A program made the position numbers and the translations under genes. From positions 496,001-560,000 of the forward strand of contig NC_007513.1 in NCBI RefSeq assembly GCF_000012505.1: a DNA stretch of 64,000 nt, written 5' to 3'. Each line of letters starts with the position of its first letter. Position 1 is the first letter of the stretch. The notes below the pieces were generated by a model that saw only the letters and a program-made list of their open reading frames with translations, did not search any database and was not told the origin of the DNA. Positions 1 to 64,000 of this stretch are shown piece by piece. The DNA is from Synechococcus sp. CC9902 (GTDB taxonomy: Bacteria > Cyanobacteriota > Cyanobacteriia > PCC-6307 > Cyanobiaceae).

Positions 1-2186
1 AAATTCCGTCGTGTGACGTCACCGCTGCCTCGAAACACTTGTGTGGTGCTCGCATCAGGGCGACTTCCCAGGACGAACGACGAGCTGTCGTAACCGAATT
101 GCTTCACGTCGCGCGTGAGCGTGGCGGTTCGTCTCACATTCAAGTCTTTCGGGGTGATGAAGCGTTCGTACGGAACGGTGTCTTCCCCGAAGCAATCCTT
201 GTATTCCTCGCCGTTGACGAGTGCATCCACCACGCCATAGAACCCATGGCGTGCGGCTGTATCAAACAAGGCATCAATTTCCCAGCGTCCAAAGGTTGGC
301 CGTCCGAGGAGGCGCCGATGCATGACTTCAATCGCCTTGATGATGTAGAGGCCACTCCAGTAGCGGCGCCGGAATGCATCAGAGCGGGCCACGCTTCGGA
401 CAAACTCACGAAGACAAATGTCTCCGTTTTCAAGGCGAGCTTCCGCTGAAGTCAGCCGTTCGCCGGCGTAACCAGCATTTCCTAAAACCTGGACGTACAC
501 CGCATTGATCACGGCTTGGGTGCTGGACTCCGTATTTCGAACGCTGGGTTGCCCTCCACGTTTTGGATTGACGGAACCACCGGTGGCAATCTGTTGGAGA
601 CGCATCACCCGTGGGCCAACCTTGCGGGGTCGGCTATTTCGGAACTGGGTGCTGTTCATCTGCCCGGGAGAGGCCATGCCGTTGCTCACCAGCAGGCGAC
701 GGCTGTCATAGCCATAGGGCGCGGGCCGTGTGCGGACCGACGCTGTTCCACTGGGGAAGATGGCGCCGTACTGATTCCCGACAGGATCGTTGCTGCCTCC
801 GTAGACGTGCTGATCGGCGAAGGGTTGGCGGTAGGACGCGTACAGAGTGATGTACTGCGGTGCCCCTTCAAACGGTGCACTGAAGTTGAACAATTTGCGG
901 TTAGAGCCCCAACCAGCGCTTTCCTGGGCTTCCTCGCCAAGTTCGCGAAGGTAAGGAACCATTTCTTCGCCAAAATTTTGGGCGTATTCGGCGGAGTTCA
1001 CCAAAACATCGACCAAACCATTCAGGCCCTGGGCGCTGAGGATTGCAAAGGATTTTCTGAACTCTTCGATCGAGCTAATCCCACGACCGAGGAAGTGGCG
1101 ATAGGCCAGCTCCACCACACGGCTGTTCACAAACCGATCGTGAAATTGCTGTCGATATTCTTTGCTACGACCAAGGGCGCGTACGTATTCGCGCATGGAA
1201 ATCTGGCCCTGGACAACCTGGCTGGCTTCCACAGAGCAAGGATTTTGGGAATATCCCTTGGCGATATCCCGCTCAAACACTTGGCGGAAGGCCGCACGGA
1301 TGATCTCCGCCTTTTCTGCTCCTGATAAGCCAGGCCGCATTTCGAAACGTTGGCTTCCTTCGGAGGCCAACGCATAGATGGCAGGTAGTTGTAATCCCTG
1401 CTGAACCTTGCTTCCCAGTCGCTGCCGGGTGCTCGGTGTGGCAATCGATAGCTCTTTCAACAACACGTTGAAACAGTCGATCGCCAATTGGCGTGCTTCT
1501 GGCCGATCTTTCAAAAGAAGCGCTGATGCAGCCCGCATCTCCTGAAGGGCAACGTTGGTCGCAGCCAACGAGCAGTTTGCCTGCAGGATGTCGCGCAGCC
1601 CCCTGGTGTTCACCGCAAGGATGCTGGGATCTCCAGCCACGAGGGCATAGCCCAGGTAGCGCAGGAACCAGCCCATATCCCGCACGGATTTGCGCATGAA
1701 GGCGGGACCGTACTTCGCAACGCTGATGGCGTTGAAACCAGTGGGCAGGACGACGCGCACATCCGCATCTCCCCCGGCGCCATCGAGTAATCGGCTGAGA
1801 AAATTCCCACTTTTCGTGCTGTCGCTATCGCCCGTAAAGGTGCGAACTGAGTCTTGGAATGCGGCTTGGTCCGAGGCAAGTGGGGTTGCATCGGTGGTTC
1901 GAATGGCCTCACCCGTGGTGAGAGGTGAATCCAAAAACGACAGTGGTGTGCCGCCAACAAAAATGCGATTGGCTGCTCGCGCCACGATCGCTTCTGCATT
2001 GGCCGCCATGATTCGGGCGGCTTCCAGCCGGTCTTGGCCGCTCCGGAAAAAGGTCACCAGCGTGGACAGCTCGACTGAATCAGGGAAGCGGTCCTGCTGT
2101 TCAGCCTGACGAACGCTGGAGAGCGGCAGGGTGTCGAACAGCTGAGGAGACACGCGCGGGCTGCCGCTGCTGGCGGTCACTGTCAT
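1..2186 (-). CDS. apcE: Phycobilisome core-membrane linker ApcE (Lcm), partial
   Basis: ApcE anchors the phycobilisome core to the thylakoid and is a terminal energy emitter. The frame runs on the minus strand from ATG at 2186 through the left edge, so about 728 N-terminal residues are visible and the C-terminus is missing. Residues 1 to about 230 form the phycobiliprotein-like domain; a Cys near residue 205 in the context LQANCSLAAT sits where the bilin is bound in this family. Two linker repeats follow, recognisable by REYVRALGRS...RFVNSRVVELAYRHFLGR and REFVRSVARS...MHRRLLGR, each closing with a LVNS[AE]EY motif. Known marine Synechococcus genomes carry apcABC downstream of apcE, which here would lie outside the window. 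It is divergent from the methyltransferase at 2305, and the 118 bases between them must hold both promoters. Confidence 0.95.
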   Translation of the reverse strand, partial: MTVTASSGSPRVSPQLFDTLPLSSVRQAEQQDRFPDSVELSTLVTFFRSGQDRLEAARIMAANAEAIVARAANRIFVGGTPLSFLDSPLTTGEAIRTTDATPLASDQAAFQDSVRTFTGDSDSTKSGNFLSRLLDGAGGDADVRVVLPTGFNAISVAKYGPAFMRKSVRDMGWFLRYLGYALVAGDPSILAVNTRGLRDILQANCSLAATNVALQEMRAASALLLKDRPEARQLAIDCFNVLLKELSIATPSTRQRLGSKVQQGLQLPAIYALASEGSQRFEMRPGLSGAEKAEIIRAAFRQVFERDIAKGYSQNPCSVEASQVVQGQISMREYVRALGRSKEYRQQFHDRFVNSRVVELAYRHFLGRGISSIEEFRKSFAILSAQGLNGLVDVLVNSAEYAQNFGEEMVPYLRELGEEAQESAGWGSNRKLFNFSAPFEGAPQYITLYASYRQPFADQHVYGGSNDPVGNQYGAIFPSGTASVRTRPAPYGYDSRRLLVSNGMASPGQMNSTQFRNSRPRKVGPRVMRLQQIATGGSVNPKRGGQPSVRNTESSTQAVINAVYVQVLGNAGYAGERLTSAEARLENGDICLREFVRSVARSDAFRRRYWSGLYIIKAIEVMHRRLLGRPTFGRWEIDALFDTAARHGFYGVVDALVNGEEYKDCFGEDTVPYERFITPKDLNVRRTATLTRDVKQFGYDSSSFVLGSRPDASTTQVFRGSGDVTRRN

Positions 2187-2304
2187 CGACGGAAGCAAAC
2201 CAGATCGGGTCAGGTTACGGCTCGTGCCTTGTTGGTTTGCCTCCCTATGAACAAATGTTTGCAGGCCCCTCTGCTGTCGAGATGGGTCGTGGCATCGCCA
2301 TGAA

Positions 2305-3501
2305 ATGCTCGGCAGCATTGCTGAATGGCTGATGAAAGAAGTCCAACCCAGTGATGCCGCCACTCCAGTGGTGAGTGCTTTTTATGACCGCTTCCCCTTC
2401 CCTGGGGATCCGCTTCAGGATGGTCCACCTCCTGGGTACAACTGGCGTTGGTGCCACCGCAGCGTGTTGGCCTCCGTGCATGGCGTGATCCCAGCGGGGC
2501 AGCAGCAGCCACGCATCCTTGACGCGGGTTGTGGCACCGGCGTCAGCACGGATTATTTGTGCCACCTCAATCCTGGCGCTGAGGTTGTTGCTGTTGATAT
2601 CAGCGATGGAGCCTTGGCGGTGGCGCGGGAGCGCCTGGAACGCTCCGAAGCTCGTCAGGGTGTTCGTTCGTTAAGGCAAGAGCAGCGCAGTCTTTTGGAT
2701 TTGGGAGATGAAACGCCCTTCGATTACATCAACTCTGTTGGCGTGCTGCACCATCTTCGGGAGCCAGAAGCAGGGCTTGCCGCCCTTGCAGACCTCCTCG
2801 CTCCCCAGGGACTTCTTCATCTATTTCTATATGCCGATGCAGGGCGCTGGGAAATCCACCGCACTCAAAAAGCACTGACACTGCTTCAGGCCGGAACCGG
2901 CGGAGATGGCCTGCGTTTGGGCCGGAACTTGTTCGAGACTTTGCCTGAATCCAATCGGTTGCGTCGTCACCATGAGCAGCGCTGGTCTGTCGACTGTGCT
3001 CCCGATGCCAATTTTGCCGACATGTATCTCCACCCACAGGAGACCAGCTACAACCTCGAACGTTTGTTTGCGTTCATCGAAACCGCAGGCTTGCAGTTCG
3101 CTGGTTTCTCGAATCCAGAGCTTTGGGATCCAGCTCGGTTGCTGAACGGTGAGCTGTTGGAGAGGGCCCAAGCGTTACCCGTCTCTCAGCAGTGGTGCTT
3201 GATCGAGCAACTCGATCCAGACATCAGCCATTTCGAGTTTTTCCTGTCGAAGGCTCCCATCACCAAGAGTTCTCGAACCGACGACGAGCTGGCTGCAGCA
3301 AAAGGCCTCCGGCAGCCTTGCTTGTGGGGAGAGCCGGATCCCATTCTTGGCCGGAATATGGAACCAATCCAGCTCAGCGATGCAGCGAAAGATTTGCTCC
3401 GCTGTGTCGATGCTCAGCCCGATGCAGCCCTGGGATCGATGGGGTCGCCAGACCTTTTAAGAGATCTTGTTGATCGTCAAATTCTTTTGTTGCGGGAGTA
3501 G
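2305..3501 (+). CDS. Class I SAM-dependent methyltransferase
   Basis: A 398-residue protein with a Rossmann methyltransferase core. The SAM-binding motif I is ILDAGCGTGVSTDYL near residues 71-85, followed by an acidic strand end (VVAVDIS) and a post-motif NSVGVLHHL typical of class I enzymes. The C-terminal third is not recognised and may position the substrate. The first ATG at 2305 is used; a second ATG ten codons on (2332) is also possible. It lies between apcE (divergent) and the ATP synthase operon, and the atp1 frame opens inside its last codons, so it may be cotranscribed with atp. The substrate cannot be inferred from the sequence. Confidence 0.8.
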   Translation: MLGSIAEWLMKEVQPSDAATPVVSAFYDRFPFPGDPLQDGPPPGYNWRWCHRSVLASVHGVIPAGQQQPRILDAGCGTGVSTDYLCHLNPGAEVVAVDISDGALAVARERLERSEARQGVRSLRQEQRSLLDLGDETPFDYINSVGVLHHLREPEAGLAALADLLAPQGLLHLFLYADAGRWEIHRTQKALTLLQAGTGGDGLRLGRNLFETLPESNRLRRHHEQRWSVDCAPDANFADMYLHPQETSYNLERLFAFIETAGLQFAGFSNPELWDPARLLNGELLERAQALPVSQQWCLIEQLDPDISHFEFFLSKAPITKSSRTDDELAAAKGLRQPCLWGEPDPILGRNMEPIQLSDAAKDLLRCVDAQPDAALGSMGSPDLLRDLVDRQILLLRE

Positions 3502-3514
3502 GGGCGAAAGACGC

Positions 3515-3883
3515 GTGATAGATTCCGCGCGCCATTTCAGGTGTCGTCTGGAGGATTTTTACCGTCTTCAGCGCCGTCTGCTGTTAGCCACCGTTCTGGT
3601 GTCGCTCGTCACGGTTCCGATCGTGGCCTTCACCATGAATCTTTCAGTTGCTAGCAGTGTTCTTGTGGGTGCATGCGCCGGACTTTTGTACGTGCGTCTT
3701 CTTGCCCGCAGTGTGGCCAGGCTCAGTGACCAGTCCCGTGGACTGGGGCGTTTTCAGCTCATCGTTCCAATCCTGCTTGTGGTTGGAGCGGCCAAGCTGC
3801 CCCAGCTCGATCTGCTGCCTGCGTTCCTGGGATTCCTTCTCTACAAGCCCGCCCTGATTCTTCAGCACGTCTTCGACAGCTGA
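3515..3883 (+). CDS. atp1: ATP synthase subunit I (Atp1)
   Basis: First gene of the main ATP synthase operon; in related operons this small membrane protein assists c-ring assembly or ion supply. The product has about four hydrophobic segments (for example LLLATVLVSLVTVPIVAF and FQLIVPILLVVGAAKL) and is about 122 residues from the GTG at 3515. That GTG follows the AGGGG at 3499-3504 and lies just past the methyltransferase stop. The frame is open further upstream to 3467, which would overlap the methyltransferase, so the GTG is preferred. Identification rests mainly on position before atpB and on membrane topology, because the family is poorly conserved. Confidence 0.75.
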   Translation: MIDSARHFRCRLEDFYRLQRRLLLATVLVSLVTVPIVAFTMNLSVASSVLVGACAGLLYVRLLARSVARLSDQSRGLGRFQLIVPILLVVGAAKLPQLDLLPAFLGFLLYKPALILQHVFDS

Positions 3884-3907
3884 GGCTGAGCACTTTTCTC
3901 TGCACCC

Positions 3908-4633
3908 ATGGCTTTAATGCCCCTCTCACTCCCGTTTGCCGAACTGGAAGTGGGCCACCACCTGTACTGGCAGATCGGTGATCTGTATCTGCATGGCCAG
4001 GTGTTCCTGAGCTCCTGGATCTTGATCGGCATTCTTCTGGCCTTTGTGCTTGTTGGCACCCGTGGCATGAAGCGTGACCCGATAGGTCTGCAGAACCTGT
4101 TGGAGTTCCTTTGGGACTTCATCCGAGATCTGGCCAGGGATCAAATCGGCGAGAAGTATTACCGCGATTGGCTTCCGTTTATCGGCACTCTCTTCCTGTT
4201 CATTTTTGTGAGCAACTGGGGCGGAGCGCTGATTCCTTGGAAAATCATCGAGCTGCCTGAGGGTGAGCTTGGTGCCCCAACCGCGGACATCAACACCACA
4301 GTGGCAATGGCTCTTTTGGTGTCGTTGGCGTACTTCTATGCGGGTCTGAGCCGCAAGGGATTGCGATTCTTCGAGCTGTATGTGGAGCCAACTCCAATCA
4401 TGCTCCCGTTCAAGATCATCGAGGAATTCACCAAGCCCCTCTCCCTCTCCTTCCGTCTGTTTGGAAACATCCTTGCTGACGAATTGGCCGTGGGAGTGCT
4501 GGTTTATTTGGTCCCCTTGATCGTGCCCCTGCCAGTGATGCTTCTTGGTCTGTTTACCAGTGCCATTCAGGCTCTGATCTTCGCGACCTTGGCTGCCTTC
4601 TACATCGGTGAAGGTCTTCACGAGGCCCATTAA
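3908..4633 (+). CDS. atpB: ATP synthase F0 subunit a
   Basis: Subunit a forms the proton half-channels of F0 in the thylakoid membrane. The 241-residue product has the expected run of hydrophobic helices and the conserved [18 protein letters not shown] segment; the essential Arg against the c-ring is R183. The [20 protein letters not shown] segment before it is also typical of cyanobacterial and plastid proteins. Start ATG is at 3908, 24 bases after atp1. It is followed by a 169-base spacer before the c-subunit gene. Confidence 0.97.
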
Positions 4634-4673
4634 AAGGCCCACCCCCTTTCGCTTTTACCTGGCGATCTGCTAA

Positions 4674-5048
<375 letters not shown>

Positions 5049-5117
5049 TCAGACCGGGGGACTTCAAGTCCCCCTCACTGATACCCACGTTTCGATTCCT
5101 TCCCAGCGCACCCTTCC

Positions 5118-5582
5118 ATGACCTGGCTTCTGCTCGCTGAAGCAGGTGTTCCGGAGGGAGGTCTTTTTGACCTCGATGCCACCCTTCCGCTTATGGCGGT
5201 TCAGGTGGTTCTCCTCACCTTCCTTCTCAATGCTCTCTTCTTCCGTCCGGTCGGCAAGGTCGTGGAAGATCGAGAGGGCTTTATTTCCACCAGCCGTGCT
5301 GACGCCAAGCAAAAGCTTGCCCAGGTTGAACGTCTGGAAGCTGATTTGGCTGAACAGCTGAAGGGTGCTCGACAGGCCGTTCAGTCCGTGATCGTCGATG
5401 CGGAACAGGAGGTCGATGGCCTCTACCGCGAAGCGCTCGCTCAGGCCGAAGCTGAAGCCAATCGCACGAAGGAAGAGAGTCGCCGCGGTATTGAAGCCGA
5501 GCGTGAATCTGCGCGAGCTCAACTCAAGGGCAAAGTGGATCAGCTCAGCACCACGATCATTGACCGATTGCTGGCTGCCTGA
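5118..5582 (+). CDS. atpF': ATP synthase F0 subunit b' (second b-type subunit)
   Basis: Peripheral-stalk subunit b', found with b in photosynthetic bacteria. The 154-residue product has one N-terminal membrane helix (about residues 27-45, [20 protein letters not shown]), the conserved [13 protein letters not shown], and then a long charged, Ala/Glu-rich coiled coil. Its stop TGA shares one base with the ATG of the next gene (TGATG at 5580-5584), so translation is probably coupled with subunit b. Also written atpG in cyanobacterial annotation. Confidence 0.95.
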
Positions 5583-6064
5583 TGAATCTCAATTTCAATC
5601 CCCTCGAGACCAATCTGGTCAACCTGGCCATCGTCATCGGTGTGCTGTTTTGGTTCCTTCGTGGATTCCTGGGTGGAATTCTTGAGCGTCGTCGCTCTGC
5701 AATTCTCCAGGACCTTCAAGATGCTGAAGCACGTTTAAAAACGGCATCTGAAGAGCTCACCAAGGCGCAATCTGAGCTTGCTGCTGCCCAGCAAAAAGCG
5801 GAGCAGATTCGAATCGATGGCCAAAAGCGTGCAGCAGCGATTCGCGCTGAAGGCGAGAAACGCACGATTTCCGTGATGGCTGCCATCAAGCAAGGCGCCG
5901 CTGCCGATGCCGATGCCGAAGCGTCTCGGATCAAAGATGCCTTGCGTCGCGAAGCCGCTATGGCCGCGATCGACAAGGTGCTGACTGATCTGCCTGGCCG
6001 TCTCGATGACGCAGCGCAGTCTCGGTTGATTGATTCCACCATTCGCAATCTGGAGAACGCCTGA
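5582..6064 (+). CDS. atpF: ATP synthase F0 subunit b
   Basis: Peripheral-stalk subunit b, 160 residues. One membrane helix lies near residues 10-30 (NLVNLAIVIGVLFWFLRGFL), followed by ILERRR and a long Ala/Gln/Glu-rich coiled coil. It pairs with b' and binds delta and the alpha/beta head. The start overlaps the b' stop by one base and its own stop overlaps the delta start in the same TGATG way, so b', b and delta form a translationally coupled trio. Confidence 0.95.
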   Translation: MNLNFNPLETNLVNLAIVIGVLFWFLRGFLGGILERRRSAILQDLQDAEARLKTASEELTKAQSELAAAQQKAEQIRIDGQKRAAAIRAEGEKRTISVMAAIKQGAAADADAEASRIKDALRREAAMAAIDKVLTDLPGRLDDAAQSRLIDSTIRNLENA

Positions 6065-6612
6065 TGCCTCTCCTTAATTCCCTAGCGACTCCCTACGCCG
6101 AAGCTTTGCTTCAGGTGACTGAAGCCCGCAGTGAATCCCAAACGGTGGCGGAGCAGTGCAAGCAGCTCTTGAGCGTTTGGGACAGCTCAGCTGAATTTCG
6201 TGACGCCATGGTGTCGCCTGTTCTTGAGCCCTCTTCCAAGAAAAAGGCCCTTCAAGGTCTCTTGGCTGAGCAGGTGACGCCGTCTCTCATGAACCTTCTG
6301 AAGGTTCTGGCGGATCGTCAGCGACTACAGGCCTTTGAAGCGGTGATGAACCGTTTCCTTGAGCTGTATCGCGAACAGCAGGGCATCACCTTGGCTCAAG
6401 TCCGTTCCGCCAAGCCACTCTCCGAAGCACAACAGGCGGCACTGTCCAAGAAAGTGCAGGCCATGGCCGGTACTTCCAAGGTCGATATCGACCTCAGCGT
6501 CGACCCCGCCTTGATTGGCGGTTTCGTTGTCAGCCTCGGCTCTCAAGTGATCGATGCCAGCCTGGCTGGTCAGGTCCGTCGCCTCGGTCTGGCACTCGCC
6601 AAGGCGAGCTGA
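6064..6612 (+). CDS. atpH: ATP synthase F1 subunit delta
   Basis: Delta (OSCP-like) joins the peripheral stalk to the top of the alpha3beta3 head. The 182-residue product begins with the typical helical segment LATPYAEALLQV and ends with the conserved IDLSVDPALIGGFVVSLGSQVIDASLAGQV region. The start ATG at 6064 overlaps the subunit b stop. The gap to atpA is 57 bases. Confidence 0.95.
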   Translation: MPLLNSLATPYAEALLQVTEARSESQTVAEQCKQLLSVWDSSAEFRDAMVSPVLEPSSKKKALQGLLAEQVTPSLMNLLKVLADRQRLQAFEAVMNRFLELYREQQGITLAQVRSAKPLSEAQQAALSKKVQAMAGTSKVDIDLSVDPALIGGFVVSLGSQVIDASLAGQVRRLGLALAKAS

Positions 6613-8190
<1,578 letters not shown>

Positions 8191-8203
8191 CGGAGCAGCC
8201 GAC

Positions 8204-9157
8204 ATGGCAAATCTCAAAGACATCCGCGACCGGATCAAATCTGTTAAGAACACCCGCAAGATCACTGAGGCCATGCGCCTCGTGGCAGCGGCCAAGGTTC
8301 GTCGTGCCCAGGAGCAGGTTCTAAGGAGCCGGCCCTTCGCTGATCGTCTCTCTCGCATCCTGGAAAATCTTCAATCCAGGATGCGCTTTGAAGAGGCTGA
8401 TGCTCCACTCATGGAACAGCGCACCGTTGAAACGATCACGCTTGTTGCCATCACTGGCGACCGTGGTCTTTGCGGTGGTTACAACGCCAACATCATCAAG
8501 CGCACTGAGCAACGGTTCGCTGAGCTGAAGGGTAAGGGCTTCAATGTGAAGCTCGTGGTGATTGGCAGCAAAGCGATCAGTTACTTCTCCAATCGGGATT
8601 ACCCAATCCAGGCCAAAATCACTGGTTTGGAGCAGGTCCCTACAGCGGATGAGGCCAACACGATTGCAACCGACATGCTGGCTGAATTCATGGCAGCCGG
8701 GACGGATCGGGTAGAGATGGTGTTTACCAAGTTCATCAACTTGGTGAGCTGTAAACCCGTCCTCCAGACGCTGCTTCCCCTCGACCCGCAAGACATCGCT
8801 GATCCCGAGGATGAGATCTTCAATCTCACCACCGATCAGGGTCGTTTGACGGTGGAACCCGGTACGAGTTCTGCTAATACCGCTCCCAAAATTCCGTCTG
8901 ACATCGTTTTTGAGCAAAGCCCTGATCAGCTGCTCAATGCTTTGCTGCCGTTGTACTTGCAAAACCAGCTCTTGCGCTGTTTGCAGGAATCGGCTGCGTC
9001 AGAATTGGCGAGTCGGATGACAGCCATGAACAACGCCAGTGATAACGCCAAGGAATTGGCCAAGACGCTGACCCTTGATTACAACAAGGCGCGTCAGGCA
9101 GCGATTACTCAAGAAATTCTGGAAGTGGTGGGTGGCTCCGCTGCTGCCGGTGGTTAA
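8204..9157 (+). CDS. atpG: ATP synthase F1 subunit gamma
   Basis: Central rotor shaft, 317 residues (atpC in plastid nomenclature). The N-terminal coiled coil ([22 protein letters not shown]) and C-terminal coiled coil ([20 protein letters not shown]) are clear. The length and a hydrophilic stretch around residues 195-235 match the insertion known in photosynthetic gamma subunits. The regulatory Cys pair of plant gamma is not visible there, as expected for cyanobacteria. It is the last gene of this operon and is followed by a strong terminator. Confidence 0.97.
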
Positions 9158-9181
9158 TCGTTCCCTTTGATTGTGTTGATG

Positions 9182-9209
9182 GCCGGTTCCTTCGGGGGCC
9201 GGCTTTTTT
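9182..9209 (+). terminator. Rho-independent terminator of the atp operon
   Basis: A nine-base-pair hairpin (9182-9190 with 9195-9203, two G-T pairs, loop TTCG) is followed by six T. It lies 24 bases after the gamma stop and closes the first ATP synthase operon. Confidence 0.9.
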
Positions 9210-9224
9210 AATGGGGTGATGACA

Positions 9225-9926
9225 ATGCAGCTTCATCAGCTCTTTCCCACTGCCATCGCAACGGTGCAGTTGGCCTTGGATCCTTTGGATGTGGCAGGGC
9301 AGCTTCAGGTGCTGTTTGCCTTGCGAGGGGATGCGACCGGAAATCCCGCAGATGGATGTGCCTGGACTGGCGATCTCCATGGCGCGTGGCAATTGCATCA
9401 GCACCCAGATTTCGCGGCGCTGACGCAGCAGGTTGTGGATCAGGTGTGGACTTATCTCGAAGCAGTGGGCTTTGAGCGTTCTCAAGTGGCCTTGCACCTC
9501 CAGCGATGTTGGCCCGTGCTGAGCGATTGGGATCAGGTGGTCGGTCGTCATCACCATCCCAATGCCCATCTCAGCGCTGTGCTTTACCTCACCGGAAGCG
9601 GTTCAGGCGAGGAGGGAGTGCTGCGCCTTCAGGCGCCGCATCGGATCAATGAACTTGTTCCCGGACTCGCTGTTGGCCATGGAGGCCCCATCGCTGAAGG
9701 ACATCCGCTCAATGCCGATCACTGGGACCTTGCGCCTCGGGCCGGGCTGTTGGTGCTGTTTCCCTCCCGTTTGGACCACAGCGTTTTGCCCAACACGGAT
9801 CCAGAGGCGTTGCGTTGTTCGATCAGTTTTGATTTTGTGCTCACGGCCCCAGATGGCGACGATCCGGCGGAATACTTGGCGCCGCATCCGAACGTGTGGG
9901 TCCAGCAAATCCCACCCGCTGCCTGA
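9225..9926 (+). CDS. Putative 2OG-Fe(II) oxygenase-like protein
   Basis: A 233-residue protein with features of the TIGR02466-type double-stranded beta-helix oxygenases: HHHPNAHLSAVLYLTG holds candidate iron ligands, and LFPSRLDHSVLPN followed by LRCSISFDF holds the distal His and the Arg that would bind 2-oxoglutarate. The family hydroxylates small molecules or proteins, but no substrate can be deduced. The start ATG at 9225 has GGGG eight bases upstream; GTG 9216 and ATG 9219 are in-frame alternatives. It starts 22 bases after the terminator hairpin, so read-through from atp may contribute to its expression. Confidence 0.7.
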   Translation: MQLHQLFPTAIATVQLALDPLDVAGQLQVLFALRGDATGNPADGCAWTGDLHGAWQLHQHPDFAALTQQVVDQVWTYLEAVGFERSQVALHLQRCWPVLSDWDQVVGRHHHPNAHLSAVLYLTGSGSGEEGVLRLQAPHRINELVPGLAVGHGGPIAEGHPLNADHWDLAPRAGLLVLFPSRLDHSVLPNTDPEALRCSISFDFVLTAPDGDDPAEYLAPHPNVWVQQIPPAA

Positions 9927-9958
9927 GAGAATCACTTGGAGAGCAAAGTTTTGACGGG

Positions 9959-10300
9959 ATGTCTGACCCATCGGCGGCCGTGGCCACCTATTCCGTGTCT
10001 GCTGAGATTGAGGGTGAAGTCCATCAATTCAAATGTCGGGCTGACCAGACGGTGCTGAACGCGGCGGAAGCCGCAGGGATCAATCTTCCAAGCTCCTGCT
10101 GTACAGGCGTTTGTACTACCTGTGCAGCGGTGATTTCAGCTGGAAGCGTCGATCAGCCCGATGCCATGGGTGTTCGATCCGACCTTCAGGAGAAGGGTTA
10201 TGCCTTGTTATGTGTGTCCTTCCCCCGTGCTGATCTCACCCTCAAAACGGGCCAAGAAGATGCCTTATACGAAGCCCAGTTCGGTCAGTATCAAAAGTGA
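9959..10300 (+). CDS. [2Fe-2S] ferredoxin, plant type
   Basis: A 113-residue soluble electron carrier with the plant-type cluster motif: Cys47, Cys52, Cys55 and Cys85 in the CX4CX2CX29C arrangement, inside SSCCTGVCTTC and LLCVSFP. An extra Cys48 lies next to the first ligand. It is more diverged than the canonical petF-like ferredoxin at 44298 and has an N-terminal extension of about ten residues. The start at 9959 is the ATG nearest the conserved domain; the frame is open upstream to 9896 inside the previous gene. It begins a chain of four overlapping genes, which suggests a dedicated electron acceptor rather than bulk photosynthetic ferredoxin. Confidence 0.9.
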   Translation: MSDPSAAVATYSVSAEIEGEVHQFKCRADQTVLNAAEAAGINLPSSCCTGVCTTCAAVISAGSVDQPDAMGVRSDLQEKGYALLCVSFPRADLTLKTGQEDALYEAQFGQYQK

Positions 10301-10488
10301 AGCTGCTTCGCCTGCAGCGTCAGCTGAGCTGGCCCGAGCATGTCTCCACCACTGAGTTGCGCGCATGGGTTCGCTCTGAACTTGCCAGTGATCCAGATGT
10401 TGAGTTGCTGCGTTGGGCCATTACGGGTCTGACAACGGCCGCCGATGGTGCCCGTTGTCTCCAGGTGGAGGGGGTTTGTATCGGATGA
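10297..10488 (+). CDS. Small conserved-looking protein, unknown
   Basis: A 63-residue product, GTG start at 10297 overlapping the ferredoxin stop and stop overlapping the ATG of the DUF3326 gene (ATGA at 10485-10488). No motif is recognised; it is hydrophilic in the first half with a single Cys pair near the C-terminus. The tight double overlap is the best evidence that it is translated. It could be a partner of the ferredoxin or of the DUF3326 protein. Confidence 0.6.
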   Translation: MKLLRLQRQLSWPEHVSTTELRAWVRSELASDPDVELLRWAITGLTTAADGARCLQVEGVCIG

Positions 10489-11540
10489 GTGCAGCACCAC
10501 TGCCCACCCTGATGGTGGTGCCCACGGGCATCGGTTGTGAGATCGGAGGGTATGCCGGTGATGCTTTGCCCAGTGCCCGTTTGTTGGCTGCGGCGAGTGG
10601 CTGCTTGATCACTCATCCCAACGTGATGAATGGGGCGGCGTTGTATTGGAGTGATCCCCGCATTCACTACGTGGAGGGGTATGGCCTGGATCGTTTTGCA
10701 GCGGGCGATTGGGCGCTACGACCGGTCCGTCGGCAGCGCATCGGCCTGCTCCTGGATGCTGGGATTGAAGCTGAGCTGGCTCAGCGCCAGATTCAGGTGG
10801 CCGAGGCTTGTCGCGCCACTCTGGGTTTGGATATCGGACCCGTGCTGCGTTCGGATCAGTCCCTAGGGGTGTCCCTCGATCGCGGACCAAGTGGCGCCAG
10901 TTGGGGGAGTTTGGAACGGCCCGATGCGCTGTTGCGTGCGGGTGAGCGATTGCGTGATGCCGGAGCAACAGCGATTGCTGTGGTGGCCCGTTTTCCAGAG
11001 GATCCCGGTAGCGACGCGCTCACGTCGTATCGCCAGGGCAGCGGTGTCGATGCGCTGGCGGGGGCTGAGGCGGTGATCAGTCATCTGTTGGTGCGTCAGC
11101 TGCAGATTCCCTGTGCCCATGCTCCGGCCCTTGCGCCACTGCCGTTGGATCCCCATCTCGACCCTCGAGCAGCCGCTGAGGAACTGGGTTATACATTTCT
11201 CGCCTGCGTGTTGGTGGGCTTGAGCCGGGCGCCGGACTTGATCGACACCACTGCGGCGCTCACTGGCGATGTTCATGCATCCCAGATCGGAGCCGCAGTG
11301 GTGCCCGAAGGTGCCCTTGGGGGAGAGGCGGTGTTGGCGTGTGTGGAGCGTGGAATTCCTGTGATCAGCGTGGCGAATCCCTCGCTGTTGTCTGTGACGC
11401 CTGAGGTTTTAGGGCTGTCGTCGGGGGTGTTTCAGGCCAGCAGTTATGCCGAGGCCGCTGGGTTGGTTGTGGCGCTGCGAGCAGGAATTAGTCCAGCTGC
11501 ACTTGGGAGGCCCTTGCCACCGTTGCAGGAGATTCAGTGA
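10485..11540 (+). CDS. DUF3326 family protein
   Basis: A 351-residue protein recognised as the cyanobacterial and plant DUF3326 family. Conserved-looking segments are VVPTGIGCEIGGYAGDA near the N-terminus, ITHPNVMNGAALYW, the GSGVDALAGAEAVISH stretch and, near the end, VISVANPSLLSVTPEVLGL. The function is not known to me. The start ATG at 10485 overlaps the preceding small gene and the stop overlaps the ATG of the YchJ-like gene, so all three are probably coupled. Confidence 0.8.
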   Translation: MSAAPLPTLMVVPTGIGCEIGGYAGDALPSARLLAAASGCLITHPNVMNGAALYWSDPRIHYVEGYGLDRFAAGDWALRPVRRQRIGLLLDAGIEAELAQRQIQVAEACRATLGLDIGPVLRSDQSLGVSLDRGPSGASWGSLERPDALLRAGERLRDAGATAIAVVARFPEDPGSDALTSYRQGSGVDALAGAEAVISHLLVRQLQIPCAHAPALAPLPLDPHLDPRAAAEELGYTFLACVLVGLSRAPDLIDTTAALTGDVHASQIGAAVVPEGALGGEAVLACVERGIPVISVANPSLLSVTPEVLGLSSGVFQASSYAEAAGLVVALRAGISPAALGRPLPPLQEIQ

Positions 11541-11992
11541 TGCCCAAGGGCAAGGGATTTGCGCTGTCGACGGATCAAGGCCCCTGCCCCTGTGGGGGCG
11601 GTGCTTATCGCAGCTGCTGTGGCCCCCTGCACCGCGGCGATCAGCGTGCCGAAACGGCTGAACAGCTGATGCGTTCGCGCTACTCGGCGTTTGTGAAGGG
11701 TGAGTTGGAGTATTTGCTGGTCACCCATCCGGAAGCTCATGTGCCTGAGGCGGAGCGACGACAGCAACTGCGCCGCAGTTCTCGGGCCACGCGCTGGATG
11801 GGCCTTCGCATTCTGTCCTGCACCGATGGAGGCGTAGGTGACATGGCGGGAACGGTGGTTTTTGAAGCCCGCCATCGAGAGGGCGTGTTGCGGGAAACGT
11901 CGCTCTTTCAACGACGCGGTGGAAGAACCGATGGCGATTGGCAGTACATCAAAGCCCTCGCCCCCCTTTCGCAAGGGCACGACATTGTTTAA
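11540..11992 (+). CDS. YchJ/UPF0225 family SEC-C-type protein
   Basis: A 150-residue protein. The N-terminal CPCGGGAYRSCCGP is a Cys-rich zinc-binding (SEC-C-like) motif, followed by the family segment AETAEQLMRSRYSAFVKGELEYLLVTHP and a C-terminal W..I domain. The start ATG at 11540 overlaps the DUF3326 stop; a GTG one codon earlier is less likely. Function unknown; a metal-binding or processing role is only inferred. Last gene of the 9959-11992 chain. Confidence 0.85.
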   Translation: MPKGKGFALSTDQGPCPCGGGAYRSCCGPLHRGDQRAETAEQLMRSRYSAFVKGELEYLLVTHPEAHVPEAERRQQLRRSSRATRWMGLRILSCTDGGVGDMAGTVVFEARHREGVLRETSLFQRRGGRTDGDWQYIKALAPLSQGHDIV

Positions 11993-11999
11993 TTATTTT

Positions 12000-12022
12000 C
12001 ACGATTTATGTACTAAATCGTG
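12000..12022. repeat. Perfect inverted repeat between convergent genes
   Basis: CACGATTTA and TAAATCGTG, nine bases each around TGTAC, lie in the 107-base gap between the convergent YchJ-like and nadE genes. It could fold as a bidirectional terminator, but neither side has a good T-run, so it may equally be a protein-binding site. Confidence 0.55.
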
Positions 12023-12099
12023 CTTAGCGGAGCCAATCATCGGAGCCGACAGGATGGAAGCTGCCATGGGGCGCTCAGCTCGATGGTCTTCAATCTGGC

Positions 12100-13776
12100 T
12101 CAGCCGCAGGCAATCGGCAGCCTCCATCCACTGCCAAAGGCCTGAGGGCTCACTTTGAGCAGGGGCGCCGCTTGTCGGCGTTTGAACTCGGCCCGTTTCA
12201 GCAGCTGTTCAACGCGGGACACGAGTGCAGGGTTATGGCCGGCGGCGATCAAGTCCTCACCGTGGCGTCGTTCTTGGATCAGATCCTTAAGTAAGGCATC
12301 GAGAGCGCTGTAGTCCGGCAGCGAGTCGCTGTCTTTTTGATCAGGTCGTAGTTCAGCACTGGGGGGTTTTCGTCGAATGGCATCGCCCACCAACTCTCCG
12401 TGCTCGGGAAGGTGATAGTCCCCACGGCAGTGCCGGGATGCTGGGCTGTCGAGCCAGTCACAAAGCGCGAATACGCTGGTTTTGTAGAGGTCGCCGATCA
12501 CGGCTAACCCACCATTCATATCCCCATAAAGGGTGCAGTACCCAACGGCTAATTCAGATTTATTGCCGGTGGTTAACAGCAATTGGCCTTCCTGATTCGC
12601 CACCGCCATCAGCAAGGTGCCGCGAATGCGGGATTGCAGGTTCTCAGCGGTTACCCCGTTTGGATCGGCACCAAGTGCAGGGTTCAGGGTTGTGTCGAAG
12701 CCATCCATCAAGGGACGGATCGGCAAGGTCGTGGTTTTCAGTCCCAGCCGTTTTGCCAGGGCAATGGCATCGTCGATCGATCCTGCTGAACTCCAGGGCG
12801 ACGGCATCAGCAGTGTTGATACCTGATCGGCACCGAGGGCTGCGGTGGCGATTACGGCAACGAGCCCTGAATCGATCCCACCACTCAGGCCTAACAGTGC
12901 TTTTTGAAAACCGCACTTGCGGGCGTAATCCCGAACCCCCAGCACGAGGGCTCGGAACAGTCGATCCAGCGGGTCATCAGGGCCTTGATCTCGATTGGCG
13001 GGCTCGGCTTCGCTGTCCCAAAGACTGACCTGGTCGCAGCAGCATGGGAGTTCCAGTAGGGGATCTCCTGAGGCAGACATCACAAAACTGCCGCCATCGA
13101 AGACCAATTCGTCGTTGCCTCCGACTTGATTGAGATACACCACTGGACAGTTCAAGCGGCGCGCTGCCGTGGCGGCCAGCTTTTGTCGCAACAACGGTTT
13201 GTCCGCATCGAAGGGGGATGCAGCGAGGTTGATCACCACATCCGGCTGCTCTGAGATCAATTGTTCGATTGGGTCGGGGCCCGCCAGACGTTCCCGCTGC
13301 AGGTTGTCGTCTACCCAGAGGTCTTCGCAGATCGTGAGCCCCAGTCGTTGGCCGTTGGGAAGTTGCAACAGGTTTGGCCCCGTCCCGGGTCGGAAATAAC
13401 GACGCTCATCAAAAACGTCGTAACTGGGTAACAGTTGTTTGTGGGCAACGGCGCGCCATCCCCGCCGATCCACGAGGGCAATGCTGTTGGTGAGCCCGGG
13501 GGCGCGGTCATCGTCGGTGGGTAAGGCAACACCCACCAGCACGATGAGATCGCTATCCAACTGCTGACTCATCCACTGGAGCAGCTCTGCTTGAGCAGCG
13601 ATGCGGGCGGGCTGGAGCAGAAGGTCTCGTGGTGGATACCCCCAAAGTGAGAGTTCGGGGGTGAGCAACACATCGGCCCCGTCGCGTTGGGCTTCGCTGG
13701 CGGCCACAAGAATGCGCTCTGCGTTGCCCTGCAGATCACCCACGAGTGGATTGATTTGGGCGAGGGCAAGGCGCAT
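12100..13776 (-). CDS. nadE: Glutamine-dependent NAD+ synthetase
   Basis: Amidates nicotinic acid adenine dinucleotide to NAD+, taking ammonia from glutamine. 558 residues in two domains: an N-terminal nitrilase-type glutaminase with the Glu41-Lys113-Cys150 triad (TPELSLWG, AHKQLLP, ICEDLW), and a C-terminal synthetase with the ATP-pyrophosphatase loop SGGIDSG at 298-304. The start at 13776 (MRLALAQINP) is the family start; the frame extends 18 codons upstream into nadD. Its ATG overlaps the nadD stop (ATGA), so the last two steps of NAD synthesis are translationally coupled. Confidence 0.97.
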   Translation of the reverse strand: MRLALAQINPLVGDLQGNAERILVAASEAQRDGADVLLTPELSLWGYPPRDLLLQPARIAAQAELLQWMSQQLDSDLIVLVGVALPTDDDRAPGLTNSIALVDRRGWRAVAHKQLLPSYDVFDERRYFRPGTGPNLLQLPNGQRLGLTICEDLWVDDNLQRERLAGPDPIEQLISEQPDVVINLAASPFDADKPLLRQKLAATAARRLNCPVVYLNQVGGNDELVFDGGSFVMSASGDPLLELPCCCDQVSLWDSEAEPANRDQGPDDPLDRLFRALVLGVRDYARKCGFQKALLGLSGGIDSGLVAVIATAALGADQVSTLLMPSPWSSAGSIDDAIALAKRLGLKTTTLPIRPLMDGFDTTLNPALGADPNGVTAENLQSRIRGTLLMAVANQEGQLLLTTGNKSELAVGYCTLYGDMNGGLAVIGDLYKTSVFALCDWLDSPASRHCRGDYHLPEHGELVGDAIRRKPPSAELRPDQKDSDSLPDYSALDALLKDLIQERRHGEDLIAAGHNPALVSRVEQLLKRAEFKRRQAAPLLKVSPQAFGSGWRLPIACG

Positions 13777-14357
13777 CAGCAGGGGGTGGGATTGAGACCG
13801 TAAAGATTGTGCTCGAGCAGGAGGGGCCACACGGCACTGGGGACCAGCTCAGGCTGGGGGGCACGACGTTGCTCAGAGCTTGCGCTCGCTGGGATCTCCA
13901 CATCCAACACCTCAACAGAGGCTCCGCATCGGGTCAAATCGGCCAGTGCCATCGCGGTGAGAGGCCAACCCTGGCGTGGGGCAATCGCCATGTGGCATTG
14001 GCTGAGCCACTGATCAGCTTGTTTCCAATGGGGGATTTGAGCTGCCAAGTCGCTACCCACTACAAACACCAGGTTGTGTTGAGGCCAGCGTTGATGGGCG
14101 CGTTGCAACGTCACCATCGTGAATGGGCTGCTGAGGTCTTGGGCGAGGTCCAGATTTGAACTGTTCAGTTGTTCGACCAACGCCTTCAACAGCATGGCCC
14201 GCACGGACAGCGCTGCGCCGTGCTGCTTCATTGGGTTGTCGCTTGCCCATGTGGCCACGCGGTCGTAGCGATGCAGGAGTTGCTCCAGGAGGGCCTGGTG
14301 TCCTCGGGTTGGAGGGTCGGCACTGGTTCCGAAGAGGGCAATCCGTTGTTGCACCAT
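13776..14357 (-). CDS. nadD: Nicotinate-nucleotide adenylyltransferase-like protein
   Basis: Makes nicotinic acid adenine dinucleotide from the mononucleotide and ATP, the substrate of the nadE product next door. The 193-residue protein has the nucleotidyltransferase motif IALFGTSADPPTRGH (the GTFDPxHxGH type) at the N-terminus and the VFVVGSDL strand. The final ISSTxIR motif of the superfamily is not obvious, which is a weakness; the operon context supports NadD. The ATG at 14357 lies one base after the GTPase stop. The open frame extends upstream to 14591, but that part overlaps the GTPase and is not protein-like. Confidence 0.85.
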   Translation of the reverse strand: MVQQRIALFGTSADPPTRGHQALLEQLLHRYDRVATWASDNPMKQHGAALSVRAMLLKALVEQLNSSNLDLAQDLSSPFTMVTLQRAHQRWPQHNLVFVVGSDLAAQIPHWKQADQWLSQCHMAIAPRQGWPLTAMALADLTRCGASVEVLDVEIPASASSEQRRAPQPELVPSAVWPLLLEHNLYGLNPTPC

Positions 14358-14358
14358 G

Positions 14359-15753
14359 TCAAGGCAGCAAAGGACGGAGGTCTTGCTGTGCACGCAATGG
14401 CCAGCGATGCAGCCAGTGACGCACGACGGGATCGCGTCGGGCCAATCGTTCGAGCAGCGCTCCGGGTTGACCACCCGATGGGTGGAGTAGGTGTTGGGCC
14501 ACGAGTTGACCGGTGCGACGGCTTGCGTGAACCGCCAGTGCCGCCTGGGCGAACGCCACCGGTGCGGCGGGGGCCAAGCTGGTGCCGCCACTGATCGGCA
14601 CTAACAACAACAGCATCTGCTTCAGCGCGCTGAGGCCGAGTTGAATGCCCCCAAGTAGTGCGTTATTTCCAGATAAATGCGTGAGCAGCTGTCGGGCTGC
14701 TTTCGGTGTTAGGGGGAGACCATAGAGGCGACTGAGTTGCACCACTAAGGCTGTATCGCAGGCCATGCCCCCAGCCAGGTCTAAGGCCAGTACTGGGTTG
14801 ATCGCCACCCCCGTCGCTTTGGCCGCGGCGTATCGACCAATCAGACCTTGGGCGCTGCGGCGGTGGTGTTGAAGCCGTAGCTGTTGGCAGTTGCGCTGGA
14901 ACTTATCGGCTTGTCGCAGGGCCTGGAGTGCGAGGAGCAGCACTCCTTCCCGTGAGAGTTGGCTCTTCAGCTCTTGTTCTAGGGCGTCAACCTGGGCTGG
15001 GGTGCGTGCACTGCGAACGCGGCCGTCAGGCTGGAGTTTGGCCTGCCGCGGTGCTGCGGCGACCACGGTGAGTGGCAGGTCTCCGGGAAGGCGGGAGCGA
15101 ATGCTGTTGAACAGTGCCGAGCGCTCTTGTTCTGGCCAGCGGTCGCTGCGGTTGAGCACCACATGTAAAGGCTTGCCGCAGCTGAGCAATGTTTGCAGTG
15201 CCTCGCGATCTGTCCGGGTGAGATCGCTATCGATCACCAGCAGAACCAAATCAGCCCCCATGGCCACCCGGGATGCCAATCGCGCTCGACCGGCGGCATT
15301 GATTTCATCGATCCCTGGTGTATCCACCAGCTCAACACGGTTGAGGTCCGCGATTGAGACGGGCCACACCACACCTCTCTGGCTCCGCGTGCTGCCGTGG
15401 GCCACATCAGTGGCCAGTAGGGGCTCACCAATGAGAGCGTTGATCAGACTCGACTTGCCAACACCAACCCGGCCAAACACCGCGATTCGCAGGGTGTGTT
15501 GCTGCAGACGTTGCAACTGTCGATCGAGCTGGACGAGTTCTCCCCCAAGGAGTCCCTGTTCGCGCTGGGATAGGCGGAGGCTCTGGCGCCATTGATCGAG
15601 CAATTCCCGGCAGCGCACCACGGTCGGAGGTGGAACGGCAGGAGGCCGTGGACTTGGACCTGCTGGTGTTGCGCCGACAAAGTCTTCGGACAGGCCTGCA
15701 GAGTGAGCCGAAACAGCCTGGCTTGCTGTGATCTGGAATCGACCCTGATCCAT
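14359..15753 (-). CDS. GTPase with C-terminal DUF697 domain
   Basis: A 464-residue Era/TrmE-type GTPase: P-loop GRVGVGKSS at residues 94-102, DTPG at 144-147 and NRSD at 201-204 for guanine specificity. The C-terminal half is hydrophobic (for example LKQMLLLLVPISGG), as in DUF697 membrane-associated GTPases. The first 45 residues are Pro/Ala-rich linker. It is the first gene of a three-gene minus-strand unit with nadD and nadE, with spacing of one base to nadD. The role is unknown; membrane association is inferred. Confidence 0.85.
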   Translation of the reverse strand: MDQGRFQITASQAVSAHSAGLSEDFVGATPAGPSPRPPAVPPPTVVRCRELLDQWRQSLRLSQREQGLLGGELVQLDRQLQRLQQHTLRIAVFGRVGVGKSSLINALIGEPLLATDVAHGSTRSQRGVVWPVSIADLNRVELVDTPGIDEINAAGRARLASRVAMGADLVLLVIDSDLTRTDREALQTLLSCGKPLHVVLNRSDRWPEQERSALFNSIRSRLPGDLPLTVVAAAPRQAKLQPDGRVRSARTPAQVDALEQELKSQLSREGVLLLALQALRQADKFQRNCQQLRLQHHRRSAQGLIGRYAAAKATGVAINPVLALDLAGGMACDTALVVQLSRLYGLPLTPKAARQLLTHLSGNNALLGGIQLGLSALKQMLLLLVPISGGTSLAPAAPVAFAQAALAVHASRRTGQLVAQHLLHPSGGQPGALLERLARRDPVVRHWLHRWPLRAQQDLRPLLP

Positions 15754-15902
15754 ACCCTCAGGTTAAAAGGCCATGCAAGCGAGCAACTTCAGGGTTGTTC
15801 GAGAGGTGTCCCCAATCGTTGCTCCCTGCTTAACCATGTTTTGTGGTGTCTTGGCCCCGCTACGCTGAAGGTTGGTCAGGCCAGTCAGCCAGGGGAGAAT
15901 CC

Positions 15903-16070
15903 GTGATTCGCATTCTTCTTTTTTCGCTCATTATTGTTTTCACGATCCGTCAAATCAAAAAGATTTTTGCCGAGGCAACTGTTGGTCAACAGGACGTCAG
16001 CGCAGATGTGGCGATCGTTGATGTCGATGTAATTGTCGATGATCAGAAGGATCACCATTCATCCCGCTGA
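15903..16070 (+). CDS. Small single-span membrane protein, unknown
   Basis: A 55-residue product with GTG start at 15903, preceded by a good ribosome site (AGGGGAGAA). One membrane helix (IRILLFSLIIVFTI) is followed by a basic stretch QIKKIF and then an acidic Val/Asp-rich tail (VAIVDVDVIVDDQ). The topology suggests an anchored protein with an acidic cytosolic or lumenal tail. Divergent from the GTPase gene; 198 bases of AT-rich sequence with no further gene follow. Confidence 0.6.
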   Translation: MIRILLFSLIIVFTIRQIKKIFAEATVGQQDVSADVAIVDVDVIVDDQKDHHSSR

Positions 16071-16267
16071 CGTGTTTTCACGGTTTTGGATGGCGAGGAA
16101 TGTTGCAATCGATACGAGGATTTACTCGGATTTGAGCTGCGTTTTCTTGGGTTTTTGATCTGTGATCCCAAAGCGATTCCGTTATTTCGGTATTTGTTTC
16201 CATTTTTTTCTTGCAGCCGTTGTTTTTTGTGCCAATCCTGGCGTGTACGGACAATTTAAAAAGCACC

Positions 16268-16495
16268 ATGACCGTCCGACTAGAAAAACTCACTTCCAAT
16301 GGTTGGGAGCATGATTCCAACCACTCTGATCTTCACAGTGCGACAAACCACGCCAAAGATTTGATCGGACAGGAGTTGTCCACCTACCGACTTCTCCGTG
16401 ATGACCGCGTGATGTTGTCGCTCATTACCGCGAAAGGCGTGATGTGGGTGAATGCAGACTTGGAAGTCAAAGGAAAAGCTTTGGTTCACGCCTAA
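16268..16495 (+). CDS. Small hypothetical protein
   Basis: A 75-residue soluble protein from ATG at 16268 (the frame is open to 16211). It has a beta-strand-like beginning (MTVRLEKLTSNGWEHD), a helix (ATNHAKDLIGQEL) and a second strand region ending VNADLEVKGKALVHA. No family recognised. AT-rich upstream sequence is consistent with its own promoter. Confidence 0.55.
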   Translation: MTVRLEKLTSNGWEHDSNHSDLHSATNHAKDLIGQELSTYRLLRDDRVMLSLITAKGVMWVNADLEVKGKALVHA

Positions 16496-16511
16496 CTTTT
16501 ATTTTTAATCA

Positions 16512-16688
16512 GTGATTCTTGATTTACTCGGTTCTAAAAGCATTGGGACCATTGTCCAAGAAGGCAAGCATCAACCCTTTCGTGCTGTTGCTTGCCCAAT
16601 CAAGGGCCTCAACTACGACGAATCACAGATGAAGGACAACGACATTCAGCGTCGTCAACGTCTTTCTGAAGTTGAATACGACTGTTGA
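16512..16688 (+). CDS. Possible 58-residue protein
   Basis: GTG at 16512 opens 58 codons ending in TGA at 16686-16688. The composition is protein-like (DLLGSKSIGTIVQEGKHQPF then a charged segment MKDNDIQRRQRLSEVEYDC). No clear ribosome site precedes the GTG, which lowers confidence. No family recognised. Confidence 0.35.
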   Translation: MILDLLGSKSIGTIVQEGKHQPFRAVACPIKGLNYDESQMKDNDIQRRQRLSEVEYDC

Positions 16689-16722
16689 ATTTGATTTGAT
16701 CGTTGCGGTTTGAGGTCATTGC

Positions 16723-17718
16723 TTAAGCGGGTTTACGCCACCATCCAGCTAAAACTGCCAACACAGCTTCGGCTCCAATCACGCCAACAAAGCCGCCAAA
16801 CTCATCAACAACGACTCTTACGCCGCCGCTGTCTTTTCTGAAGCCTGTGAGAAGTCGATCGGCTCGGATCATTTCAGGCACGTAATCCACCTGTTCGCAA
16901 AGGTCGACCGGTGTGAGCAGACCGCGGTTTTCAAGCAAAGCGGTGAGGAGATGTTCTCGGCTTGCAACGCCTAAAACCTTGTCCACTTGGTCGCCTAAAA
17001 CCACCCACCATGGGGAATTGTTCTCCATCAGTCGAGTCCGTTGAGACTCAATGCTCAAGCTGCCATCCAGTGTTGGAGCGGCTACACGGGGCGTCATCAA
17101 ATCTCGGGCCGTGAGGTCGTTGAGTTGAAACACCTTGCCGATCATCGCGGCTTCATCCGCTTCGATTTCTCCTTTTTGGGAGCCAAGGCGAGCGAGGAGC
17201 CGGATTTCGTCTTCGTTGGTGCTGATCTCGGCTTCCGCGGTGAGTGCCGGCAAGATTCGCTCCAGGAGAACCACAAGCGGGCGTAACAGAATTCCTAGCC
17301 AGTGCAGTAAGGGCGCACTAGCGAGGGCGACAGGGAGGGCCAAGCGGCTACCCAGAGCCTTGGGAAGAATCTCCCCAAGCAAGATCACAAGAATTGTGAG
17401 GCCAATGGAAAACAGTGGCAGTGCTGCACTGTTCACACCGCGCTGTTCAAACACCCAGGCGGCATAGCCACCCAGCATCAAGCTGCCAAAAATATTGAAG
17501 CCGTTGTTGGTAATCACCAGTGCAGACAGCGTTCTGCCGAGGTGTTTTCGCAACTTGGCCAGCCGTCGAGCTCCGGCCACAGGAGACTCGCGTGCAGCGA
17601 GTTCTTGCACTCGAATCGGATTCACCGTTAACAGGGCAGCTTCCACACCCGAGCAAAGGGCAGAACCGAGCAGCACTACCAACACAAGCACGATCAGCAG
17701 GAGAAGATCGGAGCTCAT
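16723..17718 (-). CDS. CNNM/CorC-type membrane protein (DUF21 + CBS)
   Basis: A 331-residue protein of the hemolysin-C/CorC/CNNM family, thought to take part in divalent-cation transport. The N-terminal DUF21 membrane domain (about residues 1-170) has four hydrophobic helices and the family motifs SGVEAALL and VILLGEILPKALG. A CBS-pair region follows (about 190-315, with RDLMTPR and VVVDEFGGFVGVIG). It stops soon after GVIG and so lacks the extra C-terminal CorC domain. A single-gene unit on the minus strand. Confidence 0.9.
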   Translation of the reverse strand: MSSDLLLLIVLVLVVLLGSALCSGVEAALLTVNPIRVQELAARESPVAGARRLAKLRKHLGRTLSALVITNNGFNIFGSLMLGGYAAWVFEQRGVNSAALPLFSIGLTILVILLGEILPKALGSRLALPVALASAPLLHWLGILLRPLVVLLERILPALTAEAEISTNEDEIRLLARLGSQKGEIEADEAAMIGKVFQLNDLTARDLMTPRVAAPTLDGSLSIESQRTRLMENNSPWWVVLGDQVDKVLGVASREHLLTALLENRGLLTPVDLCEQVDYVPEMIRADRLLTGFRKDSGGVRVVVDEFGGFVGVIGAEAVLAVLAGWWRKPA

Positions 17719-17805
17719 TGCTGACCAACACTCAATCCATCGTATCGGTCGCGCTCAGTCAGGCTTCGTGAACTGCCATCCTGATCAACATTCGCTCCCG
17801 CAGGT

Positions 17806-19131
17806 TTGACCGCGTTTGATCCCGGTATCCATGCGCTCCGGCGTGGGCGCTTCATTGAGCAATTGGGAGCGGCAGCGGCCGTCATTCCCGCCGCTGCTCT
17901 CACGACCCATCACGCAGATTGTGAGTGGCCGTTTCGCCAAGACAGCGATTTTTTCTATCTCACGGGCTTCGACGAGCCCGATGCGGTTGCTTTGTTGTTG
18001 CCCCATCGACCGGAGGGGGAGCGCTTCATTCTCTTTGTCCAACCAAAGGATCCAGCGGCGGAGGTTTGGACAGGATTCCGTTGGGGAACGGAGGGGGCCG
18101 TGGAACGCTATGGCGCTGACGTCGCCCACCCCCTTGATCAACTTCAGGAGAGATTGCCGGGTTATTTGAATGGAGCTGAAGCGATTGCGTTTCGGATTGG
18201 TCGTCACCCTGCCGTAGAGCCGCTCGTGCTGGCTGCCTGGGGGCGACAGCTGGATACGTACGCACGCTCTGGAGAAGCGGCGTTGGGTTTGGTGGCGCCG
18301 ACGCCGATCTTGCATCGTCTGCGTCTTCGCAAAGACCCGCATGAGCTGGAGCGTTTGCGCGAGGCCTGTCGAATCTCCGCAGAAGCCCATGAACTGGCAA
18401 GGGAGATGACCAACCCCGGGATGCGGGAGTCGGAGGTGCAGGCGGCGATTGAGGCCCATTTTCGGGCTAGTGGAGCCCGGGGCCCTGCCTATGGATCCAT
18501 CGTTGCTGGCGGAGATAACGCTTGCGTTCTCCACTACACCGCCAACACCGCACCCCTGCAGGACGGGGATTTGCTGCTGATCGATGCCGGATGTTCCGTG
18601 GAGGATTACTACAACGGCGATATCACCCGCACATTTCCCGTAAACGGTCGCTTCAGCGCCGAGCAGCGGGAGCTCTACAGCCTGGTTCTAGCGGCCCAGG
18701 AATCAGCGATCGCGATGGTGAGACCCGGTGGAACGGCTGAAGACGTGCACAACACAGCGTTACGCACGTTGGTTGAGGGCCTCGTTGATTTGGGCCTTCT
18801 TATTGGAGATCCCGATGGATTGATTGAACGAGGTGATTACCGCCATCTCTACATGCATCGCACCGGACATTGGTTGGGGTTGGATGTGCACGATGTGGGG
18901 GCTTATCGGCTGGGTGAACGGCCGTCAGCATTAGAAACAGGCTTCGTACTCACCGTGGAGCCAGGGCTTTACATCAGTGATCGCTTGGCTGTTCCCGAGG
19001 GGCAGCCCGAGATTGATGACCGGTGGAAAGGAATTGGCATTCGGATTGAAGATGACGTCGCTGTCACCGAGCAGGGCCATGAGGTGTTGACCCATCTTGC
19101 CCAAAAGAGTGTCGCGGAGATGGAGCGCTAG
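17806..19131 (+). CDS. pepP: Xaa-Pro aminopeptidase (M24B)
   Basis: Removes the N-terminal residue before proline. The 441-residue protein has the aminopeptidase-P N domain (about 1-170) and the pita-bread catalytic domain with metal ligands in LLIDAGCSVEDYYNGDITRTFP (two Asp), MHRTGHWLG (His), TVEPGLY (Glu) and GIRIEDD (Glu). No ATG is available before the conserved region; TTG at 17806 is the best start. It is divergent from the CorC-type gene and its stop codon overlaps the convergent HAD gene through a shared CTAG. Confidence 0.93.
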   Translation: MTAFDPGIHALRRGRFIEQLGAAAAVIPAAALTTHHADCEWPFRQDSDFFYLTGFDEPDAVALLLPHRPEGERFILFVQPKDPAAEVWTGFRWGTEGAVERYGADVAHPLDQLQERLPGYLNGAEAIAFRIGRHPAVEPLVLAAWGRQLDTYARSGEAALGLVAPTPILHRLRLRKDPHELERLREACRISAEAHELAREMTNPGMRESEVQAAIEAHFRASGARGPAYGSIVAGGDNACVLHYTANTAPLQDGDLLLIDAGCSVEDYYNGDITRTFPVNGRFSAEQRELYSLVLAAQESAIAMVRPGGTAEDVHNTALRTLVEGLVDLGLLIGDPDGLIERGDYRHLYMHRTGHWLGLDVHDVGAYRLGERPSALETGFVLTVEPGLYISDRLAVPEGQPEIDDRWKGIGIRIEDDVAVTEQGHEVLTHLAQKSVAEMER

Positions 19132-19859
19132 AGGAGAGCGAGGAGATCCAGGGTGCGATTGAGCACCCGATCGGCGCCAGCTCTGCGCAGGCTTAGCTGA
19201 TAAGCCGTCACGTTCTCCACGTGGGGAGGGCTGACGGCCAGACTTTGCCAAGGAAGGTCGGGTCGAACGGTGCGGGCGTTGATCACCGTGGTCACGTCAG
19301 CCACCGTGTCGCCGATGTAGGCGATGCGTTGTGGCTGCTCACCGGCCGCGAGCTGCTCGGCCAAGCGGATCAACCCGGTTGGATCGGGTTTGTCGGGCGC
19401 ATCGCCCATCGCAATTAAGGGTGGGTCGATCAATCCAAGCCGTTGTTGGAGCACAAAGCGCGCGGAGGGTGGCTCCGCGCCACTGACGAAGCCCCAGCGC
19501 CAGCCCTGGCTGCTGAGACTGGCGAAAAAAGCCGAATCCACGAGCAAGGGCTCATTGCCGATCCATCCCTTCCATTGGCTGGGATCACCGTTGGGATCAC
19601 CACCAAAGTAAAAGTCACTAAACACCGAGATCAGATCGTTCCGATCTGGTGGTTGTTCACCACGTCGCCGCAAGAATTCCAGGCTGGCATCCCAGTCGTT
19701 ATTCCAGAGGCCTTCTCCTTTGAGCGCGTCGATGTCCTCCGCTGATGGCCGCCATCCGCTGTAGTGCGCCACGGTGTCTTGAAGCGCCCTTCGATAGCTG
19801 CCGGCCACATCACGGATGACCCCATCGATATCGAACAGAAGAATGGAAGGTGAGTCCAG
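19128..19859 (-). CDS. HAD-type hydrolase (TIGR01548-like), non-standard start
   Basis: A haloacid-dehalogenase-family phosphatase. The catalytic motif ILLFDIDGV, including the nucleophile Asp encoded around 19832, lies upstream of the first ATG/GTG/TTG in frame (GTG at 19808), so a standard start would remove the active site. Later motifs are WGFVSGAEP (motif II Ser), KPDPTGL (motif III Lys) and YIGDTVADV (motif IV). I place the start at CTG 19859, preceded by AGG seven bases upstream; ATT at 19844 is an alternative. The product is then about 243 residues. Convergent with pepP (four-base overlap), divergent from the PSRP-3 gene. The substrate is unknown. Confidence 0.75.
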   Translation of the reverse strand: MDSPSILLFDIDGVIRDVAGSYRRALQDTVAHYSGWRPSAEDIDALKGEGLWNNDWDASLEFLRRRGEQPPDRNDLISVFSDFYFGGDPNGDPSQWKGWIGNEPLLVDSAFFASLSSQGWRWGFVSGAEPPSARFVLQQRLGLIDPPLIAMGDAPDKPDPTGLIRLAEQLAAGEQPQRIAYIGDTVADVTTVINARTVRPDLPWQSLAVSPPHVENVTAYQLSLRRAGADRVLNRTLDLLALL

Positions 19860-19900
19860 GGTTAAACCTGAATAAAGCGGCTGGTAGGCTAGTTCTTTGA

Positions 19901-20479
<579 letters not shown>

Positions 20480-20510
20480 TCGCCCATTGATCCGTTTGTG
20501 CGTGAAACCA

Positions 20511-20538
20511 ACGGCCTGCTTTCGCAGGTCGTTTTTTT
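20511..20538 (+). terminator. Terminator of the PSRP-3 gene
   Basis: A nine-base-pair stem, 20511-20519 with 20524-20532 (one G-T pair), loop TTTC, followed by seven T. Confidence 0.88.
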
Positions 20539-20584
20539 ATGGTTCGTACCGAATAACTGCGTTCTTTGCGAACCAAAAAAGCAT

Positions 20585-20611
20585 AAAAAAGCCGGAAGCT
20601 CAGCTTCCGGC
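20585..20611 (-). terminator. Terminator of the atpD-atpC operon
   Basis: GCCGGAAGC and GCTTCCGGC form a perfect nine-base-pair stem (20591-20611, loop of three). Read on the minus strand it is followed by six T (20585-20590), 52 bases after the epsilon stop. Confidence 0.92.
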
Positions 20612-20662
20612 GAAGTCATAACGAGCAATCGCGCTGCCATTGAGGCAGACAGCCATGGTCGA

Positions 20663-21073
20663 TCAGTCAGCCGACTTGCTGGCTTGCATGCGAGCACGCG
20701 CTTCATTGAGCTGCTGTTGAGCCTTGACTTTTTCAGGTGATGCAGGTTGGCCTTCCATACCAGCAACAGCGGTCGTTGCCTTTTGAAAGTCTGCTTCGGC
20801 GGCGTTGGCATCGATGCTGCTGCCGAGTTCAGCCTTGTTCACCAAAACGGTGACTTCGTCGGAATCGACTTCTGCAAAACCGCCCATCAAGGCGATGGAA
20901 TTCCAAGAGCCGTTCGCTCGAACACGCAACACACCAACATCAATGGCGGTGAGCATTGAGATGTGGCCGGTCAAGATGCCGAGCTGACCTGTGGTGCTGG
21001 GCAGAATCACCTCATCGGCGCTGCCATCAAACACGTTCTGGTCTGGTGCCAGCACGCGGAGGGTGAGGGACAT
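20663..21073 (-). CDS. atpC: ATP synthase F1 subunit epsilon
   Basis: The 136-residue rotor subunit that inhibits ATP hydrolysis. The N-terminal beta-sandwich begins with LTLRVLAPDQNVFDGSADEV and includes LPSTTGQLGILTGHISML; the C-terminal two-helix hairpin is Ala/Gln/Glu-rich. It follows atpD by 74 bases on the minus strand, forming the usual separate beta-epsilon operon of cyanobacteria. In plastid nomenclature this is atpE. Confidence 0.97.
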   Translation of the reverse strand: MSLTLRVLAPDQNVFDGSADEVILPSTTGQLGILTGHISMLTAIDVGVLRVRANGSWNSIALMGGFAEVDSDEVTVLVNKAELGSSIDANAAEADFQKATTAVAGMEGQPASPEKVKAQQQLNEARARMQASKSAD

Positions 21074-21147
21074 GAACCTTGGTTCGGAGGGGGAGAAAGG
21101 AGAACGGACAAGTCAGTGGGGATGTGAGTCGCATCCCCGATGGCGAG

Positions 21148-22623
<1,476 letters not shown>

Positions 22624-22720
22624 TTACGGGATCAGGCGCAGCGCGCTCGAGGCCCATCAGAGCGGCGCAACCATACCACCGCTACGGCGACAGGACAGCC
22701 CGCGAACAAAACTCCGTTCT

Positions 22721-22736
22721 GTTCGGTCACCCGCAC
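22721..22736 (+). promoter_or_regulatory. K-box upstream of groESL
   Basis: GTTCGG-TCAC-CCGCAC matches exactly the K-box pattern GTTCGG-NNAN-CCNNAC, described for light and heat control of cyanobacterial groESL1. It lies 133 bases before the groES start. Confidence 0.75.
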
Positions 22737-22774
22737 AGCCGTCTTGTGGTGCACGGGGTGGGTTCTTGCATACG

Positions 22775-22801
22775 TTGGCAGTCAACGGCTCTGAGTGCCA
22801 A
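22775..22801 (+). promoter_or_regulatory. CIRCE operator (HrcA site)
   Basis: TTGGCAGTC, nine bases, then GAGTGCCAA: the 9-9-9 layout of CIRCE (consensus TTAGCACTC-N9-GAGTGCTAA), with arms complementary at eight of nine positions. It ends 52 bases before groES ATG, where HrcA would repress the operon. Confidence 0.85.
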
Positions 22802-22853
22802 CTCGTGTTTTTGCGAGGCGCTCAGTGCTTTGTCCCTGCTTTTGCAACAACCC

Positions 22854-23165
22854 ATGGCTGCTGTTTCCCTCAGCGTCTCCACTGTCAAACCCCTCGGCGA
22901 TCGCGTTTTCGTCAAGGTTTCTGAGTCAGAAGAAAAAACCGCCGGTGGCATTCTTCTGCCCGATACCGCCAAGGAAAAGCCCCAAGTTGGTGAAGTCGTT
23001 CAAGTCGGTCCTGGTAAGCCCAACGAAGACGGCAGCCGTCAGGCTCCTGAAGTGGGGATCGGCGACAAGGTTCTCTACAGCAAGTACGCCGGTACCGACA
23101 TCAAGCTCGGTAGTGATGAGTACGTGTTGCTATCTGAAAAAGACATCCTCGCAATCGTTAACTGA
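22854..23165 (+). CDS. groES: Co-chaperonin GroES
   Basis: The 103-residue lid of the GroEL chamber. Conserved segments [33 protein letters not shown] (mobile loop region) and [30 protein letters not shown] are present. ATG at 22854 follows CC; the frame is open upstream but the homologous part starts here. First gene of groESL, 71 bases before groEL, behind a K-box and a CIRCE operator. Confidence 0.97.
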
Positions 23166-23224
23166 TTGAGTTGACGACTCGCTGAGGTCTTGAACCGTCA
23201 GCTGCTTTAAACACCATTTTTTAG

Positions 23225-24871
<1,647 letters not shown>

Positions 24872-24893
24872 TCCGAAGATCTCGCATCAAAGC

Positions 24894-24924
24894 AAAGAGG
24901 CTGTCATTGACAGCCTCTTTTTTT
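24894..24924 (+). terminator. Terminator of groESL
   Basis: A twelve-base-pair perfect stem (24894-24905 with 24909-24920) with a three-base loop and a run of seven T from 24918. It also marks the left edge of the AT-rich accessory block. Confidence 0.93.
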
Positions 24925-24997
24925 ATGTAATTTTTCTTGTGCTAGGTGCTCTAGTGAATCTGTATACCCATGAAAGTTACTGCCAAGAATAAAATAT

Positions 24998-26044
24998 TCA
25001 ATCTTTTTCCTTGTTCTTTTTGATGGGTTTACTTGCTGCCAGTCGATAGAGATTTCTAGTAAGGTCAACGAGTTGTTGATTGATCTCATTCAGACTTCTG
25101 CTGTCTGAAAACTGGATTTTTTCTTCTATAAATTGTGCTCCTAGTAGTTGCTCTGTTCCCGCTTGAATTTCCTTGAAAGATTCTTCGACTGATTCGAATT
25201 CATAGCGGGTGAGTAAAAATTTTTCGGGGTTTTTACTTGGGTCTAGTTCGTAGATTAGTTTTTTGAGGGCCCCGCTATCCGTATGCTTCATCTCTTTATT
25301 AAGCATATTTTTTACTCTTGTGGTGAGATTACTTAAGGATTGGTTTGCTGCAGATAATTTAAATTCATTGATATTATTTTGGTTCAAGACTGTTCTCAAG
25401 ACAAAAGAAACAGGACCTCCTGGATATGAGGTCGCAATTTTAAAAGGATAAAAGTGGATAGAGTCTCCAAAAATGTTCAGTAGTCTTGTAATAGCGGGAA
25501 CAGTTGATGGCAGTTTCGAGCTTGCATCGTTGTGCTCCATGCTCTGGAATGTGCTTTCACTTAAGCCAATAAAGGGATGGTGTTTGCCACCTTTAATAGT
25601 TTGTTGGAGAGCAGAATTAAGATATGCATAGGGAGTACGTACTAATGCAAAAGGATGGATTTTAAATCCTTGCGCTTCGATCTCATCGACCATCCTAACA
25701 AGTGATACTTTCGGAATGAGTGGGATCCCTTCACCACTCAAAAAGATATGGCCTGTACTATTGAGCAATCTTTGAAATTCATAGATGTAACCCTCCAAGG
25801 AATTACCCTGGTCTGGCTTGCATTGATTGTGTTTGACTTTATTGTATAGATTTTTGTTTGATGGAGAGAAAATATCTCTTAGTTGTCCAGTATGGTTTGC
25901 AGAAATTTGATTCCTTTCATTTAGAAAATTTGGTGTTTCAACACCATTCTTTTCCAAAAGAGTGGAGTTGTTTCGACAAGTTAGCTGGATAGATGTTGTG
26001 GCGGTTTTATGAAAGCCAAGATGTAGAAAGCAAATTTTAGTCAT
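24998..26044 (-). CDS. Sulfotransferase-like protein 1
   Basis: A 348-residue protein starting MTKICFLHLGFHKTATTS, a sulfotransferase 5'-phosphosulfate-binding loop at residues 7-17. The 3'-phosphate signature R-x7-S appears in ALVRTPYAYLNSALQQ, about residues 133-148. The segments FLSGEG, FGDSIHFYPFK, GPVSFVL and FLLTRYE are shared with the next two proteins, so the three are paralogs. These enzymes move sulfate from PAPS to carbohydrate or other hydroxyl groups; the acceptor is unknown. No signal peptide or membrane helix is visible. Strongly AT-rich compared with groEL. The stop lies about 70 bases past the groESL terminator. Confidence 0.7.
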   Translation of the reverse strand: MTKICFLHLGFHKTATTSIQLTCRNNSTLLEKNGVETPNFLNERNQISANHTGQLRDIFSPSNKNLYNKVKHNQCKPDQGNSLEGYIYEFQRLLNSTGHIFLSGEGIPLIPKVSLVRMVDEIEAQGFKIHPFALVRTPYAYLNSALQQTIKGGKHHPFIGLSESTFQSMEHNDASSKLPSTVPAITRLLNIFGDSIHFYPFKIATSYPGGPVSFVLRTVLNQNNINEFKLSAANQSLSNLTTRVKNMLNKEMKHTDSGALKKLIYELDPSKNPEKFLLTRYEFESVEESFKEIQAGTEQLLGAQFIEEKIQFSDSRSLNEINQQLVDLTRNLYRLAASKPIKKNKEKD

Positions 26045-26146
26045 GGCTTACAAAATCTCCGCATGCAATTCTATCTCTTGACAGCGTGATCTCCTGTTTC
26101 TGCTTAAGGATCATCTACAGATTGCATCTCATAGGCATTATTCGAT

Positions 26147-27160
26147 TCATTTGATCTGAGCTATCGTCAATGATGAGACACACCCTGCAAAGGCCTTGGC
26201 GAGATAATTTGGATCTATATTTGGATCGGAAAATTGAATATTTTCTTGAACAAAGGAGTGGCCAAGTGCCTGCTCCATTCTTCGAGAGATTTTGTTATAT
26301 TGTGATTCTACAAGTTTAAACTCTTTTTCAGTTAGAAAAAATTTCTCTCCGGTTATTTGTTTTGTTTGCTCACGTATGGCAAGCATTTGAGCTCCAAATA
26401 CTTTCTTACTGATTTTTTCTCCTTTTTTTAGTTTGTTGAGGATGCATCTATTTGTTGCATTCATTAAGCGTGCCTGAAGGTTGGTAAGAGAAGGACTACT
26501 ATTTTTGAAGTCTTTTTTCAAGTGAGATGAAAGACTGGGCTTAATTTGACTTAGGAGAAAAGATACCGGGCCATCGATATGGGAGATTGCTTGTTTAAAA
26601 GAATAGAGTTGGAGATTATCTCTAAAGACATCAAAGAGTAGTTCTATTTGCTGACTTCGCTCTGGCAAGTAATTTTTGTTGTTTCCAGCTATGTGTGGAG
26701 AATATGCGTCGCCCAATCCAATTAAGCTATGAAATTTCCCGTTTTTAATTGTTTGTTGTAACGCTGAACAGGCAAAAGAGTATGGACTGCGAACCAGGCC
26801 AAAGGCTTTAATGACAAATCCATTGTCTAGAAGATCTTTTTTCAAAGTCTCTAGTTCCTCTCGTTTCATGCACGAAAAACCTTCTCCACTGAGTAGAAGA
26901 TCGTGTGTTTGCTGGAGTGACTTTTCATATTCAAGTTTGTTGAAGAGTTTTATGTTTTTTAGTTTCTTTCTTTTTATTGGCTGACATAAAAATCGTATGT
27001 TTCCTGAATGGTTCCATCGGTTCCCTTTCCTATCTTGGTATTCAAATTTTGGATAGTAAATTCCTTCTTCGATTAACTTCTCACGATTATTTCCACAACT
27101 AAGCTGGAATGATGTTGTGGCTGTCTTGTGGAAGCCTAAATGTAAATAGCAGGTTTTCAT
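26147..27160 (-). CDS. Sulfotransferase-like protein 2
   Basis: A 337-residue paralog of its downstream neighbour. The PAPS loop is LHLGFHKTATTS at residues 6-17, followed by FQLSCGNN. LLSGEGFSCM, then FGLVRSPYSFACSALQQTIKNG carries the R-x7-S signature, and GPVSFLL and FFLTEKEF complete the shared layout. Lys-rich with very low GC. 102 bases separate it from gene 1 on the same strand, so they may form one transcript. Sulfate transfer is inferred from the motifs; the acceptor is unknown. Confidence 0.7.
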   Translation of the reverse strand: MKTCYLHLGFHKTATTSFQLSCGNNREKLIEEGIYYPKFEYQDRKGNRWNHSGNIRFLCQPIKRKKLKNIKLFNKLEYEKSLQQTHDLLLSGEGFSCMKREELETLKKDLLDNGFVIKAFGLVRSPYSFACSALQQTIKNGKFHSLIGLGDAYSPHIAGNNKNYLPERSQQIELLFDVFRDNLQLYSFKQAISHIDGPVSFLLSQIKPSLSSHLKKDFKNSSPSLTNLQARLMNATNRCILNKLKKGEKISKKVFGAQMLAIREQTKQITGEKFFLTEKEFKLVESQYNKISRRMEQALGHSFVQENIQFSDPNIDPNYLAKAFAGCVSSLTIAQIK

Positions 27161-27291
27161 TTTTGATCTTCTACAAGATATACCTATTGTAGCGCGATTG
27201 GATCTTTGTCTTTATCCAGTTGTCTAGAAATCGACTAGTTACTTGATGAGACTTGATCAACCTGTTAGGTTGGATCGATTAAAGCTGAAAT

Positions 27292-28293
27292 ATGAAGACG
27301 TGTTATTTGCACCTTGGTTTGCATAAAACGGCCTCATCGTCGTTTCAGCAAACCTGTGCCGCCAACATTGCGCTCTTGCAACAAGAGCGATTGCATTATC
27401 CAATTTTTTCTTGTCCTTCTGCTAGGCCATCGAGATTAAAAATTAGTAATCATTCAGTCCCATTGAGGTCACTGTATGAGCACAATCCTGGTGAGTATCA
27501 TATTAATAAGCGTTGGAAAATTATAGATATAGATAATGCTAATTGTCAGTATCAGATGCAGTGGGATCAAGCCTTGGATTCTGATTCTTCTCTGATTATT
27601 AGCGGAGAAGGCATCTCACTCTTACCGGTCGCTGCCCTTGAGCGTCTCATGGCTGCAATCACCAGCAAAGGTTTCGCCATACAAGCTATGGCGCTTGTGC
27701 GCTCTCCTTTGGATTATGCACACTCCATTGCTCAGCAACTAATTCGAGGTGGTCAATATCTTGAGGTTGTCGGATTCGGTGACTTGCGTCGACCAACAAC
27801 AATGCCTCGGCTGACAATTCCTGATGGTTGCCGCGAGATTTCGAAGCTGTTAACTGTTTTTGGTGGAACGATTCGGTTTGCTCCTTTTTATGAGGCTTGT
27901 CAGCATCCAATGGGTCCAGTTGCCTATCTCCTTGAAGAGTTCTGCGGTTGTCAAAGCACGCGTGACTACACGTTTAAGCAAACACAGGAGTCAAAAAGTA
28001 ACCTTTGGGTTCGCTATCAAAATCAACTTAATGCAAGATGGCCAAGATTTGATCGTAAGAAACGATTGAATACCGATTATATCCAGCTGCCTGATCATTA
28101 CAACAGTTCCGGGAAATTTCTATTAACTCGGTCTGAGATTTTGTTGATCCAGAGTCAAATTGATTCCTCTAATCATAATATGAGTGGTTTGTTAGGAGAT
28201 AAGTTTGTGATGGCTCAGCCTGATTTCTCTGAAGAATTGACTTCGAATGATTTAATCAATTTGATGACTGGTTTGGCGAAAACAAATCGCTAA
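27292..28293 (+). CDS. Sulfotransferase-like protein 3
   Basis: A 333-residue third paralog, divergent from gene 2 over a 131-base promoter region. The PAPS loop is LHLGLHKTASSS at residues 6-17. IISGEGISLL and MALVRSPLDYAHSIAQQLIRGG (R-x7-S) match genes 1 and 2, as do VFGGTIRFAPF, GPVAYLLEEF and FLLTRSE. It is less AT-rich than genes 1 and 2. Its TAA stop at 28291-28293 directly abuts the stop of the convergent gene 4 with no spacer. Confidence 0.7.
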   Translation: MKTCYLHLGLHKTASSSFQQTCAANIALLQQERLHYPIFSCPSARPSRLKISNHSVPLRSLYEHNPGEYHINKRWKIIDIDNANCQYQMQWDQALDSDSSLIISGEGISLLPVAALERLMAAITSKGFAIQAMALVRSPLDYAHSIAQQLIRGGQYLEVVGFGDLRRPTTMPRLTIPDGCREISKLLTVFGGTIRFAPFYEACQHPMGPVAYLLEEFCGCQSTRDYTFKQTQESKSNLWVRYQNQLNARWPRFDRKKRLNTDYIQLPDHYNSSGKFLLTRSEILLIQSQIDSSNHNMSGLLGDKFVMAQPDFSEELTSNDLINLMTGLAKTNR

Positions 28294-29460
28294 TCACTCC
28301 TGATGATTAATTGATGTTTTGGCTTGCTCCAGTAATTTGATAAGGCGTTGTCCTTGAGGTCGATTGGCGACGGCTAGTTCAAGCAATTCAACTCTTGTAT
28401 CTGCTTCTATATCCGCAGCTTGGCTCATTTTGATGAGCTGGTCGATTGTTGTATTCGATAGGCGGTTGTGCACTGATTCACTTTGGATTGCAGTCAATAG
28501 GGTTGAGCTAATGACATCAATTGATAATTGCTCTTCTTTTCTAATCTGTTGAATCACACTCCTATCGATTTGAGCATTGTCAGTGACGATTGTGGATTGA
28601 TCTAATAAATAACTATCTGGATCAAGGTTGTCATTAATGTTTTGAATATAGTCATTATTGACTTCATAAAGTTTTAATTTGCTTCCTTCAGATAATCTAC
28701 ATTTTTGAGATTGTACTGTAGGTAGTTGCTTGACCAGGGCGTCAGACAGGCGAGCGCTAATCCAGGGAAATTTGGTATAGAAAAGTGCGTTCACTAGAGT
28801 CAGTATTGATAGTTCTTTTTGGCTCATGCTTCGGTTGACGACAACCCCACGCATGGAATTCCGTGGATATGCGTCTGGCGCTTGAAGTGCTTCGAAGATC
28901 AGTTCAGTAATCTTGCTCTTGTGTTTGGAGTAGTTAATAATTGTAGTTTTAATTTGATTTTTCTTGAGTAGATTGATTACATCTGAAGCTTTTTTGTGAT
29001 GCGACGAAATGAAATGTCTACTTCGTAAGAATTGCTCAAAGGGACGCTTCTCGCCATGCCTTTTGACACGTTGTTGATACTCCGATGAGAGCATTTCTTC
29101 AATATCTCTTACGGCGAGAAGAACATGCAGATTGAGTTCTTTTAATCTATATATTTCTTGTTCAAAGAGGGAGTCTAGATGCCAGAAAAGAGATTCTGAA
29201 CTTAGTAAGATGCTGTTGTTATTTGTCTTCTCTTGCGAGAGTCTAAACAGCTCTTTTGCGAGTGATTCTTCCGGGTTGTGCTTCCAGTTTCCAGATGTGA
29301 TGGCAAATTGAGATGCTTTTTCTCGTTCAACTATTGGTATTGGATACTCAATCTTATGCCTTAATAAATCCTCTTGTGCGATTGCAAATGCCGATTGTAT
29401 CGCAGTCGTTCCTGTTTTTCCGTGTCCTATATGTAAGTAGAACTGGGGTTTTGGCAACAT
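28294..29460 (-). CDS. Sulfotransferase-like protein 4, more diverged
   Basis: A 388-residue protein with LHIGHGKTGTTAIQ at residues 9-22, closer to the classic KTGTT sulfotransferase loop, and VRDIEEMLSSEYQQRVKRHG carrying the R-x7-S signature. ILLSSESLFWHL replaces the LSGEG element of genes 1-3. The C-terminal about 100 residues are helical and Leu/Ala-rich, with LLELAVANRPQGQRLIKLLEQA resembling a TPR-like element. It is convergent with gene 3 with no gap and divergent from gene 5. Enzymatic role inferred from motifs only. Confidence 0.65.
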   Translation of the reverse strand: MLPKPQFYLHIGHGKTGTTAIQSAFAIAQEDLLRHKIEYPIPIVEREKASQFAITSGNWKHNPEESLAKELFRLSQEKTNNNSILLSSESLFWHLDSLFEQEIYRLKELNLHVLLAVRDIEEMLSSEYQQRVKRHGEKRPFEQFLRSRHFISSHHKKASDVINLLKKNQIKTTIINYSKHKSKITELIFEALQAPDAYPRNSMRGVVVNRSMSQKELSILTLVNALFYTKFPWISARLSDALVKQLPTVQSQKCRLSEGSKLKLYEVNNDYIQNINDNLDPDSYLLDQSTIVTDNAQIDRSVIQQIRKEEQLSIDVISSTLLTAIQSESVHNRLSNTTIDQLIKMSQAADIEADTRVELLELAVANRPQGQRLIKLLEQAKTSINHQE

Positions 29461-29589
29461 ACTTTTTAACTCTCCTTTATTTTAGCATTGTTGATTGATG
29501 CGCTTGCAGTGTTTGCCTTGGTCCCTCATTGTTGTTGGGTCCTGGCTCTTGTATGCTGTCCAAATCGTGCGTGTGAAAAGGAGGGTTGA

Positions 29590-30702
29590 TTGACACGGCG
29601 GTTAGCGATCCATATTGGTGCTCAGAAGTGTGCGTCGTCTTCATTGCAGGCTTCCTTGCGTCTATTTCAGAATTCTTGCAAGGATAATTCCTTCTCTTTT
29701 GTTTTTTTAAATCCTGCTCAATTACGTTCCCTTTCAAATGCATTAACCCAGAAGACAGAATCACCTTTTCGGTATATTGACCGAATTCTTTCGGAATTGA
29801 CGGCTGATTTTTCTGTCATAAGTCATGAAATGTTAGGTAATCGTCCGGCCTTAGTGCAGGCCATCGCTCGACGGGCTGTTAAACATCATGGTTTTGAGCA
29901 TATTGTTGTTGTTGGCTACACCAGGCTTCAATCGAGTTATCACGTCTCTGCCTTCAAGCAATGGTTTTTTCGTGATCGAAAGAAGCTGCGTGAAGATATA
30001 GCTGTTTTAAAAAATTATGATTTATCTTGGCGCAAGTTTTCAGCACTTGAGCGCAGTCTTTTAGCTTTGGCCTTGGTTGGAAAGGATCGAAGCTGGCATG
30101 CTAATTACAAAAAGTTTGCAGCCGGATGCACTGGTTTGTCCCCACAAATGACTTTGGCTTCAAACCATATTCCTACCAAGCAAAATCCTTATATGCTTCT
30201 TGAGGATTTTTTCAAGTTATCTGGTTTTGAGTGTAGGGATGATCTTTCAGTATTTGATGTCCGTAAAAATGTTTCGTTCCATCCTGCCGTTGTTCATGCT
30301 CTTTCTTCGCATTTCAGTTCGCTTGGGCCGCGTCTAAGTTGTTTCCCAGGCCCCCATGAAGGTAATCGTTGGTTGTTTCGAGTTTGCAAGCGTTTGGGCG
30401 ATGCCTGTGTGAACTTGCCCAGGGAAAATGATGTATTTGCCGAAGAGCTCTGTGAATCGATTGTGCACTATCTTGACCGACGCAACTATCCTGCCAATCA
30501 AGATTACTGTCAGTTAATGTCTGTTAATCAGAGTTATTTTGAGCCGGTAAACAATGTAAAAGCGATGTCAAGTGCGGATGATTTGGTTCGCAAAGCGCGT
30601 GATATTGAGAGCAAGCGTTCGCAGAAGGATATTGATGATTTTCTTTTATTGTCTGAGAATGCATTTATGAACGCCGCTCGATCTGAAATTATCAGTACAT
30701 AG
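29590..30702 (+). CDS. Sulfotransferase-like protein 5, most diverged
   Basis: A 370-residue protein. The TTG start at 29590 is supported by the strong ribosome site AAAAGGAGGG at 29576-29585. The N-terminal loop is IHIGAQKCASSSLQ, with the key Lys kept but the surrounding residues changed. VVGYTRLQSSYHVSAFKQWF keeps R-x7-S. The rest has no visible similarity to genes 1-4, so it may act on a different acceptor. It ends 20 bases from the convergent secG. Confidence 0.6.
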   Translation: MTRRLAIHIGAQKCASSSLQASLRLFQNSCKDNSFSFVFLNPAQLRSLSNALTQKTESPFRYIDRILSELTADFSVISHEMLGNRPALVQAIARRAVKHHGFEHIVVVGYTRLQSSYHVSAFKQWFFRDRKKLREDIAVLKNYDLSWRKFSALERSLLALALVGKDRSWHANYKKFAAGCTGLSPQMTLASNHIPTKQNPYMLLEDFFKLSGFECRDDLSVFDVRKNVSFHPAVVHALSSHFSSLGPRLSCFPGPHEGNRWLFRVCKRLGDACVNLPRENDVFAEELCESIVHYLDRRNYPANQDYCQLMSVNQSYFEPVNNVKAMSSADDLVRKARDIESKRSQKDIDDFLLLSENAFMNAARSEIIST

Positions 30703-30721
30703 AGGCAGTTTTAAGGAAGGA

Positions 30722-30955
30722 TTAATTCAGCCAACCTGCGCTCAAGATAACCGCCAAACTTAAAAAGATCGCCAGGCAGGTCCAGGTAAATCTGTTCAAG
30801 GTGGCTTCTGCACTACTTGCACTGCTGAACATGGAACTTCCACTGGCTGCAAGTCCCCCCATTCCATCGCCTTTTGGACTGTGGAGGAGCACTAAAGCGA
30901 TGAGCAGCACACCGCTGCCGATCCACGTCCAAGACAGAATTGAGTTGAGCATCAT
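30722..30955 (-). CDS. secG: Preprotein translocase subunit SecG
   Basis: A 77-residue two-helix protein of the SecYEG channel. The first helix (ILSWTWIGSGVLLIALVLLHS), the loop PKGDGMGGLAASGSSMF and the second helix (FTWTCLAIFLSLAVILSAGWL) are typical. The start shares its first base with the stop of gpmI upstream, so the two are translationally coupled. Confidence 0.95.
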   Translation of the reverse strand: MMLNSILSWTWIGSGVLLIALVLLHSPKGDGMGGLAASGSSMFSSASSAEATLNRFTWTCLAIFLSLAVILSAGWLN

Positions 30956-32592
30956 CAGACAGGTTGGGGAAGACGGGCAGATAGGGGAGAGGGATCGACG
31001 TTCGACATGGGAGCAATCAAGCTGTCCCCTGTCATGGCACTCGGTTGCTGTAGATCGAGAATCTGCAGAAGCGTCGGGGCGATATCAGCTAGACCGCCAT
31101 TATCGCGAAGGGTAATCGCATTGCCGTGGCCAGGGATTTTGCGTTGCTCTCCTTCCACAAGAATCACCGGCACTGGGTTCGTGGTGTGGGCGGTCCAGGC
31201 TTGTCCATCGGCTCCCCTCATTAATTCTGCGTTGCCATGATCAGCTGTGATCAACATGGTTCCTCCCTCTCGACCGATCGCATTGAGTAAACGACCAATG
31301 CAGGCGTCGACGGTTTGGATTGCCTCTTTGGCCGCGTCCATCATCCCCGTATGCCCCACCATGTCGGGATTGGCGTAATTGATCACGATTAAGGCGTACT
31401 TTCTCGTTTCAATCGCTTTGATGCAGCTTGCGGTGAGTTCATCCGCCGACATGGCAGGAGATAGGTCGTAGGTCGCGACACGTGGGGAGGGAACGAGATG
31501 ACGTTCTTCTCCTGGTAAGGGCTGTTCGATGCCTCCATTCATGAAGTAAGTGACGTGGGGATATTTTTCTGTTTCTGCCGTTCTGTATTGCAGTAATCCC
31601 GCTTCCGCGACAACTTGCCCCAAAAGATTGTTGAGCGGTTCTGGGGGAAAGGCCACGGAAACTGGCAAATTTTGTTCCAGCTGAGTGAAGGTCAGCACAT
31701 CCAGGGTCGGAGTGTGTTCGCGCTCAAAGCCTTCAAAATCGTCCAAACACAGGGCCTGAATGATTTGTCGGGCTCTGTCGGGTCGGAAATTGAACATCAG
31801 AAGCGCATCACCGTCCTGCATCACGGTGTCTTGAAGACGTGCTGGTTCGAGGAATTCATCGGTGATTCCTTCCCCGTAGCTGTCGCTGAGGATGGTTTCG
31901 GGTTGGCGCTCATCCACGTCGATGTCGGGATCGGTGTAAAGCCTGTATGCCTTGTCGGTTCGTTCCCAGCGTTGGTCCCGATCCATCGCCCAGTAGCGAC
32001 CGCACAGGCTGGCAATGGTGCCGATGCCTGTGGACTGAAGGCTGTCCTGGACAGCTTTGACGTACCCCGGTGCACTTTGGGTTGGGGTATCACGTCCATC
32101 GGTGATCACATGAACCGCAACCTTGGTAATTCCAGCTTCTGCTGCCCACTGGATCACACCGCAGAGGTGGTCGACGTGGCTGTGGACGCCTCCATCGGAA
32201 CACAGTCCGAGTAGGTGGAGGGTGCTCCCCGCAGCCTTAACTCGTTCCGCCAGCTTCTGCAGCTCCGGGGTGCTCTTGAGCTGGTCGTTGCGCACCGTCT
32301 CGCCGATGCGAACCAATTCCTGACGAATAATGCGTCCAGCACCGATGGTGAGGTGACCAACCTCGGAATTTCCCATTTGTTGATCTGGAAGACCCACGTG
32401 GGATCCACTCGCTTGGATCAAGGTGTGGGGATAGGCATGCCAAAGAGCCTCCATTACAGGAGTGTCTCCCTGTCGAATGGCATTGTTCTCTTCTTCGTCT
32501 CGATGTCCCCAACCATCAAGAATGGTGAGAACCACCGGAGCGATTGATCCGGTGCGTGCTGAACCCTTGGAAGTGCTGCTGCCCACGTTCAC
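30955..32592 (-). CDS. gpmI: 2,3-BPG-independent phosphoglycerate mutase
   Basis: Interconverts 3- and 2-phosphoglycerate in lower glycolysis. 545 residues of the alkaline-phosphatase superfamily with the catalytic Ser76 in [10 protein letters not shown], metal ligand Asp26 in [10 protein letters not shown], and later metal sites in [14 protein letters not shown] and ITADHGNAE. The GTG at 32592 is used because no ATG precedes the conserved region. Divergent from pyrR. Confidence 0.97.
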
Positions 32593-32690
32593 CAGCGACC
32601 GTCGCCTCAGAAGGACTTTTCCAAAGTCAACCTAACTCTCCAACAGTCCACAACTCGTCGTTTTATCTGAACCCACATTCTTTCGCTTCT

Positions 32691-33242
32691 ATGGCCGACC
32701 AAGACCGGGTAGAAATTCTCTCCGACCGAGAGCTGGGCCGAACCTTGGTCCGTCTGGCGACGCAGGTGTTGGAGCAAGTGGACGACAGCCGTCGCTTGAT
32801 GTTGCTGGGAATCCCGACACGAGGTGTGGAGCTGTCCCGTGTTTTGGCTCAGGAATTGGAGCGATTGAGTGGTCATCCGATTGCTCAAGGATCAATTGAC
32901 CCGACCTTTCATCGAGATGATCTCGAGCGGATCGGTACACGCTTGGCGCAAACAACAACTCTCCCTTGCAACCTGGAAGATCGGCAGGTGTTGTTGGTGG
33001 ACGATGTGATTTTCACAGGGCGCACAGTGCGTGCGGCCATGGAGGCACTCCATGGCTGGGGCCGAGCCCAGCGCGTGATGTTGCTCGTAATGGTGGACCG
33101 TGGTCACAGGGAGTTGCCGATTCAGCCGGACTTCTGTGGCCGAACGGTCCCCTCGCGGCGCAGCGAAACGATCGAACTGCGCCTGCGAGATGTTGACGGG
33201 GAAGAGGGGGTCTTTCTGAAGCGCTCTATCCCGCTGACATGA
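32691..33242 (+). CDS. pyrR: PyrR (pyrimidine regulator / uracil phosphoribosyltransferase)
   Basis: The 183-residue type I phosphoribosyltransferase with the PRPP loop VLLVDDVIFTGRT. PyrR proteins regulate pyr genes and/or convert uracil to UMP; no pyr operon is seen here, so only the enzymatic role can be proposed. ATG at 32691 starts the conserved part; the frame is open upstream to 32544. The 3' end overlaps the convergent ftrV by 17 bases. Confidence 0.93.
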   Translation: MADQDRVEILSDRELGRTLVRLATQVLEQVDDSRRLMLLGIPTRGVELSRVLAQELERLSGHPIAQGSIDPTFHRDDLERIGTRLAQTTTLPCNLEDRQVLLVDDVIFTGRTVRAAMEALHGWGRAQRVMLLVMVDRGHRELPIQPDFCGRTVPSRRSETIELRLRDVDGEEGVFLKRSIPLT

Positions 33243-33480
33243 GCTCCTCAGCGTGGAAATGGGCCTTGTATCGACCAAACGCAACGATGACGGGAAGGGT
33301 GGGGCTAATCGTGCGGCCTTTCCAGTCATTCAGCACAGTCACGATCTCACCGTTTTGGCCCTGCATGTCGAAGGCCTCGCCGCGATGCTCGGGGTGGTTG
33401 TACACAACAACAGACGTGTTGACCTGCACCTTGTCGCCCGTCTGCATCGCACCAAAACAATCCTGAATCCATTTTGTCAT
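33226..33480 (-). CDS. ftrV: Ferredoxin-thioredoxin reductase, variable subunit
   Basis: An 84-residue SH3-like subunit that stabilises the catalytic FtrC in the chain from ferredoxin to thioredoxin. The family core is GDKVQVNTSVVVYNHPEHRGEAFDMQG with a later W.GR element. The start ATG at 33480 overlaps the stop of the upstream membrane-anchored protein (ATGA), so it is coupled to it. A later Met (codon 12) is also possible and would give the usual length of about 73. ftrC is not in the window. Confidence 0.9.
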   Translation of the reverse strand: MTKWIQDCFGAMQTGDKVQVNTSVVVYNHPEHRGEAFDMQGQNGEIVTVLNDWKGRTISPTLPVIVAFGRYKAHFHAEELMSAG

Positions 33481-34319
33481 GGTCCTGTTGCCGGCCGTTG
33501 GCAAAAGCTTTCCGGTCCGTCTTCTTTGACCCGACCCCCCAGGCTTTGGCAGCCGGCTTGGAAGGCGTCCCAAGGTTCGATGCCTTGGATTAATTGCCGT
33601 TGGACCGCCTGTTCGAGCTCTTCACCAGAAATCACATTGGAAGGCTCAGCAGCGTGTTGGTTGTGTTCTGTTCCGCTGTCAAAACCTGCAAGGCCGGTTT
33701 CGATGCCCTTTTTCAGAACTTCAGCCTTGGATTGCCACCAGGGGTGATCGAGACGATTCAAGCTGTCGAGTGCTTCCCACCAGCGTTCCTGTTGCACCAG
33801 GCGTTCGAGGCGCGTGTGTTCGACGCTGTTGCGGTTCCAGATCTCTTGAAATGTTTTTCGAAGATCTCGGATCGGTTCTCGCTGCTGAAGTTCCAGTGGT
33901 TTGAGGAGAGCCAGGGATGGCTTCAACTGTCCTTGGCGAAACAATCGGATTGCTCGCTCTTGAATCGCCTGCTGCCATTGGTTGAGCCTGGCTCGATGCT
34001 TGTCGAGATCACCTTGTTTCGAAACCACGAGTTTGTATTGCAGGTCGAGCGCTTGGCTCGTGGCCCCTTGTGCCCATAACTCTTCAGCATGGCGCTGACG
34101 ACACAGTGCAAGCTCTGCGGGCGCGCTTTGTCCGAGCCATTGCAAAGCGGCCAATTGATCGCTGGCGCGAATGCATCCTTCGTAATCCTGGTTTGCAATG
34201 GCGCTGCGGAGGTGTGCTGGTAATTGTTTTTCCCACCAGAACGCACCCCCCGCAATCGCGAGCACCATGCTCAGGGTGGCCAGCACCCAAAGCTGAAGCA
34301 GGTGGCGATGCACCGCCAA
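33477..34319 (-). CDS. Membrane-anchored helical repeat-like protein, unknown
   Basis: A 280-residue protein with one N-terminal membrane helix (LQLWVLATLSMVLAIAGGAFWW) and an otherwise soluble, Gln/Leu/Trp-rich helical body that looks TPR-like (AELALCRQRHAEELWAQG, LFRQGQLKPSLALLKPLEL). The C-terminus has a small Cys-containing segment (FQAGCQSLGGRV...SFCQRP). It lies 75 bases after the Hsp70-like gene and overlaps ftrV by four bases. It could be an anchored partner of either; no family name recognised. Confidence 0.65.
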   Translation of the reverse strand: MAVHRHLLQLWVLATLSMVLAIAGGAFWWEKQLPAHLRSAIANQDYEGCIRASDQLAALQWLGQSAPAELALCRQRHAEELWAQGATSQALDLQYKLVVSKQGDLDKHRARLNQWQQAIQERAIRLFRQGQLKPSLALLKPLELQQREPIRDLRKTFQEIWNRNSVEHTRLERLVQQERWWEALDSLNRLDHPWWQSKAEVLKKGIETGLAGFDSGTEHNQHAAEPSNVISGEELEQAVQRQLIQGIEPWDAFQAGCQSLGGRVKEDGPESFCQRPATGP

Positions 34320-34394
34320 GGAAATTTTGCGGGAGTCGATAGGTGTGTTCTATGGAGCCGCGCCCTGTGCACCCAGGATCTGTGGACGGACGTC

Positions 34395-35969
34395 CTATCG
34401 GACCGTGCCCAGGATCACGGTGGGGAGTTGTTTTTGAGATCGAAGATCGCGGATGGTGAGCTGCAGCCGTGCCTCGGCATCGATCGACCAGCGCAAATGA
34501 AGGCAGTCTTGTCCGATTTCTCCAGGTGGAGACAGGGGCAAGACAAGGGGATCGCTCGGCCAGGGCAGATGGTCGCTCTCACTGGTTTCGAGCTCCCGAA
34601 CGGTCGGCAAGCCATTCACGAAGACAACACTGTGCCTGCCTTGGGTTAAGGGCTCTGCCAAGACCAATTCAATGCTGCGTTGTCCGGTCTGGCTAGCGGC
34701 CAGAATCAGCTCGAGTGGCTCACTGCTGGGCCAAGGCTGGCCAGCGACGAAAAGGGGATGCCAGTGATGGCGATTGGTGCGTTGATCCCAGGTGCGAACC
34801 GAGACGCCGTTGTTCAAGACATCTCGGATTGCAACCCCTGGGGTGAGCTTGAGTGCCCCTAGTGCGACGGCATCAACCGGTGGGGGGGTGAGTAAAGGAG
34901 CAGGAGCCGTGTTGTCGGCCAGCCAGCGGCGCAGCCAAGGCAGTTGAGCTCCGCCGCCAACCGCCACGACACCCGCAAGATCCTCGAGGTGGCAGTTGTT
35001 TCGTCGTCCTCCGGCCAGGGTGGTTTCCATCAGTTCTGCCAGGACTGTGTCGAAGTCGTGCTGTTCGAGGAGTTGATCGAGCTCGCGGCGAGACAGACGA
35101 AGGCTGTGTTGTTGTTCATCAGCTGTGATCTCAAGCAACTGGTCTCGATCGGGCACGTCACTGCTGCTGAGACGGCATTTCAGACGTTCTGCAGCGTCCA
35201 GCAACGTTGAGGTCACCGGCTGATTGGGGCAGCAGGCATTCACGATCCAGCGATCGATATCACGACCGCCGAGCCGCATGCCCGCCTTCCCAAGCACCTT
35301 CGCTGTGCGTAGTTTTTGACCGCTGGTATCACCAAGACTTCTTCCACCAAGCCGCAAGAGCTGGGCGATGGGAGCCGCTTTGCCTTCGCCGCCTTCCAGG
35401 GACACCAGGGCTAGATCAAGGGTGCTGCCACCAAGATCCACGACCAACATCCGCGATCCTGGAGGCAAACCGGCTCCCAAGGCGGCGGCTGTGGGCTCAT
35501 CAACCAAGGCAATTTCTTGAACGGGCAGTGCATCACTCGCTTGAAGGAGCCAGCTTCGGTAAGTCCGATAGCTCTCCACTGGAGCCGAAAGCACAAGCCG
35601 CTCGATGTTGAGGTCTTGGGGAAGCCTTTGCCACACCTCTCTCAACAATTGCTGTCCTGCCCAGCAAGCACGGTTGTGTTCCGGGGTGTCTTCTGGTCCG
35701 ATCAGACGTTTGAAATCCCGGTGAAGCTTTGGGTCATCGGAGTCATCCAGCCCTGCTTCGATCACCTGACGGCCAATCAAGGGCTGGTCACCGTTGTCCC
35801 AGACGAGGCTGGGTACTTCTCCTGGGCGGCGGCTAATCGGAGCGAGCTCCACTAGCTGTGCTGTTGGAGTATCAGGCGATTGAAAGGCCACCACTGTTGT
35901 GGTGCTCCCCAAATCAATTGCCAGCGTTCCGCCACGGCCGGTTGAATGTTGAAGCTTTTCTTCTCCCAC
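34395..35969 (-). CDS. Hsp70/DnaK-like protein with atypical C-terminus
   Basis: A 524-residue protein with an actin-type ATPase domain: phosphate 1 loop LAIDLGSTTTVVAFQS, phosphate 2 loop MLVVDLGGSTLDLALV and adenosine motif VVAVGGGAQLPWL. Residues 1 to about 370 cover the nucleotide-binding domain. The remaining about 150 residues form a short beta-rich part and lack the DnaK helical lid and EEVD-like tail. It is about 100 residues shorter than DnaK, so it is a specialised homolog. It lies upstream of the membrane-anchored protein and ftrV on the same strand. Confidence 0.85.
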   Translation of the reverse strand: MGEEKLQHSTGRGGTLAIDLGSTTTVVAFQSPDTPTAQLVELAPISRRPGEVPSLVWDNGDQPLIGRQVIEAGLDDSDDPKLHRDFKRLIGPEDTPEHNRACWAGQQLLREVWQRLPQDLNIERLVLSAPVESYRTYRSWLLQASDALPVQEIALVDEPTAAALGAGLPPGSRMLVVDLGGSTLDLALVSLEGGEGKAAPIAQLLRLGGRSLGDTSGQKLRTAKVLGKAGMRLGGRDIDRWIVNACCPNQPVTSTLLDAAERLKCRLSSSDVPDRDQLLEITADEQQHSLRLSRRELDQLLEQHDFDTVLAELMETTLAGGRRNNCHLEDLAGVVAVGGGAQLPWLRRWLADNTAPAPLLTPPPVDAVALGALKLTPGVAIRDVLNNGVSVRTWDQRTNRHHWHPLFVAGQPWPSSEPLELILAASQTGQRSIELVLAEPLTQGRHSVVFVNGLPTVRELETSESDHLPWPSDPLVLPLSPPGEIGQDCLHLRWSIDAEARLQLTIRDLRSQKQLPTVILGTVR

Positions 35970-36031
35970 GCTGTGTCACGCCGCGCTGGGTGCACGTTGA
36001 TATCAGGTTGAGAGTAACGGGATCGGTGCTG

Positions 36032-36316
36032 ATGGATCGTCTACAGCGGCTGATTTTTTCTTACTACCGCGAGGAACCAGCCTTACAACAGCTGTTGCAA
36101 CCGCTCCATTCCTGTCGCATGCGTCGTAGCTGGGGCAGTGTGCGGATTGAATGTCGTGATGATGGGCATCTGGAGGACGTGAGTGCGCTTCTGGGTTATG
36201 TACGGGAGCCACTGGCGGCTCTCGACCTTGGGCGCCAGATCGTGTTGCGTGGCTCGGGTTCACGCCAGCGTTCCTATCCAATGCATGTCCCCTTTCCCAG
36301 CGATCAACTTGCTTAA
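36032..36316 (+). CDS. Hypothetical protein, 94 residues
   Basis: ATG at 36032 (GTG 36026 also possible) opens a 94-residue soluble protein with MDRLQRLIFSYYREEPAL, a basic middle and a C-terminal strand-rich end. No family recognised. Divergent from the Hsp70-like gene and followed after 51 bases by rpoZ, so it may share that transcript. Confidence 0.6.
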   Translation: MDRLQRLIFSYYREEPALQQLLQPLHSCRMRRSWGSVRIECRDDGHLEDVSALLGYVREPLAALDLGRQIVLRGSGSRQRSYPMHVPFPSDQLA

Positions 36317-36367
36317 TGAAAACGTGGCGATCAACGATTAAGGTGGTTGATTGAATGCAGTTGGCTT

Positions 36368-36595
36368 GTGATTTCGGCAGGGGTTGATTCAAGTGATCTT
36401 GCCAAGCGTGGCGAGAGCCTGATCCGGCAATCCAGCAATCGTTATCTCACCACAGTTCGCATCGCGTTTCGTGCGAAGCAGCGGCGTTTCGACGACTTCG
36501 ATGGCTTGCTGGAGGAATCGAGTGTGAAACCGGTGCAACGGGCCATCGTTGAGTTAAGCGATGAGCAAGATCAGCCTGATCTGTTGCCTGGCTAA
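36368..36595 (+). CDS. rpoZ: RNA polymerase subunit omega
   Basis: The 75-residue accessory subunit that helps beta' fold. The segment [20 protein letters not shown] followed by [11 protein letters not shown] and [10 protein letters not shown] is the cyanobacterial omega pattern. GTG at 36368 is used because no ATG lies near the conserved start. Six bases separate it from the DUF1818 gene. Confidence 0.92.
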
Positions 36596-36601
36596 CTCGC
36601 C

Positions 36602-36961
36602 GTGATTTTGCAGGAAGGGCCCGGATGGCGTTTGGCCCGGGACTCTTTAAGAGGAGAGTTCAACATTTTGGTTGGAGGCGAAGGCTGGGCCTTTGAGCTC
36701 ACATCACCTGAATGGAAAGAGTTTGTAGACCTTCTCTCAACCCTTGAGGCCCAGCACTCTGCGTTGAAGGATCAGCTCATGGCCGAGGAGGCCATCGAAC
36801 TCGAGCTGGATCGAGGTGTTTGGTGGGGGTGTTTGGCTGGAGATTGCCAAAGCTGGAGTCTTGCGATCGTTCTGACGCCCGAGGAGGGGCGTGGGGTGGA
36901 AGGGTTTTGGCCAGCCCCGACAGCGGCGGCGTTGGTCGCTGCTGTCAGAACATTGGGATGA
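36602..36961 (+). CDS. DUF1818 family protein
   Basis: A 119-residue protein of a cyanobacterial family, with GPGWRLARDSLRGEFNILVGGEGWAFELT and GFWPAPTAAALVAA near the C-terminus. Function unknown. The GTG at 36602 follows rpoZ by six bases, so both are probably cotranscribed. Confidence 0.8.
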   Translation: MILQEGPGWRLARDSLRGEFNILVGGEGWAFELTSPEWKEFVDLLSTLEAQHSALKDQLMAEEAIELELDRGVWWGCLAGDCQSWSLAIVLTPEEGRGVEGFWPAPTAAALVAAVRTLG

Positions 36962-37284
36962 TTGACCATTGATTAGCTGGTCTCATCAATCGCAGCTGAT
37001 TGATTCTTCCCCATCTCAGCCCCCGTCTTTGCACAGTTTTTCCACAGGGTTGTCGTACGGACCGCTGTCGCAACAAAGCTCTGTGGAAAGCGGAAGCTTT
37101 GGGCTTCATTTGTTGACGTTTGCAAGGAGCCTGTTAGCGAACTTCTGAGTCCTGCGATCGGGAACGCCTGAACGCTGTAACCGCAGCATTCTCAAAAGGA
37201 GTCCCATGAGACTTGCGTGATTTGAGTTTTCTTGACGGGTGCCAATTCTTGTGGAGAACTGGTTGTGCGGTAAGGGCGTTTTTG
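36962..37284. other. Intergenic region with two DnaA-box-like sites
   Basis: No gene is seen here. TTTTCCACA at 37038-37046 matches the cyanobacterial DnaA-box form, and TGTGGAAAG at 37082-37090 is an inverted copy with one mismatch. No AT-rich unwinding stretch or further boxes are seen, so a full origin is not supported. Confidence 0.45.
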
Positions 37285-37533
37285 ATGCAATCGGGTTTGG
37301 AGCAGGTCGTCGAAGGTGGAGACAATGTGGTGAGTTTTCAGTCGGAACTTCCTCTCGCTTTACAGCAGGCCATGGTGCAGTTCATTGAGCGACATCCCAA
37401 TTGGGATCAGTACCGCCTCGTTCAGGCGGCACTGGCCGGATTCTTGGTGCAAAACGGGATTGAGTCCCGCGAAATCACCCGGGTCTACGTGGGCAATATG
37501 TTTCGACGTGAATCTCTTCTCCATGGGGCTTGA
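37285..37533 (+). CDS. DUF2811 family protein
   Basis: A small protein (82 residues from ATG 37285) whose body, VVSFQSELPLALQQAM followed by FIERHPNWDQYRLVQAALAG and YVGNMF, fits the cyanobacterial DUF2811 family. A shorter start at GTG 37327 is equally plausible because GGTGGAG lies just upstream; ATG 37285 has AAGGG upstream. Function unknown. The 3' end overlaps the convergent membrane-protein gene by 49 bases. Confidence 0.8.
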   Translation: MQSGLEQVVEGGDNVVSFQSELPLALQQAMVQFIERHPNWDQYRLVQAALAGFLVQNGIESREITRVYVGNMFRRESLLHGA

Positions 37534-38213
37534 GGTCGACAGCAAGCCATCAGGATCAGCGCGCTGAAGGGCAAACTCAGCAGGAGCCCAAGCGTCGCTC
37601 CCAGTAATCCCAGTGCGTTGATACCCAGCAGCAACCCCAAAACGGCGAGCATTTTCAAGCTGTTGTTTTGAACAAGTCGTCGACTCCGGTCCATGGCTTG
37701 AAGGGCTCTGCAGCGGTGATGAACCAGCAGCGGTAACGACATCACCTGGGTGAAGAGGCCCGCTCCAAGGATCAGAGCTCCGAGGATCACAATCAGGCCT
37801 GCCAGGGTTGTGCTGACTTGCCCGACGGCCCAACTCAGGCACTGAATCAGCGTTAACCCAGCCACCAGTAGGAGAAGCTCGATCACCATCAGCGCGAAGG
37901 CGTGGCAGAGGAGGGCTGTGAGTCGTTGGGGTGGCTTTGGTTCAAGGGGTGCTGGCAAAAGCTGATCGGCGAACCGCAGTAAGCCCAGTAGGGGAACCAT
38001 GGGCAGCCCAAGGCTGATCAATACAGCGATGTCTCCAAACCGAGCCACACCTGGCGTGGAGATTGCCCGCAGGTCTTGGGCTACGACGGCGGGGCCGATC
38101 GCACACATCAAGACGAGAGCGGCTAGCCCAACGCAGCTCCACGGGGCTTTCCCAAAGCCGATCCAGGCTCGTGGAAGCAGGGTGATCAGGGGAAGGTCAG
38201 TGGAGAGGGCCAA
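37485..38213 (-). CDS. Multi-span membrane protein, unknown
   Basis: A 242-residue integral membrane protein with about five hydrophobic segments (for example CVGLAALVLMCAIGPAVV, AFALMVIELLLLVAGLTL, LAGLIVILGALILGAGL, MLAVLGLLLGINALGLLG). Between segments lies the basic loop HHRCRALQAMDRSRRLV. The layout resembles uncharacterised bacterial DUF-type membrane proteins. It overlaps the upstream EVE gene by 17 bases on the same strand. Confidence 0.7.
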   Translation of the reverse strand: MALSTDLPLITLLPRAWIGFGKAPWSCVGLAALVLMCAIGPAVVAQDLRAISTPGVARFGDIAVLISLGLPMVPLLGLLRFADQLLPAPLEPKPPQRLTALLCHAFALMVIELLLLVAGLTLIQCLSWAVGQVSTTLAGLIVILGALILGAGLFTQVMSLPLLVHHRCRALQAMDRSRRLVQNNSLKMLAVLGLLLGINALGLLGATLGLLLSLPFSALILMACCRPQAPWRRDSRRNILPT

Positions 38214-38667
38214 GCCGATCCAGCAGGTCTTTTGCAGTCGTGGTCGGGACGGGCAAAATGGAAAGTCGATTTCCCCGCTTGATCACAGGCAGTTGCTCTT
38301 CGTTGTAAGAGGCGCGCAATTGATCCAGGCTGAGAAGTTGGTCAAATTGGCCAAGGAAACGAAGTCGAGCACAGTCCCATCGCGGTTGATCCTGTTTGGA
38401 TTTGGGGTCGAAATACTTGGCAGTGGAATCAAATTGAGTCGGGTCGACTAAATGTGTTTCCACAACTTCCATCAAGCCAATGATTCCTGGTGGTTTGCAA
38501 TTGGAGTGATAAAAAAAGGCTTGGTCACCCACGCTCATGCTGCGCATGAAATTGCGGGCCTGATAATTGCGAATTCCATCCCAGAGGGTTGATTCCTCTC
38601 GGCGCAAATCATCGATGCCATAGGCATCAGGCTCGCTTTTCATCAGCCAAAAGGCCACAGACACCAA
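38197..38667 (-). CDS. EVE domain protein
   Basis: A 156-residue PUA-like EVE domain protein, similar to thymocyte nuclear protein 1. Family motifs: FWLMKSEPDAYGIDDL, WDGIRNYQARNFMR, GDQAFFYHSNCKPPGIIGLMEV and DPKSKQDQPRW. EVE domains are associated with modified nucleobases in DNA or RNA. First gene of a two-gene minus-strand unit with the membrane protein. Confidence 0.93.
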   Translation of the reverse strand: MVSVAFWLMKSEPDAYGIDDLRREESTLWDGIRNYQARNFMRSMSVGDQAFFYHSNCKPPGIIGLMEVVETHLVDPTQFDSTAKYFDPKSKQDQPRWDCARLRFLGQFDQLLSLDQLRASYNEEQLPVIKRGNRLSILPVPTTTAKDLLDRLGPLH

Positions 38668-38727
38668 TCGTGTGATCCCATTTTGAGTTGGCTCTGGCGA
38701 ACCGCCAGCAAAGATGCTCGATTTGTT

Positions 38728-40116
38728 TCACCCCACGTGCATGTGGGGCTGCATCAAGTCGCGGAAATGATCGCCTCGGGCTTCGAAATCTTGGTACTGA
38801 TCAAAACTGGCGCAGGCTGGGGATAGCAGCAAGCTGGACGCTTGCAGCTCGGATGTTGCCCGAACGGCAATCGCTACGGCAGCGCTCAGATCGGTGCAGC
38901 GATGCACCTGTCCTTGATAGTTGGACTGACGGATCAGTGCGTCTAATTCCTCTGCCCCAGCGCCGAACAACACCACCGCGCAAGCCTTTGATTTCAATTC
39001 GGCTAGCCAGCCTGTGGCGTTACCGCGTTTGGTCTGGCCTCCCGCCAAGACCACCACTGGGCCTGCCATGGCCTGCAGGCCGACCGCGGCTGCGTCGTAG
39101 TTGGTGGCCTTGCTGTCATTGAAAACGTCGGCAGAGGAAGTGGATCCGAGGTTCTCGAGACGATGGGGAACGCCAGGGAAGCTCTCGAGGCCTTGGGCAA
39201 TCTGCTCCGCATTGAGGCCGATCTGTGCGGCGGCAGCTGTAACCAACAACAGGTTTTGACGATTGTGGGCCCCTGGCATCGCCAAGACTTTGGCTGGAAA
39301 CATCGCACCGCCTTCTCTCGCTTGCACCGTTCCAGCGTCATCAATCCAAAAATCTGCGGGTGGGTCGTCATGGCAAGGGGGCGCTGCCTTCACCCACATC
39401 CCGCGCTTGAGGGATGGGCGATGGGCGGAGAGATCCGCATCATCCCCATTGAAGATGGCCAAGCTGGAGCGCTGCAGCAGGCTGTGTTTAATCGCCCTGT
39501 AGGCCTCAAGTGTTCCGTGGCGTTCGAGATGGTCTGGGGTGAGGGTGGTCCAAATGCCGATGCTTGGAGCCAAGTTTGGGCCTGCCTCGATTTGGTAACT
39601 ACTGAGTTCCATCACCAGCCAATCCGGCTTGGGCGTCTCCCCCCTTCTGATTTTCAGCGCCATGTCCGCCGCTGAAACGCCCATGTTCCCTCCCATGGGG
39701 GCAACGATTCCGGCATGGCCCAGCACATGACTGAGAAGGTGGGTGACCGTGGTTTTGCCGTTGGTTCCGGTGATTCCCACCCAAGGAATGTCGTTGAGGG
39801 CCTCCCAGGCCAGCTCGATCTCCCCGCGTATCTGAACTCCCTCCTGTCGCAGGCCGTTAAGGGTTGGGTGATCCCATGGAATCCCTGGCCCAACCACCAC
39901 AGCATCTAGGTCCGAACGCCAAGGTTCAAAGCTGTTGATTTCGAGAGGAATGCCCAACTCAACCTGGATGCCTTCCGCTTGAAGTGTTGCTGCGCAGGAC
40001 GTTTGATCGGGACCCGTGCCGCGCTCCAAAACAACAACTTTTTGGCCTTGATGATGTAAGAGACGTGCAGCTCCGAGTCCGGATCGTCCGAGACCAACGA
40101 CGATCGTTAATGTCAT
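38728..40116 (-). CDS. murD: UDP-MurNAc-L-Ala--D-Glu ligase
   Basis: Adds D-glutamate to the peptidoglycan precursor in the cytoplasm. 462 residues with the Mur-ligase ATP loop GITGTNGKTT (117-123 core), the N-terminal Rossmann segment IVVGLGRSGLGAARLL and the VFNDSKATN motif that opens the C-terminal domain. Length is normal. The tRNA-Val lies just upstream on the same strand. Confidence 0.97.
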   Translation of the reverse strand: MTLTIVVGLGRSGLGAARLLHHQGQKVVVLERGTGPDQTSCAATLQAEGIQVELGIPLEINSFEPWRSDLDAVVVGPGIPWDHPTLNGLRQEGVQIRGEIELAWEALNDIPWVGITGTNGKTTVTHLLSHVLGHAGIVAPMGGNMGVSAADMALKIRRGETPKPDWLVMELSSYQIEAGPNLAPSIGIWTTLTPDHLERHGTLEAYRAIKHSLLQRSSLAIFNGDDADLSAHRPSLKRGMWVKAAPPCHDDPPADFWIDDAGTVQAREGGAMFPAKVLAMPGAHNRQNLLLVTAAAAQIGLNAEQIAQGLESFPGVPHRLENLGSTSSADVFNDSKATNYDAAAVGLQAMAGPVVVLAGGQTKRGNATGWLAELKSKACAVVLFGAGAEELDALIRQSNYQGQVHRCTDLSAAVAIAVRATSELQASSLLLSPACASFDQYQDFEARGDHFRDLMQPHMHVG

Positions 40117-40142
40117 CGAAACTTCAGTCCCCTAAAGGGAAA

Positions 40143-40214
40143 TGGGCGATACTGGATTTGAACCAGTGACTTCTACAATGTCAATGTAGCGCTCTACCCC
40201 TGAGCTAATCGCCC
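40143..40214 (-). tRNA. tRNA-Val (GAC)
   Basis: A complete cloverleaf on the minus strand: acceptor GGGCGAT/ATCGCCC, D-stem GCTC/GAGC, anticodon stem CTACA/TGTAG with loop TTGACAT (anticodon GAC) and T-stem ACTGG/CCAGT with TTCAAAT. The discriminator is A and CCA is not encoded. No integrase or repeat flanks it. Confidence 0.95.
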
Positions 40215-40283
40215 CCATTAACCAACATCGAACCACGATTGGTTCACGTTGATCGCAGTGGAGATTAGCAGCCAGAGTGCGTC

Positions 40284-41069
40284 TTAACTGCGCCTGAGTT
40301 CGACACGCCACCGCTCACGTTTTGTCCGGGTGAGCGAGAGCACTTCAAGGGCCCCACGGTCTTGCAGCTGGAGCCGGTCACCGACCCCCACGTCTCGACT
40401 TGCCAGACGCACGTCATGCCAGTTCACGCGCAGACGCCCAGCTTTGATGTGGCCGACAATTTTGGCTCTCGAAAGGCCGAAGCCTGCGGATGCAATGGCA
40501 TCAATCCGACAGGAGGCCTCGACGGTTTGCAGGATTCTGGGGGTGCGTTGGGCTGGTAAGTGGAGCGCTTCAATGGGTAGGGCCTCGCACCGGATCTCAA
40601 CGTCGCGCACGCGACCGCGTTGTTCATGGAGCCTTGCTGCGCTCTCTGGAGTACAAAGCCCCTGGCCACCGCGGTCGCCTCGTACCCAGAGGTCTCCAAT
40701 TTGATCCGGTGCAGCTCCTAACTCTTGTAGGGCGTTGCGAATGTCTTCCGGACTGAGGGGATCGAACAGAAAGTTTCCCTCAATAAGGAGTCCTTGAACG
40801 GGAGCACACGTGTCGGCATCTCCGATTGGGTCGCGTCGCTGGCAGAGGAATCTGCATCGTTCGGCCCCCGGATAGCCCCCATCACGATGCCAGCCAATTT
40901 CACTCAAGTTGCTCAGGCGTTCAAGTGCCTCTTCCTGAAGTCGAGCATCAAGAAATGGGCTCCACGCCGGTTGCCACGTCCGCACGACTTGATCAGCCAG
41001 CTGGATTAGTTGTCTTAGCCCCGCCGGATCGTCTGCTCCTGTGAGGAGCTCCTCCTTCAAAAGGGTCAT
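40284..41069 (-). CDS. Photosystem II S4-domain protein
   Basis: A 261-residue protein of the cyanobacterial/plant PSII S4 family (YlmH-like). The C-terminal S4 RNA-binding domain is RIDAIASAGFGLSRAKIVGHIKAGRLRVN, followed by GDRLQLQDRGALEV. The N-terminal part has the LLEGNFLFDPLS-like segment GLLIEGNFLFDPLSPEDI. ATG at 41069 overlaps the stop of the upstream membrane-protein gene by four bases. The precise role in PSII assembly is not established. Confidence 0.88.
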   Translation of the reverse strand: MTLLKEELLTGADDPAGLRQLIQLADQVVRTWQPAWSPFLDARLQEEALERLSNLSEIGWHRDGGYPGAERCRFLCQRRDPIGDADTCAPVQGLLIEGNFLFDPLSPEDIRNALQELGAAPDQIGDLWVRGDRGGQGLCTPESAARLHEQRGRVRDVEIRCEALPIEALHLPAQRTPRILQTVEASCRIDAIASAGFGLSRAKIVGHIKAGRLRVNWHDVRLASRDVGVGDRLQLQDRGALEVLSLTRTKRERWRVELRRS

Positions 41070-41566
41070 AGGTCGTTGAGGCGCACCACCTGCTGAGGAT
41101 TGCTGCGTTGCACCACCTGCCATGGGGGTTCGATCCCATTCGGTGTTTCGAGCAATACAAGCCAGCTCCCTTCCTCTCGACGGTTACGCAGGATGCGCAC
41201 GCCATCGTCGTTATCGGAATTCACGCTGGCGGCCGCTGCATAGCTGCCCATCAAGCCAGAGCCCATCCCCATCAAACCGCCGATCAACATTTCACCCCAT
41301 GGCCCGAAGCTTGCAAACGTGGTGAGGTTGGTGATCTGCGTGAACGTGACTCCCGCTAAAAATCCAAAGGGCATCAACCAGCGCCCCATCGCCTTTTGCC
41401 GTCGAGCGCGGGTGAGGTTTGGGCTAAGCAATTCCACTTGATCGATGGCATCGCCCTCTGGTGGCAGCGTGATGCATGTCGTCAGCGGGAGTTTGGTCTC
41501 CTTGAGCTGTTGGCTGAGCCCTTCAGCAGCCCTTTGGTTGGACACCACCACCACGCAGACGGGCAT
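41066..41566 (-). CDS. Conserved membrane protein, unknown
   Basis: A 166-residue protein with a cytosolic N-terminal part (VVVSNQRAAEGLSQQLKE) and two hydrophobic segments, WLMPFGFLAGVTFTQI and a Gly-rich WGEMLIGGLMGMGSGLMGSY, followed by a soluble tail. No family name is recalled with confidence. Its stop overlaps the start of the PSII S4 gene, so a shared role is possible. Divergent from serA. Confidence 0.7.
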   Translation of the reverse strand: MPVCVVVVSNQRAAEGLSQQLKETKLPLTTCITLPPEGDAIDQVELLSPNLTRARRQKAMGRWLMPFGFLAGVTFTQITNLTTFASFGPWGEMLIGGLMGMGSGLMGSYAAAASVNSDNDDGVRILRNRREEGSWLVLLETPNGIEPPWQVVQRSNPQQVVRLNDL

Positions 41567-41669
41567 TCGCTCACATTTTGTTAGTTGAATTCTGAACCCT
41601 GTCCTTAGTTATTGGGGGGTGGGTGGGTGTTGATCTCTACAGTTTGAGCAGGCAGTTTTGCGCCCGTTC

Positions 41670-43256
41670 ATGACGAAAGTTCTGGTTTCCGATCCGATTG
41701 ATCAGGCCGGCTTGGACATCCTCAACCAGGTGGCGCAAGTCGATCAGCGGATCGGTTTGAGCGAAGACGAGCTGGTGGGGATCATTGGTGAGTACGACGG
41801 ATTGATGATCCGTTCTGGTACTCAAGTGACAGCGACGGTGATTGCCGCTGCTGGCCGACTCAAGATCATTGGTCGTGCTGGCGTTGGGGTCGACAACGTT
41901 GATGTCCCCGCAGCGACGCAGCGGGGTGTTCTTGTGGTGAACTCTCCCGAAGGCAACACCATCGCGGCGGCAGAGCACGCCTTGGCGATGATGCTGTCGC
42001 TTTCACGCCACGTACCCCAGGCGAATGCCGGAATGCGTGCGGGGAAGTGGGACCGCAAAAAATATGTCGGTAATGAGCTCTACAAGAAGACCCTTGGAGT
42101 GGTGGGTCTCGGCAAGATCGGCTCTCACGTCGCCAAGGTGGCCCAAGCGATGGGGATGGACGTCATCGCTTACGACCCGTTTATTGCTGCCGATCGTGCC
42201 AAGCAAATGCAGGTGAAGCTCATCGAGCTCGATGAGCTCTTTCGAACGGCGGACTACGTGACGTTGCATATCCCCCGCACCAAGGACACAGAAAATTTGG
42301 TGAATGCTGATTTGCTGCGCACGATGAAGCCCACAGCACGCATCGTGAACTGTGCCCGTGGTGGCGTTGTTGATGAAGCTGCTATCTCCGAAGCCATTAA
42401 CCAGGGAGTGATTGCTGGGGCGGGTCTCGATGTGTACGCCAGTGAGCCCTTGGCGGAAGATTCGCCGTTGCGTGCGGTTGAACGCGGGCTGGTATTAACG
42501 CCTCACTTGGGTGCATCCACGGAAGAAGCCCAAGAAAACGTGGCGATCGATGTGGCCGAGCAAATCAGGGATGTGTTGCTGGGCTTGCCGGCCCGCAGCG
42601 CTGTGAATATCCCTGGCCTTAGCGCTGAAATTATGGAGCGGCTGAAGCCACACCTTCAGCTCTCTGAAACCGTTGGTTTGCTCGTGAGCCAGTTGGCGGG
42701 TGGGCACGTGAAGGAAATGGAGCTGCGCCTGCAAGGTGAGTTCGCGAGTCATCCCTCTCAACCTCTTGTGATCGCCGCATTAAAAGGACTGCTGAGTGCA
42801 GCCCTCGGCGACAGCATCAATTTTGTGAATGCTTCTTTGGAAGCCAAAGCACGGGGCATCCAGGTTTTGGAAGTCAAAGACGAATCGAGCCGCGATTTCG
42901 CAGGGGGGTCCCTGCAAATCACGACGCGTGGTGATCAGGGCGATCGTTGTGTCACTGGCGCTGTTTTTGCCGACGGTGAATTACGGATCACGAGCATTGA
43001 TGAGTACCCCGTGAATGTGTCTCCCAGCAGGCACATGTTGTTTACCCGTCACCGCGATATGCCTGGAATCATTGGCCATTTGGGATCAATGATGGGGGAG
43101 CACAACGTGAACATCGCCTCCATGCAAGTGGGGCGAAAAATTGTTCGTGGTGATGCTGTGATGGTGCTCAGCATCGATGACCCGATCCCGGCTGATTTGC
43201 TTCAGAAAATCACAGCGATTGACGGCATTCAGGAAGCCCATCCGGTCACCCTTTGA
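41670..43256 (+). CDS. serA: D-3-phosphoglycerate dehydrogenase
   Basis: First enzyme of serine synthesis from 3-phosphoglycerate. 528 residues: NAD-binding fold with LGVVGLGKIGSHVAKVAQAMG, catalytic Arg in NCARGGVVDE, and His in LTPHLGAST; then the allosteric intervening domain and a C-terminal ACT domain (RHRDMPGIIGHLGSMMGEHNVN is split across its helix and strand). Start ATG at 41670. Its stop overlaps the prmA ATG. Confidence 0.97.
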   Translation: MTKVLVSDPIDQAGLDILNQVAQVDQRIGLSEDELVGIIGEYDGLMIRSGTQVTATVIAAAGRLKIIGRAGVGVDNVDVPAATQRGVLVVNSPEGNTIAAAEHALAMMLSLSRHVPQANAGMRAGKWDRKKYVGNELYKKTLGVVGLGKIGSHVAKVAQAMGMDVIAYDPFIAADRAKQMQVKLIELDELFRTADYVTLHIPRTKDTENLVNADLLRTMKPTARIVNCARGGVVDEAAISEAINQGVIAGAGLDVYASEPLAEDSPLRAVERGLVLTPHLGASTEEAQENVAIDVAEQIRDVLLGLPARSAVNIPGLSAEIMERLKPHLQLSETVGLLVSQLAGGHVKEMELRLQGEFASHPSQPLVIAALKGLLSAALGDSINFVNASLEAKARGIQVLEVKDESSRDFAGGSLQITTRGDQGDRCVTGAVFADGELRITSIDEYPVNVSPSRHMLFTRHRDMPGIIGHLGSMMGEHNVNIASMQVGRKIVRGDAVMVLSIDDPIPADLLQKITAIDGIQEAHPVTL

Positions 43257-44143
43257 TGTGGTGGCGATTGTCGATGCCTTGTCCTCCAGAGCTGGAGGAG
43301 TCGCTGGCTTGGAAGCTGAATGACTTGGGGCTGCACCGCTTTGCGCTGCAGCATTCCCCAGACACCCCCCACCAGAAAACGTTGTTGGTCTGGTTGCCCC
43401 AACCGGAGTGGCCCGTTGCTGAGCGAGAGCAATTGCTGGCCAGTCTTGAGCCCCTATCGCAGCCCTTCGGTTTGGCTTTCCCTTCAGGTGTTTGGGACGA
43501 GGTAGCTGATGAAGATTGGAGTTTGAGCTGGAAGCAGCACTGGCAACCCGATCCAGTGGGACAACGCCTTTTAATTCTTCCAGCGTGGTTAGACGTGCCT
43601 GAGGAACATGCCGACCGCCTTGTGATTCGGATGGATCCAGGCAGCGCTTTTGGCACCGGGAGTCACCCAACGACGCGCCTTTGTTTGGAGGCCCTGGAGG
43701 CGTGCCCTCCGCAGGGCTTACTCGTGGCTGATCTCGGCTGTGGAAGCGGTGTTTTGGGGCTGGCATCCCTGTGCCTGGGTGCTGATGCGGTGTTAGCCGC
43801 AGACACCGATTCCTTGGCCATCCGCGCGACGGAAGGGAATCGTTCATTGAATCGATGCTCTGAGCAACGGTTGCAGGTGTCCCTGGGATCCGTGGAGACC
43901 CTTCAAACCCTCCTGGCAGGCCGACGAGCTGATCTCTTGCTTTGCAACATCTTGGCCCCTGTGATTGAGGCCCTCTCCCCCGGTTTCGAAAGTCTCATGG
44001 CTCCGAATGGGAGAGCGCTCCTAAGTGGATTGTTGGTGGATCAAGCTCCGAGGCTCAAAGATGTACTCGCGACCCAGGGTTGGCAGGTCACTCAGGAGTT
44101 GGCGCAAGGGCGTTGGGGGTTGTTGGAGATTCGACACACATGA
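43256..44143 (+). CDS. prmA: Ribosomal protein L11 methyltransferase
   Basis: Trimethylates ribosomal protein L11. The 295-residue protein has RMDPGSAFGTGSHPTTRLCL, the SAM motif VADLGCGSGVLGLAS, and LLLCNILAPVIEAL, all PrmA signatures. ATG at 43256 overlaps the serA stop; a TTG one codon earlier is in frame. Confidence 0.95.
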   Translation: MWWRLSMPCPPELEESLAWKLNDLGLHRFALQHSPDTPHQKTLLVWLPQPEWPVAEREQLLASLEPLSQPFGLAFPSGVWDEVADEDWSLSWKQHWQPDPVGQRLLILPAWLDVPEEHADRLVIRMDPGSAFGTGSHPTTRLCLEALEACPPQGLLVADLGCGSGVLGLASLCLGADAVLAADTDSLAIRATEGNRSLNRCSEQRLQVSLGSVETLQTLLAGRRADLLLCNILAPVIEALSPGFESLMAPNGRALLSGLLVDQAPRLKDVLATQGWQVTQELAQGRWGLLEIRHT

Positions 44144-44297
44144 GCCATTTGTCATAAGCCAGGCTTATCGGACCTCGCACTCAGATTGGTCCTGCCTCCC
44201 TGAACGGCTCGAACCCTCTGCTTCGCCCCTCATTTGCAGTAGATAGGTGCTGTTCTGCAGGACCGGATTTCCCGGAACCTGTCGTATTTATCAATCA

Positions 44298-44597
44298 ATG
44301 GCTTCCTACAAGGTCACCCTGGTCAGCGAGAGCGAAGGTCTCAACAAGACCATCGAAGTCCCTGATGATCAGTACATCCTCGACGCAGCAGAAGAGCAAG
44401 GCATCGACCTGCCTTACTCCTGCCGCGCTGGCGCTTGCTCCACCTGCGCTGGCAAAATCACTGCCGGCACCGTTGATCAGTCCGACCAGAGCTTCCTGGA
44501 CGACGATCAGATCGAAGCGGGCTTTGTGCTGACCTGCGTGGCTTACCCCACCTCCGATTGCACCATCAAGACCCACGCTGAAGAAGAGCTCTATTGA
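44298..44597 (+). CDS. petF: Plant-type [2Fe-2S] ferredoxin
   Basis: The 99-residue photosynthetic ferredoxin that takes electrons from photosystem I. Cluster ligands Cys42, Cys47, Cys50 and Cys80 lie in [15 protein letters not shown] and [10 protein letters not shown]; the C-terminus THAEEELY is typical. Its own 154-base upstream region and strong terminator suggest a single-gene, highly expressed unit. Confidence 0.96.
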
Positions 44598-44627
44598 GCC
44601 ACCACTTCGTTCCTTGAACGATGGTTC

Positions 44628-44656
44628 AACCACCCCTACGGGGGTGGTTTTTTGTT
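44628..44656 (+). terminator. Terminator of petF
   Basis: AACCACCCC pairs with GGGGTGGTT across a short loop near 44637-44641, followed by a T-rich run. It lies 30 bases after the ferredoxin stop. Confidence 0.88.
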
Positions 44657-44700
44657 TTTTGGCCGCTTTGTATGGCTCGTGCTCTTGCTTTTAAGTCGTC

Positions 44701-45090
44701 GTGAGCCGTCCAGAGGTTCACGATCTGCTGGCTCCCGGCAGTATCCATACCAGTCCAGGGGGGCAGTACAGCTTTCGAGTGATCGGCCCATGCTGTCGAT
44801 TGTTCGACCGTGAAGAGCTGCCTTGGCCATGCTGTCGCTTGGCCTGGAGGAGCAAGGAGCCCAGCTGGCGGCGGGTGGGCAGACGTTTTGTTCCAGATCT
44901 CGCGGCGCGCCGATGCCCGTCGTACTCGGTGGAGTTGCTTCAGCCAGGGTCGCGTCCGACTGCAACGGTGCTCACCCTGTTCTCCGTCCGATTGGTCCGT
45001 GAATTGCAGGAGTGGTGGTACAGCCGTCACCCTCGCTCGATGGAGCCAGACAATATTGAGCCGAACTTAGAGGCGTTGATTGATCATTGA
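44701..45090 (+). CDS. Hypothetical protein, 129 residues
   Basis: GTG at 44701 opens 129 codons. The product is Arg/Trp/Cys-rich and basic (GPCCRLF, PWPCCRLAWRS, WRRVGRRFVPDLAARR), with a hydrophobic stretch ATVLTLFSVRLVRELQEWW and an acidic end. Two CC pairs might bind metal. No family recognised. The 268 bases that follow are AT-rich and hold no clear gene except the psbV terminator. Confidence 0.55.
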   Translation: MSRPEVHDLLAPGSIHTSPGGQYSFRVIGPCCRLFDREELPWPCCRLAWRSKEPSWRRVGRRFVPDLAARRCPSYSVELLQPGSRPTATVLTLFSVRLVRELQEWWYSRHPRSMEPDNIEPNLEALIDH

Positions 45091-45278
45091 GCCTTTCTCG
45101 CGTTATTGAGTTTTTGCTATTTAGATGATTTGCTTATGAATTAAATGTTCTGCAAGTATAAATCAAAAATGTTGAATGTTCGCTGTTGGAAAGAATTTTG
45201 AGCTGAGTAGCTGGTGTCTGTTTTCTCGGTTGGTTGCGCCCTCGGTATTATCTGCCTGGTTGAAAAAAAGTTGATATT

Positions 45279-45300
45279 AAAAAACCGGCCCTAAAGCCGG
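45279..45300 (-). terminator. Probable terminator of psbV
   Basis: Read on the minus strand, CCGGC and GCCGG form a five-base-pair GC stem (45285-45300), followed by TTTTTTAATA. The stem is short but the T-run is good. Confidence 0.65.
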
Positions 45301-45358
45301 CTTTGTTGTTTTAATTCAATCGATCTGGATACTTAAATCGGGTTAATTGGGTTGATTC

Positions 45359-45871
45359 CTAGAAATAAATCTTGCCGCCACCCCATGACGACCCTTGCAC
45401 TTTCGGGGATACAAGGATGTATCCGGCCATCAGGCGCAGGTCTTCGTCGTCGAGATCGCGCATTGCTGGGTACAGCTCAGCACTGCGCATGCTGGGGTGA
45501 ACGTCGGAAATGCTGTATTCACCGTCGTAAGAGGTGGGATCCTTCATGTAATCCACCAACGCATCGACGTTGTCGCGGGCTGGTGTAGCCAAAGCCAAGG
45601 TTTCTGGGTCGAGGCCAACGTTTTGATTGGTTTTCGTGATTCCGCCGGCGTGGCACGTGCCGCAGCTGGTGTTGAAGACCTTTCGTCCTGCATTGATCTC
45701 GCGATCTGTGAAGGTCACCTCTGCGCCGTCGGGATTCACTGGAACCGTGAGTGTCTCGGCATCCCATTGCACTGCTTCTGCAGGGGAAATAAACGCCAAG
45801 CCGATCAACACCGGTACAAGAACGAGGAGTCCTTTGAAGGATTGCCGCAAAGAGGAGAAAACAGAGACCAT
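45359..45871 (-). CDS. psbV: Cytochrome c550 (PsbV)
   Basis: A lumenal extrinsic subunit of photosystem II that stabilises the oxygen-evolving cluster. 170 residues with a signal peptide cleaved after AEA at residue 33, heme-binding CGTCH at residues 70-74, and a candidate second axial His125 in DVHPSMRS. The C-terminus GGGKIYF is typical. It lies 74 bases after rnz on the same strand. Confidence 0.97.
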   Translation of the reverse strand: MVSVFSSLRQSFKGLLVLVPVLIGLAFISPAEAVQWDAETLTVPVNPDGAEVTFTDREINAGRKVFNTSCGTCHAGGITKTNQNVGLDPETLALATPARDNVDALVDYMKDPTSYDGEYSISDVHPSMRSAELYPAMRDLDDEDLRLMAGYILVSPKVQGSSWGGGKIYF

Positions 45872-45945
45872 GAAGGTTGCCGGGGACTGACGGATTCACC
45901 GCACCCAGCTCTTGTATCACGGGGCCGAGGCTCCCTGAGGCCGGA

Positions 45946-46905
45946 TCACAAACTGTTGCAGCGCGGTTTTACCTCCAAAGTGAGGAAATCCTTTGCCAGA
46001 CAGGTGTTTGGGAAGATCGCTTGGGCTTCCTTTAAAAGGTCTTCTGGCGTTACGGCATTGCCGGGGGCGTAGCGGGGGCTCAGGTGGGTGAGGACGAGTT
46101 GCCCAACGTTGGCTTCCGCCGCCGTTTGGGCCGCCATCGTGCTCGTGGAATGCTGTTTTTGATAAGCCATCTCTGATTCTTGGTGAGCAAAGGTCGATTC
46201 GTGAATCAGTAAATCGGCGCCTTGGGCAAGGTCGACCGCTGCTTCGCAGAACACCGTGTCGGTGCAATACACAACGCTCACTCCAGGCCTCTCTGGACCG
46301 CAGAGGGTTGTGCCGTCGATGACGCGCCCGTCTTCGAGGGTGACGGTGTCTCCCCGCTTGAGCTGGGCGTAGATGGGACCGGGAGGGATTTGTAGGTCTT
46401 TGGCCTTGGCGATATCGAATCGTCCCGCTAAGGGTTTTTGGTCCACCCGATAGGCGTAGGCCGGAACGCGATGGGTGAGCGGTGTGCAGCGCACCATCAG
46501 ATCGTCGTCTTCATACACCAGGGTTCCGTTCTCCGCGCAGTCGTGAACGCGGTGCACTTTGAGGGGGTAGCCGATCCGGGTGGAGCTGGTGCGCAGTACG
46601 CCGTTGAGATAGCTCTCGAGAGGATCAGGGCCGTAGAGGTCGACGCCTTCGTTGCTGTTGCCAGCTAAGCCAAGGCTGGCCAGAAGGCCTGGAAGGCCGA
46701 ACACGTGATCGCCGTGCATATGGGTCACGAAGACCCGTCTGAGCTGCGAGAGCCGAAGTTCGCTCCGCAGAAACTGATGCTGGGTTCCCTCGCCACAGTC
46801 GAATAGCCACATCTCCGAGCGCTGTGGCAGTCGCAGCGCTACAGCCGAAACGTTGCGTGCCCGAGTGGGAACGCCAGAACTTGTTCCCAGAAAGGTGACC
46901 TGCAA
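45946..46905 (-). CDS. rnz: Ribonuclease Z
   Basis: Cuts the 3' trailer from tRNA precursors lacking CCA, in keeping with the CCA-less tRNA-Val in this window. The 319-residue metallo-beta-lactamase protein has [17 protein letters not shown] at the N-terminus, the zinc motif [10 protein letters not shown] (His62, His64, Asp66, His67) and [12 protein letters not shown] at 46905. Confidence 0.95.
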
Positions 46906-46947
46906 GGTCGTCGGTTCTCAGTTCTTCATGCTGACATCTGGCTGGAC

Positions 46948-48417
46948 ATGGCAAGAGGCGGCACACTGAAACGCCTTTGGTTGCGCATGGTGCGGATCGC
47001 TTCAGTTGTCCTGGCGGGATTTGCGACAGCGGCTCTGTTCGGTTCCGCTCAGCACGCGATGCCGATGGAACGGGAGCCTCAGATGCGGGTCCTGTTACAT
47101 GAGGGACCAAAGCTGCTGCTCAGGGCTGACAAAACGCAGTGGATGCAGGTGCGTGGCTTGGGTGGAGGTGTGCGACGGCTTCGACGGCTGCAGTTGGAAC
47201 AAGCCGGTGGGAGCTTCATAGCCGTTTTGGATGGGAACCGTCGCCGCTTGGCTTCAGGCACCGTTTTGACAGTGCAAAACGATGACCCTCGGGGGATCTG
47301 GTTGGACTCCCGTCGCTATCGGGGTGAATTTCAGATCAGCTGTCGGGGAGGGCGTTTGCGGGTTGTGAATGCGCTTGGTGTTGAGACGTACCTCACCAGC
47401 GTGGTGGGGAGTGAGATGCCCCACCATTGGCCCTTGGCCGCTTTGAAGGCCCAAGCCGTTGCTGCTCGGACCTATGCCCTTCGGCAGCGCAGTCGCGGAG
47501 GTGGATGGGATGTGAAGGCCAGCGTCGCGAGTCAGGTGTACCGGGGTGTTGAAGCTGAAACCGCCAGTACCCGCCAGGCGGTGGCTGAGACCCGTTCGTT
47601 GGTGCTGGTCCATCGCGGCAAATTGATTAATGCGGTGTTTCACAGCAGTTCTGGTGGCGTCACTGAATCCAGCGGGATGGTCTGGAGTCAACAGCTCCCT
47701 TATCTCGTGAGCGTCCCAGACCATGACCAACACAGTCCGGTCCATCGTTGGCAGGAACGCTTTGCTTCTTCGGGCTTGCGTCAACGCCTTCCTGAAACTG
47801 GCGGCGTGAACCGGGTTGATGTCACAAGTCGGAGTGCGAGTGGTCGTGTGCGACAGGCCAGGCTGGAAGGACCTCGCGGATCCCTTGTGCTGACCGGACG
47901 CGAGTTGCGTCAGCGTTTGGGCTTGAAAAGCACGTTGGTGACCTTTGAGATGGTGTCTGCTGACTCGGCAAAGCCGTTCCAATCTTCCACCGTTTTGGCC
48001 CGTCGTTCGGCTTCATCCATGGGATCGAGATCCCGGATTGACCGCATCACAGCATCCGTCGCTCGGTCGACAACAACCAGCTCTTTCCCTTCAACCTCGT
48101 TCTTGGTAGCGCCGCCGCCGCTGCCGCCGGTGCTGTCGAGTCCGATGCGCTCACGATCGTTCCGCTTTCGAGCGTCCCGTTCCAACGAGCGTCGGGGTAT
48201 TGCGGTGGGTGGATTACAGCTTTTAGTGCGGGGTCAGGGGTATGGCCACGGCGTAGGGATGAGCCAATGGGGTGCCCATGGGCTGGCGGAGCAGGGGGCC
48301 GATTTCCGCACAATTTTGAGCCATTACTACCGAGGAGCAGATGTGCTCCCCTTTAAATCGCACTACGACCCAGCCCTCGCTTGGCAGCCCCATCCGGCGT
48401 CAGGCTGGTGGGGTTGA
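46948..48417 (+). CDS. SpoIID/LytB-domain protein with a Ser/Arg-rich insert
   Basis: A probable exported peptidoglycan-modifying protein. 489 residues: N-terminal hydrophobic signal (VRIASVVLAGFATAALFGSA), the SpoIID core with YLTSVVGSEMPHHWPLAALKAQAVAARTYAL and VFHSSSGGVTESS, and a C-terminal GQGYGHGVGMSQWGAHGLAEQG. Between the two halves, residues about 334-416 are low-complexity Ser/Arg/Pro (for example TSSFPSTSFLVAPPPLPPV). SpoIID proteins cleave denuded glycan strands in sporulating bacteria; in cyanobacteria the role is unclear. Divergent from rnz; 15 bases before the deaminase gene. Confidence 0.88.
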   Translation: MARGGTLKRLWLRMVRIASVVLAGFATAALFGSAQHAMPMEREPQMRVLLHEGPKLLLRADKTQWMQVRGLGGGVRRLRRLQLEQAGGSFIAVLDGNRRRLASGTVLTVQNDDPRGIWLDSRRYRGEFQISCRGGRLRVVNALGVETYLTSVVGSEMPHHWPLAALKAQAVAARTYALRQRSRGGGWDVKASVASQVYRGVEAETASTRQAVAETRSLVLVHRGKLINAVFHSSSGGVTESSGMVWSQQLPYLVSVPDHDQHSPVHRWQERFASSGLRQRLPETGGVNRVDVTSRSASGRVRQARLEGPRGSLVLTGRELRQRLGLKSTLVTFEMVSADSAKPFQSSTVLARRSASSMGSRSRIDRITASVARSTTTSSFPSTSFLVAPPPLPPVLSSPMRSRSFRFRASRSNERRGIAVGGLQLLVRGQGYGHGVGMSQWGAHGLAEQGADFRTILSHYYRGADVLPFKSHYDPALAWQPHPASGWWG

Positions 48418-48432
48418 CCATCGGATGCCCCC

Positions 48433-49212
48433 GTGTTGCGGTTCCCCCGCCAGCTTCAGCGGTACGACAGCGCTGCGGATTGTTGTGATCGATTAGCCCA
48501 GCGCCTTGAAACCCATTTGCGTCAATGGCTTTCGATGCCTTTGGCCCTGAGAAGGCCCCTGGGATTGGCGACTGGACGAACCATGGAGCCGCTGTATGCA
48601 GCCCTTGTTCAGCGCCTCATGCTCTGGTCTGCTCCGGATCTGGATGAGCTGCGACAGCGATGGTCCAGCTTCAATTTGGACGAGTATTTGGGTTTGCCGA
48701 CTGGAGATCCCCGCCGATACAGCACTTATATGAGTCGACATCTCGGCGAGCCATTGCAGCTGCCGCCTGAGACACTGCATCTTCCCAGTGGAGGCGCTGC
48801 CGATGCTCACGGTGCTGCGCAGGCCTATGCCGCTGAGTTGAATGCATGCGGTGGAGTGGGGGTGCAACTTTTGGGCTTGGGAAACAACGGCCATGTGGGT
48901 TTCAACGAGCCCCCCACGACGGCTGATCAGTCTTGTCACGTGGTGGACTTATCAGATGCCACCCGGCGACAGAATTCAGCGCTGTTTGGAGGAGATCCTG
49001 CGGCGGTACCTGCTCAGGCGATCACCCTTGGCCTCCAAGAAATTTTGGCGGCGGATGAAATTCACTTAGTGGTAACGGGCGCTGCCAAAGCTGACATCCT
49101 CAAGCGACTGTTGACGTTGCCAGCGCCTCAGCCAGGCTTGCCCGCAAGCTGGTTGTTGAATCACCCCTGTGTATGGCTTTGGGCTGACGCCGATGCCATG
49201 GATCCTCCTTAG
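48433..49212 (+). CDS. Glucosamine-6-phosphate deaminase-like (NagB family)
   Basis: A 259-residue sugar-phosphate isomerase-fold protein. LGLATGRTMEPLYAAL binds phosphate, FNLDEYLGL carries the catalytic Asp, and LLGLGNNGHVGFNEPPT carries the His and Glu of NagB enzymes. It would convert glucosamine-6-phosphate to fructose-6-phosphate and ammonia, as in amino-sugar recycling. The GTG at 48433 is the only start before the conserved region. Directly downstream of the SpoIID-like gene, which suggests a cell-wall link (inferred). Confidence 0.85.
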   Translation: MLRFPRQLQRYDSAADCCDRLAQRLETHLRQWLSMPLALRRPLGLATGRTMEPLYAALVQRLMLWSAPDLDELRQRWSSFNLDEYLGLPTGDPRRYSTYMSRHLGEPLQLPPETLHLPSGGAADAHGAAQAYAAELNACGGVGVQLLGLGNNGHVGFNEPPTTADQSCHVVDLSDATRRQNSALFGGDPAAVPAQAITLGLQEILAADEIHLVVTGAAKADILKRLLTLPAPQPGLPASWLLNHPCVWLWADADAMDPP

Positions 49213-49239
49213 CCTCACGCAACGCTGCTTAGGGCTGAT

Positions 49240-49503
49240 ATGACGATTGATCCGGTCGAGCGACCGCTCGAACAGAGCTTTGAAGTGGAAAAACTCACAC
49301 GGCTCATTAACGATTGCAGGGATCTTGAGCAGTTGCGTGAGATGGCCTTGGCTTTGGTTCAGCAAGTCGCTCAGCAAAAAGCCGCGAGTGCCTGGATGGC
49401 CAACCGCGCCACCGAATCTGAGAACGCCAAACTTGAAATGTTGGCGGAAGTGATTCGGCGACGGGCAGCCGGTGGATCGGAGTCAACCCCTCAGACGGAT
49501 TGA
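49240..49503 (+). CDS. Small helical protein, unknown
   Basis: An 87-residue Gln/Ala/Glu-rich protein, largely helical (LTRLINDCRDLEQLREMALALVQQVAQQKAA is split by charged breaks), starting at ATG 49240, 27 bases after the deaminase gene. No family recognised. The 274 bases that follow to the Nif11 gene hold no convincing gene. Confidence 0.65.
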   Translation: MTIDPVERPLEQSFEVEKLTRLINDCRDLEQLREMALALVQQVAQQKAASAWMANRATESENAKLEMLAEVIRRRAAGGSESTPQTD

Positions 49504-49777
49504 CGCATGCGTTCTTTAGTGATGGTCTCGCTGCCAGCGGGACAAGCTCGCTGAAGAAAATTTGTGGCCATGTTTCGCGGCCACCTTCAAGACACAGCTG
49601 TTGTCATCACCGCAGTGTTGGATTTCGGAGCGCAGCGAGTCGTTGCTTTGCACTCGAGACATGAACGACACCAATTGCTTCATCGACATAGCGACTCCAG
49701 ATGGGACCCCACCGGCCTAGCCAGGTGGTCTGTTGGGGTTCGCTAACAAAAGGTTTGGTGCTGATTTGCTGACTTAA

Positions 49778-49993
49778 TTAGTTGTACTCGCCTGGAGTCT
49801 CTTGCTTCGACACGGTGACACGACCCACTTTTTTCCCAGAGAAACGGAGTAATTCGTCACCAGAGAACTCGAAACCGATCGAGCTGCCGATTTTTGCGAC
49901 ATCGTCCGCCGTTGATGCCGACAGCACGTTTTGCTTCAGCGACGCATCGTTTTGCATTTTGAGGAGAAAGGCCTTCAGCTGGTCAAGAGCCAT
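49778..49993 (-). CDS. Nif11 domain protein, no modifiable core
   Basis: A 71-residue Nif11 domain protein: LDQLKAFLLKMQNDASLKQNVLSASTADDVAKIGSSIGFEFSGDEL is the family pattern seen across the first 50 residues. Nif11 domains serve as leader peptides of prochlorosin-type lanthipeptides in marine cyanobacteria, but here the remainder (RFSGKKVGRVTVSKQETPGEYN) has no Cys and no clear Gly-Gly or Gly-Ala cleavage site. No lanthionine synthetase gene is in the window. It may be an orphan or regulatory protein. Confidence 0.85.
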   Translation of the reverse strand: MALDQLKAFLLKMQNDASLKQNVLSASTADDVAKIGSSIGFEFSGDELLRFSGKKVGRVTVSKQETPGEYN

Positions 49994-50063
49994 GCAGCAC
50001 TAACGACGGATGAGAAAAATCAGAAACACATCTTCGCTCAACTAATCAAGTTTGTTGCGGTGA

Positions 50064-50261
50064 TCAGACAGATGTAAGGGATGACGCGGCGTCCATGCGT
50101 TTGACCTCATGTCCCAGAAAGTCTCCCCACATCCCTAGAAGAAAGCTGAGGGTTTTGAGAGCCTGTAACTGCTCTGTCGAGCCCGGAGCCGTGTATTTGA
50201 AATCCATGAACATTCGATCAGCAACTTTTTGTTGCTCGCGGCAGCGGTTGTCGATGGTCAT
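50064..50261 (-). CDS. Small hypothetical protein
   Basis: A 65-residue protein from ATG 50261 with basic helix TIDNRCREQQKVADRMFMDF and a second helix LQALKTLSFLLGMWGDFLGHEVKRM. No family recognised. Upstream of the Nif11 gene on the same strand with a gap of 70 bases. Confidence 0.55.
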   Translation of the reverse strand: MTIDNRCREQQKVADRMFMDFKYTAPGSTEQLQALKTLSFLLGMWGDFLGHEVKRMDAASSLTSV

Positions 50262-50399
50262 GGGCCGCGGCAGCGATCGTTGCGTTACAAAACTACACGA
50301 TTTAGCGCTTGGTCGCTGTTGGCCGCCCGTTGAGGACCTGGCCGCCTGTCAGCATCGTTGATATCTGGCTCGTCTGAACAAGCGAGCACGTATTTCAGG

Positions 50400-50489
50400 A
50401 TGAATCTGATTTGGGTGGCGGCGGGTTTTATCGGGCTTCTCTGGCTCACTCAGGTCTTGGTTCGTCGCGGGATGGACGATGGCCGCTAA
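50400..50489 (+). CDS. Possible 29-residue membrane peptide
   Basis: ATG 50400 to TAA 50487-50489 encodes a single hydrophobic helix (NLIWVAAGFIGLLWLTQVL) and a charged tail VRRGMDDGR. Such small one-helix peptides are common in photosynthetic complexes, but no known subunit is recognised. CAGG directly abuts the ATG, so the ribosome site is poor. Confidence 0.35.
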   Translation: MNLIWVAAGFIGLLWLTQVLVRRGMDDGR

Positions 50490-50609
50490 CCCCTTTGGCT
50501 TGGAAGTGTTGGTTCGATCAATGCCGTTAGTGAGGTGAGGGATTCCGGTTATCAGTTGGCATATCGCAGAGCCATTACTAACTTTTAAATCACTACGTGG
50601 GCTCCAACT

Positions 50610-50774
50610 GTGGAATCACGCGACAAGACTGAACGATTCATGGATGCGGCTAAGCAGCGCGCCCACGAAGTTGTCAATGAAGCCAATCCAAAATTGACCT
50701 CTCTCGAACGTGGCTACTGGCTCGCCTTGAGAAACAGGCGTGGACGAGAGCGCTGCGTTAGCCAGCGTCCATAA
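50610..50774 (+). CDS. Possible 54-residue basic protein
   Basis: GTG 50610 (or ATG 50640) to TAA at 50772-50774. The product has an amphipathic helix (RDKTERFMDAAKQRAHEVVNEA) cut short by PKLTSLERGYW and a very Arg-rich C-terminus. Its stop is three bases from the stop of the convergent 49-residue gene. No family recognised. Confidence 0.45.
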   Translation: MESRDKTERFMDAAKQRAHEVVNEANPKLTSLERGYWLALRNRRGRERCVSQRP

Positions 50775-50777
50775 CGA

Positions 50778-50927
50778 TCAAGCTGCATTAGGAATCGGAG
50801 GCTGAGCACGAGCATTGCGCTCGATCACCTTCCGTAGGTTTTGGCAGTTGATGCAGAGACATGGAGAATCATCGTGAATGCTCGTATGCAGCATCAGTGG
50901 AATGATCTTGTCGTTCCTTGAGTTCAT
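50778..50927 (-). CDS. Possible 49-residue Cys-rich protein
   Basis: ATG at 50927 with GAGGAAAC directly upstream as a good ribosome site; TGA at 50780-50778. The centre is DDSPCLCINCQNLRKVIERN, a CxCxxC cluster that may bind zinc or another metal. No family recognised. Convergent with the 54-residue gene. Confidence 0.5.
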   Translation of the reverse strand: MNSRNDKIIPLMLHTSIHDDSPCLCINCQNLRKVIERNARAQPPIPNAA

Positions 50928-51062
50928 GTTTCCTCAATCTGTCGAACTCGTTATCTCGTTTTTTCCGGTGTGGCGCATCTATTAATGCTCATACCTTGAT
51001 TGTTCGACATATCCAAGTTTCAGACTGGATTGCGTTGTTTCTTGAATCAAGACGCTGAACAA

Positions 51063-51377
51063 ATGAGCGACGACTCACTGCAGACTCATCCTCTGTACGC
51101 CACAGATCGCGATGAAGTGGATGCTCTTTTAGGACATCAGGGCGACCCAGGGCCAGAGCACCTAACGACTGCTGGGCGATTGTTGATGCGCTATGGCGAT
51201 TTCCCTGGAGCGGACGACATCAAGCAAGACCTCGGCAAAGTGATCTCCTCTTGGGGGTTGGATCGCAGCGGCCTAAATGCAAAATGCCGTGAGATTTGGT
51301 CCAGTGGTTGGCGTCCTGGGCAGAAGCTTGACGCGGAGGTTGGCTCCGGAGCTGATGTGGACGATCGCGACAGTTGA
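51063..51377 (+). CDS. DUF3288 family protein
   Basis: A 105-residue protein from ATG 51063 (frame open to TTG 51000). HPLYATDRDEVDALLG, HLTTAGRLLMRYGDFPGADDI and the GLDRSGLNAKCREIW helix match the cyanobacterial DUF3288 layout. Function unknown. The 135 bases before it hold no gene. Confidence 0.75.
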   Translation: MSDDSLQTHPLYATDRDEVDALLGHQGDPGPEHLTTAGRLLMRYGDFPGADDIKQDLGKVISSWGLDRSGLNAKCREIWSSGWRPGQKLDAEVGSGADVDDRDS

Positions 51378-51744
51378 TCAACAACGCCCTCGACCATCGC
51401 CAAGCACGCTGTTTCCACTGTCGGAGGTTTTGCTTGAGAGGGCAATGCGCCTTAACACCGATGGCAAAGGAGCCGTACTGGGCAAAAGTATGGGCATCGA
51501 AATCGGAGGAGCCCATGACGGCCGAAACTCCACCTGAGCAAGCACTAGAAGCACGCTGACTTTTCTGGCCCCTGCTCCAACTTTCAACCCATCCGTGAAC
51601 CGTTCGTCTGGCGCGACAAAGCAGAGCGTCAACCCAGTCGAGTTTCCTCCGCATCGTTGAGGTGCCCTTGAAGGAAACGAGGTTTCACACCTGGTAGCAA
51701 TGGCCCCAGGGTTTGCCACCAAGCCAGTCGCTTCGCTCTTCTTC

Positions 51745-51774
51745 TTCTTTCAGTTCACTTTCTTTCAGTTCACT
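51745..51774. repeat. 15-base perfect tandem duplication
   Basis: TTCTTTCAGTTCACT occurs twice in direct succession at 51745-51759 and 51760-51774. It lies in non-coding sequence and looks like a recent slippage duplication. Confidence 0.85.
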
Positions 51775-51872
51775 GTTGTTCGATTAAGCCACTAACGCTT
51801 CACGGAACCAGCTTCACTGAACAGTGGGTAGCGACATGAACAAACGAGCGAGATAGGCCGTCTCTTCCATCC

Positions 51873-51898
51873 GGGAGGGGCGGCCTCCCTTATTTGTA
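51873..51898 (+). terminator. Terminator-like hairpin
   Basis: GGGAGG (51873-51878) and CCTCCC (51884-51889) form a six-base-pair GC stem followed by TTATTTG. No clear upstream gene is seen, so it may end an unrecognised transcript. Confidence 0.5.
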
Positions 51899-52143
51899 TA
51901 AATCAAGCAATGATCATCATATTTAATTCCTAGGCCCTGGATTTGGCGGCTTCATGCATTTTGAGTTGGATTGCATCTTGATGCTTGATCAGTATTTGGA
52001 TCGCAATGGTGATAGTCATTGTTTTGTTATGTGGTCGAGAAGATTTGCATCTTCGCGATGGGACTGTTTTAGTTTGATCTAAAGAAGTATCACATTGCTC
52101 TTGTCTATTGTTTGCGGATCGAGCAGAAAGGAAGGAGTTAAGA

Positions 52144-52398
52144 GTGCGGATCATGTCTTTCACGCGCAATCGCTCCCAGTCCAGCCATAGCCCTAACGTC
52201 AATCCTCGTGCATTGCAAATGCACCTACAGGGAGCCCAAGATGCCTTGTCAGCCTTTGATGGATATCACTCTTCTGGTCCAGCGCTTCAGCCTTCGGTGT
52301 TGGAACGACCCGCTGGATTCCAACGGCTAACTGTTCTCCAGCAGTTGTTGCAGAGGGGACGCGGCTTTATTTCCTCGATTGTTGAAGCCTTTCGATGA
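52144..52398 (+). CDS. Hypothetical protein, 84 residues
   Basis: GTG at 52144 is preceded by AAGGAG (52132-52137) at an ideal distance. The product is Ser/Gln-rich at the N-terminus (MSFTRNRSQSSHSPNVNP) with helices (LQMHLQGAQDALSAFDGY, LTVLQQLLQRGRGFISSIVEAF). No family recognised. The 244 bases after it are AT-rich and hold no convincing gene. Confidence 0.55.
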   Translation: MRIMSFTRNRSQSSHSPNVNPRALQMHLQGAQDALSAFDGYHSSGPALQPSVLERPAGFQRLTVLQQLLQRGRGFISSIVEAFR

Positions 52399-52642
52399 TC
52401 GCGCATTTATCAATATTGTCGTGCATGACTCACTTGTTTGGTTGGTGCATGTGAGTTGGCAGGGGGTATCAACGAATCTGGCTGGACTTAGATATCAAGA
52501 ATCAGCAGCTCTGGTTGTGCTCACAAAGCCCCTTATGGCTAGGTTGGACGACCAGCTCATCTGCAGTATGGCTAAATAGTGCAATTCTGCTTTTAATGTT
52601 CCAATCTAGAGTAATGTTAGTCATTAGCAAAATTAAACCTAC

Positions 52643-53109
52643 GTGCAAAGAAAATCAATATTCAAGGATTTGCTTGCATCGATTCTTGTCGTATTGCGAT
52701 GGCTTCTTTGGGTGGCAATAGGTGCAAATATTGCCATTGAAATTGCTGAAGTGTATCTCCAGAAGGATGTATATCATTTAGCGATATCGGCCATCTTTTT
52801 TCTGCTAGCGAATATGCAAATCGGGATTAGTAGGTTGTTGATCAGTATGGATGACGAGGAAATGTCAAGACGCTTTTTTACCTGTCTATTGTGATGTTGT
52901 GTGCTGCTGTTATTGCAGTCTTTGATATGGGAATCGATAGGATTTTGGCTGAGATGGCTTCAAGTCAGTTTGTGTTCTCATATAAGCTTTTGTCGATTGC
53001 TGAGTTTTTGCTTGGGTCTATTTCAACACTATTGGCGGGATACTCATTGGATCGATTTTTTGTATTGATCAGGAGGAAAGTTTTAGATCTTGTAGACGTA
53101 AAAATTTAA
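52643..53109 (+). pseudogene. Four-helix membrane protein split by a frameshift
   Basis: Two overlapping frames, 52643-52894 and 52891-53109, join into one coherent membrane protein of about 155 residues if one base is gained in the run of six T at 52874-52879: ...MSRRFF then YLSIVMLCAAVIAVFDMG. The joined product has four hydrophobic segments (two in each part). Possibilities are a decayed gene, programmed slippage at the T-run, or a sequence error. No family recognised; AT-rich. Confidence 0.5.
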
Positions 53110-53482
53110 AGACTTGTCGACGCACTAAGGTGATAGGGATTCTGTTTTTGGATAAGAAAAAGAGCCCGCCATTCTCTGTTGGGATGGTCGTATCGGTGCT
53201 GACTATTGAATTGCACGGCCTTTTTCTATGTCGGTACTATCACTCGTGTCGTTGTTTCAGTTGTCTGGCATGTCTGCATGAATATGTTTCGGCGAACGAG
53301 AGTGTGGACTATCAAAAAGAAATTGATGGGATTATTTTTTAGTTTTGTTGATCTAGTAATTTTAACGTCGGGATGTATTTATGTCTGTAAAAGTGTCTAA
53401 ACTTTGCCGAGACTTGTCTTGGGTAATGGTCGAATTAAAGAGCAATTGAAAATGGTTATTTCAGCCTACTGATGCTGAATTT
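53110..53482. other. AT-rich stretch, no clear gene
   Basis: Two short overlapping plus-strand frames (53130-53342, 53206-53400) have no ribosome site and mixed composition; the second has membrane-like stretches. They may be remnants of the same decayed membrane protein region. No RNA or repeat is seen. Confidence 0.5.
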
Positions 53483-54229
53483 TCAGTTGATCTCAAGCTT
53501 TGTATCTAGCTCCAGATTGGCGCTAACGCTCCGCACATCATCGAGGCTTTCCAGGGCATCCAGCAGGTTCAGGCAACTCTGGGCAGTAGCGGGATCGCTA
53601 ATCGAAACGTTGGTGGTGGTGGCCCATTGGTGCCCCCACTCTTTGACATCCCACCCTTGCTGACGCAAGCCATCTTGCAGGGCTTCAAGGCCTGCAAATG
53701 GTCCAAAAATGGTGGCCGTTGTTTCATCGTTCAACTCGTAGCCATCGGCATCAAGATCGAGCAGGCTCTCCAATAAGCGCTCTTCGCTACCGGCCTCCGT
53801 TTTAATACTCACCTCGCTGCGATGTTCGAAGAGGTAGGCCACGCATCCGTTCTCGCCGAGGTTTCCGCCGTTTTTGCTGAAGGCAAGCCTTAAATCTGCT
53901 GCCGTGCGGTTGCGATTGTCGGTAAGGGCTTCAACCATCACGGCCATACCGCCAGGGCCGTATCCCTCGTAGCGGACGTCCTCGAGTTGAGCTCCTTCCC
54001 CGCCTTGGCCTGATCCCTTGGCGATCGCTCGATCAATGTTGGAAGCCGGCATCGCTGCCGCACGGGCCTTGTTGATCGCGGTTCGCAGTTGAAAATTGCC
54101 AGCCGGGTCGCTCCCAGCTCTTGCGGCCACCATGATCTCTCGTCCAAGGCGGGTAAATAGCGCCCCGCGCTTGGAATCAACCACCGCTTTGGTGCGCTTG
54201 ATCTGTGACCATTTGCTGTGGCCAGCCAT
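53483..54229 (-). CDS. YebC/PmpR family protein
   Basis: A 248-residue protein with the family start [20 protein letters not shown] and the acidic C-terminal domains ([24 protein letters not shown] split by GG). Family members act as transcription regulators, and some relieve ribosome stalling at proline stretches. 60 bases after truB on the same strand. It marks the return to core genome content. Confidence 0.95.
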
Positions 54230-54289
54230 CGGGTCGAAGCAGGGATGTCAGTTATTCGGAGGGTACTCAGGCTTGGTCAACCTGTGGCA

Positions 54290-55198
54290 TTACCCCGCCG
54301 CGTCGAATACCACCTTGGGCCGTAGTTGCTGGTTCGCCTCGGCTAACCCCATTCCAGCAATGCTGCCATCGGCCTTGCAGACCACCACCGCATCGCCATC
54401 CTTCACGTTTCCCTGCAGGGTTTCCCCCACGCTGAGCCGCCGGCCACAGCGCCAGTCGAATTCCTCGCTATCCGTGAGCGTGCGTTTTGGAAGCGTTTGC
54501 AAGGCTTCTAAGGGTGATAAGGGTTCGGGCAACTCCAGATTGCTATCGGATTCCGGCAAGGGATGGGCTTGCGCTATGTGAAAGCCCAGGGCTTGGGTGC
54601 GAGTGAGATCTGCCAAACAGCCACCGCAGCCCAACGCATCCCCGAGATCGCGGGCAAGTGCTCGGATATAGGTTCCTGCTGTGCAGTGCACCTCGATCCG
54701 GAGGCGACCCGAGGTTGGATCCCAATCGAGCAGGTTGAGTCGTTCGATGGTGACTGTTTTTGCGGCTAGGTCCATCGATTCGCCGCGACGAGCTCTTGCG
54801 TGGGCCCGTTCCCCGTCCACATGGACGGCCGAAACCTGCGGTGGACGTTGTTGGATCGTTCCACGGAAAGGGGCAAGTGCCTCGAGACAACCTTGGTTGC
54901 TGAGTTCCGGCCATGGCTGGGTCTCCAAGATCTCGCCTTGAAGGTCATCACTGCTGCTGCGAGTGCCCAGTTGAATCGAGCCCTGATACGTTTTTTCGCC
55001 TGGTAAGTAGGGCAGTAGACGCGTTGCTGGGCCCAGGGCAATGGGTAAAACGCCGGTGACGGCTGGATCGAGGGTGCCGCCATGGCCCACGCGCCGGAGG
55101 CCATAGCTTCGGCGCATTCGACTCACGCAGGCGTGGGAGGTCAGCCCGGCGGGTTTGTCGATGACCACAAAGCCAAAGGGACCGTCCAAGGGGGGCAT
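54290..55198 (-). CDS. truB: tRNA pseudouridine-55 synthase
   Basis: Makes the universal pseudouridine 55 in the tRNA T-loop. 302 residues with GFVVIDKPAGLTSH, the catalytic Asp in RVGHGGTLDPAVTGVLP, and GTYIRALARDLG. Divergent from the methyltransferase at 55264. Confidence 0.96.
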   Translation of the reverse strand: MPPLDGPFGFVVIDKPAGLTSHACVSRMRRSYGLRRVGHGGTLDPAVTGVLPIALGPATRLLPYLPGEKTYQGSIQLGTRSSSDDLQGEILETQPWPELSNQGCLEALAPFRGTIQQRPPQVSAVHVDGERAHARARRGESMDLAAKTVTIERLNLLDWDPTSGRLRIEVHCTAGTYIRALARDLGDALGCGGCLADLTRTQALGFHIAQAHPLPESDSNLELPEPLSPLEALQTLPKRTLTDSEEFDWRCGRRLSVGETLQGNVKDGDAVVVCKADGSIAGMGLAEANQQLRPKVVFDAAG

Positions 55199-55263
55199 CG
55201 CAGGGAGGTGGAGGTCGTGAGCTCAGACTGTTGCATCTAAGACGACAGAGGACCAGCAATCCC

Positions 55264-56016
55264 ATGCAAGAGCTCCGCAGCAGCCGTGATGTGAACGTGG
55301 ACGGCTTTTTGAAGGATGCTTTGCAGGTGAAGGCCCACCTCGCCCGATATCTCTCCTTGTCGTTGGAGGAACTAGAGACGCGTTTACCCAGCAGCACGGA
55401 TGATTTGGCCGATCTCCACCCTGGCGCGTTCCGCCCTGAGGATGCGACAGAATTCTATGAAGACAAGGTAGGCACGGGCCATCTGCTTGAGCTGGCGGCA
55501 TGGCACCTCTCCAGTGCCGACTACATCGCAGACACCTTGAGATTGCAGGGAATGGCAGCACGGGGCCAGGTTCTCGACTTTGGTGGCGGCATTGGAACCC
55601 ATGCTCTCTCAGCTGCAGCGTTGCCAACGGTGGATCACGTTTGGTTTGTGGATCTAAACCCGCACAATCAGGTTTTTGTTCAACAACGCGCCGAGGCGAT
55701 GGGACTCAGCCACAAGCTCTCCGTGCATCGGGATCTTGGCAGTACTGGTGATGTGTCTTTTGACGCTGTGGTCTGTCTGGATGTTCTGGAGCATTTGCCG
55801 GATCCATCGGCGCAATTGCGTGAGTTTCACCAACGGATGGCCCCGAACGCCATTGCGCTTTTGAATTGGTATTTCTTCAAAGGGCACAACGGTGAATATC
55901 CCTTTCATTTCGATGAGCCATCGCTCGTCGATTGTTTCTTTCGCACCTTGCAGGGACAGTTTCTTGAGGTGTTTCACCCTTTATTAATCACTGCCAGGTT
56001 GTACGAAAAGATTTAA
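55264..56016 (+). CDS. Class I SAM-dependent methyltransferase
   Basis: A 250-residue protein from ATG 55264. The SAM-binding motif is VLDFGGGIGTHALSA, with VWFVDLN as the acidic strand end and DAVVCLDVLEHLPDPSAQL as the post-motif. The N-terminal about 90 residues are helical and unassigned. Substrate unknown. Followed by a bidirectional terminator. Confidence 0.8.
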   Translation: MQELRSSRDVNVDGFLKDALQVKAHLARYLSLSLEELETRLPSSTDDLADLHPGAFRPEDATEFYEDKVGTGHLLELAAWHLSSADYIADTLRLQGMAARGQVLDFGGGIGTHALSAAALPTVDHVWFVDLNPHNQVFVQQRAEAMGLSHKLSVHRDLGSTGDVSFDAVVCLDVLEHLPDPSAQLREFHQRMAPNAIALLNWYFFKGHNGEYPFHFDEPSLVDCFFRTLQGQFLEVFHPLLITARLYEKI

Positions 56017-56040
56017 ATCGAGGGATGCATTGGCATTAAG

Positions 56041-56075
56041 AAAAGCCCCGGTCACGATGGTGAACCAGGGCTTTT
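56041..56075. terminator. Bidirectional terminator
   Basis: AAAAGCCC at 56041-56048 pairs with GGGCTTTT at 56068-56075, with an inner GGT/ACC pairing. The flanking A and T tracts let it serve both the methyltransferase (plus) and rpmA (minus). Confidence 0.82.
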
Positions 56076-56110
56076 GTTGTTTGAAATGCAATCAGCCAAA
56101 GAGCTGATTT

Positions 56111-56377
56111 TCAGACGGCAGCGGTGATGTTGATGCGTTTGCGGTTGCGCAGGCCCCGCTTAATGCTTTCGAATTTCACGAAACCATCGGTTAGGGCAAA
56201 CAGTGTGTCGTCCTTTCCCTTGCCAACGTTGACGCCTGGCAAGACGGATGTGCCGCGCTGGCGAATCAGGATGGATCCAGCGGTGACGGACTCACCGCCG
56301 AAGGCCTTGACGCCAAGCCGTTTGGAATTGGAATCGCGGCCGTTTCTTGTGGAGCCTGTGCCTTTCTTATGAGCCAT
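56111..56377 (-). CDS. rpmA: 50S ribosomal protein L27
   Basis: 88 residues starting [22 protein letters not shown] with GQ-type loop [13 protein letters not shown]. The N-terminal tail reaches the peptidyl-transferase centre; it begins directly with AHKKG, so no processed extension is present. 41 bases after rplU. Confidence 0.97.
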
Positions 56378-56418
56378 GGGGAAAAAATGGAAGACGGAGG
56401 GTTAAAGGTTCGAAGCGT

Positions 56419-56796
56419 TTAGCCGATGGCTTTGCCGCCTACGGAGATGGACTGGACCATCACTCGGGTGAGTTCCTGACGATGACCATTCTTGCGCCGT
56501 GTTTTCTTTTTCGGGCGCATTTTGTAAACGATCACCTTGGGGCCGCGGCGGTGGGCCATCACCTTCAGCTCAACACTGGCGTCTTTCACATAGGGCTGTC
56601 CAAGCGTGGTGCCCTTGGAATCCTTCACCAGCAGGACGTTGTCCAACTTCAGGGTTTCATCCACATCGGCCTGAAGCCGATCCAGGTCGTAATACCGGTT
56701 TGTTTGAAGCCAAATCTGTGTGCCGGAAGCCTCAACGATGGCGTAGGCATCGCTGGTTTCCGGGGCAGCTTTTGCGGCAGGTTTCGTGTCAGCCAT
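56419..56796 (-). CDS. rplU: 50S ribosomal protein L21
   Basis: 125 residues. After a short Ala/Lys-rich extension the L21 domain starts with YAIVEASGTQIWLQTNRYYDL and ends with KTRRKNGHRQELTRVMVQSI. First gene of rplU-rpmA, divergent from kaiA over 131 bases. Confidence 0.97.
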   Translation of the reverse strand: MADTKPAAKAAPETSDAYAIVEASGTQIWLQTNRYYDLDRLQADVDETLKLDNVLLVKDSKGTTLGQPYVKDASVELKVMAHRRGPKVIVYKMRPKKKTRRKNGHRQELTRVMVQSISVGGKAIG

Positions 56797-56927
56797 TGGT
56801 TAAAAGACGCGGTCAGGCTCGGACGGAACCGATTGGGCCTGATCCGCAATCGAAAGACAAACAAAGATCTTCGGCCCTAGCCCCTCCCCTCGTCAAGATT
56901 CAGGCACCCATTGATCCAATTCGTCGG

Positions 56928-57806
56928 ATGGCCCGGCCGGCCCTCACTGTTGCTCTCTTGCTGAGTTCCTCCGCTTTGGTGGACACCTGTCGTCAATGGT
57001 TGCCAGCCAATCGTTATGAATCGGTGGTGTTGTCTGTTGGCGAAAACGAAGGTCTTGCGACCACGTTGGCGCCTCGGCACAACGATTTTGATGCGGTTGT
57101 TGTTGAGCAAAATTTGCTCGACAGCGAAGCGCGGGAGGATTTGTTGAAAGCAGGTCTCCTGTTTCCTGCCGTCATCGTTGGCGAGGTGAAAGGTCATGTG
57201 GACTATCACCAGGAGGAGTTGCATCTCCCAGAGGATCAACTCGCACAACTGGGGTACAACGTTGATGCGGCGATTTCACGATTTTTGCGCCAGGGCCGTG
57301 CTGATGGCCGGCAAGAAGATACGGCCACCAAAGCTGTGGGCAGCTTGTCCCGCCGCTTGCAAGAACGGCTCGGTTATCTGGGTGTGTTCTACAAGCGGGA
57401 TCCATCCCGTTTTCTCAACAGCCTCGCTCCTGATGAGCGCCGCGAATTAATCGAATCCCTGCATCGCACCTATCGGGATTTACTACTGAGCTACTTCGGC
57501 GATCCAGCTGCCGCGAATCAGGCTCTCGAGAGTTTTGTGAATACGGCTTTCTTCAGCGATTTGCCGATTACGCGCACGGTGGAAATTCACGTGAACTTGA
57601 TTGATGAATATTGGAAGAAGTTGCGCCTAGAAGGTCACAAAAACGACTTTCTTCAGGATTACCGCCTTGCGCTCCTTGATGTCATGGCGCATTTGTGTGA
57701 GATGTACAGACGTTCGATCCCTCCTGATATTCCCTTGCCGAGTGAGGCGTCAAACCGTCTATCCGTCGCAGTCGATCAGCCCATGTCCTCTGAGGAGTTG
57801 TTATGA
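56928..57806 (+). CDS. kaiA: Circadian clock protein KaiA
   Basis: KaiA stimulates KaiC autophosphorylation. The 292-residue protein has an N-terminal pseudo-receiver ([24 protein letters not shown] and VVVEQNLLD) and a C-terminal helical domain ([13 protein letters not shown]-like [20 protein letters not shown], then [12 protein letters not shown] and [13 protein letters not shown]). Its length matches full KaiA, not a truncated form. ATG at 56928; the stop overlaps kaiB by four bases. Confidence 0.96.
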
Positions 57807-58165
57807 GTCCACGAAAGACCTACATCCTGAAGCTGTACGTCGCAGGAAACACTCCAAATTCAATGCGAGCGCTAAAAACACTGCGCAACATTCTCGAAAC
57901 CGAATTCCGTGGTGTTTATGCACTCAAGGTGATTGATGTGCTGAAGAACCCACAATTAGCGGAGGACGACAAAATCTTGGCCACTCCGACGTTGGCCAAG
58001 ATTTTGCCGCCACCGGTCCGCCGCATTATTGGCGACTTGTCTGATCGTGAAAGGGTTTTGATCGGGTTGGATCTGTTGTACGACGAGTTGTCGGACAACA
58101 TGTTGACGTCGAGCTTTCTCGACGACTCGGATGAAGAGAGCGCTCCAGCCACGTCGGATTCTTAA
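57803..58165 (+). CDS. kaiB: Circadian clock protein KaiB
   Basis: A 120-residue thioredoxin-like, fold-switching protein that binds the KaiC CI ring and sequesters KaiA. The core [25 protein letters not shown] and [25 protein letters not shown] is intact. About 20 extra C-terminal residues are acidic and Ser-rich ([14 protein letters not shown]). ATGA overlap with kaiA; 65 bases to kaiC. Confidence 0.97.
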
Positions 58166-58230
58166 GCGAGATGGTGTTCCTCAAGCTCGACAAGTGGCTT
58201 CTCACTACGGTTTGTTCATAGGTCTTGGTC

Positions 58231-59769
58231 ATGCAATTTCCTCCCGCTAGCGGTCAGTCACAAATGCAGGTACAAAAGCTCGCAACGGGAATTGAGGGCT
58301 TTGATGATGTTTGTCACGGTGGACTTCCAATTGGTCGAAGCACCCTGATCAGCGGAACGTCCGGCAGCGGTAAAACGGTGTTATCGCTTCACTTCCTCCA
58401 TAACGGAATTAAGCATTTCGAAGAGCCGGGTATTTTCGTCACCTTCGAAGAATCACCGCTCGACATCCTGCGCAATGCGGCCAGCTTCGGATGGAATCTC
58501 CAGGAGATGGTTGAACAAGACAAACTGTTCATTTTGGATGCCTCTCCTGATCCCGATGGTCAGGATGTGGCCGGCAGCTTTGATCTCTCGGGTCTGATTG
58601 AGCGAATCAATTATGCGATTCGCAAATACAAAGCGAAGCGGGTTGTCATCGACTCCATTACTGCGGTGTTTCAGCAGTACGACGCCGTTTTTGTGGTGCG
58701 TCGTGAAATTTTCCGACTGATTGCTCGGCTGAAGGAAATTGGTGTCACTACGGTGATGACCACTGAACGCATTGATGAGTACGGACCCATCGCTCGCTAT
58801 GGCGTGGAAGAGTTCGTTTCCGACAATGTCGTGATTCTCCGCAACGTGTTGGAGGGGGAGCGGCGACGACGCACGGTGGAGATCCTCAAATTGCGTGGCA
58901 CCACGCATATGAAAGGGGAGTTCCCATTCACGATGGGCGCCCACGGCATCAGCATTTTCCCCTTGGGTGCGATGCGACTCACCCAACGGTCATCCAACGT
59001 GCGGGTGAGCTCCGGTGTGCCCCGCTTGGATGAAATGTGCGGTGGTGGTTTCTTTAAAGACTCGATCATCTTGGCCACCGGCGCAACGGGCACTGGCAAG
59101 ACGATGTTGGTGTCCAAGTTTATTGAGGATGCTTGCCGCAATAAGGAACGCGCCATTCTTTTTGCCTATGAAGAGTCCCGCGCACAGTTGATGCGGAATG
59201 GCACCAGCTGGGGGATTGATTTTGAACAAATGGAGCAGGACGGTCTACTCAAGATTATTTGTGCGTATCCCGAATCTACAGGGTTAGAAGATCATCTTCA
59301 GATCATAAAAACTGAAATAAGTGAGTTCAAGCCATCGAGAATGGCCATTGATTCGTTATCTGCTTTGGCTCGTGGTGTTAGCCATAATGCATTTCGTCAA
59401 TTCGTGATTGGTGTTACTGGCTATGCAAAACAGGAAGAGATTGCAGGCTTTTTCACCAACACATCTGAGGAGTTTATGGGAAGTCATTCGATCACTGACT
59501 CCCATATCTCCACGATTACTGACACTATTCTGTTGCTTCAGTATGTAGAGATTCGCGGTGAAATGGCCCGTGCCCTCAATGTGTTCAAGATGCGAGGCTC
59601 CTGGCACGACAAAGGTATTCGCGAATTCGTGATCACTGGAAACGGTCCACAGATCAAAGATTCTTTCTCCAACTTTGAACGAATTATTTCAGGTGTGCCC
59701 CATCGCGTCTCCACCGATGAGCGCAGCGAATTATCGCGGATCGCGAGGAGTGTCTCTTCAGACGACTGA
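58231..59769 (+). CDS. kaiC: Circadian clock protein KaiC
   Basis: A 512-residue double RecA-fold ATPase/autokinase. CI has P-loop GTSGSGKT at 42-49 and catalytic Glu73-Glu74; CII has P-loop GATGTGKT at 284-291 and Glu314-Glu315. The phosphorylation pair is Ser427-Thr428 in ITDSHISTITDT. ATG at 58231 is used; a TTG two codons upstream is in frame. Convergent with the nblS-type kinase 40 bases on. Confidence 0.98.
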   Translation: MQFPPASGQSQMQVQKLATGIEGFDDVCHGGLPIGRSTLISGTSGSGKTVLSLHFLHNGIKHFEEPGIFVTFEESPLDILRNAASFGWNLQEMVEQDKLFILDASPDPDGQDVAGSFDLSGLIERINYAIRKYKAKRVVIDSITAVFQQYDAVFVVRREIFRLIARLKEIGVTTVMTTERIDEYGPIARYGVEEFVSDNVVILRNVLEGERRRRTVEILKLRGTTHMKGEFPFTMGAHGISIFPLGAMRLTQRSSNVRVSSGVPRLDEMCGGGFFKDSIILATGATGTGKTMLVSKFIEDACRNKERAILFAYEESRAQLMRNGTSWGIDFEQMEQDGLLKIICAYPESTGLEDHLQIIKTEISEFKPSRMAIDSLSALARGVSHNAFRQFVIGVTGYAKQEEIAGFFTNTSEEFMGSHSITDSHISTITDTILLLQYVEIRGEMARALNVFKMRGSWHDKGIREFVITGNGPQIKDSFSNFERIISGVPHRVSTDERSELSRIARSVSSDD

Positions 59770-59809
59770 CCCACTTGTTGAGTTGTGCTCAGTTAGTCGG
59801 ATGAGATTT

Positions 59810-61900
59810 TTAATCGCTTCCAACGGCGACTGATTCGATGTTGCCGTCATCACTTGCGGCGCTGATCGATCGGCGCTCCGCTTGGAGCGCGAGTTCATCT
59901 CGATCCGCCTGTTCGAGTGGGAGTTCAAACCAGAATGTGGTGCCCACATCCAATTCACTAACCATGGACACTTGGGCGCCATGTTTATCAAGAATTCCAC
60001 GGACAATAGAAAGTCCAAGCCCCGTGCCAACTTCGGTATGAACGGCATTTTCGACGCGATAAAAGCGGTCGAAAATGCGTTGCTGATCTTGAGCACTGAT
60101 TCCATAGCCAGTGTCTGCTATCTCGACACGAAGTCTCGGCAATGGGGAGGTAAGGGTGCAAGTGGGGCCCTCACTCTTCGTGCTGATTGGGGCTTCGACC
60201 CGGCACGTATCTGGCCAAACGTAAGCACGCATGCTCAGGATCCCACCCGGGCGACTGAACTTGAGTGCATTGCCCACCAAATTGTCGAACACTTGTAGAA
60301 GTAGATCCCAATTGCCGAGAACGTCGGGCAGATCAGGCGCCACATCTAATTCGAGTTCAACCGTTTTGTCCTCAGCATTGAGTCGGTAGGTCCGCAGGGT
60401 TTGCTCCATGGCGGGCCGCAAGTTCATCGTTTCGAACTGAACGGTTCGGCCTGATTCCAGTCGGGATAAGTCGAGAACATCGTTGACCAAGCGAGTTAAT
60501 CGATCCGTTTCGTCGTTGGCTACGCCGAGAAATTCTTTTTTTTCGTCTTCGGTGAGTTGGTCTCCGAGGTCGTGCAGGGTTTCGACGTAGCTCTTGATGT
60601 TGAACAGCGGGGTCCGCAACTCGTGCGAGACATTGCTGATGAAACGGCTTTGCGCTGCATTGAGCTCCACCTCACGGGTGAGATCTTGAATGGTGACGGC
60701 GATGCCCTTCAGGCTTTCTCCACTGGCATCGCGCACGGCTTGCATCACGATCCGGAGGGTCCGGGCGGGTTCGCCCACACTGCAGCGCAGGTCTTCACTG
60801 TCCGAGCTGCTGAACAGGAGGGCATCCAGAGCGCTGTGGACTTCGATGGAAAGTAATTCCGGTAGCTCCTCCACCAATTCCTGCCCTTCAAGACTGCGGC
60901 CTTCCCAGCGAAATAGGCGTCGCGAGGTCGGATTAGCCAGAACGATGCGTCCCGTGGCATCCAGCAGAATCGCTCCATCAGCCATGGTCGCGATGAGCGA
61001 CTGTTGCTTCACCTGGGCAGCAGTGAGTTCCTCGATGTTCGCTTCGTCGTAGGCCTCCAGCTGGGAGGCCATTGCATTGAACCCAGTGAGCAATTCACCT
61101 AGTTCACCACCCATGGGGAGGTCCACGCGGGCTTGGAAATCACCGGAGGCCACGGAGCGGACCCCGCGGAGTAGCTCTTTCACCGGACGGGTAATTGTGA
61201 GGGCATTGAAGACCGCGCCAAGAATCACCAGCACCCAAATAGAAATAAACACCGCCACGGTGACTTCGCGGGTTAACGCAGCACTGGCCAGGGCTGTTTC
61301 GTTGGGGTTCACGCCCAGTCCCAGGACCCCGTAATACGTTCCGCTGCGAATTAACGGCACGAATACATCGGTCACTGTCCCTTGCGGGGTTAGGTGCTGA
61401 CGGACGAGAGGATTTTGGGGGCGCCGCCTCAGCTCATCGGGTAGTTCAAGCCTTCGGTTTAGGCGGAGCTCACCGTCTTCTCCGTTGGGCGTCGCGCTGA
61501 TCGGAATCCCTAAGTAGATAACGCCTTCGGGGTCGGCAAAAAAGATGTAGCGAACGCTTCGGCTTGAGCGCCAAAATTTCTCGGCAACGTTGGCAAGCTC
61601 ACGGTCTTGGCCATCCGCCACGAGCTCCGTGACGTTCCCAGCAAGGAGCAAGCCCAGATCCCTGGCATAGCGGGTGTCGTTCATGGCGGCATCCCGTTGG
61701 ATGCCGGCTAAAGCAAAAAAGGTGATGCCGGTCATCATCAGGCTCACCACCAAGGTGGCCACCGCCAGCAATTTGGTTTGGAGCGTGAACTCAGCCCACC
61801 ACGCTGCGATGCGCTTCCACAGTGTGTTGTCATCGGTGGGGGGACCACCGTTTGGAGGTAAAGCCCAGTCGGCGATAACTGCTCCGCTCTCGCTGCTCAT
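59810..61900 (-). CDS. nblS: NblS/DspA-type sensor histidine kinase
   Basis: A 696-residue membrane kinase that controls light and nutrient stress responses through RpaB-type regulators. Layout: membrane helix about 43-66, periplasmic sensor region, helix about 213-236, HAMP about 237-290, PAS about 296-410, HisKA with phospho-His426 in FISNVSHELRTPLFNIKSY, and HATPase (FDNLVGNALKFS, ADTGYGIS, GTGLGLSIVRGI) to about 670. It overlaps purD by four bases. The response regulator is not in the window. Confidence 0.95.
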   Translation of the reverse strand: MSSESGAVIADWALPPNGGPPTDDNTLWKRIAAWWAEFTLQTKLLAVATLVVSLMMTGITFFALAGIQRDAAMNDTRYARDLGLLLAGNVTELVADGQDRELANVAEKFWRSSRSVRYIFFADPEGVIYLGIPISATPNGEDGELRLNRRLELPDELRRRPQNPLVRQHLTPQGTVTDVFVPLIRSGTYYGVLGLGVNPNETALASAALTREVTVAVFISIWVLVILGAVFNALTITRPVKELLRGVRSVASGDFQARVDLPMGGELGELLTGFNAMASQLEAYDEANIEELTAAQVKQQSLIATMADGAILLDATGRIVLANPTSRRLFRWEGRSLEGQELVEELPELLSIEVHSALDALLFSSSDSEDLRCSVGEPARTLRIVMQAVRDASGESLKGIAVTIQDLTREVELNAAQSRFISNVSHELRTPLFNIKSYVETLHDLGDQLTEDEKKEFLGVANDETDRLTRLVNDVLDLSRLESGRTVQFETMNLRPAMEQTLRTYRLNAEDKTVELELDVAPDLPDVLGNWDLLLQVFDNLVGNALKFSRPGGILSMRAYVWPDTCRVEAPISTKSEGPTCTLTSPLPRLRVEIADTGYGISAQDQQRIFDRFYRVENAVHTEVGTGLGLSIVRGILDKHGAQVSMVSELDVGTTFWFELPLEQADRDELALQAERRSISAASDDGNIESVAVGSD

Positions 61901-63210
61901 TGGTTTGAGCGCACCTGATGCCCGATATCGCGACGGTAAGTGATTCCAGGGAAGTTGATACCAGCTATGCCGGAATAAGCAGCAGCAAAGGCGGCATCAA
62001 AATCGTCTCCCTGGGCCACCACAGCGAGCACTCGTCCTCCGGACGTCGTGAGACTCCCGTCAGGCTGCCGTGCCGTACCTGCGTGAAATAGCTGATGGGT
62101 GTCGTTCATCTGATGGGTGGAATGGATGGCATCACCCTTGCGTGGAGCGTTGGGATAGCCCTCTGCTGCCGCGACGACGCAGGCGCTGCATCGCGTCGAA
62201 ATGGTCAAAGTTGGGGCGAGATCCAAGCGGCCCAGCGCACAGGCCTGCAGCACAGCACCCAATTCGGGTCCCATTAGGGGCATCAAGGTTTGGCATTCGG
62301 GATCGCCGAATCGGCAGTTGAATTCGATCACCTGTGGACCGGTTGCCGTAAGCATCAAACCGGCATAAATCACGCCGCGGTAGTCGATCCCGCGTTCTCT
62401 CAAGGCTTTCAGAGTGGGTTGAAGCACCAATGCTTCAACCTCCAGAAGTGCGTCTTGATCCAGAAGTGGTGCTGGGGCGTAGGCGCCCATCCCTCCCGTG
62501 TTGGGTCCCTGATCGCCCTCTTGAAGCCGTTTGTGATCTTGGGCTGGGGGAAGAAGAACCATGCGTTCGCCATCACAGAGGGCAAACACTGAAACCTCCG
62601 GGCCTTCGAGTCGTTCCTCCAGCACCAGGTGAGCCCCGGCGTCGCCAAAGCGCCCCTGGAAGGCCTCTCGAATGGCGGCTTCTGCTTCGGTCACGGTGTC
62701 GGCCACCGTGACCCCTTTGCCAGCTGCTAATCCATCGGCTTTCACCACTAAAGGGCGATTGACCTTCTGCAAAACGGCTAAGGCTTCGTCTTCGCTGTGA
62801 ACTGACCAGTGACCAGCTGTGGGAACAGCGGCCTCCTGCATCAATTGCTTGGCCCAGGCCTTGCTGGCTTCGAGCTGGGCACCTGCAGCGTCTGGTCCGA
62901 AAACGGCGATGTCAGCGGAACGAAGCGCATCGCCGACTCCGGCGGCGAGGGGTGCTTCTGGCCCCACCACGACCAGGTCGACATTTTCCTGGCGACAAAA
63001 GGCCACCAGCGCATCGCTGTCGGTTTCGGCGATGTCGATGGCCTGCCCCTCAGGACCACCATTCCCAGGTGCAACCCACACCGTTGTGATCGTTTCGTTG
63101 CGGCTCAAGGCCCAGGCCAGGGCTTGCTCTCGGCCGCCGCCGCCCACGATGAGAACCCGCCTCAGTGGTGGTAGAGCTTGGGGACGGGTTGATGAGATGG
63201 CCATGTCCAC
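61897..63210 (-). CDS. purD: Phosphoribosylamine--glycine ligase
   Basis: Second step of purine synthesis. 437 residues with [17 protein letters not shown], the ATP-grasp segment [20 protein letters not shown] and the C-terminal [20 protein letters not shown] at 63210 is used; another Met two codons later is possible. Its stop overlaps the nblS start, so the kinase is coupled to purD. Confidence 0.97.
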
Positions 63211-63261
63211 GGAAGGAATGGGGCGAGCCCCTTAGGTTTCCTTTGTAGAACGCAGCCTTCC

Positions 63262-64000
63262 ATGGGGTTCGTCCCTCTTCCACTGGTCTTAACGCTGTTA
63301 AGTGCAGTGACCCCCTCAACATTGCCCCAACCATGGAGCGATGCACGCTTCAAGGAGCTCTTGGCGGAGGGAACAATCACGAGCATGGAGCAGGCTTGTC
63401 TTGACCCCATGGCGGCGGGAACAAAGCTGCGAAAGCAGAAGCTTCGCGATCGTCTGCTGGCCATCCACCCAGTTCCGGCAAGCTTTGATCTCACGATGCG
63501 CAATGCAGGCGCCCTGTTGACCTGTGGTTCCCCAGAAGGAACTGCCTTGGTGCTGAATCGCTTCATTCCAGCCCGTGGCGACGAGCGTCGTCGGTGGCTG
63601 TTGATCCGCTGGCAGGCGGCTGCAGCTGCCCTGGATCATCGGCAGGCCGCTCTAGCTCTGCGGCGTCTTGTCGACGGCAACGTGGCGACCCTCGACGACA
63701 TCACCTTGGCGGGCCCCCGCAATGGCCTTGATGCTTTGGCCGCCCATGAAGCGTCGCGGGGACGGCTCCAAGCGGCTGCACTCGTGCTTCTTCAAGGTGA
63801 CTTGCAGGGTGTTACGGGGTCTCGACGACGGGGGCAAGTGGCTGAGTGGCTTGCCGCGACTGAGCCTGAGCAAGCTGATCAGCTCCTAGAGGCAGCCCTT
63901 GATGAGGCGGCCTCGAACCAGGCCTGGAGCTTGGCGATGGAGTTATTGCAGTTGCAGTTGCAGTTGCAACTGGCCGCTGGTGGTGACGGTGAGCGGCCGC
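63262..64000 (+). CDS. Secreted hypothetical protein, partial
   Basis: ATG 63262 opens a frame that runs off the right edge (246 codons seen). A signal-peptide-like start (FVPLPLVLTLLSAVTPSTL) is followed by an Ala/Leu/Arg-rich helical protein with repeats such as RRWLLIRWQAAAAALDHRQAALALRRL and LQAAALVLLQGDLQG. It ends here in a Leu-Gln repeat encoded by a hexanucleotide array. Divergent from purD. No family recognised. Confidence 0.65.
   Translation, partial: MGFVPLPLVLTLLSAVTPSTLPQPWSDARFKELLAEGTITSMEQACLDPMAAGTKLRKQKLRDRLLAIHPVPASFDLTMRNAGALLTCGSPEGTALVLNRFIPARGDERRRWLLIRWQAAAAALDHRQAALALRRLVDGNVATLDDITLAGPRNGLDALAAHEASRGRLQAAALVLLQGDLQGVTGSRRRGQVAEWLAATEPEQADQLLEAALDEAASNQAWSLAMELLQLQLQLQLAAGGDGERP
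63946..63969 (+). repeat. Hexanucleotide repeat TTGCAG
   Basis: Three perfect TTGCAG units plus one TTGCAA, in frame within the last visible gene, encoding four Leu-Gln pairs. Confidence 0.9.

Follow-up and report, generated by a model that had tools for sequence, protein, structure and literature searches.

In Synechocystis 6803, the sulfated polysaccharide synechan is attributed to the xss cluster, and the survey of sulfotransferases in the same paper was based on the models PF00685, PF03567 and PF13469 (PMC8205485). The genomic islands of marine Synechococcus have been described as variable in their glycan-related content, which was suggested to serve the avoidance of grazers and phages (PMC2441476). 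Such variable glycan-related content is common to those islands and to the interval between groEL and secG studied here, and none of the three models named in the xss survey matches the five proteins that fill this interval in our strain. In the main text of the island paper, the words sulfotransferase, groEL and secG do not occur (PMC2441476). Among the literature matches listed, nothing concerned a variable groEL-secG interval or the sulfotransferases of marine Synechococcus islands, and little concerned surface sulfation in picocyanobacteria.

The window, by which we mean the whole stretch of 64,000 nucleotides that was analysed, covers positions 496001-560000 of the 2.23-Mb single-contig genome of Synechococcus sp. 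CC9902. Its groEL-secG interval is filled by five open reading frames, genes A to E (24998-30702; 333-388 aa), which follow each other on the strands -, -, +, -, +. The features are as follows.

23237-24871, plus strand: groEL, the left core flank
24998-26044, minus strand: gene A, sulfotransferase-like, 348 aa; in the A/B/C alignment A1, with an orthologue clade in the tree
26147-27160, minus strand: gene B, sulfotransferase-like, 337 aa; studied by an AF2 model and VIA-align
27292-28293, plus strand: gene C, sulfotransferase-like, 333 aa; in alignment A1, with an orthologue clade supported at 100/100
28294-29460, minus strand: gene D, sulfotransferase-like, 388 aa; alignment A2, compared by hhalign with A1 and A9
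29590-30702, plus strand: gene E, the most diverged member, 370 aa; alignment A3, compared by hhalign as A8 with A9
30722-30955, minus strand: secG, the right core flank, convergent with groEL

Genes C and D abut tail to tail. Gene E starts with TTG, preceded by AGGAGG. The original prediction of an AT-rich block of five genes between core genes was right in its coordinates and in its composition, as the GC content of A-E was 0.37-0.43 and their GC3 0.33-0.39, compared to 0.51-0.57 and 0.57-0.65 in the four flanking genes measured. Besides A-E, the interval held only short or overlapping open reading frames, none of them integrase-like by eye, and no glycan polymerase or exporter was present in it. 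A mobile element or a tRNA-integrated island is not supported, as no tRNA, integrase or transposase was found at the edge of the interval. The only tRNA of the window lies at 40143, and a search of 15700-54000 for known RNAs returned nothing besides it.

Alignments of relatives from the genus were built for the A/B/C type (A1, 15 rows), the D type (A2, 15 rows) and the E type (A3, 13 rows). The loop motif that had been read in all five proteins, HxGxxK(T/C), is indeed present in each, and H-x-G-x-x-K near the N-terminus is invariant in all three families. The R-x7-S signature claimed for each gene needs more care. Because each of the five proteins contains two or three such strings by chance, the bare string is weak evidence and its conservation is what counts; one copy per family is in fact conserved, with its Arg at residue 112-137 of the window proteins. 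This copy is R124/S132 in 15/15 A/B/C-type proteins, R112/S120 in 13/13 E-type proteins, and in the D type S126 (15/15) with R118 (14/15, the remaining row having X). A third motif, S-x-E, which had escaped the original prediction, is invariant in all three families about 65-80 residues past the loop Lys. Its Glu, a possible candidate for the catalytic base, would stand after the strand where SULTs carry their His.

Genes A, B and C are paralogues with 30-36% identity, and D and E of the window gave no BLAST match to them at 1e-4, in agreement with the view of three paralogues and two strongly diverged members; D-type proteins of several other strains matched B weakly (best 8e-7). The Pfam search that had been proposed as a check failed for all five proteins, none of which matched Sulfotransfer_1/2/3/4 at E<=10, a threshold to be read with the HMMER filters in mind, which discard most matches above about 0.1. 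Across Pfam, NCBIfam and PHROG, no meaningful match was obtained for the five (best E 0.0088, to a PHROG without known function), nor did PDB sequences give one for B and E singly or for the three family profiles. By these profile searches, the families of A-E lie outside the Pfam sulfotransferase models. Members of those Pfam families occupy the same interval in other strains.

We suggest, with a probability of roughly 60%, that A-E are cytosolic PAPS-dependent sulfotransferases that sulfate envelope glycan precursors, and that a variable slot of the genus provides each strain with its own set of such enzymes. They would belong to a bacterial sulfotransferase superfamily largely missed by the Pfam models, with PAPS as the donor. 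The sugars of envelope glycan precursors would most likely be sulfated in the cytosol before export, and we infer this site of action because nothing precedes the first strand in these proteins and no leader was seen. The convergent groEL-secG junction would serve the genus as a variable slot for these enzymes and for other glycan modifiers, and the outcome would be differing sets of sulfation enzymes and differing surface sulfation among strains.

The variation of the slot was read from 34 genomes of the genus: in 26 a single contig carries both flanks, in three the flanks are split over two contigs, and five gave no match for one flank. Among the three split genomes, G009 and G026 were partly read and both had members, and G032 lay outside the scan. 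The gap between groEL and secG ranges from 849 to 14181 bp in the 26 contiguous genomes. At least one sulfotransferase-like gene was found in 22/26 of these intervals, a count that takes D- and E-type genes as sulfotransferase-like, includes G016 solely on a Sulfotransfer_3 match below the cut-off (24.1 of 27 bits), and comes from genomes that share ancestry and are not independent. The remaining four intervals (G003, G012, G027 and G028) had only a small RHH-type gene and no sulfotransferase-like gene, which rules out a conserved core position in all strains. The flanks are thus conserved and the content differs between strains, and the presence/absence polymorphism that had been predicted for this interval was borne out by gaps of 0.85-14 kb with differing content.

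When the 26 genomes and the parts of G009 and G026 are taken together, the D type occurs in 15 genomes, the E type in 13 and the A/B/C type in eight; an uncharacterised gene F of about 470 aa occurs in seven. Genes A to E are also all found in a relative, Synechococcus sp. MED650. Slots devoid of the A-E types held Sulfotransfer_1 (G004, G005 and G006, the first two also with Sulfotransfer_3), Sulfotransfer_2 (G020), Sulfotransfer_4 (G015) or the sub-threshold Sulfotransfer_3 gene of G016, and in G011 a Sulfotransfer_2 gene stands alongside A-E types. Some intervals of the genus also contain GT92, GT61 or methyltransferase genes. The place immediately to the left of D is taken by C in six genomes and by F in seven, and the two never co-occur, an exclusion that may be explained by shared ancestry.

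The slot genes are old, largely maintained, and lost or kept differently among strains. In the tree, each of A, B and C has a clade of its own across strains (support 100/98, 99/98 and 100/100), which rules out a recent tandem duplication. The term 'tandem sulfotransferases' used in the original prediction is slightly misleading, as these three are orthologue groups of long standing rather than recent duplicates. The dN/dS ratios of seven pairs (three of D, two of E, one of A and one of F) were 0.07-0.24, indicating purifying selection, although four of these pairs had a dS of at least 1.4. For one further pair, C of G022 and G033, dS was infinite (saturated) and no ratio was obtained. For the tested pairs of A, D, E and F, these ratios rule out decaying or chance open reading frames. 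In G013, an in-frame stop is present in gene C.

Outside the genus, 119 genomes were searched and 104 had groEL and secG on one contig, in 103 of them within 20 kb and down to 73 bp. We read 39 of these 103 intervals, namely all 31 over 1.8 kb and eight shorter ones. Their contents include genes for an ammonium transporter, MsrB (SelR), a radical-SAM protein, PPK2, MscL and a permease. One slot of another genus (L158) has a resolvase domain. A scan for the loop motif, which overlooks genes of the Sulfotransfer_2/3/4 type (those of G015, G016 and G020 escaped it), gave no match in the 39 intervals, and its sole match, L195, is no such interval. Six-frame searches of the 39 genomes with the A1, A2, A3 and A9 profiles reached a best E of 0.73, and the same profiles recover the intervals of the genus. 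PF13469 (Sulfotransfer_3) matched 30/39 and PF03567 18/39 of these genomes, with no listed match of the two models inside an interval (PF00685 and PF17784 were left out), and none of the 17 open reading frames of such intervals run against Pfam was a sulfotransferase. Because no sulfotransferase appeared in the 39 intervals by the searches made, the sulfotransferase filling is, as far as sequence comparison can tell, a feature of the genus in this sample. In a sample of 300 genomes of the family, the E profile had matches in 22, of which 14 belong to the genus.

It is possible, and to us rather doubtful, that this is an ordinary accessory slot whose bias toward sulfotransferases reflects the richness of the genus's variable slots in such genes. 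Sulfotransfer_3 matches are indeed spread genome-wide (1-11 per genome in 33/34 genomes of the genus), and the islands of marine Synechococcus are reported to be rich in glycan genes (PMC2441476). However, for the groEL-secG slot, the one slot to which the count applies, all 22 of the 22 contiguous intervals with any gene beyond the small RHH-type one hold a sulfotransferase-like gene, and the ten genomes holding both D and E all keep their order and strand, with D on the left on the minus strand and E on the right on the plus strand. A stronger proposal, that groEL-secG is a dedicated 'sulfotype' locus at which alternative ordered sets of Pfam-invisible sulfotransferases set surface sulfation and recognition by phages or grazers in a serotype-like manner, is speculative, and we offer it as a tentative idea. 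Phages or grazers may select for the variation of the slot, which may in turn contribute to the surface that viruses and grazers encounter on a given strain.

The placement of these proteins among sulfotransferases depends on the fold of B and on profile kinship. The AF2 model of B, made from 11 sequences, had a pLDDT of 85 and a pTM of 0.84. In this model the loop lies between strand 2-7 and helix 15-24, R124 directly follows strand 115-123 and S132 is inside helix 126-139. A putative, P-loop-like 5'-phosphosulfate loop after the first strand is thus found as a motif in the three families and by position in B. The putative 3'-phosphate site, in which the Arg follows a strand and the Ser belongs to the helix behind it, is found by conservation in the families and by fold position in B only. 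Plain Foldseek returned nothing at E<=0.001 for B and placed zeta toxins and other P-loop proteins on top, with 3-OST-3 at rank 15. VIA-align, which re-examined the candidates proposed by Foldseek and listed 50 rows, placed sulfotransferases in rows 1-33 with Z up to 11.7. The best were NDST1, 3rnl and 3-OST at Z 10.4-11.7, and NDST1 aligned over 221 residues at 4.0 A (Z 11.7). Among the rows listed, all 24 with Z of 8 or more were sulfotransferases, and the first other chain, at row 34 with Z 7.4, was level with row 33. The fold check for gene B was therefore positive by VIA-align and not significant by plain Foldseek. The AF2 model of E, made from two sequences only, had a pLDDT of 41.6 and was unusable.

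Profile comparison by hhalign gave 95% for A1 against A2, 80% for A2 against A3 (confined to the loop), 4% for A1 against A3, and 10% for A1 against a widened E family, A8. A bridging set of 14 distant relatives, A9, was matched at 99.1% by A8 (216 columns) and at 99.7% by both A1 and A2, and these matches span 214-237 columns, with all three motifs among them. Because the members of A9 had themselves been retrieved with A1, A2 or A3, the matches express transitive kinship and are not independent proof. Several members of A9 score below the Pfam cut-offs, a difference from the five window proteins, which match none of these models: L121 (E 0.028) and L126 (E 0.0076) against Sulfotransfer_1, L122 against Sulfotransfer_3 (0.11), and L123 (4e-4, 20.7 of 22.8 bits) and L155 (0.01) against Sulfotransfer_4. 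The remaining A9 members scanned had no Sulfotransfer match. Since A9 matches A8, A1 and A2 at 99% or more, D and E can be placed in the sulfotransferase superfamily by profile kinship of this transitive kind.

The neighbours of relatives support glycans as the target. In G015, L118 is accompanied by genes for a glycosyltransferase, WcbI, GDP-mannose dehydratase, SIS, GHMP kinase, HAD and nucleotidyltransferase proteins, a set which we take to be the make-up of a heptose pathway. A GT4 gene stands next to L119 (G005), L114 in our own genome is accompanied by NeuB and by a Sulfotransfer_2 gene scoring 134 bits, and WbsX stands next to L121 and L124. Judged by sequence starts, no glycan-type neighbours were seen for L116, L117 and L113. 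The viral contig L126 has an APS kinase (PF01583, 1e-52), a Sulfotransfer_2 gene (2e-9) and a D-like gene in a row, which is, in terms of predicted genes, a direct tie to PAPS; PAPS is the presumable donor for A-E as well. Phage cargo was rejected as an origin, as A3 had no relative in viral contigs and A1 and A2 had five and two distant ones.

The sulfate groups are probably carried by cell-surface sugars, and a sugar would then be the substrate of A-E. The sulfation of surface polysaccharides put forward in the original prediction is in line with these neighbours and stands as a proposal rather than a demonstrated activity. We consider it unlikely that A-E are sulfotransferases whose substrates are proteins, lipids or small metabolites. 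A substrate cannot be read from the fold alone, and the model of B is also matched, at Z 7-9, by StaL, SULT and tyrosylprotein sulfotransferases. However, the carbohydrate enzymes NDST1 and 3-OST are among its best rows, tied with 3rnl, a bacterial sulfotransferase whose title is silent on the substrate, and glycosyltransferase and sugar genes are found in several intervals as well as beside the relatives. It is very improbable that A-E are P-loop phosphotransferases (kinases or zeta-toxin-like proteins) whose loop merely resembles a PAPS site, because PezT and zeta toxins, which rank first for B in Foldseek (best E 1.5e-3), reach a TM (query) of only 0.26-0.30 where the same Foldseek output gives 3-OST-3 0.44, the leading VIA-align rows are sulfotransferases, the HxGxxK(T/C) loop differs from the Walker A pattern, and R-x7-S is conserved in all three families.

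If A-E are indeed sulfotransferases for envelope glycans, a short interval with constant flanks could be read in every strain, set against the host range of phages, and removed as one block. Surveys based on Pfam models would leave genes like A-E uncounted. Compared with known enzymes, the model of B has NDST1 (its sulfotransferase domain) and 3-OST among its top fold matches beside 3rnl, and it shares with these heparan sulfate sulfotransferases a strand-loop-helix followed by strand-Arg-helix-Ser; however, the identity is just 10-12%, and there is no sequence match. The xss cluster resembles A-E in that cyanobacterial sulfotransferases of two distinct subfamilies lie in one cluster, but as described it also has glycosyltransferases and Wzx/Wzy export genes, whereas A-E stand alone between core genes (PMC8205485). 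Sulfotransferases in a cyanobacterial sulfated-polysaccharide cluster (PMC8205485) and glycan-rich Synechococcus islands (PMC2441476) are already known and the chemistry is not new; what is new here is the presence of sulfotransferase-like families missed by Pfam and their fixed but variable address between groEL and secG.

Between groEL and secG, where gene content varies among strains of the genus, two further genes were recorded in other genomes:

L097:2446-3846 and L105:2940-4349 (fetched loci), and five further loci: gene F, about 470 aa
L081:3913-4290 (fetched locus), and 14 relatives: small ribbon-helix-helix-like gene, 3' of groEL in many strains

Members of gene F were 62-89% identical to the first row of their alignment, and a Pfam scan of one of them (that of L105) returned no match. 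Gene F adjoins gene D in strains that lack sulfotransferase-like gene C. For the ribbon-helix-helix-like gene, of which one member was scanned, the RHH_9 score was 17.7 bits against a cut-off of 23.4 bits; the gene is absent from the window and is also carried by some other genera. In other genera the interval is often occupied instead by an ammonium transporter and MsrB (L176, L177 and L182, among others).

Sulfotransferase-like genes were also found in other settings:

L114:71-3543 (at 470-474 kb in the window's own genome): protein with the motif HxGLHKTGST, its gene flanked by those for NeuB and a Sulfotransfer_2 protein
L126:1458-3837 (viral contig): APS kinase, Sulfotransfer_2 and D-like genes, consecutive

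Judged from sequence starts, L020 and L032 hold a trio similar to that of L114. The three genes of L126 possibly constitute a phage sulfation cassette.

Two other stretches of the window were recorded:

51930-53482: AT-rich stretch, GC 0.44 at 52-53 kb
49516-49993, minus strand: two short ORFs

The AT-rich stretch contained no ORF longer than 100 aa and no Rfam match. The two short ORFs presumably resemble Nif11-type peptides.
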